A stretch of 33,939 nucleotides of DNA from Pedobacter sp. V48 (lineage in GTDB: Bacteria > Bacteroidota > Bacteroidia > Sphingobacteriales > Sphingobacteriaceae): assembly GCF_000523515.1 (NCBI RefSeq), contig NZ_AWRU01000033.1, forward strand, positions 209,350 through 243,288. Direction: 5' to 3'. Under the pieces are notes generated by a model. The model made no database searches. It worked only from the letters and a program-made list of their open reading frames with translations, and was not told the DNA's origin. The position numbers were made by a program, and so were the translations under genes. Shown here piece by piece: positions 1 to 33,939 of this stretch (positions are counted from its first letter, which is position 1; every line of letters starts with the position of its first letter).

Positions 1-697
1 CTGGAGCTTTCACTACAGGTGGCTCTACAGCTTTAGGTTGTTCAACCACTACTGGTTTAACCTCTTCTACAGGTTTTACAACTTCTTGTTTTACCTCTTC
101 AACTGGCTTCTCAACTTTTTCAGCCGGTTTTTCTTCTTTTACAACTTCCTTAGGTGCTTCCTCAGCAACAGGAGCTTTTGGCTCTGGTGTTGGGACAGGC
201 ACAGGGGCAGGAGTTTCGTCCGCTTTAACCGGACGTGTTTTAGAATTTAAATCATCAAGATTTATTTTTCCAACTATTTTAACACCAGGTAAAGAGCCTT
301 CTTCTGTTTTATCTGCAGGAGTTTCTGGCGCTGCCGGTTTAGCCGGAGCTTCTTCCTTAGGCTTCTCAGCTGGAGGAGTATACGAATGAAGATTCTTGAT
401 TAAAACGCCTTCGTTTTCGAATTCAACATTTTTTCTAGGTACTTCAGCAACTTTCTCAGTTACTTCAGGTTCATCACGACGAATTTTACCAATAACAATT
501 TGATTGGCTTCTTCTTTTACGATTTTATCGCCCTGAAACTCTTTTAACAGCGCATTATACATGTCGCGAGAGAGCTTAGTAGTGGGTTTATTCTCAACAG
601 AAAAGCCTTTCTTTTCCAGGAACTCAACGGCCGTAGCTATCCCTACGTTAAGTTCCTTAACTGCTTTAAATAAAATTATTGGTTTGTCGTCTGACAT
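1..697 (-). CDS. infB: Translation initiation factor IF-2, N-terminal part (runs off the left edge)
   Basis: IF-2 is the GTPase that brings initiator tRNA to the small ribosomal subunit. Only about 232 N-terminal residues are present and the frame is open to the window edge, so the GTPase core lies outside. The ATG at 697 begins MSDDKPIILFKAVKELNVGI, a typical Bacteroidota IF-2 N-terminal helical module. From about residue 90 the sequence becomes a low-complexity linker rich in Pro, Ala, Glu, Lys and Val (repeated KPVEEVK-like units), usual for this family. It is third in the conserved rimP-nusA-infB order, 83 bp after nusA. I cannot see the G domain itself, so the call rests on N-terminal character and gene order. 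Confidence 0.93.
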   Translation of the reverse strand, partial: MSDDKPIILFKAVKELNVGIATAVEFLEKKGFSVENKPTTKLSRDMYNALLKEFQGDKIVKEEANQIVIGKIRRDEPEVTEKVAEVPRKNVEFENEGVLIKNLHSYTPPAEKPKEEAPAKPAAPETPADKTEEGSLPGVKIVGKINLDDLNSKTRPVKADETPAPVPVPTPEPKAPVAEEAPKEVVKEEKPAEKVEKPVEEVKQEVVKPVEEVKPVVVEQPKAVEPPVVKAP

Positions 698-727
698 TGA
701 TATCCTATTTTTTCTTTAATTCTTATA

Positions 728-735
728 CAAAAGTA
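728..735 (-). promoter_or_regulatory. Possible internal promoter (-7 box) for infB
   Basis: On the minus strand this reads TACTTTTG, an exact match to the Bacteroidota -7 consensus TAnnTTTG, in the 83-bp nusA-infB gap. It would give a leader of roughly 27 nt. No clear -33 TTTG lies at the right distance, so infB may simply be read through from rimP. Confidence 0.35.
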
Positions 736-780
736 ACGTTTATTCTTATTTATTTCATCTGTAGGTCGTGAGTTTTTGTA

Positions 781-2016
781 TTATTCAAATTCTGATTTCA
801 AAATACTCATCACTTCCTTGATGGTTTCTTCCTCCAAATCGGTACGTTTAACCAATTCATCAACGGAAAGTGCTAACACACTTTTAGCAGTATCACATCC
901 GATAGCTTTTAGCTCATCTATGATCCAGCTATCGATCTCATCCGAGAATTCTTCTATATCCACATCCTCATCTTCTTCACCAGCTTCACGATACACATCT
1001 ATTTCATAACCGGTTAATTTACCAGCAAGTTTAATGTTATGACCACCGCGACCAATTGCCAATGAAACCTGATCAGGTTTTAAATAAACTGAAGCATGTT
1101 TTGTTTCATCATCTAATTTAATAGATGTGATTTTTGCCGGGCTTAATGCTCTGGTGATATATAATGAAATGTTATTGGTAAAGTTAATTACATCAATGTT
1201 TTCATTTTTAAGCTCTCTAACAATGCCATGTATACGAGAACCTTTCATACCCACACAAGCTCCTACCGGATCGATTCTATCATCGTAAGATTCTACAGCA
1301 ACTTTAGCTCTCTCTCCTGGTTCACGAACAATTTTCTTAATGGTAATTAAACCATCAAAAATCTCAGGAACTTCGATTTCGAATAAGCGCTGTAAAAACT
1401 CAGGGGCAATTCTCGAGATGATAATTTTTGGAGTGCTGTTCACCATATCCACTTTAAGGATTACGGCACGAACGGTATCACCTTTTTTGAAATAATCAGC
1501 CGGGATCTGTTCAGTTTTAGGCATCATTAATTCGTTGCCTTCATCATCAAGAACCAGTGTTTCTTTTTTCCAAACCTGATAAACCTCTCCGGTTACAATC
1601 TCTCCAACCCTGTCTTTATATTTTTTAAAGATTTCGTCTTTTTCAAGTTCTAATACTTTTGAAACAAGTGTCTGACGGGCTGCTAATATAGCTCTTCTTC
1701 CGAAACTCTCTAAAGTGATCTGCTCAATGTAATCGTCGCCAACTTCCATATCCGGATCTAATTGTTTAACCTCAGCAAGTTCAATTTCTAAATCATCGTC
1801 CTCAGAAAAGCCATCTTCCATCACTTTTCTGGTACGCCAGATCTCTAAATCTCCGTTATCCGGGTTAACAATTACGTCACAATTCTCATCAGTACCATAT
1901 TTTTTACGCAACATACTGCGAAATACCTCTTCCAGCACACTAATCACTGTAGGGCGGTCGATGTTCTTAAAGTCCTTAAACTCCTGAAATGAATCGATTA
2001 AATTAATATTGCTCAT
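781..2016 (-). CDS. nusA: Transcription termination/antitermination factor NusA
   Basis: NusA binds RNA polymerase and nascent RNA and modulates pausing, termination and antitermination. The 411-residue protein has the polymerase-binding N-terminal domain (about 1-130), an S1 domain (about 136-200) and two KH domains, with the loops GMKGSR near 256 and GRGGHNIK at 342-349. An acidic stretch (EDEDVDIEEF) leads to a short C-terminal helical domain ending near 411. The length fits Bacteroidota NusA, which lacks the paired acidic repeats of the 495-residue E. coli protein. The ATG at 2016 lies 2 bp after the rimP stop, so the two are probably translationally coupled. Confidence 0.98.
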   Translation of the reverse strand: MSNINLIDSFQEFKDFKNIDRPTVISVLEEVFRSMLRKKYGTDENCDVIVNPDNGDLEIWRTRKVMEDGFSEDDDLEIELAEVKQLDPDMEVGDDYIEQITLESFGRRAILAARQTLVSKVLELEKDEIFKKYKDRVGEIVTGEVYQVWKKETLVLDDEGNELMMPKTEQIPADYFKKGDTVRAVILKVDMVNSTPKIIISRIAPEFLQRLFEIEVPEIFDGLITIKKIVREPGERAKVAVESYDDRIDPVGACVGMKGSRIHGIVRELKNENIDVINFTNNISLYITRALSPAKITSIKLDDETKHASVYLKPDQVSLAIGRGGHNIKLAGKLTGYEIDVYREAGEEDEDVDIEEFSDEIDSWIIDELKAIGCDTAKSVLALSVDELVKRTDLEEETIKEVMSILKSEFE

Positions 2017-2018
2017 TC

Positions 2019-2483
2019 TTATTTAAATGAAATTAAAACCTTTGTTTCTGTTATACTATTAAAGTCGATTCCGGTTTCTACCAGAACCGCCTTTTTTCCT
2101 TTTTCTTTCACTTTTGCTTCTATAGTGATGCCATTGTCATCTACAAAAAGCAATTTACCTTCTTTTATTTCACCGCCAGCAAGCTTTACACTTAAATCGC
2201 GGCCAATGTTTTTATCGTATTGTCTTTTCAGTTTCAATGGCTCCCCAACTCCGGGAGACGAAACCTCTAAATTATAAGCTTTATCAATCGTGTTTTCCTC
2301 TTCCAAATGAAAACCAACATGTCTGCTAATGGCTGCGCAATCCTGTATAGTGATTCCTTCATCGCCGTCAACATGAATAATCAGTTTATTATTTGGCAGC
2401 ATTTTCACCTCAACAAGAAACAACTCCGGTCTGTCCGAAATTTTTTCTTCTACTAATTCTGTTACTCTTTTTTCTATCTGCAT
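2019..2483 (-). CDS. rimP: Ribosome maturation factor RimP
   Basis: RimP helps assemble the 30S subunit. The 154-residue protein has the usual two-domain pattern: an N-terminal alpha/beta domain with GDEGITIQDCAAISRHVG, then the family signature LEVSSPGVGEPLK, then an SH3-like C-terminal domain. I place the start at the ATG at 2483 (MQIEKRVTELVEEK). The frame can be extended two codons to a TTG at 2489, but nothing in the family favours that. First gene of the rimP-nusA-infB operon, preceded by a strong hairpin and a -7 box. Confidence 0.96.
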   Translation of the reverse strand: MQIEKRVTELVEEKISDRPELFLVEVKMLPNNKLIIHVDGDEGITIQDCAAISRHVGFHLEEENTIDKAYNLEVSSPGVGEPLKLKRQYDKNIGRDLSVKLAGGEIKEGKLLFVDDNGITIEAKVKEKGKKAVLVETGIDFNSITETKVLISFK

Positions 2484-2496
2484 AACCAATTCACCA

Positions 2497-2540
2497 GTAA
2501 TAGAAAAGAGGGGACTTTTGCCCCCTCTTACCTCTATTAC
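2497..2540 (-). promoter_or_regulatory. Strong stem-loop in the rimP-nusA-infB leader
   Basis: An outer 8-bp stem (GTAATAGA at 2497-2504 with TCTATTAC at 2533-2540), a small internal loop, an inner 7-bp stem (AGAGGGG at 2507-2513 with CCCCTCT at 2522-2528) and an 8-nt loop. It ends 13 nt before the rimP ATG and begins about where transcription should start from the -7 box at 2545-2552. No T tract follows it in the direction of rimP, so it is not a simple intrinsic terminator. A leader control element or a 5'-end stabiliser is possible. Confidence 0.6.
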
Positions 2541-2544
2541 CGTG

Positions 2545-2552
2545 CAAATGTA
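2545..2552 (-). promoter_or_regulatory. -7 promoter box for rimP-nusA-infB
   Basis: TACATTTG on the minus strand, an exact TAnnTTTG match. A T-rich stretch sits about 19 nt upstream, but the -33 TTTG is not perfect. The predicted transcription start is around 2540. Confidence 0.55.
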
Positions 2553-2587
2553 AGAAATATTTTTGCAAATTAAAAATGCTATAACAC

Positions 2588-2751
2588 AATCACTTCTGCT
2601 TGTAAAAGAAAGCCATTTTTAGCTTCTGCCAACTTCTTCACAAGATTACCGTTTCTTCACACCTGATTCAAATCTCCTTCACACAAAATCCACGAAGTCC
2701 TTTTTGTGAACAAAGTGTGGTTATGTGTGAATTATGTGAGCAGAAGTTATT
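2588..2751. repeat. Intergenic imperfect inverted-repeat element
   Basis: The gap between rimP and the next minus-strand gene is bounded by two arms that match at 12 of 14 positions (AATCACTTCTGCTT at 2588-2601 and GAGCAGAAGTTATT at 2738-2751). Between them are several TTCACA units on the left and GTGTGAA/GTGAA units on the right, so the whole segment could fold back on itself. The outer right arm includes part of the stop codon of the 2750-3184 gene. It may be a dispersed intergenic repeat copy or a 3'-end structure. I see no gene here. Confidence 0.4.
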
Positions 2752-3184
2752 ATCTGGTTAATAATTTCTGCAAAGGTTTTATGCTATAATTCACTTTACC
2801 CTTCATAATATCTTCGGCATTGCCAAAGCGTGCGTTCAAATATGTGATAATTAAATAATCCCTGCCTTTTACAAATGGTTCTTCAGGAACAAATACTACT
2901 TCCTCCTCAATAATGCGTATTTGGCCCTTAACGGGCGTTTCTTTTATGGTCGTATCGTTCTCAGATGGTGTTTGCAAAACCGAAATCACATCGTAAAAAA
3001 CAGAGTCGGCAGCTGGTGCATTTTTAAGTTGCAAAAGCCCGGGCTGATCTATATTACCAAATACAATAGATGAACTATCGGCCGAGAAACCTATTAAAAG
3101 TGGCTTACTATTTGTTGATGTACACGAACAAACAAATGAAATGGCACAAAATGCCATCAATATCCTAACAAAAAAATTAACCAT
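2750..3184 (-). CDS. Hypothetical lipoprotein
   Basis: A 144-residue protein with a short positively charged N-terminus, a hydrophobic stretch (about 4-18) and Cys21 in a plausible, if non-ideal, lipobox (VCSC). After it comes TSTNSK and a beta-rich, low-charge domain. It is probably lipid-anchored to the inner or outer membrane, facing the periplasm. I recognise no family. The ATG at 3184 is only 18 bp from the ATG of the divergent gene at 3203, so each gene's promoter must overlap the other's 5' end. On the minus strand TAATTTAG, one mismatch from the -7 consensus, ends 4 nt before the ATG. Confidence 0.75.
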   Translation of the reverse strand: MVNFFVRILMAFCAISFVCSCTSTNSKPLLIGFSADSSSIVFGNIDQPGLLQLKNAPAADSVFYDVISVLQTPSENDTTIKETPVKGQIRIIEEEVVFVPEEPFVKGRDYLIITYLNARFGNAEDIMKGKVNYSIKPLQKLLTR

Positions 3185-3202
3185 AACACTAAATTAAGCT
3201 TT

Positions 3203-3550
3203 ATGAAACTAATTGTCGAAATTTTATTAATGGGTCTTGCAGTATTTCTGGGGGCCAGAATTGTACCCGGGGTACATGTAGATGGTTATGGATCTGCAAT
3301 TATTGCAGCCATATTAATTGCATTGGCAAATTCCACAATTGGCCTTATTTTGCGCCTGTTTACGTTCCCCATCAACTTTCTTACGTTAGGGTTGATGTCG
3401 TTCGTTATCACTGTTTTAATGATATTATTGGTTGATTACCTTATGGCAGGATTTAATACTACCGGATTTTGGGCAGCAGCACTTTTAGCAATAGTAATAG
3501 CCTTGATTAAAGCTATATTTGGAGCTATTGCAGGTTCTGATAAAGATTAA
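3203..3550 (+). CDS. PF04020-type (YvlD / phage holin 4 superfamily) membrane protein
   Basis: A 115-residue, almost wholly hydrophobic protein with four predicted membrane helices (roughly 3-20, 28-48, 53-78, 86-108). The loops GARIVPGVHVDGYG and the helix-breaking ANSTIG-RLFTFPINFLTLG segment are typical of the small PF04020 family, common in bacteria and of unknown biochemical role. Inner-membrane location is likely. Transcribed alone, divergent from the lipoprotein at 3184, and followed 8 bp after its stop by a strong hairpin. The family assignment is from sequence pattern; no function is inferred. Confidence 0.85.
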   Translation: MKLIVEILLMGLAVFLGARIVPGVHVDGYGSAIIAAILIALANSTIGLILRLFTFPINFLTLGLMSFVITVLMILLVDYLMAGFNTTGFWAAALLAIVIALIKAIFGAIAGSDKD

Positions 3551-3558
3551 ATACAAGT

Positions 3559-3595
3559 CGCCGTCATCTCTCCTAGCGTAGAGATGACGGCGTTT
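3559..3595. terminator. Bidirectional transcription terminator
   Basis: A perfect 13-bp stem (CGCCGTCATCTCT at 3559-3571 with its complement at 3580-3592), an 8-nt loop, then TTT. It sits between two convergent genes (stops at 3550 and 3629) and can serve both. The GTCATCTC-type core resembles dispersed intergenic hairpins, so it may belong to a repeat family. Confidence 0.75.
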
Positions 3596-3628
3596 ACTCT
3601 GTATGCTCCCATGTCATTCCCAAATTCT

Positions 3629-4093
3629 CTAAAGAATGCTTTCAAGATCCGCAGGAGAGTAATTTATAGATTTCAATGTCTTGTTATCTTTAGTTCTGTA
3701 CACTAAAAACAACGAGTCTTCTTCTTTAAAATAGGAATCGCTATCATCTTTAGCCTTATAATGGGCTATTGTTTGATTTGCCTCCTCTTCAGACCTACAT
3801 GCCTTACTCATATTTGAACGGTGTACTTCATCAAAAAGGTCTTTAAATTTATCTGCAAGACCAAATTCTAAAATAGCACCAGCTAATACATACTGTATAT
3901 CGCATAAAGCATCTGCTACCTCAACCAGGTTATTCTCTTCAATGGCTTGTTGTAATTCCTTCACTTCTTCAACAAGCAGAGAAACTCTTAAATCACTTCT
4001 TTGTTTTGATGGAATAATGGGCGAATTCTCTATAGGATGCTTAAACGTTCTGTGAAATTCGGCTACCTGATTCAATGAGTTTGACTCTTTCAT
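3629..4093 (-). CDS. MazG-like nucleoside triphosphate / phosphoribosyl-ATP pyrophosphohydrolase family protein
   Basis: The 154-residue protein has the all-alpha NTP-PPase pattern: EEVKE at 42-46 and a second helix with Glu58, Asp61 and Asp65 (EVADALCDIQYV), which together bind Mg2+ in this superfamily. The segment FGLADKFKDLFDEVHRSNMSK is typical of the PRA-PH-like subgroup (PF01503) that stands alone, outside his operons. Likely reaction: hydrolysis of a nucleoside triphosphate to the monophosphate and pyrophosphate. The substrate cannot be read from the sequence. About 40 C-terminal residues after the domain are of unknown role. It follows the small membrane protein gene by 27 bp and is probably co-transcribed with it. 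Confidence 0.85.
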   Translation of the reverse strand: MKESNSLNQVAEFHRTFKHPIENSPIIPSKQRSDLRVSLLVEEVKELQQAIEENNLVEVADALCDIQYVLAGAILEFGLADKFKDLFDEVHRSNMSKACRSEEEANQTIAHYKAKDDSDSYFKEEDSLFLVYRTKDNKTLKSINYSPADLESIL

Positions 4094-4120
4094 GCTTTAA
4101 TATTGAGTTATAAAATTCTT

Positions 4121-4327
4121 TTAATTTTTTTCTTTTACGTGGTCGGCCAGTTCATACCCGCTTTGCTCACTTTTATCTTCTAAAAACAGCAGCACTATTA
4201 ATGAAATGATAGGAATAAGAAAGGAGATAAAAAACCAGAACCAAAATTTCCTGCCCATGCTTTTCGCAAGTATCCCAGCCACAATCTGCGGAATTAACAT
4301 AACGCATAAAAGGAGAATTTCGGGCAT
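4121..4327 (-). CDS. Small two-helix membrane protein, unknown function
   Basis: A 68-residue protein with two hydrophobic helices (about 3-21 and 28-48) split by the basic, aromatic turn KSMGRKFWFWFF, and a charged C-terminal tail (EDKSEQSGYELADHVKEKN). That fits a small inner-membrane protein with a cytoplasmic tail. Similar short proteins with a GRxFWxWF turn are common next to unrelated genes, and I do not assign a function. The ATG at 4327 lies only 4 nt after a perfect 17-bp inverted repeat. Confidence 0.7.
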   Translation of the reverse strand: MPEILLLCVMLIPQIVAGILAKSMGRKFWFWFFISFLIPIISLIVLLFLEDKSEQSGYELADHVKEKN

Positions 4328-4331
4328 ATTT

Positions 4332-4371
4332 CTTTGTTTTTATAAACTATGATAAGTTTATAAAAACAAAG
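4332..4371. repeat. Perfect 17-bp inverted repeat between acyl-CoA dehydrogenase and the small membrane protein
   Basis: CTTTGTTTTTATAAACT at 4332-4348 is the exact complement of 4355-4371, with a 6-nt loop. It starts 17 nt after the acyl-CoA dehydrogenase stop and ends 4 nt before the next ATG, both on the minus strand. There is no T tract after it in that direction. It could be an AT-rich terminator, an operator, or an mRNA hairpin that hides the start of the 4327 gene. Confidence 0.7.
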
Positions 4372-4388
4372 ATAATAATTACGATTAT

Positions 4389-5528
4389 TTAACGGATGAT
4401 CTCTCGGGAGATTACCATTTTTTGAATTTCAGAAGTTCCTTCGTAAATCTGGGTGATCTTAGCGTCACGCATCAATCGCTCAACATGATACTCTTTTACG
4501 AATCCGTAACCGCCGTGTATCTGAACCGCTTCTACTGTTACATCCATGGCTACTTTTGAAGCATACAGCTTAGCCATCGAGCCGGCAAGTGTGTAGGATT
4601 GCCCCTGGTCTTTTAACCATGCTGCTTTATAAACCAGCATTCTTGCCGCTTCTATGCTAGTGGCCATATCTGCCAGCTTAAAGGCGATTGCCTGATGTTC
4701 TGCAATGGGTTTACCAAAAGACTTACGTTGTTTTGAATAGTTTAGTGCCAACTCGTAAGCTCCGGCTGCAATACCCAGGGCTTGTGCCGCAATACCAATT
4801 CTACCGCCCTCAAGCGTTTTCATTGCAAACTTAAACCCAAATCCATCTTCACCAATTCTATTTTCTTTTGGCACTTTAACGTCGTTAAACATTAGAGAAT
4901 GTGTATCAGATCCACGGATACCCAATTTGTTTTCTTTTGGACCAACCGTAAAACCTTCCATTCCTTTTTCTACTATAAACGCATTTATCCCTTTATGTTT
5001 TAACGCCTTATTTGTTTGTGCAATTACGAGGTATGTTGAGGCTGTACCACCATTGGTAATCCAATTCTTGGTGCCATTTAGCAGGTAATGATCACCTTTA
5101 TCTTCTGCGGTCGTTTGCTGCGATGTTGCATCAGAACCTGCTTCGGGCTCCGACAAACAAAAGGCCCCGATCTTTTCGCCGGACGCCAAAGGCTTTAAAT
5201 ATTTTTCTTTTTGAGCTTCGGAGCCGAACGCCTCTAAACCGTAACATACCAAAGAGTTGTTTACAGAAACAACTACAGAGGCAGATGCATCTACCTTAGA
5301 CAGCTCCTCCATTACCAGTACGTATGAAACTGCATCCATACCGCTACCGTGGTATTTTTCTGAAACCATCATCCCTAAAAACCCTAGTTCACCAAGCTTT
5401 TTTACTTGTTCTGCCGGAAATTTCTGGTGTTCATCTCTTTCAATAACTCCAGGCTTAAGTTCATTTTGTGCAAAATCCCTTGCAGCCTGCTGAATCATCA
5501 ATTGTTCTTCACTTAGTTGAAATAGCAT
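4389..5528 (-). CDS. Acyl-CoA dehydrogenase (short-chain/butyryl-CoA type)
   Basis: FAD enzyme that oxidises an acyl-CoA to the trans-2-enoyl-CoA and passes electrons to ETF. The 379-residue protein carries the first family signature (CLSEPEAGSDATS, about 124-136), the second (QIHGGYGFVKEYHVERLMRD, 336-355), and the catalytic-base motif IYEGTSEIQ with Glu363, the position used by short-chain and butyryl-CoA dehydrogenases. I choose the ATG at 5528 (MLFQLSEEQ). The frame extends 11 codons to a TTG at 5561, but that extension overlaps the -7 box and is not family-like. Chain-length preference is inferred only from the Glu position. It appears monocistronic or led by its own promoter. Confidence 0.95.
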   Translation of the reverse strand: MLFQLSEEQLMIQQAARDFAQNELKPGVIERDEHQKFPAEQVKKLGELGFLGMMVSEKYHGSGMDAVSYVLVMEELSKVDASASVVVSVNNSLVCYGLEAFGSEAQKEKYLKPLASGEKIGAFCLSEPEAGSDATSQQTTAEDKGDHYLLNGTKNWITNGGTASTYLVIAQTNKALKHKGINAFIVEKGMEGFTVGPKENKLGIRGSDTHSLMFNDVKVPKENRIGEDGFGFKFAMKTLEGGRIGIAAQALGIAAGAYELALNYSKQRKSFGKPIAEHQAIAFKLADMATSIEAARMLVYKAAWLKDQGQSYTLAGSMAKLYASKVAMDVTVEAVQIHGGYGFVKEYHVERLMRDAKITQIYEGTSEIQKMVISREIIR

Positions 5529-5558
5529 AATTATATATAATAAAAAAATACGTACTGC

Positions 5559-5566
5559 CAAATTTA
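5559..5566 (-). promoter_or_regulatory. -7 promoter box for the acyl-CoA dehydrogenase
   Basis: TAAATTTG on the minus strand, an exact TAnnTTTG match about 30 nt before the ATG at 5528. No clear -33 TTTG is visible at 19-23 nt. Confidence 0.45.
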
Positions 5567-5583
5567 GTATTTCTCAACCAAAT

Positions 5584-5601
5584 TACTATGGTAGCATAGT
5601 A
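5584..5601 (-). terminator. Weak hairpin after panD
   Basis: TACTATG at 5584-5590 pairs with CATAGTA at 5595-5601 around a 4-nt loop, followed on the minus strand by ATTTGG. It lies 25 nt after the panD stop. The short stem and poor T tract make it a weak terminator candidate. Confidence 0.35.
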
Positions 5602-5626
5602 TTATTTTTTATAATATAATTACAGC

Positions 5627-5977
5627 CTATTTCAGCAAATGGTTATTATCATCAGGGAAAACCAATATCGGGTGATATTTTTTCGCTTCTTCAATTGGTA
5701 AAGATCCATAAGACATAATGATAAGAATATCACCCACCTGAACTTTACGGGCTGTAGCTCCATTTAAACAAACGGTTCCTGTTCCTCTTTCACCTTTTAT
5801 TACATAGGTTTCGAAACGCTCACCGTTATTGTTGTTCACGATCTGCACTTTCTCGTTTGCAATAATTTGCGCAGCATCCATTAGATCTTCATCAATGGTA
5901 ATACTTCCAACGTAATTCAGTTCTGCCTGTGTTACTTTAACACGGTGGATCTTCGATTTTAATATCTCGATAATCAT
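5627..5977 (-). CDS. panD: Aspartate 1-decarboxylase, pyruvoyl-dependent
   Basis: Converts L-aspartate to beta-alanine for pantothenate and CoA synthesis. The 116-residue length is standard. The proenzyme self-cleaves between Gly24 and Ser25 (YVGSITID), and Ser25 becomes the pyruvoyl cofactor. The [15 protein letters not shown] segment and [11 protein letters not shown] are family hallmarks. It lies 45 bp after panC, which uses its product. A TAnnTTTG box ends just 4 nt before the ATG, so besides read-through from panC it may have its own leaderless transcript. Confidence 0.98.
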
Positions 5978-5981
5978 AACG

Positions 5982-5989
5982 CAAAGTTA
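5982..5989 (-). promoter_or_regulatory. -7 promoter box directly before panD
   Basis: TAACTTTG on the minus strand ends 4 nt before the panD ATG. If it works as a -7 box, transcription would start at or next to the start codon. No matching -33 TTTG is seen. Confidence 0.4.
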
Positions 5990-6022
5990 GATAAAGTTTC
6001 TGAATGAATGGTTTTCCGTTTT

Positions 6023-6862
6023 TCAGCTAAGTATCATATTATCGATAAGCCTTGTTTGCCCTACTTTGGCAGCTACAAGAGCTATAATATTCTGATCTTT
6101 TTCGTTTGTCTCAGGAAGTAATGTTTTTCCATCGGCAATCGTAAAATAGTCAAGCTCAACCCCAGGTGTTTCTTCAATTAGCTTCCTGGCCTTTTCTAAA
6201 AGCTCAGGTATGCTTTTGCTCTTAAAATTATCACTTACATAGGTAAGTGCTTTGCTTAATACTAACGCATTTTTTCTGTCGATAGCACTAAGATGTATAT
6301 TTCTTGAGCTCATGGCTAACCCATCGTCTTCTCTTATAATCGGACAAGAGATAATTTGAACCGGAAGGTTGAAATAGGCGACCATGTTTTGGATCATCAA
6401 TACCTGTTGATAGTCCTTTTGTCCAAAGAACGCGACGTCCGGACTTACGGCATCAAATAGTTTTTTTACAATTTGGGTTACTCCCTGGTAGTGTCCTTTT
6501 CTAAATTCACCTTCTAAAAGAAACTCTGCGGGTCCCAGATCAATATGCCATTTCTCTTCGGCAGGATACATTTCCTTTACCGAAGGCATAAATACCACAT
6601 CACATCCGGCATCTTTGAGCATAGCCATATCATGCTCCAGCGGACGCGGATATTTCTCTAAATCTTTAGGATCTGTAAATTGAGTAGGGTTCACAAATAT
6701 GCTGCAAACCACTATATCAGCCTGCTTTTGAGCCATTTTTATTAATGACACATGACCCTTGTGCAGCGCACCCATAGTTGGCACTAAAGCAATTTTCTGC
6801 TGAGCCAATTTAATTGGGCCAAGCAACGACTTTAACGCCGCAATAGTATTTAGTACTTCCAA
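6023..6862 (-). CDS. panC: Pantothenate synthetase (pantoate-beta-alanine ligase)
   Basis: Joins pantoate and beta-alanine with ATP to make pantothenate. The 279-residue protein has the nucleotidyltransferase fold: VPTMGALHKGHVSL with the HxGH-type His34 and His37, FVNPTQF (56-62), FFGQKDYQQ (145-153) and the KMSKS-equivalent loop DGLAMSSRN (170-178). The start is a TTG at 6862: an in-frame TAA lies two codons upstream, and the next ATG (Met30) would remove the first strand and part of the active site. Followed by panD in the same direction and divergent from the glycogen-synthase-like gene at 7010. Confidence 0.97.
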   Translation of the reverse strand: MEVLNTIAALKSLLGPIKLAQQKIALVPTMGALHKGHVSLIKMAQKQADIVVCSIFVNPTQFTDPKDLEKYPRPLEHDMAMLKDAGCDVVFMPSVKEMYPAEEKWHIDLGPAEFLLEGEFRKGHYQGVTQIVKKLFDAVSPDVAFFGQKDYQQVLMIQNMVAYFNLPVQIISCPIIREDDGLAMSSRNIHLSAIDRKNALVLSKALTYVSDNFKSKSIPELLEKARKLIEETPGVELDYFTIADGKTLLPETNEKDQNIIALVAAKVGQTRLIDNMILS

Positions 6863-6886
6863 ACCAGCTTATAAAATTTCAGGGGG

Positions 6887-6918
6887 CAAAGTTGGTTATT
6901 TATCCATTCCCAACAAAA
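6887..6918 (-). promoter_or_regulatory. Promoter for panC(-panD)
   Basis: On the minus strand TTTTG (6914-6918) is followed after exactly 19 nt by CAACTTTG (6887-6894), one mismatch from TAnnTTTG. This is the best combined -33/-7 match in the window. It gives a leader of about 20 nt before the TTG start. Confidence 0.6.
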
Positions 6919-6934
6919 CATCTTGCGTATTATA

Positions 6935-6965
6935 TTGATAAATGTTATTATTTTGCTTACCTTTG
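6935..6965 (+). promoter_or_regulatory. Promoter for the glycogen-synthase-like gene
   Basis: TTG at 6935-6937, a 20-nt spacer, then TACCTTTG at 6958-6965 (exact -7 consensus). The predicted leader is about 40 nt. It lies back to back with the panC promoter. Confidence 0.6.
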
Positions 6966-7009
6966 CCCCTTGATAATCTTTTCTTTAACATAAATTTTTA
7001 TTTACGAAT

Positions 7010-7840
7010 ATGGAGATGGCCAAAACGAAGCTACTGATTGTTACACACGAGATGTCGCCTTTCCTTGAACTCACAAAGATTTCAGAAATTACCCGTCAGT
7101 TACCTCAGGCAATGCAGGATAAAGGATTTGAAATCCGTATTTTAATGCCAAGGTTTGGAAACATTAATGAAAGAAGGAACAGATTACACGAGGTTATCCG
7201 TCTTTCAGGCATGAACATTATTATTGATGACAATGACAACCCGTTGATCATTAAAGTTGCCTCAATTCCGGCGGCAAGGATGCAAGTTTACTTTCTGGAT
7301 AATGAAGATTATTTCCAACGCAAGTATGTATTTAGGGATAAGGAAGACAAGTTCTACGCTGATAATGATGAAAGAACAATTTTCTTCTGTAAAGGTGCGC
7401 TTGAAACCGTTAAAAAATTAGGCTGGTCTCCAGATATCGTTCATTGCCATGGCTGGATGACATCTTTAGTACCTGCATATATTAAAACTACTTACAAAAA
7501 CGATCCTACTTTTAAAAATTCAAAAGTGGTGTATTCAATTTATGAGGACTGTTTCTCTGAAACAATGAATACTGATTTGTATAAAAAAGCAGTAATGAAC
7601 TCTATGACTGTTGAGGATACTAAAGTATTTGAAAAAGCAGATTGTAGTGCCTTGCATATTGGAGCAGTAACTTATTCTGACGCAGTAGTTTTAGCTGATG
7701 AAAACATCAATGCTGATGTGTTAAAATTTGTTAAAGATTCTAATAAGCCAACTTTAGCTTTTAATTTAACCGAAAATTTCGAAAACTTCTACTCATTATA
7801 TGAAGAGATTTCGGATGAAGAATTGGTTTCAATAGCTTAA
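7010..7840 (+). CDS. Glycogen/starch synthase catalytic-domain-like protein (GT5 N-terminal half only)
   Basis: A 276-residue protein resembling the N-terminal Rossmann domain of GT5 glycogen synthases: the opening strand KLLIVTHEMSPF, VYFLDNEDYF near 92, and the HCHGWMTS motif near 148. True glycogen synthases are about 470-500 residues, with a C-terminal GT-B domain carrying the catalytic Glu; that whole half is absent. The ADP-glucose-binding KTGGLADV motif is also altered to LTKISEI, without the glycines. It is therefore unlikely to make glycogen alone. This short form beside panC and a DUF4270 gene is, to my knowledge, a recurrent Bacteroidota arrangement. Next gene 18 bp away. The ATG at 7010 is chosen; a second in-frame ATG lies at 7016. 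Confidence 0.85.
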   Translation: MEMAKTKLLIVTHEMSPFLELTKISEITRQLPQAMQDKGFEIRILMPRFGNINERRNRLHEVIRLSGMNIIIDDNDNPLIIKVASIPAARMQVYFLDNEDYFQRKYVFRDKEDKFYADNDERTIFFCKGALETVKKLGWSPDIVHCHGWMTSLVPAYIKTTYKNDPTFKNSKVVYSIYEDCFSETMNTDLYKKAVMNSMTVEDTKVFEKADCSALHIGAVTYSDAVVLADENINADVLKFVKDSNKPTLAFNLTENFENFYSLYEEISDEELVSIA

Positions 7841-7858
7841 ACTCAGGTATTCTAAAAT

Positions 7859-9304
7859 ATGAAATTTATAAAACTAGACTTATTGACCCTGTTGATAGGT
7901 CTTTTTCTTTTTGCATCTTGTAAAGATGCCAATACTATCGGCCTTACACCTGATGGCGACTCTCCTATTAAAGGTATTTTAGACAATACCGTTCTGGTTG
8001 ATTCCAAAACTGTTCTTGATTCAGCTACTGCATCAATTGGATTAGCAAGACATCCCCTGGGTTATACTACCGGAGATGCTACTTTTGGAACTACCGAAGC
8101 AAGCCTTTCTATGACGGTAAGCCTTCCTTCAACTAGTTATAGTTTCGGAGGAATACCAACCGTAGATTCAGCGATTCTGGTTTTACCTTACTCAACTCAA
8201 TTTTATGGTGATACAACAACTTCCGTTTATAGCCTGAATGTGCACCAGCTTAAAGATGATCTTTCTTTACAAAAGGTCTTTTTAAGTAATAAAGTATGGC
8301 CTGTAGAAACTGAGGTGGTGGGCTCTATTACAACTAAGATAAAGCCAAAAACGCCTTTTAAAATCACGGATATCGTGAAAGGAAAACCAGATACACTTAA
8401 GGCTGTGGCTCCGCAACTAAGGATAAAGCTAAGCAACACATTTATTCAGGAACATATTTTAAATGTAGATTCAGCACAAAGAGCAACAAACACTAAATTC
8501 TCGGCAGTATTTAAAGGCCTGCAGGTAAGTGTTAACAAAACTTCCTCAAGTGGTCCTGGAGGTGTAATGTTTATCAATTTTGGTGGAACTGATGCTAATC
8601 TTCAGATTTATTATAAAAAGCAGGTTGGAACAAGCGTTGTCGAAAAAGATACTGTAGCGGTTAATTTCCCTATATCCTCAAGTTCGGGCCCTATAGCAGC
8701 AACTGTTAAACATGATTACACAGGAACACCAGTTAAAGCGCAATTAGATGCGCCAACGGCATCATTTGATGTTACTTACTTACAAGCACTTTCTGGCGTA
8801 AGGAATAAAATTTCTTTCCCCGATCTAAAAGCTTTTGTAGATAAGGTAAAGGCCGGAAATGCAGACGCCCGTGTAGTAATTAACAGAGCAGAATTGGTTG
8901 TTAACCTTAAAAGCGGAACAGATGTCTCTCCCTGGAATGCTGCTCAGAGGTTATCACTTTACAGACTTGATATAGCCGGTCAGAGAGCAAACATTCCAGA
9001 CAACGAGGGTCCTACACAGGCCAATCCTAACCCACCCGCTACGTATGCCGGTTCTGAAGCAGCATTTGGTGGATTCTATGACACGACTAATAAAAGATAT
9101 ATATTTACTGTAACTAGTTACCTGCAGGCTTTAATTGACAATAAGACTGTAGATTATGGTACTTACCTGGCACCTAGTTCACTTACTGAATACAATGTTT
9201 TCCCTTCTTTAACTTCCGGAGCAAGGTCAATCATAAACACCGCAACTCCCGCTACAGGCGAAAAAGGGATCAAGCTAAACATCTATTACAACATAGTCGA
9301 CTAG
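7859..9304 (+). CDS. DUF4270 family lipoprotein
   Basis: A 481-residue lipoprotein: hydrophobic signal (about 9-19), lipobox FASC with Cys21, then a long beta-rich extracellular-type domain. The opening after the Cys (KDANTIGLTPDGDSP), the repeated VDSAILVLPY pattern and the late GIKLNIYYNIVD strand match the DUF4270 family, confined largely to Bacteroidota and of unknown function. Surface or periplasmic location is likely. It probably forms an operon with the glycogen-synthase-like gene 18 bp upstream and ends at a strong terminator. The link hints at envelope or polysaccharide biology, but that is inference only. Confidence 0.88.
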   Translation: MKFIKLDLLTLLIGLFLFASCKDANTIGLTPDGDSPIKGILDNTVLVDSKTVLDSATASIGLARHPLGYTTGDATFGTTEASLSMTVSLPSTSYSFGGIPTVDSAILVLPYSTQFYGDTTTSVYSLNVHQLKDDLSLQKVFLSNKVWPVETEVVGSITTKIKPKTPFKITDIVKGKPDTLKAVAPQLRIKLSNTFIQEHILNVDSAQRATNTKFSAVFKGLQVSVNKTSSSGPGGVMFINFGGTDANLQIYYKKQVGTSVVEKDTVAVNFPISSSSGPIAATVKHDYTGTPVKAQLDAPTASFDVTYLQALSGVRNKISFPDLKAFVDKVKAGNADARVVINRAELVVNLKSGTDVSPWNAAQRLSLYRLDIAGQRANIPDNEGPTQANPNPPATYAGSEAAFGGFYDTTNKRYIFTVTSYLQALIDNKTVDYGTYLAPSSLTEYNVFPSLTSGARSIINTATPATGEKGIKLNIYYNIVD

Positions 9305-9331
9305 CTAAATTTATTTATACACTATTGTGTT

Positions 9332-9372
9332 TATATCCTCCGAGATCATTAATTTCGGAGGATATATTTTTT
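9332..9372 (+). terminator. Intrinsic terminator after the DUF4270 gene
   Basis: A perfect 12-bp stem (TATATCCTCCGA at 9332-9343 with its complement at 9355-9366), an 11-nt loop and a run of six T. It ends only 13 nt before the glmS ATG, so it may also form part of the glmS leader. Confidence 0.85.
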
Positions 9373-9385
9373 AAACCCAGTATGT

Positions 9386-11224
9386 ATGTGTGGAATAGTT
9401 GGTTATATCGGTCACAGAGAAGCCTGGCCAATAGTTATTAAAGGACTAAAAAGATTAGAATACCGCGGATACGATAGTGCTGGTATCGCACTTATTTCTA
9501 ATGACGGGTTAAACATCTATAAAAAAGCCGGAAAGGTTACTGAACTGGAGAACTTTGCCGCAGGGAAGAATTTATCTGGCACTTCAGGAATTGGCCATAC
9601 CAGATGGGCAACCCATGGGGCTCCTTCTGATAGAAACTCACACCCACATACTTCCAACAATGGCAAGCTTACTATAATTCACAATGGAATTATCGAGAAT
9701 TATGCAACGCTTAAAGAAGAGCTAATAACCAGGGGTCATGAATTTAAAAGTGATACCGACACGGAGGTTTTAGTGCATTTAATTGAAGAAATTTACAAAA
9801 ATGAAAAGATAGATTTGCTCGAAGCCGTTCGACTGGCCCTACGTGAGGTTAACGGCGCCTACGCAATTGTTTTGATGGACGAAGAGCATCCAGATCAATT
9901 GATCGCTGCAAGAAAAGGAAGCCCAATGGTTATTGGGGTTGGTGATGGTGAATATTTTATTGCCTCTGATGCCACGCCTATTGTTGAGTACACGAAGAAT
10001 GTAATCTACCTGAACGACAATGAAATTGCGTTTATTAAACGTGATGAGTTATTGATAAAACGCCTGGATAATGTTGTACAAACGCCATATGTTCAAGAGC
10101 TCGAACTAAAACTTGAGATGCTCGAAAAAGGTGGTTATGAACACTTTATGCTTAAAGAGATCTTTGAGCAGTCGCGCTCTATCAGAGATTGTATGCGTGG
10201 GCGTATTTACCCTAATGAGGGTAAAGTACAATTGGGCGGAATAAAAGAATATGCCGACAAGCTAAAAAATATTGATCGTATAATTATTGTTGCCTGTGGC
10301 ACTTCATGGCATGCTGGCCTTGTAGGGGAGTATTTAATTGAAGAGTATGCAAGAATTCCTGTAGAAGTGGAATATGCTTCAGAATTTAGATACAGGAATC
10401 CAATTATCACTGAAAAAGACATTGTGATTGCCATTTCTCAATCGGGTGAAACAGCGGATACGATGGCCGCCATCGAAATGGCCAAAGAAAGGGGTGCTAC
10501 GATTTTTGGAGTGTGTAATGTTGTAGGTGCTTCGATACCACGATTAACGCATGCAGGTGTTTATACACATGCCGGCCCTGAAATCGGAGTTGCTTCAACT
10601 AAAGCCTTTACCGCCCAGGTTACTGTGCTTACCTTGATGGCTTTTTATATGGCTCAGCAAAAAGGCACACTCACCAATTCTAAATTGGTTGAATTACTTA
10701 CTGAGTTAGATTGCATTCCTGATAAAATACAAATAGCACTTGAATCTAATGATCTTATAAAAGAAATAGCTCAGAAATTTAAGGATTCAAGAAATTGCTT
10801 ATTTCTTGGCAGGGGAAGCGGTTTCCCTGTGGCGTTGGAAGGCGCTTTAAAGCTCAAGGAGATCTCCTACATCCATGCAGAAGGGTATCCGGCCGCAGAA
10901 ATGAAACACGGCCCTATTGCGCTTATTGACGAGGAAATGCCGGTTGTTGTTATCGCAACCAAAAACTCGTCCTACGAAAAAGTAATCAGCAATATCCAGG
11001 AAGTGAAAGCCAGAAAAGGAATTGTTTTGGCTATAGTTACTCAGGGCGATGTTGAGGTTAGAAAAATGGTAGACTATTGTATAGAAATACCCGATGCCAG
11101 TGAGGCATTTTTACCATTATTGGCCACCATACCGCTTCAATTACTATCTTATCACATAGCAGTATTAAGAGGGTGTAATGTAGACCAACCGAGAAATCTG
11201 GCTAAATCTGTTACGGTAGAGTAA
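9386..11224 (+). CDS. glmS: Glutamine-fructose-6-phosphate aminotransferase (isomerizing)
   Basis: Makes glucosamine-6-phosphate from fructose-6-phosphate and glutamine, the entry to peptidoglycan and LPS amino sugars. The 612-residue protein begins MCGIVGYIGHRE, with Cys2 as the glutaminase nucleophile, then HTRWATHG near 71-78 in the class-II amidotransferase domain. Two SIS isomerase domains follow (about 290-430 and 460-600) with SQSGETADT and LGRGSGFPVALEGALKLKE. It ends with the conserved DQPRNLAKSVTVE. No glmS ribozyme precedes it: the space from the upstream terminator is only 13 nt. Its promoter must lie in or before that hairpin; TAATTTCG at 9350-9357 is a poor -7 candidate. Confidence 0.99.
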   Translation: MCGIVGYIGHREAWPIVIKGLKRLEYRGYDSAGIALISNDGLNIYKKAGKVTELENFAAGKNLSGTSGIGHTRWATHGAPSDRNSHPHTSNNGKLTIIHNGIIENYATLKEELITRGHEFKSDTDTEVLVHLIEEIYKNEKIDLLEAVRLALREVNGAYAIVLMDEEHPDQLIAARKGSPMVIGVGDGEYFIASDATPIVEYTKNVIYLNDNEIAFIKRDELLIKRLDNVVQTPYVQELELKLEMLEKGGYEHFMLKEIFEQSRSIRDCMRGRIYPNEGKVQLGGIKEYADKLKNIDRIIIVACGTSWHAGLVGEYLIEEYARIPVEVEYASEFRYRNPIITEKDIVIAISQSGETADTMAAIEMAKERGATIFGVCNVVGASIPRLTHAGVYTHAGPEIGVASTKAFTAQVTVLTLMAFYMAQQKGTLTNSKLVELLTELDCIPDKIQIALESNDLIKEIAQKFKDSRNCLFLGRGSGFPVALEGALKLKEISYIHAEGYPAAEMKHGPIALIDEEMPVVVIATKNSSYEKVISNIQEVKARKGIVLAIVTQGDVEVRKMVDYCIEIPDASEAFLPLLATIPLQLLSYHIAVLRGCNVDQPRNLAKSVTVE

Positions 11225-11233
11225 CAGATTTAG
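11202..11233 (+). terminator. Hairpin overlapping the glmS stop codon
   Basis: A perfect 13-bp stem (CTAAATCTGTTAC at 11202-11214, GTAACAGATTTAG at 11221-11233) with a 6-nt loop. It contains the last codons and the TAA of glmS. Only a weak T-rich stretch follows. It lies between convergent glmS and ssb and probably shields or ends the glmS mRNA. Confidence 0.55.
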
Positions 11234-11247
11234 TTCGTTATATTTAG

Positions 11248-11676
11248 TTAGAAAGGTAAATCGCCGGAGGCATCGCTTGGATCTATATAATCCGTTTCGC
11301 TTTTTGGTGTACTATTCTCGCCCGTAGATGGGGTTTGTTCAAAATCACTTTTTCTGCCCAGAATTGTAAAATTCTCTGCAACGACTTCTGTAACATACTT
11401 CTTTACTCGCTCTTTGTCTTCAAAAGAGCGGGTGCGAAGCTTCCCTTCAATATACACCAGTTTGCCCTTTTGCAAATACTTTGAGGCTACTTCTGCCAAA
11501 CCTCTCCACAAAACAATATTATGCCACTCTGTTTGCTCTATTCTTTTGCCATCTTTGTTATACGTCTCTGATGTTGCCAATGGGAAACTTGCTACTGTTA
11601 CACCTCCATCTAAATGTCTGACTTCAGGATCTTTTCCTAAATGTCCAACTAAAATAACTTTGTTAATACCTGACAT
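11248..11676 (-). CDS. ssb: Single-stranded DNA-binding protein
   Basis: Coats single-stranded DNA in replication and repair and recruits partners through its C-terminal tip. The 142-residue protein has the OB fold, starting MSGINKVILVGHLGKDPEVR, with TEWHNIVLWRGLAEVASKYL (about 49-68) and KGKLVYIEGKLRTRSFED. A disordered, Ser/Thr/Asp-rich tail ends in DLPF, the partner-binding tip. It lies 14 bp after mutY and is likely co-transcribed with it. Confidence 0.97.
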   Translation of the reverse strand: MSGINKVILVGHLGKDPEVRHLDGGVTVASFPLATSETYNKDGKRIEQTEWHNIVLWRGLAEVASKYLQKGKLVYIEGKLRTRSFEDKERVKKYVTEVVAENFTILGRKSDFEQTPSTGENSTPKSETDYIDPSDASGDLPF

Positions 11677-11690
11677 GAATTCTGATTTAT

Positions 11691-12740
11691 CTAATTTACG
11701 GAATAAGAGCTTATAAAATTTGTTATCACTTTAGGCTGTGGCAATTCCTCCAGCTCGCTTAATGAAACCCATTTTATTTCTGCATTCTGATTAAAGTTAA
11801 TGATATAATTATCTAAAGCAAAAAATTGAACATATATAGTTTGGTGGGTTAATAAATGTTTTTTCTGCTCTAACGGCGTAATAGTACAGGCGTCACCAAA
11901 ATTATTCTTCAATATAGTCAGAAATTGTTCTTGTGCTTCCAGATAATTATCGTCAGTTTCTATTAAAGGAAAATCATACAGTTCCTGCCAGATGTCTCCC
12001 GGGTTTCTTTTATTTACCAGGATCTCATCTCCATTAAAACACACTAAATAATTGAAATAACGTGTGCGTTTTTTAAGCTTTTTCTCTTTAATAGGAAGCG
12101 TATTTACGAGATCATTTTTTCGGGCAAAACAATCAGATTGAACAGGACAGGATTCGCAGGAAGGAGATTTAGGTTTGCATTGCAATGCACCAAATTCCAT
12201 AATGGCCTGATTGTATACAGAAGGTTCCTGGCCGATTATTAGATTCTGGGCCAGCTCTATGAATTGCTTTTTACCGGCAGGGCTGTTTATTGGCGTTTCG
12301 ATTCCAAAACATCTGGACAATACCCGGAACACATTTCCATCCAAAACTGCCTTCATCTCATTCGAAGAAAATGATGAAATGGCCGCAGCAGTATAATCTC
12401 CTATCCCTTTCAAGCGAATTAGATCGTCGTACTTTGTAGGGAACTCACCATTATAAACATCCTGAATATGCTTTGCTGTATAAAGCATATTTCTTCCTCT
12501 TGAATAATAACCCAGCCCTTGCCATAGTTTAAGAATCTGGGTCTCGGTAGCTGCTGCAAACGCTGTAATTGTTGGGTAATTCTCTAAAAATCTATTAAAA
12601 TAAGGCAATCCCTGCTCAACTCTGGTTTGTTGCAATATAATTTCTGAAAGCCAGATCACATAAGCATCCGTTGTACCCCGCCATGGTAAGTCTCTTTTAT
12701 GATTTAAATACCATTTTACTATTTCTGTTTGAAAAGCCAT
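11691..12740 (-). CDS. mutY: A/G-specific adenine DNA glycosylase
   Basis: Removes adenine mispaired with 8-oxoguanine. The 349-residue protein has catalytic Glu33 (LSEIILQQTRV), the helix-hairpin-helix LKGIGDYTAAAI (about 110-121) with catalytic Asp134 (VLDGNVFRV), and a 4Fe-4S cluster loop Cys188-x6-Cys195-x2-Cys198-x5-Cys204. A C-terminal NUDIX-like 8-oxoG-recognition domain follows (about 228-345, with KRNPGDIWQELYDFPLIE). The start is the ATG at 12740; the frame extends two codons to a GTG, which has no support. A -7 box ends 5 nt upstream. ssb follows after 14 bp. Confidence 0.97.
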   Translation of the reverse strand: MAFQTEIVKWYLNHKRDLPWRGTTDAYVIWLSEIILQQTRVEQGLPYFNRFLENYPTITAFAAATETQILKLWQGLGYYSRGRNMLYTAKHIQDVYNGEFPTKYDDLIRLKGIGDYTAAAISSFSSNEMKAVLDGNVFRVLSRCFGIETPINSPAGKKQFIELAQNLIIGQEPSVYNQAIMEFGALQCKPKSPSCESCPVQSDCFARKNDLVNTLPIKEKKLKKRTRYFNYLVCFNGDEILVNKRNPGDIWQELYDFPLIETDDNYLEAQEQFLTILKNNFGDACTITPLEQKKHLLTHQTIYVQFFALDNYIINFNQNAEIKWVSLSELEELPQPKVITNFISSYSVN

Positions 12741-12745
12741 AGACA

Positions 12746-12781
12746 CAAAAATACGGCGTTATTAATTTGTTTTCGGCAAAA
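12746..12781 (-). promoter_or_regulatory. Promoter immediately before mutY
   Basis: TATTTTTG (12746-12753, minus strand) is an exact -7 match ending 5 nt before the ATG, with TTTTG (12777-12781) 23 nt further upstream as a -33 candidate. The predicted start of transcription is at or beside the ATG. Confidence 0.5.
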
Positions 12782-12850
12782 CTTGCAATTCTCTGATACA
12801 ATTAGAAACAAATAAATCATCTTTTATTTTCCTATCTCATTAAAAAGCAA

Positions 12851-12858
12851 TACTTTTG
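12851..12858 (+). promoter_or_regulatory. -7 promoter box for the HU-family gene
   Basis: TACTTTTG is an exact TAnnTTTG match, with a T-rich TTATTTT at the -33 distance. The predicted leader is about 50 nt of AT-rich sequence. Confidence 0.55.
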
Positions 12859-12911
12859 CAACCCCAAAACACTTATAAAGTATATAATACACTATAAATA
12901 AATAATAGAAT

Positions 12912-13214
12912 ATGACTAAGGCAGATATTATTTCAGAAATATCAACAAAAACAGGAATTGAAAAGGTAGATGTACAAGAAACCGTTGAGGCATTTTTCAA
13001 AGTGATCAAGAACAGTATGATCGGAGGAGAGAATGTATATGTTAGAGGTTTTGGTAGTTTTGTTGTAAAAAAGAGAGCGCAAAAAACTGCGAGAAATATT
13101 TCTAAAAACACTGCAATTATTATCCCGGAGCATTTTGTACCAAGTTTCAAACCGGCAAAAGTGTTTGTTGACAAAGTAAAAAACAACTCTAAAAAAGTAA
13201 GCGTAGAAGCTTAA
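12912..13214 (+). CDS. HU/IHF-family DNA-binding protein
   Basis: Small histone-like DNA-bending protein. The 100-residue sequence begins MTKADIISEISTKTGIEKVD (dimerisation helices, about 1-40), then has ENVYVRGFGSFVVKKRAQKTARNI (about 41-64), the HU signature strand leading into the DNA-binding arm. The arm carries IIIPEHFVPSFKPAKVFVDKV, where HU proteins usually have a proline at the arm tip. A short Lys/Ser/Val tail follows. It lies 7 bp before the TPR gene, so the two are co-transcribed. Confidence 0.95.
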   Translation: MTKADIISEISTKTGIEKVDVQETVEAFFKVIKNSMIGGENVYVRGFGSFVVKKRAQKTARNISKNTAIIIPEHFVPSFKPAKVFVDKVKNNSKKVSVEA

Positions 13215-13221
13215 TCAACTT

Positions 13222-14082
13222 ATGCTAAACAATATCCGTTCAAAACAAATTATCATAATTGGAGCAATAGTATTGCTTGGAGCTTTTTTGTTTACAAGGG
13301 ATATTAAAGGTTTAGTTAAGCCGAAAGAGCAAACAACGAATGTTCCAGCCGCAGGGCAGATGACATCAGAAACCCCTCAGCCAATTAGTTTGGAAGAAGT
13401 TTCGGCTTCTGGTAAAACCCTGATCAGTCCAAACTTTGCTGCTGAAATTACTTCACTTGAGAACACATTTAAAGCATCTCCCGATAAGGTTGCAGCCGCT
13501 AAAGTGCTTGCTCAAAAGTGGGATGATGTTGAACAGAGTGCACCAAGTGCTTTATACCTTGAGATTATAGCCAATCAAGAGAAAACATTAGCCAGTTGGT
13601 TAATTACCGGAGACCGTTTTTTAAAGGCATTTGACAACTCAAGAGACAGTATATTACAACCTGCATTATTACAAAGAGCAAATGCTGCTTATACTAATGC
13701 GGTAAGTATTGACTCTACGAGTGCTGATGCGAAAACCGGTTTGGGAATTACCATTGTTAATGGAATGGGAATGCCAATGAAAGGTATTGCGTTATTGATG
13801 GATGTGGTAAAAAAAGACCCAAAGAATTTGAAAGCGAATATGAGTTTAGGTACATTCGCGATTAAATCTGGCCAGTTTGATAAAGCCATAATCAGATTTA
13901 ACAACATTATCGCCATTAAGCCTACTCCAGATGCATACTTCTATTTAGCCACAGCTTATGAAAGCCTGGGTAAAAATACAGATGCTATTGATGCGTATCT
14001 TAAGAGTAAAAAGCTAGCCGCCAATCCCAAATTATCTAAATTCATTGATGATAAGGTATTGGAGCTAAAGAGTAAAAATTAA
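13222..14082 (+). CDS. Membrane-anchored TPR-repeat protein
   Basis: A 286-residue protein with one N-terminal membrane helix (about 9-26, IIIIGAIVLLGAFLF) and no lipobox or signal cleavage site, so it is probably tethered to the inner membrane with its bulk outside. TPR-like helix pairs cover about 145-285, e.g. AKTGLGITIVNGMG, LKANMSLGTFAIKSGQFDKA and AYFYLATAYESLGKNTDAI. A conserved neighbour of HU and rng in Bacteroidota, as far as I recall, but its partner is unknown. Followed 35 bp later by a tiny basic-protein gene. Confidence 0.85.
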   Translation: MLNNIRSKQIIIIGAIVLLGAFLFTRDIKGLVKPKEQTTNVPAAGQMTSETPQPISLEEVSASGKTLISPNFAAEITSLENTFKASPDKVAAAKVLAQKWDDVEQSAPSALYLEIIANQEKTLASWLITGDRFLKAFDNSRDSILQPALLQRANAAYTNAVSIDSTSADAKTGLGITIVNGMGMPMKGIALLMDVVKKDPKNLKANMSLGTFAIKSGQFDKAIIRFNNIIAIKPTPDAYFYLATAYESLGKNTDAIDAYLKSKKLAANPKLSKFIDDKVLELKSKN

Positions 14083-14117
14083 TAAACAGATTAAAAAAAT
14101 ATTTAAAATTCAAGATT

Positions 14118-14207
14118 ATGCCAAGCGGTAAAAAAAGAAAAAGACATAAAATGGCTACCCACAAACGCAAAAAACGTTTAAGAAAAAACAGACATAAGAA
14201 AAAATAA
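14118..14207 (+). CDS. 29-residue basic ribosomal-type protein (AURKAIP1/COX24 domain, bS22/mS38-like)
   Basis: ATG at 14118, TAA at 14205-14207. The product starts MPSGKKRKRHKMATHKRKKR and ends RLRKNRHKKK, so well over half its residues are Lys, Arg or His. This pattern (KKRKxHKM followed by HKxKKRLRKxRHKK) fits the tiny AURKAIP1/COX24 family, known as mitochondrial mS38 and as mycobacterial small-subunit protein bS22. It probably sits in the 30S subunit bound to rRNA. It lies 35 bp after the TPR gene and 22 bp before a strong terminator, so it closes the HU-TPR operon. Its shortness makes it easy to miss. The family call is by sequence pattern only. Confidence 0.8.
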   Translation: MPSGKKRKRHKMATHKRKKRLRKNRHKKK

Positions 14208-14229
14208 TTTTTCTTATTGTTTTGCACAG

Positions 14230-14265
14230 AAAATAAGGCTACGACAAGATCTTAGCCTTATTTTT
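14230..14265 (+). terminator. Intrinsic terminator of the HU-TPR-bS22-like operon
   Basis: A 12-bp stem (AAAATAAGGCTA at 14230-14241 with TAGCCTTATTTT at 14253-14264), an 11-nt loop and a T tract that overlaps the stem end. Confidence 0.85.
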
Positions 14266-14300
14266 CGTTGCAATGTTTTTTTTATTTGTCCATGTGTTAA

Positions 14301-14319
14301 TAAGGCATTAAATGCCTTA
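14301..14319. repeat. 19-bp palindrome before rng
   Basis: TAAGGCATT (14301-14309) and AATGCCTTA (14311-14319) are exact complements around a single A. It ends 13 nt before the rng start codon. It could be an operator for a dimeric regulator or a short mRNA hairpin near the ribosome landing site. Confidence 0.5.
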
Positions 14320-14332
14320 AAATCTGTAGCTT

Positions 14333-15883
14333 TTGGTAAAAGAATTAATTATAGATTCCTCTCCACTGGGAGTAACCATAGCTTTAGTTGAAGACAAACA
14401 ACTTGTAGAACTTCATAAAGAACAGATCAACAACAATTACGCCGTTGGCGACATTTATTTAGGCCGCATCAAAAAAATCATGCCGGGTCTAAATGCTGCG
14501 TTCGTAGATGTTGGTTATGAAAAAGATGCATTTCTGCATTATTTTGATCTTGGTCCTCAAGTCCAATCTTTAATTAAGCTAACTAAAATCAAGCGTAACG
14601 GCTCTGTTAATGGCACTTTACTGGATAATTTCAAGCTAGAGGGAGACATTAACAAAGCAGGCAAAATATCTGAAGTAGTAAGCAAGAATCTTGTTTTACC
14701 TGTTCAGATAGCAAAAGAGCCAATTTCAACTAAAGGTCCTCGTTTGAGTTCAGACCTTTCAATAGCCGGCAGATATATTGTATTAGTTCCTTTCTCTAAT
14801 GTAATCTCTATTTCCAAAAAGATTAAGAGCAATACTGAACGTAATCGTTTAAAAAAGATTATTGAAAGTATTAAACCTAAGAATTTTGGGGTAATTATCA
14901 GAACCGTTTCAGAAGGTAAAGGAGTTGCAGAACTTCAAAAAGACCTTTTAGATTCTGTAGCTAAATGGGAAAGCTTTATTAAGAAGCTTCCTGATGCAGA
15001 ACCTTCTAAACGAGTTTGGGGAGAAATGGATCGGACATCAACATTGATCCGTGATATTCTAAGCACTGACTTTACAAATGTTTATGTAAGCGACAATAAC
15101 TTGTTTGAAGATATTCGTTCCTATGTACACGAAATCTCTCCAGAAATGGAAAAGATCGTTAAACTGTACAAACATAAAGAGCCTATTTTTGAACATTTTG
15201 GTATTGAAAAGCAAATCAAGAACTCTTTCGGTAAAACAGTAAACTTAGCTGGAGGAGCGTACCTTGTTGTTGAACATACTGAAGCGCTTCATGTTATTGA
15301 TGTAAATAGCGGAAACAGAACAGCTAGTAAAGAGAATCAGGAAGACAATGCTTTGCAGGTTAATAAAGAAGCTGCTAAGGAAATTGCCCGCCAACTTCGT
15401 TTAAGGGATATGGGTGGTATTGTAGTCATCGATTTTATCGATATGCACAAGCCTGTTAACCGTAAAATGTTGTTCGACTATCTCAAGGATCTGATGTTAC
15501 TGGATCGCGCTAAGCACACCATATTGCCGCCAAGTAAGTTTGGCCTTGTTCAGATTACACGTCAGCGTGTAAGGCCCGAAATGAACATTGTAACCAGTGA
15601 GAAATGCCCTACCTGCGACGGTACGGGGGAAATTAAGGCCAGTATTGTTTTAATGGATGACATTGAAAATAACCTGACCTATATTTTGCAGGAGCAAAAC
15701 GAAAAAAATATTACGCTTTGTGTACACCCGTATATCGAAGCTTTCATTAAAAAGGGCTTTATCTCTTTACAGTGGAAATGGTTTTTTAAATTCGGACAAC
15801 GAATTAAAATCAGATCAGTCTCATCTTATAATTTGACTGAGTTTCACTTTCTTTCTTCAAAAGACGAAGAAATTAAATTGTAA
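14333..15883 (+). CDS. rng: Ribonuclease G (RNase E/G family)
   Basis: Single-strand endoribonuclease for rRNA maturation and mRNA decay. The 516-residue protein begins MVKELIIDSSPLGVTIALVE and has an S1-like domain (about 38-130, with IMPGLNAAFVDVGYEKDAFL). The catalytic metal site shows Asp323 (VIDVNSGN) and Asp367 (VVIDFIDM), and the zinc-link CPTC (Cys425, Cys428) joins protomers. It lacks the long C-terminal scaffold of RNase E. The start is a TTG at 14333: an in-frame TAG lies one codon upstream and the next Met is at residue 50. It has its own terminator. The S1 domain seems to carry a Lys/Asn-rich insertion near 80-115. Confidence 0.96.
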   Translation: MVKELIIDSSPLGVTIALVEDKQLVELHKEQINNNYAVGDIYLGRIKKIMPGLNAAFVDVGYEKDAFLHYFDLGPQVQSLIKLTKIKRNGSVNGTLLDNFKLEGDINKAGKISEVVSKNLVLPVQIAKEPISTKGPRLSSDLSIAGRYIVLVPFSNVISISKKIKSNTERNRLKKIIESIKPKNFGVIIRTVSEGKGVAELQKDLLDSVAKWESFIKKLPDAEPSKRVWGEMDRTSTLIRDILSTDFTNVYVSDNNLFEDIRSYVHEISPEMEKIVKLYKHKEPIFEHFGIEKQIKNSFGKTVNLAGGAYLVVEHTEALHVIDVNSGNRTASKENQEDNALQVNKEAAKEIARQLRLRDMGGIVVIDFIDMHKPVNRKMLFDYLKDLMLLDRAKHTILPPSKFGLVQITRQRVRPEMNIVTSEKCPTCDGTGEIKASIVLMDDIENNLTYILQEQNEKNITLCVHPYIEAFIKKGFISLQWKWFFKFGQRIKIRSVSSYNLTEFHFLSSKDEEIKL

Positions 15884-15900
15884 AAATTAACTTATTAACT

Positions 15901-15940
15901 AAACAGGCCCGATTTCATAGAGATCGGGCCTGTTTGTTTT
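15901..15940 (+). terminator. Intrinsic terminator of rng
   Basis: A perfect 13-bp stem (AAACAGGCCCGAT at 15901-15913, complement at 15923-15935), a 9-nt loop and the tail GTTTT. Confidence 0.88.
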
Positions 15941-15982
15941 AATAGAATTAAGCATAAATTAGTAGAATTAAATTGTAATCAA

Positions 15983-17359
15983 TTGGCTAAAACTAAATCA
16001 GCATATTTCTGCCAAAGTTGTGGGTATGAATCAGCAAAATGGCTTGGGCGATGTCCTTCATGTAATGAATGGAATACCTTCGTCGAAGAAATTATAGAGA
16101 AAACAAGCCCTAAGGTCCCTTCCTGGAAAACATCTAGCGGTACCCAACGCTTAAATAAACCATCTAAAGTTGATGATATACAATCCATTAGCGAAGAACG
16201 AATTTTAACAGGCGACCTGGAGCTTGACAGGGTTTTGGGTGGAGGTTTAGTTGCCGGCTCTGTTATACTAATTGGAGGTGAACCTGGAATCGGTAAATCT
16301 ACGCTGATGCTTCAGCTTGCCTTAAATATCTCGGGCAAAAAGATTCTATATGTTTCCGGAGAAGAAAGCGAACAGCAAATTAAAATGAGAGCCGAACGCA
16401 TTACTGCCAAACCTAAAGCAGATTGTTATATCCTAACAGAAACTTCAACCCAAAACATTTTTAAGCAGATTGAAACACTTGAGCCAGATATTATTGTTGT
16501 CGATTCTATACAAACACTTCACTCAGCTAATATCGATTCAACCCCCGGAAGTGTATCTCAGGTAAGAGAATGTACTGCCGAATTACTCCGGTTTGCAAAA
16601 GAAACGGATACGCCTGTATTTTTAATTGGCCATATTACCAAAGACGGCACCATTGCAGGACCAAAAATTCTGGAACACATGGTTGATACCGTTCTGCAGT
16701 TTGAGGGCGACAGGCATCATGTATATCGAATTCTGCGCTCCATCAAGAATCGTTTCGGAGCTGCCGCTGAATTAGGAATTTATGCAATGCACAGTACGGG
16801 TTTGCGACAAGTTTCCAATCCTTCCGAAATTCTGCTATCACAACGTGACGAAGAAATGAGCGGGATTGCAATTTCGGCTACCCTAGAAGGCGCAAGACCG
16901 ATGTTAATCGAAACACAGGCATTGGTTAGCGCAGCAGCCTATGGAACGCCACAGCGATCTGCAAATGGCTTTGATACCAAAAGGATGAACATGCTCCTTG
17001 CCGTATTGGAAAAAAGATGTGGCTTTAGACTAAGTACTCGTGATGTTTTCTTAAACATAGCCGGTGGAATTAAAGTTGAAGACCCCGCAATTGACCTGGC
17101 AATAATGGTTGCAATAATCTCCTCACATGAGGATATCGCGATATCCTCTAAAATCTGTTTCGCAGCAGAGGTTGGCCTATCAGGAGAGATCAGAGCAGTT
17201 AACCGAATCGAACAACGGATCCTGGAAGCCGAGAAGCTTGGGTTTGAAAGAATCTTTATTTCCAATTATAATTTAAAGGGTCTTATTCTTGATCGATTTA
17301 AAATTGAATTGACCCCTGTAAGGAAGATTGAAGACGTATTTTCATTGCTATTTGGATAA
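15983..17359 (+). CDS. radA: DNA repair protein RadA
   Basis: RecA-like ATPase/helicase that promotes branch migration in recombination. The 458-residue protein has an N-terminal zinc finger (Cys10-x2-Cys13, Cys24-x2-Cys27), Walker A GGEPGIGKST (about 94-103), Walker B IIVVDSIQ, the RadA-specific KNRFG motif and a C-terminal Lon-protease-like domain (about 285-458). The start is a TTG at 15983, immediately followed by AKTKSAYFCQ. No ATG occurs upstream in frame after the rng terminator, and later ATGs would delete the zinc finger. TAAATTAG at 15955-15962, 18 nt after a TTTG, is an imperfect promoter candidate. Confidence 0.97.
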   Translation: MAKTKSAYFCQSCGYESAKWLGRCPSCNEWNTFVEEIIEKTSPKVPSWKTSSGTQRLNKPSKVDDIQSISEERILTGDLELDRVLGGGLVAGSVILIGGEPGIGKSTLMLQLALNISGKKILYVSGEESEQQIKMRAERITAKPKADCYILTETSTQNIFKQIETLEPDIIVVDSIQTLHSANIDSTPGSVSQVRECTAELLRFAKETDTPVFLIGHITKDGTIAGPKILEHMVDTVLQFEGDRHHVYRILRSIKNRFGAAAELGIYAMHSTGLRQVSNPSEILLSQRDEEMSGIAISATLEGARPMLIETQALVSAAAYGTPQRSANGFDTKRMNMLLAVLEKRCGFRLSTRDVFLNIAGGIKVEDPAIDLAIMVAIISSHEDIAISSKICFAAEVGLSGEIRAVNRIEQRILEAEKLGFERIFISNYNLKGLILDRFKIELTPVRKIEDVFSLLFG

Positions 17360-17803
17360 CCAAGCGTGGAACTGCCGTGTATATTTGCCATTTAGTTTCT
17401 ACACATTGGGGATATTCTTTCCCTCTAAAAAATTTGGCACATTTTCAGAAAAACAGCACATAACACTATATATAAGGTAGTTACCCCTAAAAAAGAAGAC
17501 GTATAACAGATTGGCCTACTAATTGCAAATACCTACATGTTATCAGTCATTTATGAATGGTAATAAACAATAGGGATGATTATCCTCGTTATCGTAAGAT
17601 AGCGAGGATTTTTTCATTTTAAGCCAAAGGAATTGTACTTTTAGGATAATTAAAAAGGTTCTCCTTTTTAATATTGATTGATTAAACCCTGTCTTCTCCG
17701 AGACAGGGTTATTTATTACATTTTTTTCGTAAAATAATTTTAGCTTGAGAATGTTAAATTTTGATATATTTAAATATTAATTAACCTCTTAACCCTTATC
17801 ATA
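17360..17803. other. Gene-free region with three tandem stem-loops
   Basis: No convincing reading frame occurs on either strand in these 444 bp. The first 220 bp show no structure I can name. The rest holds three successive hairpins: 17582-17609 (with a T tract), 17649-17672 (ATTAAAAAGG/CCTTTTTAAT, 4-nt loop) and 17685-17710 (AACCCTGTCT/AGACAGGGTT, 6-nt loop), followed by a T run near 17721. The sequence then leads AT-rich into lemA. It could encode a small RNA, or combine the radA 3' end with a long lemA leader. Confidence 0.5.
17582..17614 (+). terminator. Intrinsic terminator downstream of radA
   Basis: A 12-bp stem with one G-U pair (ATCCTCGTTATC at 17582-17593, GATAGCGAGGAT at 17598-17609), a GTAA tetraloop and TTTTTT. 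It lies about 220 bp beyond the radA stop, far for a simple 3' end, so it may end a separate small transcript. Confidence 0.8.
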
Positions 17804-18361
17804 ATGATTATTGCCGCTATTATCATCGCTGTGCTACTAATTTTTGGAATCGGCATATACAATTCGCTGATCGGCAAAAAGAACCAGGTAGCCAATGCTT
17901 TTTCTGCAATTGACGCAATGCTTAAAAAACGATTTGATCTACTTCCAAACTTAATTGAGACTGTAAAACAGTACATGCAGTATGAAGGAGACCTGTTAAC
18001 CAAAGTGGTAGAATTGCGTGCCAAAGCCGCGAGCCCAAACTTAAGTAACGAGGAAAGATTAGACCTGGATAAGCAACTTGGCTCAAGCGTTAAAGGCTTA
18101 ATGGTAAACGTAGAGAATTATCCGGATCTGAAAGCAAACCAGAATTTCCTGAACCTACAAAGCACCTGGACAGAGAGCGAAGAACAAATTGCAGCCGCAA
18201 GAAGAGCTTACAATTCCTCAGTTACCGATTACAACAATGCAATTATGATGTTCCCGGGAAACATTTTTGCCGGAATGATGAACTATCAGCCCATTGCTGT
18301 ACTGGCAAACACAGAAGAAGAACGAAAAAATATAAGTGCAAAAGATCTTTTTAATAACTAA
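17804..18361 (+). CDS. lemA: LemA family protein
   Basis: A 185-residue membrane-anchored protein: one N-terminal helix (about 2-22, IIAAIIIAVLLIFGIGIYNS), then a long helical domain with the family pattern NQVANAFSAIDAMLKKRFDL, LIETVKQYM, WTESEEQIAAARRAYN and YNNAIMMFPGNIFA. LemA proteins are widespread and their biochemical role is unsettled. The stop overlaps the next start (TAATG), so translation is coupled to the DUF3137 gene, a common LemA partner. Confidence 0.95.
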   Translation: MIIAAIIIAVLLIFGIGIYNSLIGKKNQVANAFSAIDAMLKKRFDLLPNLIETVKQYMQYEGDLLTKVVELRAKAASPNLSNEERLDLDKQLGSSVKGLMVNVENYPDLKANQNFLNLQSTWTESEEQIAAARRAYNSSVTDYNNAIMMFPGNIFAGMMNYQPIAVLANTEEERKNISAKDLFNN

Positions 18362-19326
18362 TGGCAGAAGAAACTGCGACAGGGGCCGCTTTACAAATCA
18401 TACTCAATGAACTTGAAATACAGAGAAAAAAGGTTTCCGATATAAAAACAAAGGCCTACCTGTTTCTTGCAGGTGGCGTAATACTTATAGCAATCGGCGT
18501 TTTACTTGGCAGCTTAATGATCGCGGGAGCCATAAGTGGTGGCGCATCCATAATTACTTCTATTGTTCTTTTCAGTAATTCCAGCCAAAAGTTTAATGAC
18601 TACAGGCATGAATTTAAACAAAGAGTGGTAGCTACGGTATTAAAGTCCATAGATCCAAGTTTAGAGATCGAATACAAGTATGGGTTACCGGAAAGCGATT
18701 TCATTAATTCTCAGCTATTCACTCAACGCCCGGATAGATATAGGAGTCAGGATCAAATTTATGGCAATGCAGGAAAAACAAGGTTCTCTTTTTCTGAAGT
18801 TCATGCAGAATACAAAACCGAGACACAAACAAAAAACGGCCGACAAGAGCATTGGCACACCATCTTAAAGGGAATCGTATTTTGTGCCGATTTCAACAAA
18901 CATTTTAATGGCCTAACAGTAGTTAAGCCAAAGGACATGGGAAGTGCGCTGGGCGCCTGGATATCCGATAAAATGCCGATCTTCTCCTCATCAAGTAAAC
19001 AGCTTGTAAAGCTGGAGAATATCCAATTTAACAAGGCCTTTGTTACCTATTCAACTGATCAGGTAGAAGCCAGATATATTCTTACTCCTGCAATGATGGA
19101 AAGATTATGCGAGCTAAACGACAAAAGCGCCGATACAATCTCTGTATCTTTTATTGGTTCTTACGTTTACATAGCTTTCCCCCTAGAGAAAGACTACTTT
19201 GAGCCCCCCGTATTTAAAAGCCTTCTTACTACCAAATCATTAGATGAAGACCTAAGCATCATTCGCTTTATGTATGCAATTATTAACGAACTGGATCTTA
19301 ACACCAGAATCTGGGGAAAAGAATAA
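18361..19326 (+). CDS. DUF3137 domain membrane protein
   Basis: A 321-residue protein with a short helical N-terminus, two adjacent membrane helices (about 30-50 and 52-72) and a large domain facing one side. The domain holds features typical of DUF3137 partners of LemA: YGLPESDFINSQLF, GKTRFSFSEVHAEYKT, KGIVFCADFNKHFNG, FVTYSTDQVEARYILTPAMM and SVSFIGSYVYIAFPLEKDYFEP. The ATG at 18361 shares its A with the lemA stop. The pair probably forms one membrane module, function unknown. It ends at a hairpin shared with the convergent carB. Confidence 0.85.
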   Translation: MAEETATGAALQIILNELEIQRKKVSDIKTKAYLFLAGGVILIAIGVLLGSLMIAGAISGGASIITSIVLFSNSSQKFNDYRHEFKQRVVATVLKSIDPSLEIEYKYGLPESDFINSQLFTQRPDRYRSQDQIYGNAGKTRFSFSEVHAEYKTETQTKNGRQEHWHTILKGIVFCADFNKHFNGLTVVKPKDMGSALGAWISDKMPIFSSSSKQLVKLENIQFNKAFVTYSTDQVEARYILTPAMMERLCELNDKSADTISVSFIGSYVYIAFPLEKDYFEPPVFKSLLTTKSLDEDLSIIRFMYAIINELDLNTRIWGKE

Positions 19327-19339
19327 AAAAGGAGTTAAT

Positions 19340-19366
19340 AAAAAAAGTCCCTTTCGGGACTTTATA
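19340..19366. terminator. Bidirectional terminator between DUF3137 and carB
   Basis: An 8-bp stem AAAGTCCC/GGGACTTT (19344-19351, 19356-19363) with a TTTC loop (GAAA on the minus strand). The minus strand has a strong T tract after the stem and the plus strand an AT-rich tail, so it best serves carB. Confidence 0.8.
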
Positions 19367-22183
19367 TTATTTAGATAAATACATTGATTTTTCTTTAACA
19401 AGCTGTCTGAAGTAAGGATCTTCAGTGTCTTTGATAAATCTGATGGATTCCCCTGTCGACTTCATTTCCGGGCCCAATTCTTTAGTTACCTCAGGGAATT
19501 TGTAGAAAGAGAAAACAGGCTCTTTAATCGCATAACCTTCCAGTTTACGCTCGATGGTAAAATCTTTCAGCTTATTGACACCTAGCATCACTTTAGCGGC
19601 AATGTTAATGTAAGGAACATCATAAGCCTTAGCAATGAAAGGAACAGTTCTTGACGCTCTTGGATTGGCTTCAATTACATATACTTTCTCGTCTTTAACT
19701 GCAAACTGAATGTTTAACAAACCGATTACATTTAAGGCTCTCGCAATCTTTTTAGAGTAAGTCTCCATGTCGTTCATTACCTTTTCAGACAAACTGAAAG
19801 GCGGCAACACAGCACTAGAGTCTCCAGAGTGAATTCCAGCCGGCTCGATATGCTCCATCAATCCAACAATATGAACGTCTTCACCATCACTGATTGAATC
19901 CGATTCGGTTTCTTCCGCTCTGTCCAGAAAGTGGTCAATCAAGACGCGATTACCGGGAAGGTCACCTAATAATTTAACAACGGCCTTTTCAAGGTCTTCA
20001 TCGTTGATCACAATGCTCATCCCCTGTCCACCCAATACATAACTTGGTCTAACCAATACCGGATACCCCACTTCATTTGCTACAACAATTGCTTCTTCAG
20101 CGTTTTCTGCAACACCATATTTTGGATAAGGAATGTCCAATTCTTTGAGTAAGTCAGAGAAACGTCCCCTGTCTTCAGCAACATCCATATCGTTATAAGA
20201 AGTACCAATGATCTTTATGCCGTTCTCCTGGAGCTTCTCAGCCATTTTTAAGGCCGTCTGGCCACCCAATTGAACAATAACACCTACTGGATCCTCCAAC
20301 TCGATGATTTCACGTACATGCTCCCAGAATACAGGCTCAAAGTATAGCTTATCAGCCATGTTAAAGTCTGTAGACACCGTCTCAGGATTACAATTGATCA
20401 TGATTGCTTCAAAGCCACTCTCTTTGGCGGCGAGCAAACCATGCACACAAGAGTAATCGAATTCTATACCCTGACCAATACGGTTAGGACCAGATCCCAA
20501 TACGATTACTTTCTTTTTATCTGAACGAAGGGATTCATTCTCTTCTTCAAAAGTAGAGTAATAATAAGGCGTTTGTGCAGCAAACTCAGCAGCACAAGTA
20601 TCTACCATTTTATAAACACGTTTGATGCCTAATGACTTTCTGCGCTCATAAACTTCGTCTTCCGTTACATTTCCTAGCAGATAAGCAATCTGAATATCAG
20701 AGAAACCTTTCTGCTTTAAGGTAAAGAAGAAATCTTTAGGAATATTATTTAGCGAATAACGTTTCAATTCAGTCTCCAGCTGAACCAATTCATGTATTTG
20801 TGACAAGAACCATTTATCAATACGCGTAACTTTACGGATTGACTCTAATGGTACACCCATACTCATGGCATCTTTAATCAGGAACAAACGATTCCAGCTT
20901 GGATGTTCAAGACCATGCATAATCTCTTCAATACTTCGGCTATGTTTCCCATCAGCACCTAAACCAGCTCTGCCAATTTCCAAACTCTGACAAGCTTTTT
21001 GTACCGCTTCAATAAAAGTACGTCCGATGGCCATTACTTCACCTACAGATTTCATCTGCAAGCCCAACTCCATGTTCGCTCCTTTGAATTTATCGAAGTT
21101 CCAACGGGGAACTTTCACAATCACATAATCAAGTGTTGGCTCGAAATATGCAGATGTAGTTTTTGTAATTTGGTTTTCCAGCTCATCCAGGTTATAACCT
21201 ATAGCAAGTTTAGCAGCTATTTTAGCAATCGGATAACCTGTAGCCTTACTGGCCAATGCCGATGAACGCGAAACCCTTGGATTAATCTCGATTGCAATGA
21301 TCTCGTCGTTATCCGGATTTACAGAGAACTGTACATTACAACCACCTGCGAAGTTTCCGATCGCGCGCATCATTTTGATCGCCTGGTTACGCATATCCTG
21401 GTAGCAACGATCAGACAATGTCATGGCAGGCGCGACAGTGATTGAGTCGCCTGTGTGAATACCCATTGGATCGAAATTTTCAATAGAACAGATGATGATT
21501 ACATTGTCATTACTGTCCCTCAACAACTCCAATTCGTATTCTTTCCAGCCCAAAACCGCTTGTTCTACCAATACCTCGTGTGTTGGAGAAGCCTCAAGTC
21601 CGCGTTTTAAAGCCTGGTCAAATTCTTCTTTCTTGTGTACAAAACCACCACCAAAGCCACCTAGGGTATAAGAGGGGCGAATTACCAAAGGATAACCAAT
21701 CTCCTGAGCAGCTTCTTTACCTTCTAAGAAAGAGTTGGCAATTTTTGAAGTTGCAACCCCTACACCTATATCAACCATTAACTGGCGGAAGGCTTCACGG
21801 TTTTCCGTTTTTTCGATTGCAGCAACATCAACACCAATCACCCGTACGCCATATTTCTCCCAAATTCCACGTTCAGAGGCCTCAATGCAAAGATTCAAAG
21901 CCGTTTGACCACCCATGGTAGGCAATACAGCATCTATTTTACGTTCTTGTAAGATCTGCTCAATAGAATCTACTGTCAATGGCCACAGGTAAACATGATC
22001 ACCGATTACTTTATCGGTCATAATGGTTGCAGGATTGGAGTTGATGATCGAAACTTCGATTCCCTCTTCTTTTAAAGATAAGGCGGCTTGAGATCCTGAG
22101 TAGTCAAATTCACAAGCTTGACCGATGATGATAGGACCCGATCCGATGATGAGTACCGAGCGTATGGAGGTGTCTTTAGGCAT
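19367..22183 (-). CDS. carB: Carbamoyl-phosphate synthase large chain, short form
   Basis: Makes carbamoyl phosphate from bicarbonate, ammonia from the glutaminase subunit and two ATP, for arginine and pyrimidines. Two homologous halves are clear: VLIIGSGPIIIGQACEFDYS near 10 and VIVLGSGPNRIGQGIEFDYS near 560, each followed by an ATP-grasp domain (about 128-320 and 680-870). The protein stops at 938 residues, just after FPEVTKELGPEMKSTGES. The E. coli enzyme goes on to about 1073 with an MGS-like allosteric domain (UMP, ornithine). That domain is absent, as I recall for other Bacteroidota CarB. carA is not in the window. Confidence 0.97.
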   Translation of the reverse strand: MPKDTSIRSVLIIGSGPIIIGQACEFDYSGSQAALSLKEEGIEVSIINSNPATIMTDKVIGDHVYLWPLTVDSIEQILQERKIDAVLPTMGGQTALNLCIEASERGIWEKYGVRVIGVDVAAIEKTENREAFRQLMVDIGVGVATSKIANSFLEGKEAAQEIGYPLVIRPSYTLGGFGGGFVHKKEEFDQALKRGLEASPTHEVLVEQAVLGWKEYELELLRDSNDNVIIICSIENFDPMGIHTGDSITVAPAMTLSDRCYQDMRNQAIKMMRAIGNFAGGCNVQFSVNPDNDEIIAIEINPRVSRSSALASKATGYPIAKIAAKLAIGYNLDELENQITKTTSAYFEPTLDYVIVKVPRWNFDKFKGANMELGLQMKSVGEVMAIGRTFIEAVQKACQSLEIGRAGLGADGKHSRSIEEIMHGLEHPSWNRLFLIKDAMSMGVPLESIRKVTRIDKWFLSQIHELVQLETELKRYSLNNIPKDFFFTLKQKGFSDIQIAYLLGNVTEDEVYERRKSLGIKRVYKMVDTCAAEFAAQTPYYYSTFEEENESLRSDKKKVIVLGSGPNRIGQGIEFDYSCVHGLLAAKESGFEAIMINCNPETVSTDFNMADKLYFEPVFWEHVREIIELEDPVGVIVQLGGQTALKMAEKLQENGIKIIGTSYNDMDVAEDRGRFSDLLKELDIPYPKYGVAENAEEAIVVANEVGYPVLVRPSYVLGGQGMSIVINDEDLEKAVVKLLGDLPGNRVLIDHFLDRAEETESDSISDGEDVHIVGLMEHIEPAGIHSGDSSAVLPPFSLSEKVMNDMETYSKKIARALNVIGLLNIQFAVKDEKVYVIEANPRASRTVPFIAKAYDVPYINIAAKVMLGVNKLKDFTIERKLEGYAIKEPVFSFYKFPEVTKELGPEMKSTGESIRFIKDTEDPYFRQLVKEKSMYLSK

Positions 22184-22274
22184 AAGGCTTTAAAAAGTCT
22201 AAAGTTATAAGGGTAAAAAATGCAATTATTGTAGACTGGAATCGTCTTAGAGATTTCTTTGATATCATTAAAGA

Positions 22275-22296
22275 TCCCCGACTCTTCTGTCGGGAT
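22275..22296 (-). promoter_or_regulatory. Hairpin at the predicted 5' end of the carB mRNA
   Basis: On the minus strand CCCGAC, a 6-nt loop and GTCGGG, extended by flanking AT pairs across one bulged G. It begins about 2 nt after the -7 box at 22298-22305, so it should lie at the very 5' end of the transcript, followed by about 90 nt of leader. Confidence 0.5.
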
Positions 22297-22297
22297 G

Positions 22298-22305
22298 CAA
22301 AGTTA
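22298..22305 (-). promoter_or_regulatory. -7 promoter box for carB
   Basis: TAACTTTG on the minus strand, an exact TAnnTTTG match. CTGA occupies the -33 distance. The predicted leader to the carB ATG is a little over 100 nt. Confidence 0.55.
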
Positions 22306-22355
22306 CGCTTTTGAACGTTAAAAATCAGGTATTTTTTCAAAAACCCTTATAAACC

Positions 22356-22380
22356 GAAAAAGGGGCTAAATGCCCCCCTT
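22356..22380 (-). terminator. Intrinsic terminator of the small secreted-protein gene
   Basis: A GC-rich stem (GGGGC/GCCCC around ATTTA, extendable by AAG/CTT) followed on the minus strand by TTTTT, 22 nt after the stop at 22402. Confidence 0.75.
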
Positions 22381-22401
22381 CCCAGCGTTTAATCTATAGA
22401 A

Positions 22402-22719
22402 TTATTGTTCAAGTTTTATTTCTCCAACGTCGGTTACAGTGCTATCAACGACAGCAACGTTCTCAACTGATTTATCTTTATACGGTGGTTTAGCTTTAAC
22501 CCATACGGTGTAGGTACCTGGTTTAACATTATTAATGGTAAAACTACCACTACTAAGATCCCCTTTTAATGTATCTGTTCCAGACACGGCAACTACTTGC
22601 ACCGCACCACTATCAGGAGATACTTTACCTTTGATTCCGCCATCCTTAATGGTAACGAAAGCTAATAATAACAACGAAAACGCTGCAATTATTAAGAAAT
22701 TCACACTTAACTTTTTCAT
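22402..22719 (-). CDS. Small exported or membrane-anchored protein with a carboxypeptidase-regulatory-like (prealbumin-type) fold
   Basis: A 105-residue protein with an N-terminal signal or anchor (MKKLSVNFLIIAAFSLLLLA). The rest looks like one CarboxypepD_reg-like Ig domain: GIKGKVSPDSGAVQVVAVSG, then GSFTINNVKPGTYTVWVKAK, then VENVAVVDSTVTDVGEIKL. The GxFxIxNVxPGxYTVxV pattern is the core of this family. I chose the ATG at 22719; the frame reaches a TTG at 22770, but the inserted 17 residues do not resemble a signal. A free-standing domain of this sort often has an unknown periplasmic binding role. Confidence 0.75.
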   Translation of the reverse strand: MKKLSVNFLIIAAFSLLLLAFVTIKDGGIKGKVSPDSGAVQVVAVSGTDTLKGDLSSGSFTINNVKPGTYTVWVKAKPPYKDKSVENVAVVDSTVTDVGEIKLEQ

Positions 22720-22994
22720 AAGAATTTGAATTAGCTGACTAAAGAAGCCTCCACAACTCCTGTTAATCAATATTATTTAACCATCAATTAGTTAGTATCA
22801 TTGTGCCATATCATATTTTAGCTAGTGCTTGTTAACTACAAACAGATTAAACAATTGTTTTTATAAAATTTAAAAACAGCTACAAAGGCCTACAGTTATT
22901 CCAGATATCTGTATATAATTAACTACAAAATCACCCACCACAAAGCATGTATACCCTTTTTTTGTGATGGAATAACATTTGCATATTCTCACAT

Positions 22995-23516
22995 ATGAAA
23001 AAGATATTACCATTTTTATTTGCAATCACCATAATTTTGAGTGGTTGCGGAACAGTTCAATCTATTATTAAATCTACATTTCCTTACACCGCAACAATAG
23101 TTATCCCCGCCTCAAGTAAAAGCAATACTCCTATATCTGCAAAATCTGCGGCAACAAGTTTTGATGATGTTTTTGGAAATAAAAACGGAACCAATTACAT
23201 AAAAGAAATTAGAATTGCATCTGCAAAAATGATTGCCAGTAATCCTAGCAATAAAAGTTTGGGTATGTTCAAGTCTGTAAAGCTTTTCGTATCAAATGAA
23301 AACGGGGGTGAGGTCATGGTTGCGTCAAGAAGCGATATACAAGAGAACATTGGCTCCGAACTTGCGTTAGATATAGATAATTCAAAGTTTTTGGACGATT
23401 ACATCAAAGGAACCAGTCTCCGTGTAAGAGTTGAATATGTTTTAAGAAATAACACAAGCGCTGATGTAAGCATAAGAACATCAATAGGCTTCACATCGTC
23501 GCCTAAAGCGCAATAA
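22995..23516 (+). CDS. Hypothetical lipoprotein
   Basis: A 173-residue lipoprotein: MKKILPFLFAITIILSGC gives a clear signal peptide with lipobox LSGC and Cys18. The mature part starts GTVQSIIKSTFPYTATIVIP and appears beta-rich, with IRIASAKMIASNPSNKS, VKLFVSNENGGEVMVASRSD and LRVRVEYVLRNNTSADVSI, compatible with an Ig-like or LEA14-like sandwich. I do not recognise a named family. It ends at a strong terminator before pnuC. About 275 bp of AT-rich, apparently gene-free sequence separates it from the divergent gene at 22719; I see no exact promoter box there, only TAACATTTG at 22974-22982. Confidence 0.75.
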   Translation: MKKILPFLFAITIILSGCGTVQSIIKSTFPYTATIVIPASSKSNTPISAKSAATSFDDVFGNKNGTNYIKEIRIASAKMIASNPSNKSLGMFKSVKLFVSNENGGEVMVASRSDIQENIGSELALDIDNSKFLDDYIKGTSLRVRVEYVLRNNTSADVSIRTSIGFTSSPKAQ

Positions 23517-23542
23517 AAGATAAATAGTTTGTTTGGTTTACT

Positions 23543-23578
23543 ATCCGGTATGGAATTCTTCCTGCCGGATTTTTTTTT
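23543..23578 (+). terminator. Intrinsic terminator between the lipoprotein and pnuC
   Basis: ATCCGG (23543-23548) pairs with CCGGAT (23565-23570), and inside it GGAA pairs with TTCC around a 3-nt loop; eight or more T follow. The T tract runs straight into the -7 box before pnuC. Confidence 0.82.
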
Positions 23579-23585
23579 ACTTTTG
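23578..23585 (+). promoter_or_regulatory. -7 promoter box directly before pnuC
   Basis: TACTTTTG, an exact match, ends 4 nt before the pnuC ATG. With the terminator just upstream, pnuC needs a promoter here. No -33 TTTG is obvious. It would imply a leaderless or nearly leaderless mRNA. Confidence 0.45.
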
Positions 23586-23589
23586 GTAA

Positions 23590-24204
23590 ATGTTTGATGT
23601 TTTAAGGGATAGTTTCACTCAGTTATTTTTACAAACGGGTTTATTGGAATGGCTAGGTGTTTTTACTGGTATACTATGTGTATGGCTTGCCGCCAAAAAC
23701 AATATATACAACTGGCCCATTGCGATAGTAAGTGTAGTCATCTATATTTTCATCTTCTTCGAATCAAAGCTTTACGCCGATATGGGTTTGCAGTTTTATT
23801 TTTTTGCGATGAATGTTTACGGATGGTACTTCTGGAGCAAGAACAGAAATAATCCAGAAGCATCACGACCAATTACCATCATTACCCAAAAAGAAATTAT
23901 GCTTTCTATTTTAGGCGTAATTGTTTTTACATTAATACTGGGTTTTGTGCTTAAAAAGAATACAGATGCCTCGTTCCCGTTTTTGGATAGCTTTTGTACT
24001 GCCTGTAGCTTAATAGCGCAAATATTCCTTGCAAGGAAGGTATTACAGAACTGGCTGATCTGGATTTTTGTTGATATCATATATGTTGGCATGTACATTT
24101 CAAAAGACCTGTACGCTACAGCGGTTATGTACGCATTGTATGTTTATATTGCCTCTGTAGGCTATTTAGATTGGAGGAGAACCTATCGTGAACACACCCA
24201 CTAA
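23590..24204 (+). CDS. pnuC: PnuC-family vitamin transporter (nicotinamide riboside, or thiamine as PnuT)
   Basis: Inner-membrane facilitator of the PnuC family: 204 residues, about seven membrane helices. The hallmark region is NWPIAIVSVVIYIFIFFESK then LYADMGLQFYFFAMNVYGWYFW (about 38-80), with a second internally similar half (LARKVLQNWLIWIFVDIIYVG near 145). Family members trap nicotinamide riboside (PnuC), thiamine (PnuT) or riboflavin by coupling to a cytoplasmic kinase. The overlapping next gene is a NadR-type nicotinamide-riboside-kinase domain, which favours nicotinamide riboside. The TPP riboswitch operon that follows leaves thiamine open. The gene name is therefore tentative. Confidence 0.88.
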   Translation: MFDVLRDSFTQLFLQTGLLEWLGVFTGILCVWLAAKNNIYNWPIAIVSVVIYIFIFFESKLYADMGLQFYFFAMNVYGWYFWSKNRNNPEASRPITIITQKEIMLSILGVIVFTLILGFVLKKNTDASFPFLDSFCTACSLIAQIFLARKVLQNWLIWIFVDIIYVGMYISKDLYATAVMYALYVYIASVGYLDWRRTYREHTH

Positions 24205-24715
24205 AAAGATAGCCATTGTTGGCCCGGAGAGTACCGGAAAATCAACCATTACCCAGCAGCTTGCAAAACACTTCAATACTTTATGGGTGCCTGAATACGC
24301 AAGATATTACTGTGCCGCATTGACGGAGCCATGCAATTTACAGGACGAGGTAAACATGTTTCATGGGCAATTGGCACTCGAAGACTCCATACTTGCCATC
24401 GCTGAAAAAGAGCTTATTTTCTGCGATACAACCTTTATCACTGTAAAAATATGGAGCGACGAAGTTTTTGGGGAAACTCCTAAGATTGTTCTTGATGCAC
24501 TCCCTAAATACAACTACGATTTATACTTGCTGATGGATATTGACCTGCCCTGGCAAGAAGACCCCCTTCGTGATTTTCCACACAAAAGAGAGCATTTTAT
24601 GCAGGTATGGCATCAGGAACTTAAAGCCTTGAATGCAGTATACGTTAAAGTTGGTGGCCAGGGAGAGGATAGATTAAATAACGCAATTACAGCTGTTCAA
24701 ACATTTTTACTCTGA
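24188..24715 (+). CDS. NadR-type ribosylnicotinamide kinase-like P-loop protein (AAA_28)
   Basis: A 175-residue P-loop kinase with Walker A GPESTGKST (12-20), then VPEYARYYC, a CDTTFITVKIWSDEVFG segment, YDLYLLMDIDLPWQEDPLRD and a C-terminal helix. This matches the kinase half of NadR, which phosphorylates nicotinamide riboside to NMN, without NadR's N-terminal adenylyltransferase or repressor domains. The start is a GTG at 24188, inside the end of pnuC (17-nt overlap); no ATG exists near it. Coupled with PnuC, it would trap the imported vitamin by phosphorylation. Activity on thiamine is an untested alternative. Confidence 0.87.
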   Translation: MNTPTKKIAIVGPESTGKSTITQQLAKHFNTLWVPEYARYYCAALTEPCNLQDEVNMFHGQLALEDSILAIAEKELIFCDTTFITVKIWSDEVFGETPKIVLDALPKYNYDLYLLMDIDLPWQEDPLRDFPHKREHFMQVWHQELKALNAVYVKVGGQGEDRLNNAITAVQTFLL

Positions 24716-24727
24716 TAAAAAAATTAA

Positions 24728-24735
24728 TACCTTTG
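24728..24735 (+). promoter_or_regulatory. -7 promoter box for the TPP riboswitch operon
   Basis: TACCTTTG, an exact TAnnTTTG match 12 nt after the kinase stop and about 11 nt before the aptamer's AAGGGG. It makes the riboswitch operon an independent transcript from pnuC. Confidence 0.6.
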
Positions 24736-24736
24736 T

Positions 24737-24856
24737 ACCATCAAAAAGGGGTGCCTTGTTTTGTAAAAAACACGAAAACAGGCTGAGAGCATACCCATTA
24801 TATCTATAAACAGATATATGCACCTGATCCGGATAATGCCGGCGGAGGGATTGGAG
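24737..24856 (+). ncRNA. TPP riboswitch (THI element) aptamer
   Basis: The conserved Thi-box segments occur in order: AAGGGGTGCC (24746-24755), GGCTGAGAGCATACCC (24781-24796) and ACCTGATCCGGATAATGCC (24822-24840), ending GGCGGAGGGATTGG. They match the pyrimidine-binding TGAGA and the pyrophosphate-binding CTGAT...GGATAAT regions of TPP aptamers. The variable P3 region holds a short hairpin (24757-24777) and a TATATCT/AGATATA stem lies at 24800-24818. CCATC (24738-24742) can pair with GATTGG (24849-24854) as P1. It should lower expression of the TonB receptor and ThiE-like gene when TPP is plentiful. Confidence 0.95.
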
Positions 24857-24858
24857 TT

Positions 24859-24909
24859 ATGGAGTTTAACTGGGCTGTAAGTACCCCTTACTTACAGTGG
24901 TTTAACTAA
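24859..24909 (+). CDS. Candidate 16-residue leader peptide after the TPP aptamer
   Basis: ATG at 24859, sixteen codons, TAA at 24907-24909; the product would be MEFNWAVSTPYLQWFN. A GGAG (24853-24856) sits 2 nt before the ATG and overlaps the 3' strand of P1. The frame spans the hairpin at 24875-24897, so translating ribosomes would unfold it. It is not in frame with the receptor gene. It may be chance; conservation would decide. Confidence 0.35.
   Translation: MEFNWAVSTPYLQWFN
24875..24897 (+). promoter_or_regulatory. Expression-platform hairpin of the TPP riboswitch
   Basis: A perfect 9-bp stem (CTGTAAGTA at 24875-24883, TACTTACAG at 24889-24897) with loop CCCCT. GTACCCCTT (24881-24889) can instead pair, with one G-U, to AAGGGGTGC (24746-24754), the 5' strand of aptamer P2. 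No T tract follows, so it is not a typical terminator. It ends 25 nt before the receptor start. Confidence 0.6.
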
Positions 24910-24922
24910 AAGAAACAATAAA

Positions 24923-27397
24923 GTGAAAAAATTAATGATCACAGCGCTTGCTGTGTTGCTATTGCCGGTGTTGGTAAAAGCGCAATTCTCAATTTCAGGT
25001 ACCGTATCCGAAAAATCAAATGCTACATTATCTGGCGCTACTATTAAGCTAAAAAATAAATCTGCCGGAACAACTGCCGATAAACAGGGAAAATACCAAT
25101 TAACCAATTTAAAAGCAGGCAGTTATACGTTATTAGTAAGCTACCTTGGCTACCAAACAATAGAAAAGACCATTACAATTAATGCCGATCAAACACTTGA
25201 TTTTGTATTAGTTCAATCTGCTTTCCTTGCCGACGAAGTTATTGTAAAAGCAACCAGAGCAAATGAAAAGTCTGCAACTACCTATAAAAACATTAGCAAA
25301 GCAGACATTGAACAAAACAACTTCGGACAGGATCTTCCTTTCATACTGAACAACACACCAGGCGTGGTTGTTACTTCAGATGCCGGTGCAGGTGTAGGAT
25401 ATACAGGTATTAGAATAAGAGGTAGTGATGCGAGCAGGATAAACGTTACTGTAAACGGAATCCCGTATAATGACAGTGAAAGCCAGGGTACATTCTGGGT
25501 GAACATGCCGGATTTTGCTTCTTCTGTCGACAATGTACAAATACAACGCGGCGTTGGTACCTCAACAAATGGAGCTGGCGCCTTTGGCGGAAGTTTAAAC
25601 ATCCAAACCTCATCAAGCTCGGAAACCCCTTACGCAGAAATAAACAATACTTACGGAAGCTATAACACTCTTAAAAATACTGTTAAAGTGGGTACCGGTC
25701 TTATAGATGGCAAATGGAGCTTTGACGGTCGTTTATCAAGAATTAAATCTGATGGGTTTATCGACCGTTCGGCCTCTAATCTTAAATCATACTTCTTATC
25801 AGGCGCATATCATGGAAAAACCGACATAGTACGTGTAAACGTATTTTCAGGAACGGAAGAAACTTACCAGGCATGGAATGGTGTTCCAGAAGCAAAACTT
25901 AGAGGAGACATTGAAGGCTTAAAGGAACATTACAACAATAACCTTGGTTATCTGTACAATACCAAAGCAGATTCTTTAAACCTGTTCAATTCGGACAACA
26001 GAAAGTACAATCAGTTCCTTTATAAGGATCAGAACGATAATTACAAACAAAACCATTATCAAGCTTTATACGCAAAACAGTTCAACGAACAGTTCTCGTT
26101 CAACGGGGCATTACACCTAACCCAGGGCGAAGGATATTTTGAAGAATATAAAAACAATCAGAAACTTAAAAACTATGGTTTGCCAAATGTTATGGCAGGT
26201 GGTACAACTATTGAAAGAACCCATCTTATTCGCCGTCGCTGGTTAGATAACAACTTTTATGGTCTTACTTATGCCTTTAATTACCAACCAGAGTCAAATT
26301 TAAATTTCACACTTGGTGGTGCTTATAACCAGTACAGAGGTAAACATTTTGGGCAAGTAATATGGGCTCAATATGCATCAACTTCAACCAACGACTACCA
26401 CTACTATGATGGCAAAGGAGATAAGGACGACTTCAATAGCTACTTCAAAGTAAATTATAATCCGGTAGCTCAGTTAAGCTTGTTCGCAGATTTACAGTAC
26501 AGAAATGTGAAATATGATATTTCAGGAACTGACAAGAATCGCAAAAGTTTAGATTACAATAACAACTACAATTTCTTTAATCCTAAAGTTGGGGCTACCT
26601 ATTTCTTAAACGAGTTAAGCAACTTTTACGCCTCATTCAGTGTTGCAAATAAAGAACCGAATCGTGACGATTTCACCAATTTAAAAGAGGGTCTGGCTGT
26701 TCCTAAACCAGAACGCTTAAATAATATAGAGGCAGGCTACCGTTTTAAAAACACTGATTTTAATGTTGGCCTAAATGCTTATGGCATGTTTTACAAAGAC
26801 CAGCTGATTTTTACAGGCGAAATCAACGAATATTCCGATGCTTACCGTCAAAATGTAGACAAAAGTTACAGGATTGGTCTGGAGCTAGACGCATCTTATA
26901 TTATCAGTTCTCGCTTTGCTGTTAATGCAAACGCAGCGTTCAGCAGAAATAAGATCAAGAATTATGTAGACTATGTATCAGAATATGATAATGATTTTAA
27001 CCTGATTAATGTACAGGCTACAAACTATGCTAATCCAGATATATCTTTCTCACCAAACTCAGTGATATTTGGAGAACTGGTTTACAAACCAGTAGCTGGC
27101 TTTGCCATTGCGTTACAAAGCAAATATGTAAGTAAGCAATACATGGACAACACTCAAAACGAGAGCCGTAAACTGGATGCTTATTGGGTAAATAATGCAA
27201 GGCTTGGTTACGACTTCAGTTTAAAAGGGATCAAAAACATAAACATAGGCCTGCTTGCCAATAACATTCTAAACAAAAAATACGAAAGTAATGGCTATAC
27301 CTACAGTTCAATTTACCCGTGGGGAACCACAACAGAGAACTTTTACTTCCCTCAGGCCGGAACTAATTTCTTACTTTCGCTAAATTTGAAATTTTAA
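24923..27397 (+). CDS. TonB-dependent outer-membrane receptor, probably for thiamine or a precursor
   Basis: An 824-residue outer-membrane transporter. A signal peptide (about 1-20, ending VKAQF) is followed by a CarboxypepD_reg-like domain (22-105, ISGTVSEKSNATLSGATIKL), a TonB-box-like ADEVIVKATRA, the plug (about 125-240, with IRIRGSDASRINVTVNGIPY) and a 22-strand-type barrel ending in the expected C-terminal Phe (LNLKF). The start is a GTG at 24923 (MKKLMITALAVLLLPVL); an ATG three codons later is possible. Control by a TPP riboswitch and the ThiE-like gene 4 bp downstream point to thiamine or a precursor as substrate, by inference. Confidence 0.93.
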   Translation: MKKLMITALAVLLLPVLVKAQFSISGTVSEKSNATLSGATIKLKNKSAGTTADKQGKYQLTNLKAGSYTLLVSYLGYQTIEKTITINADQTLDFVLVQSAFLADEVIVKATRANEKSATTYKNISKADIEQNNFGQDLPFILNNTPGVVVTSDAGAGVGYTGIRIRGSDASRINVTVNGIPYNDSESQGTFWVNMPDFASSVDNVQIQRGVGTSTNGAGAFGGSLNIQTSSSSETPYAEINNTYGSYNTLKNTVKVGTGLIDGKWSFDGRLSRIKSDGFIDRSASNLKSYFLSGAYHGKTDIVRVNVFSGTEETYQAWNGVPEAKLRGDIEGLKEHYNNNLGYLYNTKADSLNLFNSDNRKYNQFLYKDQNDNYKQNHYQALYAKQFNEQFSFNGALHLTQGEGYFEEYKNNQKLKNYGLPNVMAGGTTIERTHLIRRRWLDNNFYGLTYAFNYQPESNLNFTLGGAYNQYRGKHFGQVIWAQYASTSTNDYHYYDGKGDKDDFNSYFKVNYNPVAQLSLFADLQYRNVKYDISGTDKNRKSLDYNNNYNFFNPKVGATYFLNELSNFYASFSVANKEPNRDDFTNLKEGLAVPKPERLNNIEAGYRFKNTDFNVGLNAYGMFYKDQLIFTGEINEYSDAYRQNVDKSYRIGLELDASYIISSRFAVNANAAFSRNKIKNYVDYVSEYDNDFNLINVQATNYANPDISFSPNSVIFGELVYKPVAGFAIALQSKYVSKQYMDNTQNESRKLDAYWVNNARLGYDFSLKGIKNINIGLLANNILNKKYESNGYTYSSIYPWGTTTENFYFPQAGTNFLLSLNLKF

Positions 27398-27401
27398 TCC
27401 T

Positions 27402-28034
27402 ATGAAGAAGTTCATCGAAAGACTACATTTTATTACACACGATATTCATCAGTTAACCCATATCGAGCAGGCACAAATAGCTTGTGAGGCTGGAGCAAAG
27501 TGGATTCAATATCGATGTTTAACAAAAAATGATGATGAGCTTTTAGAAGATATCAATGTGATTGCTGAAATCTGTGACGATTGGGGGGCCACCTTAATCG
27601 TTACAGATCACATTCACCTTAATGGCAAAGCCGATATCCAAGGTTTCCATATTGAAGATATGGACGCTGATTTCATAAAATTAAGAGCACAATTAGGAGA
27701 AGCAGTAACCATCGGCGGTTCGTCAAACACAGTTGAAGGTTTAATCAGACTTGCCAAAGAGGGGGCAGACTATGCTGGCTTTGGTCCCTTCCGCGATACG
27801 ACAACCAAGCCCAACAATGCCCCTCATATTGGTATAGAAGGATATAAAAAAGCAATAACAACCCTAGATCAAAATGGCATTATCTTACCAGTTTTAGCCG
27901 TTGGAGGTGTTACTTCTGATGATATAGAAGCACTTATGGAAACTGGTGTTTTTGGAATAGCAGCATCAGCCGCAATTAATCAGGCTGAGGATATGAGAGA
28001 AGCATATCTTACATTTTATGACAAGATTATGTAA
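27402..28034 (+). CDS. Thiamine-phosphate synthase-like protein (ThiE/TenI family)
   Basis: A 210-residue TIM-barrel of the ThiE/TenI family. ThiE joins HMP-pyrophosphate and thiazole phosphate to thiamine phosphate. Seen: WIQYR (34-38), TDHIHL (68-73), GFHIEDMD (81-88), IGGSSNT (104-110), the pyrophosphate loop GPFRDTTTK (128-136) and VLAVGGVTSDDI (164-175). Differences from canonical ThiE: the QxRxK motif has Leu40 where the Lys belongs, the ND pair is Thr68-Asp69, and VHLGQ is FHIED. It may be a second, salvage-linked ThiE or a TenI-like paralogue. It lies 4 bp after the TonB receptor, under the same riboswitch. Confidence 0.85.
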   Translation: MKKFIERLHFITHDIHQLTHIEQAQIACEAGAKWIQYRCLTKNDDELLEDINVIAEICDDWGATLIVTDHIHLNGKADIQGFHIEDMDADFIKLRAQLGEAVTIGGSSNTVEGLIRLAKEGADYAGFGPFRDTTTKPNNAPHIGIEGYKKAITTLDQNGIILPVLAVGGVTSDDIEALMETGVFGIAASAAINQAEDMREAYLTFYDKIM

Positions 28035-28039
28035 TTGCG

Positions 28040-28068
28040 AGACAAATAATTTTAAAATTTATTTGTCT
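28040..28068. repeat. Inverted repeat between the ThiE-like and MFS genes
   Basis: A perfect 10-bp stem (AGACAAATAA at 28040-28049, TTATTTGTCT at 28059-28068) with loop TTTTAAAAT. It lies 5 nt after the ThiE-like stop and has no T tract. It could be a weak terminator or an operator for the MFS gene. Confidence 0.5.
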
Positions 28069-28074
28069 ATCAAC

Positions 28075-28082
28075 TACATTTG
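28075..28082 (+). promoter_or_regulatory. Possible -7 box for the MFS gene
   Basis: TACATTTG, an exact TAnnTTTG match. It overlaps the most upstream possible start codon (TTG at 28080). If it is used, the gene should start at the TTG at 28101. Confidence 0.35.
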
Positions 28083-29378
28083 TTCAAAATATTTTTCCTT
28101 TTGGACAATACCGAAATCATAGAAAAACCAGATCCCTTTTACGCAGTTCTGCTATACAGGGAATTCCGATCTTACCTGGGCATGCGTTTCTTTTTTACAT
28201 TCGCATACCAAATGCAAGCTGTTATTATCGGCTTCCATGTCTATCATTTAACAAAAGACCCCCTTGCCTTGGGTCTTGTAGGTCTTTGCGAAGCAATCCC
28301 AGCAATTGGCATTGCCTTATATGGAGGTTACATTGCGGATAAATCAGAGAAAAGAGGCCTTTTACTCAAAGTATTTTTTGGCGTATTTCTGTGCTCTTTA
28401 GTAATGCTTATCGTTACTACAAAGCAAATGCATACTTATATCCCCACAAGTTATATTGTTCCAATTATGTATCTGATGGTATTTGGAATAGGTATTGCAA
28501 GAGGTTTTTTCAGCCCGGCAACATTTTCCTTAATGGCACAGATTATCCCTAAAAGATTATATCCAAAATCCAGCACCTGGAATAGTACAAGCTGGCAGCT
28601 TGCCTCTATCCTTGGGCCCATGGCAGGTGGACTAATTTATGGCTTCTACGGTATAACTGTTACTTACTATGTAATTATCACCTTCATATCCATCTCATTA
28701 GTTTGTATTTTCTTTTTAAAGTCCCACCCACCAACCTTTATTCCAAAAGAAAGTATTGTAAAAAGCCTAACAGAAGGTGTACAATTTGTATTTAAAAACA
28801 AAATGATGCTTGGCGCCATGAGCCTCGACCTGTTTTCAGTGTTTTTTGGAGGAGCAGTTGCTTTGTTGCCAGTGTTTGCTAATGATATCCTCAAAGTTGG
28901 TTCCGAGGGATTAGGGTTCATGCGAGCTGCTGCATCTACAGGTGCCGTACTCACAATGCTTATCATGACCGTTTATTCTCCTATGAACAAGCCATGGAGA
29001 AACCTTTTGATTGCGGTAACTGGCTTTGGAACCAGCATCATCTGCTATGGTCTATCTAAAAACTTCTACTTAACGCTTGTACTTCTATTTGCAGAAGGCG
29101 CATTTGATAGCGTTAGTGTAATCATCCGATCTACCATTATGCAGTTGTTAACTCCAGATGATATGCGCGGACGTGTATCTGCTGTAAACAGTATGTTTAT
29201 TGGCTCTTCAAATGAAATAGGGGCCTTTGAGTCCGGCTTAACTGCAAAGCTTATGAGAACAGTGCCTGCCGTAGTTTTTGGAGGCAGCATGACTATTCTC
29301 GTTGCAGGTATTACCTACCTCAAAACAAAAAACTTAACCAAGCTAACATTACAGGAAATAAACGAGCAGAATGTTTAA
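28080..29378 (+). CDS. Major facilitator superfamily transporter
   Basis: A protein of up to 432 residues with about 12 membrane helices. The loop after helix 2, GGYIADKSEKRGLL (about 82-95), is the MFS motif-A region, and a matching cytoplasmic loop DDMRGRVSAVNSMFIGSSNE occurs in the second half (about 360-380). It resembles the enterobactin-exporter (EntS)-like DHA branch, but the substrate cannot be told. There is no ATG near the N-terminus: the candidates are TTG at 28080, which overlaps a -7 box, or TTG at 28101 (LDNTEIIEKPDPF), which I find more natural. The first in-frame ATG is at residue 36. It converges on the ABC gene with 5 bp between stops. Confidence 0.9.
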   Translation: MFKIFFLLDNTEIIEKPDPFYAVLLYREFRSYLGMRFFFTFAYQMQAVIIGFHVYHLTKDPLALGLVGLCEAIPAIGIALYGGYIADKSEKRGLLLKVFFGVFLCSLVMLIVTTKQMHTYIPTSYIVPIMYLMVFGIGIARGFFSPATFSLMAQIIPKRLYPKSSTWNSTSWQLASILGPMAGGLIYGFYGITVTYYVIITFISISLVCIFFLKSHPPTFIPKESIVKSLTEGVQFVFKNKMMLGAMSLDLFSVFFGGAVALLPVFANDILKVGSEGLGFMRAAASTGAVLTMLIMTVYSPMNKPWRNLLIAVTGFGTSIICYGLSKNFYLTLVLLFAEGAFDSVSVIIRSTIMQLLTPDDMRGRVSAVNSMFIGSSNEIGAFESGLTAKLMRTVPAVVFGGSMTILVAGITYLKTKNLTKLTLQEINEQNV

Positions 29379-29383
29379 GCTTA

Positions 29384-31135
29384 TTAAGCCACAGAGAATC
29401 TTTCACCCACCTGTTGTCTCCACATCGCATAGTACAAACCATTTTGAAGTACAAGCTCATCGTGAGTTCCCTGCTCAATTACATTCCCTTTTTCCAATAC
29501 ATAGATCCTATCGGCGTGTTTAATTGTCGATAAGCGGTGAGCAATTAATATCGTCATGTGATTATCGATATCAGAAACCTCTCTTATTGTTGCCGTAATT
29601 TCTTCTTCCGTTAAAGAATCCAATGATGAGGTAGCCTCATCAAAAACCAGGATATCCGGCTTACGCAATAGTGCTCTGGCAATAGATAAACGTTGCTTTT
29701 CGCCCCCCGAAACCTTCACTCCGCCTTCACCAATCATGGTATCCAGACCTTTATCTGCTCTGGCCAATAAATTCTGACAAGCGGCCTGATGCAATACCTT
29801 CATACACTCCTCATCAGTTGCCTCTGGCCTTACAAACTGCAAATTCTCTCTTATTGTTCCAGAAAACAATTGTGTATCCTGTGTTACAAAGCCTATTTTT
29901 TCTCGCAATTCATCAAGATCTATGTTGGTCGCGGTAACTCCATTATATTTAATAGCTCCTTCCTTAGGCTCGTATAACCCTACCAGAAGTTTAACAAGCG
30001 TAGTTTTACCAGAACCTGATGGCCCTACAAAGGCAATCGTTTCTCCAAGGTTCGTTTCGAAATTGATGCCATTTAAGGCGTTAGTAGAGGCCGATTGGTG
30101 CTTAAAGCTAACTTCATCAAATTCTAATTTCTTGATTTTAGCAATTGATGTTGGATTATCAGGCTTCTTATCCTTCGGAATAGACATAATCCGCTCAAAA
30201 TTATTTAGCGATACCTCGGTTTCCCTATACACATTAATGATATTACCCAATTCCTGCAAAGGACCAAAAATAAAGAAGGAGTAAATGAACAGTGAGAAGA
30301 ATTCACCAACAGTAATTCTGCCTGCAAAGATCAGGTACATCATCAAAAAGAGCAGCCCGTTACGCAACAGGTTCACAAACGTTCCCTGAATAAAGCTCAA
30401 ACTGCGGATGTATTTTACCTTTTTAAGCTCCAGCCCTAAAATCTTTGTTGTAGTAGTGTTTAACCTGTTTATTTCCTGTTTAGCAAGTCCCAGACTTTTC
30501 ACCAGCTCAATATTACGCAGCGATTCTGTGGTAGAACCTGCAAGTGATGTTGTTTCTGCTACAATATTCTTTTGAACTTTTTTTATCCGTTTACTTAAAA
30601 ACGAACTTAAAAATCCAAGTAAAGGAATAGAAGAAAAATACACCACAGCAATAACCCAATATACAGAGATGGCATAAACGGTCACAAAAATGATCCCGAT
30701 AATACTTGTAAACAAAACATTTATTACTGCCTGAACCAGTTTTTCAGTATCAATCCTAACTTTTTGTAAAATACCTAATGTTTCTCCGCTGCGCTGATCT
30801 TCAAAAACCTGATAAGGCAATTCCAAAGAATGAGCAAGACCATCGGAATATATTTTAGCTCCTAGTCTTTGTGTAATTACATTTACGTAGTAATCCTGAA
30901 AATTCTTGGCGATGCGGGATACCATTGCTGCTCCCATTGCCAATAAAATAAGTACGCCAGCACCCTTTATAAACTCATCGGTAGTGTAATGCTTATAGTT
31001 CGTAACGTACTTATCAATGATTAAACGAAAAACATATGGATCAAGAAAAGAAAATATCTGATTAACTGCAGCCAGAAACAAGGCCAGAAATATCAGACCT
31101 TTATAGTTTTTTAAATAGCTGAATAAGATTTTCAT
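29384..31135 (-). CDS. ABC exporter, fused membrane and ATPase domains
   Basis: A 583-residue half-transporter of the MsbA-like ABCB class that works as a homodimer. Six membrane helices lie in about 12-320. The ATPase has Walker A GPSGSGKTT (371-379), the Q-loop VTQD, the signature VSGGEKQ (475-481), Walker B ILVFDE with catalytic Glu500, a D-loop SSLD and the switch His533 (IAHRLST). Lipid or drug export at the inner membrane is typical of the class; the substrate is not readable. The ATG at 31135 follows the frr terminator by 14 bp. I find no terminator before the convergent MFS gene. Confidence 0.94.
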   Translation of the reverse strand: MKILFSYLKNYKGLIFLALFLAAVNQIFSFLDPYVFRLIIDKYVTNYKHYTTDEFIKGAGVLILLAMGAAMVSRIAKNFQDYYVNVITQRLGAKIYSDGLAHSLELPYQVFEDQRSGETLGILQKVRIDTEKLVQAVINVLFTSIIGIIFVTVYAISVYWVIAVVYFSSIPLLGFLSSFLSKRIKKVQKNIVAETTSLAGSTTESLRNIELVKSLGLAKQEINRLNTTTTKILGLELKKVKYIRSLSFIQGTFVNLLRNGLLFLMMYLIFAGRITVGEFFSLFIYSFFIFGPLQELGNIINVYRETEVSLNNFERIMSIPKDKKPDNPTSIAKIKKLEFDEVSFKHQSASTNALNGINFETNLGETIAFVGPSGSGKTTLVKLLVGLYEPKEGAIKYNGVTATNIDLDELREKIGFVTQDTQLFSGTIRENLQFVRPEATDEECMKVLHQAACQNLLARADKGLDTMIGEGGVKVSGGEKQRLSIARALLRKPDILVFDEATSSLDSLTEEEITATIREVSDIDNHMTILIAHRLSTIKHADRIYVLEKGNVIEQGTHDELVLQNGLYYAMWRQQVGERFSVA

Positions 31136-31149
31136 AAATAAAATTTGTT

Positions 31150-31191
31150 AAAAATAAACAAAGGGAATGAAGCATTACTTCCATTCCCTTT
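31150..31191 (-). terminator. Intrinsic terminator of nagA-pyrH-frr
   Basis: On the minus strand AAAGGGAATG pairs with CATTCCCTTT (31160-31169 with 31182-31191), plus an inner GAAG/CTTC stem, followed by GTTTATTTTT. It lies 27 nt after the frr stop. Confidence 0.82.
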
Positions 31192-31218
31192 AATTTACGT
31201 ATAAATTATAATCCTGAC

Positions 31219-31782
31219 CTAAACAGTCATGATATCCTTCTCTTTTGCTTCGGCGTGTTTATCGATTTTTACAATGTAAGCATCGGTAATTTTTTGAACT
31301 TCAGCCTCACCTGTTTTGATCTCATCATCAGAAACACTTTCGCCTTTCAATTTTTTAACCTTTTCATTAGCATCTTTACGGATGTTACGAACAGTAATAC
31401 GGCCTCTTTCAGCTTCTTCTTTAACCTTTTTAACCAAATCCTTTCTACGTTCTTCAGTTAAAGGCGGAACTACCAAGCGAATAATAATACCATCGTTTTG
31501 AGGATTGATACCTATGTTAGCTTCCATAATTGCACGTTCAATAGGAACTAGCAAAGCTTTTTCCCAAGGCTGTATAAGCAATGTACGAGCATCAGGAGTA
31601 TTGATACTTGCAACCTGGCTTAAAGGAGTAGGATTTCCGTAATAATCAACCATAATACCATCCAGCATACCAGCAGAAGCCTTTCCTGCACGAATTTTCG
31701 TCAGTTCCGACTCGCAGTGCAAAATGGCTTTTTCCATGGTAGCCTGAGCATCTTGTAATTGTTTCTTTATGAGGTCATTCAT
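31219..31782 (-). CDS. frr: Ribosome recycling factor
   Basis: With EF-G, splits the post-termination ribosome. The standard 187-residue protein has the three-helix bundle plus a small domain. Family features seen are KIRAGKASAGMLDGIMVDYY (29-48), PLSQVASINTPDARTLLIQP (53-72), GIIIRLVVPPLTEERRKDLV and RNIRKDANEKVKKL. It lies 40 bp after pyrH, the usual bacterial order. TAAGTTTG at 31800-31807 on the minus strand may add an internal promoter. Confidence 0.98.
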   Translation of the reverse strand: MNDLIKKQLQDAQATMEKAILHCESELTKIRAGKASAGMLDGIMVDYYGNPTPLSQVASINTPDARTLLIQPWEKALLVPIERAIMEANIGINPQNDGIIIRLVVPPLTEERRKDLVKKVKEEAERGRITVRNIRKDANEKVKKLKGESVSDDEIKTGEAEVQKITDAYIVKIDKHAEAKEKDIMTV

Positions 31783-31799
31783 GATGTGTAAAATTTAAC

Positions 31800-31807
31800 C
31801 AAACTTA
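31800..31807 (-). promoter_or_regulatory. Possible internal -7 box before frr
   Basis: TAAGTTTG on the minus strand, an exact TAnnTTTG match in the 40-bp pyrH-frr gap, about 18 nt before the ATG. No clear -33 element. Confidence 0.35.
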
Positions 31808-31822
31808 TATAAAATATTGCTA

Positions 31823-32530
31823 TTAGTTTTTAACAAGGGTACCAATACCATCGCCATTCGCGATTTTCATGAAATTACCTGTTTTATTCATATCAAAAAC
31901 AATAATTGGCAGTTTATTTTCTTCGCAAAGCGTAAAAGCAGTCATATCCATTACGTTTAATCCATTAGCATAAACTTCTTTAAAAGTAATTTCGGAATAT
32001 TTAGTAGCCGTAGGATCTTTCTCAGGGTCAGCGGTATAAATACCATCAACACGGGTTCCTTTTAAAACAACATCTGCTTTTATCTCAATTGCGCGTAAAG
32101 CAGCTGCAGAATCAGTAGTAAAATAAGGATTACCGGTACCTGCTCCGAAAATTACCACACGTCCTTTTTCAAGGTGGCGTACAGCTCTTCTGCGAATAAA
32201 AGGCTCACAGATCTGTTCCATTTTTATTGCGGTAAGCAACCTTGTTTTAAGGCCGACTTTTTCAAGTGCATCTTGCAAGGCCATACTGTTAATTACTGTG
32301 GCCAGCATACCCATATAATCGGCTTGAGCACGGTCCATCCCAGATTTTTCAGCACTTAAACCTCTAAAAATATTACCACCACCAATAACAATTGCTATTT
32401 CAAGGCCTTTGGCATGTACTGCCTTAATGTCTTCAGCATATTGCTTTACAACCTCATTATCAATACCATACTGCTTATCGCCCATTAGCGATTCGCCACT
32501 TAATTTCAATAGGATCCGTTTATACTTCAT
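31823..32530 (-). CDS. pyrH: Uridylate (UMP) kinase
   Basis: Phosphorylates UMP to UDP, the step linking pyrimidine synthesis to nucleic acids and UDP-sugars. The 235-residue amino-acid-kinase-fold protein shows [11 protein letters not shown] (7-17), [11 protein letters not shown] (48-57), [20 protein letters not shown] (71-90), [15 protein letters not shown] (129-143) and [19 protein letters not shown]. It is the second gene of nagA-pyrH-frr, 23 bp after nagA. A -7 box ends 5 nt before the ATG, so an extra leaderless transcript is possible. Confidence 0.98.
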
Positions 32531-32535
32531 GACTC

Positions 32536-32543
32536 CAAAAATA
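32536..32543 (-). promoter_or_regulatory. -7 promoter box directly before pyrH
   Basis: TATTTTTG on the minus strand ends 5 nt before the pyrH ATG, inside the 23-bp gap after nagA. No -33 TTTG is evident. Confidence 0.4.
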
Positions 32544-32553
32544 ACTATTTGTT

Positions 32554-33675
32554 TTAATTAATAAGGCTCAAATGTTCAACTCCGTCTGCAAAAACTTTTA
32601 ACAGGTCTAATTTTTCGGAAAGTAAGACCAAATTGGCCTTATTTCCAACCTTTAAATTACCCAGCTTAGCATCCAATTTCATAAGCCTTGCAGGGTTTAG
32701 CGTTGCTAAATTCAAGGCTTCTGTCAATGGAATATCGCAATGTGCTACACAGTTTTGTACAGCTTGTAACATTGTTATGTTAGATCCAGATAAAGTTCCA
32801 TCTGGAGTAATGAATTTCTCACCAGAAAGCTGATGTTGATAAGGGCCTATATTACATGAAGTAACCGCATCAGTTATCAAAAACATTCTTTCTCTGAGCA
32901 GCTTGTAGCTCATTTTTACAATTTCAAAATCAACATGATTCCCATCTGCAATAATGCTTGCCATTGCTGTAGGGTGACTAAACACTGCCGCAGGCAAATT
33001 CGGTGATCTGTGATGGATAGAAGGCATCGCGTTAAACAAGTGCGTTGTCGTTTTAAAGCCCATATCATAAGCCGCAGTGGCTTGCTCAAAATTGGCATCA
33101 CTATGGCCTAATGATAATATGATGTCGTTATCGAGCAGGTAATTTATAACCTCATCATCCTGAAGTTCGGCAGCTATGGTCATCATTTTCACTGTACCAT
33201 CTGCGTATTCAAGCAATTTTTTTACCTCATCAAAGGAGGCTTTGCAAATGTATTTCTCAATATGGGCACCTCTGCGTTTTGCGTTAATGTAAGGCCCTTC
33301 CAAATGCAAGCCCAGAAAACCTCTTGCTTCGCTACGATAAGCTTTTGCAGCAGAGATGGACTCATGGACAATCTCTGGAGTATTTGTGGCTACGCAGGCT
33401 AAAAAGCTTGTGGTTCCTTTAGTTAGCAAATCTAAATCCATTTGCCTTAGGGTATCTGCTGTTGGGTAAGCAGAAAAAAGATCCTTTCCGCTACCATAAA
33501 TCTGAAGATCAATAAAACCAGGACTTAAATAGCTTCCATTGGCATCTACAATTTCATATCCAACTGGAATTTCTTCGGTGCCGAGTTTTACTATCTCACC
33601 CTCATCAATTAAAATATTCTGACCTGCTACTAGCAGCCCGTCCGCAAAGAACTTACAATTTTTAATAGCTAACAT
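32554..33675 (-). CDS. nagA: N-acetylglucosamine-6-phosphate deacetylase
   Basis: Removes acetate from GlcNAc-6-phosphate during amino-sugar recycling, feeding glucosamine-6-phosphate back to the product of glmS. The 373-residue amidohydrolase has [10 protein letters not shown] (52-61), metal ligands Glu126 (HLEGPYIN), His191 (LGHSDA) and His212 (THLFNAM), substrate His247 (DGNHVD) and catalytic Asp269 (ITDAVT). I start it at the ATG at 33675 ([13 protein letters not shown]). The frame stays open to 33807, but the extra 44 residues cover the promoter box and are not family-like. Gene order nagA-pyrH-frr is unusual functionally and may simply reflect genome packing. Confidence 0.95.
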
Positions 33676-33693
33676 ACAAATACAATTTTGCCC

Positions 33694-33701
33694 CAAACTT
33701 A
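33694..33701 (-). promoter_or_regulatory. -7 promoter box for nagA
   Basis: TAAGTTTG on the minus strand, an exact TAnnTTTG match 18 nt before the ATG at 33675. It supports that start over the longer frame. Confidence 0.5.
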
Positions 33702-33811
33702 GAGAAAAGTTTTTACTAGAATGTTTCCTGTATAAAAAGAAAAGAAGAGAGCCGCTGTCGCCATCCCTCGATTCCTCGGAAAACAAAAAAAGAGGGGATA
33801 TCACCATGAAG

Positions 33812-33939
33812 TGAACCCCAAAAGTTAGACAAAAACTTTTGGGGTTCGCTATTTATGACAAAACACACATTTGAGGAGAAACTAGCTATAGTTTCTCAAG
33901 TAAGAAAGGGAAAGCCGATTCTGCGCATATCCCGCGAAC
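33812..33939 (+). mobile_element. Left end of an IS3-family (IS150-like) insertion sequence
   Basis: The element begins at TGAACCCCAAAAGTTAGAC (33812-33830), which has the TG start and the CCCC..AAGTTAGAC pattern of IS150-group terminal repeats. Its transposase frame opens 42 nt inside. GAACCCCAAAAGTT (33813-33826) and its exact complement (33834-33847) form a hairpin ending 7 nt before the orfA ATG. The right end is outside the window, so target duplication cannot be checked. The insertion lies about 110 bp upstream of the nagA promoter box. Confidence 0.8.
33855..33939 (+). CDS. IS3-family transposase OrfA (helix-turn-helix), N-terminal fragment
   Basis: 28 residues are visible before the window ends, beginning MTKHTFEEKLAIVSQVRKGK and continuing into ISRE. 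The opening HTFEEKLxIVxxVxxGxP followed by a helix-turn-helix is typical of IS150-type OrfA, which binds the element's ends. The frame is open to the edge and looks intact. Confidence 0.8.
   Translation, partial: MTKHTFEEKLAIVSQVRKGKPILRISRE

Follow-up and report, generated by a model that had tools for sequence, protein, structure and literature searches.

The window analysed here, the whole stretch of 33,939 nucleotides, carries a gene for a TonB-dependent receptor with a GTG start codon (24923-27397), which is the first gene of the controlled operon and probably serves thiamine uptake, followed by the gene for the thiamine phosphate synthase ThiE (27402-28034); these and all features described below lie on the plus strand. 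The ThiE product matched PF02581 above its cut-off (E 3.1e-40) and NF000736 with an E value of 2.1e-53, yet under the curated cut-off of that model. Of 145 genomes examined in the genus, 143 contained a receptor match at E <= 1e-100. Upstream of the receptor gene, the promoter -7 element TACCTTTG (24728-24735) matches TAnnTTTG, given as the Bacteroidota -7 consensus in passages of PMC6847099 and PMC7366714. Transcription is predicted to start near A24740, at the 5' end of a putative TPP aptamer, and in 80 of 89 leaders of the genus TAnnTTTG is located 4-6 nt upstream of ATCA.

The aptamer (P1-P5, 24741-24854) was delimited by its match to Rfam RF00059 and by the following pairs: a weak P1 (24741-24744/24851-24854), P2 (24749-24752/24793-24796), P3 with one bulge (24754-24762/24775-24782), P4 (24823-24825/24846-24848) and P5 (24829-24832/24839-24842), with the T-loop CTGAGA at 24783-24788. 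What we take to be the TPP aptamer motif set, which agrees with the Rfam consensus of the match, is complete and in order: T-loop CUGAGA, P2 GGGU/ACCC and P4/P5 CCUGAU...UAAUGCC...AGG. Nevertheless, a search of the entire window at the RF00059 gathering score of 54.3 bits, which is an annotation threshold rather than a structural definition, returned no TPP aptamer; a permissive search placed RF00059 at 24737-24867 with 36.1 bits (E 1.7e-5), and none of 20 related leaders tested reached the gathering score. This is probably due to an extra helix of 7 bp with a 6-nt loop in J2/4, between the P2 3' strand and P4 (24799-24818). The J2/4 insert measures 22-99 nt across 89 leaders of the genus, and the ends of 81 distinct inserts pair far better in their native combination than when swapped (-7.5 versus -2.6 kcal/mol; 0 of 2000 permutations as good). 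Judged by its motifs and gene context, the leader contains a TPP riboswitch aptamer, as the preliminary description had proposed, in a variant form.

Conservation of the downstream hairpin

Between aptamer and receptor gene, CTGTAAGTA-CCCCT-TACTTACAG at 24875-24897 forms a hairpin of 9 perfect pairs with a 5-nt loop. In predicted folds it sits on a basal helix (24863-24907) of AGUUUAAC (24863-24870) with GUUUAACU (24900-24907), which includes one U-U mismatch and ends 15 nt upstream of the start codon. By eye, GTTAA...TTAAC flanks the hairpin in several other genera. The 5' region of the aptamer, AAGGGGTGC at 24746-24754, is complementary to GTACCCCTT at 24881-24889 over 9 nt with one G-U pair; the hairpin and its overlap with this pairing had been described correctly to the base. 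AGGGGU (24747-24752), the P2 5' strand, is common to the aptamer and to the competing pairing, while its partner, the anti-P2 segment ACCCCU (24883-24888), occupies the hairpin loop and the closing pair.

For comparison within the genus, 90 leaders were fetched from the 143 receptor-bearing genomes, the remaining 53 being left out; 89 were parsed with a rule requiring GGGGTGCC, and one (L062) failed the parser and was read by hand. A hairpin with a loop of three to four C residues is kept in 84 of the 89 parsed orthologous leaders while its stem diverges, the 63 unique arm pairs including 46 different 5' arms. The loop reads [A/G]CCCC[T] in 76 of these 84; the departures are only CCC in seven and ACCCCG in one. 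Among 85 distinct leaders the motif lies in a hairpin loop in 71, compared to 3.8 in shuffles. Native hairpins reached -9.86 kcal/mol versus -6.48 (sd 0.31) with swapped arms (0 of 2000 permutations), although swap tests overstate independence since leaders of one genus are related. Compensatory two-sided changes occurred at all nine stem pairs in 48 unique stems, with 3 to 22 stems per pair, counts that are flattered by a register chosen to maximise pairs. The stem of L067 is poor (-2.6 kcal/mol), and the six of the 90 fetched leaders without the hairpin must work in another way.

RNAalifold on a plain MAFFT alignment of 77 leaders recovered only P4/P5 and no platform hairpin. As CCCC and CCCCU loops shift the arms in such an alignment, the arms were registered on the loop instead, upon which the hairpin emerged. 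The start codon, assigned by a pattern rule, lies 28-39 nt downstream of the C run in all 84 hairpin leaders.

Complementarity between the aptamer and the downstream leader

Six aptamer segments were compared with the downstream leader in genus, family and class (the latter with 60 parsed leaders), and complementarity was specific to the P1/P2 5' strand. Its mean z was -2.07 in the genus, where 55 of 76 leaders fell below -1.64, -1.37 in other genera and -1.51 in other families. The preliminary description had proposed a test for covariation of 24746-24754 with 24881-24889. Such a test has no power at the core of the pairing, where the aptamer dictates GGGGTG and the parsing rule demanded GGGGTGCC, but the flanking bases do covary across families. 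With one leader per family from 50 families, drawn 20 times, flanks alone gave -5.77 in native versus -4.97 in permuted combinations (p 0 to 0.004). In this test the P1 3' strand was still part of the downstream sequence in 21 of the 103 class leaders (18 of L230-L251, plus L256, L328 and L333). Removal of the P1 3' strand and control of composition left a weaker, still significant flank signal (z -0.40; p 0.011 by t-test, 0.023 by Wilcoxon test), with z -1.45 (p about 1e-9) for the full strand. The specific complementarity of a downstream segment to the P1/P2 5' strand, including the flank covariation, is a group-level result and not one for each leader.

The 103 class leaders belong to mixed genes. 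Five of 88 loci failed parsing, two of which were restored from an earlier parse, the source as well of 18 of the 22 loci L230-L251; 4 of 31 other TPP leaders of the genus and 5 of 20 second-site loci stayed unparsed. Helices of at least 8 contiguous Watson-Crick pairs occur in 20 of the 103, compared to 2.4 in shuffles, and 39 contain no helix of at least 6. Receptor leaders, whether from the genus or from other genera, contain no helix of 8 or more such pairs, and in the genus the conserved complementarity does not extend past the loop and its closing pairs. Together with the strong selection on the stem, this raises the possibility that AGGGGU and the loop form a long-range pseudoknot with the stem largely intact, and that switching involves tethering instead of melting. 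However, most loops are small for the 5-6 pairs of such a kissing contact: in 22 of the 48 unique stems the C run makes up the entire loop and in 11 a single 3' base is added, and in other families the helix reaches well beyond any loop. We regard tethering as a tentative alternative to a hairpin that is opened.

At class level only 19 of 103 leaders place the motif in a hairpin loop (shuffles 6.6, maximum 13). Capture of the strand, with or without a hairpin, is wide in the class and extends to some of the thiS and pnuT-like leaders. The platform had been called unusually readable for its phylum; being widespread in the class, it is not unusual. In 67 leaders from named genomes, sorted by record titles (at least 120 stretches, 80 with titles, 69 usable: 25 Bacteroidota, 42 from other phyla and 2 of unknown origin), mean z was -1.59 in Bacteroidota, with 12 of 25 below -1.64, versus -0.31 in other phyla, with 3 of 42 (p 8e-4). 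In those other phyla it was the P5/P4 3' strand that gave a weak signal (z -0.81, 10 of 42). A separate element, such as a protein or small-RNA site or a determinant of mRNA stability whose CCCC matches P2 by accident, would also show a fixed loop on a varying stem, and the invariant P2 core leaves the core pairing unable to speak against it. The flank covariation across 50 families, the restriction of the signal to the P1/P2 5' strand, its occurrence in some thiS and pnuT-like leaders devoid of the hairpin, and its weakness in other phyla make such an accident improbable.

The standard deviation of the spacing from the anti-P2 segment to the aptamer versus to the start codon was 8.8 versus 5.1 in the family, a mild difference based on 27 of 44 leaders, and 17.8 versus 18.2, thus no difference, in the class (18 of 60 leaders); in the genus the start-codon rule left only 18 of 84 leaders usable for this comparison.

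Level of control and proposed switch

Constrained folding of the window leader gave -46.4 kcal/mol with the aptamer and -46.3 with the anti-P2 pairing, compared to -47.5 without constraint. These equal energies support, within the folding model, the competition between P2 and the downstream pairing that had been put forward. When P1 was forced too, the aptamer fold rose to -43.8 kcal/mol, above the anti-P2 fold, and P1 therefore looks weak. The median ensemble difference was -1.25 across 84 leaders. Whole-leader stability is ordinary (z -1.24; 21 of 200 shuffles as good), and the initiation region was predicted to be more open with the anti-P2 pairing in 44 of 84 leaders and less open in 28, so that the states barely differ.

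No T tract follows the hairpin, as originally noted, and the sole terminator-like call in 24600-25000 (24940-24955) lies inside the coding region. We thus rejected an intrinsic terminator, there being no GC-rich hairpin with a T tract before the gene. Shine-Dalgarno sequestration was likewise discarded, as by eye the 15 nt before the GTG (24908-24922, AAAAGAAACAATAAA) contain no GGAGG. According to PMC9976891, Bacteroidota ribosomes fail to recognise Shine-Dalgarno sequences, and PMC6847099 attributes initiation in the phylum to the mRNA structure around -20 to +20 and not to Shine-Dalgarno.

A short frame at 24859-24909, MEFNWAVSTPYLQWFN, for which a regulatory role had also been suggested, is not conserved as coding sequence. 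By one rule a leader ATG is present in 88 of 89 leaders of the genus, in frame with the receptor in those lacking the hairpin, which would suit ribosomes that open the hairpin while translating this frame and reinitiate at the receptor. However, in 83 hairpin leaders with an ATG the frame stops before the loop in 41, between loop and start in 33 and otherwise in 9, all three frames occur, and in other genera the same rule finds an ATG in just 7 of 44 leaders. Leader-peptide control was rejected on these grounds and appears very improbable.

The lack of a T tract and the unconserved leader frame make translation the most likely level of control, in line with the preliminary description. The hairpin and anti-P2 states might instead govern Rho access or pausing. 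PMC7366714 cites a preprint whose title has TPP riboswitches of Bacteroides regulating 'transcription or translation', and the Bacteroides thetaiotaomicron biosynthesis operon changes at transcript level according to PMC5613172. The same paper reports no significant transcript change with thiamine for B. thetaiotaomicron transporter operons with TPP riboswitches, and calls the mechanism uncertain. As the leader also has no T tract and the genus keeps a near-constant spacing from hairpin to start, we consider control of transcription unlikely. In PMC12121620, only six of 57 TPP riboswitches showed transcriptional activity, and none of the six named there came from the Bacteroides sets included.

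From the aptamer, the hairpin with its conserved loop, the specific complementarity and the flank covariation, all established by comparison of leaders, we propose with a probability of about two in three that a variant TPP riboswitch controls the TonB-dependent thiamine receptor and ThiE, its hairpin platform presenting an anti-P2 segment (R-CCCC-U) complementary to the P2 5' strand, and that translation is off with TPP. In the absence of TPP, the P2 5' strand would pair with the loop, the hairpin would be opened, perhaps in part, or reshaped, and the A-rich initiation region would be left free. Binding of TPP would lock P2 in the aptamer, the predicted exchange of the P2 and anti-P2 pairings allowing the hairpin and the basal helix to form; ribosome entry and receptor synthesis would fall, so that TPP would turn expression off at translation initiation.

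Like other TPP riboswitches of RF00059, such as those of E. coli thiM and thiC, this 5' leader combines T-loop, P2 and the P4/P5 core with thiamine genes; it differs in the extra J2/4 helix, which creates a four-way junction and a score under the Rfam cut-off, in a platform that uses the P1/P2 5' strand, and in its lack of Shine-Dalgarno sequestration and terminator. In cobalamin riboswitches a regulatory hairpin loop also pairs with an aptamer strand, in a kissing contact formed with ligand, whereas here the contact would compete with the ligand-bound aptamer. No description of a competing anti-P1/P2 platform was found in the open-licence PMC literature, the field covered by our search. The B. 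thetaiotaomicron TPP riboswitches of PMC5613172 (BT0653 thiS, BT2390 OMthi, BT2396 pnuT) precede the same gene families, encoding an outer-membrane thiamine receptor, PnuT and ThiS; their expression platform is not described in the sections seen of that paper. Overlap with the 2019 Bacteroides preprint on control of transcription or translation is possible.

We lean towards the broader view that Bacteroidota read TPP aptamers in their own way: a downstream segment would capture the P1/P2 5' strand, not the 3' side, and in receptor leaders would be displayed in the loop of a covarying hairpin some 35 nt ahead of the start codon, providing ligand-dependent control of translation that needs neither Shine-Dalgarno sequence nor terminator, and many such aptamers, with J2/4 helices in inserts of up to 99 nt, would be missed at the Rfam cut-off. 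A clade of TPP aptamers with this insertion escapes standard annotation. That related bacteria keep the arrangement of sensor and loop suggests, at the level of sequence comparison, a clue to switching without the usual ribosome-binding signal. Where PMC5613172 calls the action of TPP riboswitches in Bacteroidota uncertain, there is now a concrete, conserved and mutable candidate platform for thiamine uptake genes, which predicts the bases to change.

Aptamer architecture and gene context

A permissive Rfam scan placed a TPP aptamer at 24737-24867 (36.1 bits, E 1.7e-5; curated cut-off 54.3), while a scan of the whole window at the curated cut-off gave no match. The low score is probably due to a helix inserted between the P2 3' strand (ACCC) and P4 (CCTGATC), located at 24799-24818. 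Likewise, 0 of 20 related leaders tested passed the Rfam cut-off. Across the 89 genus leaders the J2/4 insert spans 22-99 nt. The same aptamer form was seen in 44 leaders belonging to other genera within the family, with inserts of 20-97 nt. The ends of 81 distinct inserts paired with each other at -7.5 kcal/mol, compared to -2.6 kcal/mol with ends from other species (0/2000 permutations). In many species (L085, L095, L100, L103, L121 and others) the insert reaches 80-99 nt and its arms, for example AAGGTGAAAGGTAAAAGG and CCCTAAACCTT, resemble repeats; these long versions may represent a small mobile or repeat element within the aptamer. One further TPP match (72 bits) was detected in the Pedobacter sp. 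V48 genome, upstream of a ThiS gene (PF02597, E 4.8e-11).

Upstream of the aptamer, TACCTTTG (24728-24735) corresponds to the -7 promoter element of the phylum, the consensus of which is described in excerpts of PMC6847099 and PMC7366714. The transcript is therefore predicted to start at about A24740, the 5' edge of the aptamer. In 80 of 89 genus leaders this element lies 4-6 nt 5' of a conserved ATCA. The riboswitch precedes a TonB-dependent receptor gene (24923-27397), which is followed by a thiamine phosphate synthase gene. Directly 5' of the riboswitch on the same strand, 23590-24715 carries genes for a PnuC-family transporter, with thiamine or nicotinamide riboside as candidate substrates, and a NadR-like P-loop kinase.

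The downstream hairpin and its loop in the genus

The preliminary description had proposed that the 5' strand of P2 (24746-24754) is complementary to a segment (24881-24889) of a downstream hairpin (24875-24897), and sequence read-out reproduced all of these positions exactly. A receptor match at E <= 1e-100 was found in 143 of 145 genomes of the genus. From these receptor loci 90 upstream regions were taken, 89 of which were parsed by an aptamer pattern requiring GGGGTGCC, with the remaining one (L062) read by hand. The C-loop hairpin is present in 84 of the 90 leaders, one of them (L067) with a poor stem, and its loop carries ACCCCT (48), GCCCCT (28), GCCCT (7) or ACCCCG (1). Its stem is variable, comprising 63 unique arm pairs and 46 different 5' arms, and a plain alignment fold of the genus leaders did not recover the hairpin. 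Native arms paired at -9.86 kcal/mol versus -6.48 (sd 0.31) for swapped arms (0/2000 permutations). When the 48 unique stems of nine pairs were registered so as to maximise pairing, both-sided changes occurred at every pair (3 to 22 stems per pair).

All 84 hairpin leaders have A or G immediately 5' of GGGG, at the base opposite the loop motif's U; T and C occur there in two of the six hairpin-less leaders (L041, L045, L046, L053, L062 and L069), a small post hoc count uncorrected for relatedness. These six leaders have an ATG at the aptamer 3' end in frame with the receptor, adding eight or nine residues.

Complementarity of the P2 strand across families

For a test across 50 families, each family was represented by a single leader in each of 20 draws, with 1000 permutations per draw. 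Taken by itself, the flank paired with its own downstream region at -5.77 versus -4.97 kcal/mol when permuted (p 0 to 0.004), and the flank plus GGGGTG at -13.45 versus -11.42 (p 0). Under dinucleotide shuffling as composition control, the flank retained a z of -0.40 (p 0.011, t-test; 0.023, Wilcoxon) and the full strand one of -1.45 (p about 1e-9; 20/50 families below -1.64). When six 14-nt aptamer segments were compared as specificity control, the P1/P2 5' strand gave z values of -2.07 in the genus (76 leaders), -1.37 in other genera (44) and -1.51 in other families (60), and the remaining segments ranged from -0.48 to +0.49. Among the matches listed for named genomes, a non-random sample whose pattern favours compact, canonical aptamers, Bacteroidota leaders had a z of -1.59 (12/25 below -1.64) versus -0.31 (3/42) in other phyla (p 8e-4), the latter showing a weak signal on the P5/P4 3' strand instead (z -0.81, 10/42).

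An anti-P2-like motif lies within a hairpin loop in 27 of 44 leaders of other genera, compared to 1.6 in shuffles, and in 19 of 103 leaders of the class's other families, compared to 6.6 (maximum 13), which implies that presentation by a hairpin fades beyond the family. The complementarity itself persists across the class: GGGG plus flank formed a helix of at least 8 Watson-Crick pairs with a downstream segment in 20/103 leaders (2.4 in shuffles) and at least 6 in 64/103 (25.8 in shuffles). Flanks vary between families and their downstream partners change along with them, as in TAAACAGGGG/CCCCTGTTTA, ACCTCGGGGTG/TATCCCGAGGT and CTTTAATACAGGGGTG/TATTCCTGTATTAAGG. Two leaders of one genus (L156, L157) have no hairpin and keep a short AACCCTGTT 3' of the aptamer.

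In part, and with different flanks, complementarity of the P1/P2 5' strand extends to other TPP-controlled genes, namely thiS and thiM-type (L001, L003-L032) and pnuT-like (L210-L224); gene checks covered thiS in the V48 genome, the thiM-type gene behind L003 and PF04973 for L217, the rest being named by eye. The genus's other strong TPP leaders pair ACTTTAGG with CCTAAAGT (at least 8 pairs in 8 of 27 parsed, five or fewer in 13), and pnuT-like leaders of other genera pair ACTTATGG with CC[AG]TAAGT (at least 6 pairs in 8 of 12 parsed).

Folding and predicted regulation

When folding began at the predicted transcription start, the minimum without constraints was -47.5 kcal/mol; besides the hairpin and the insert helix it comprised P3, P4, P5 and a P2-like helix. 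Constrained folds gave -46.4 kcal/mol for canonical P2-P5, -43.8 with P1 added and -46.3 for the anti-P2 pairing; over 84 leaders the ensemble difference, aptamer minus anti-P2, had a median of -1.25 (range -7.2 to +4.4). TPP binding would shift the balance to the aptamer plus hairpin. Without TPP, the P2-strand contact would either melt the hairpin or engage its loop alone.

In the window, the hairpin with its basal helix stops 15 nt 5' of the start codon, and a pattern rule put the C-run end 28-39 nt from the start codon in 84/84 hairpin leaders. Under the same kind of rule non-ATG starts prevail in these leaders (TTG 78, GTG 4, ATG 2), the window having GTG at 24923. Predicted accessibility of the initiation region, which was more open with the anti-P2 pairing in 44 and less open in 28 of the 84 leaders, did not discriminate between the states.

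A second hairpin, CACAGCGCUUGCUGUG, lies inside the receptor gene at 24940-24955 (+18 to +33). In 87 genus leaders the interval +9 to +48 is more structured than its synonymous recodings (-7.8 versus -4.6 kcal/mol), with z averaging -1.41; 67 leaders fell below -1 and 1 above +1. The mean z was -1.14 in other genera (20/35 below -1; 35 usable of 44) and -0.47 in 16 other receptor-type genes (of 29 loci) of the V48 genome, 6 of them below -1. The arms of the in-gene hairpin vary between species.

A terminator search bore out the earlier remark that the leader has no T tract. According to excerpts of the respective reports, initiation in F. johnsoniae is set by structure from about -20 to +20 and by upstream adenines, not by a Shine-Dalgarno sequence (PMC6847099); transcript levels of B. 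theta transporter operons did not change significantly with thiamine, the mechanism being called uncertain (PMC5613172); and an RNA-seq survey assigned transcriptional activity to only six of 57 TPP riboswitches, with none from Bacteroides named in the part considered (PMC12121620). On these grounds we favour, as a model, control of receptor translation in which TPP would act as the off signal.
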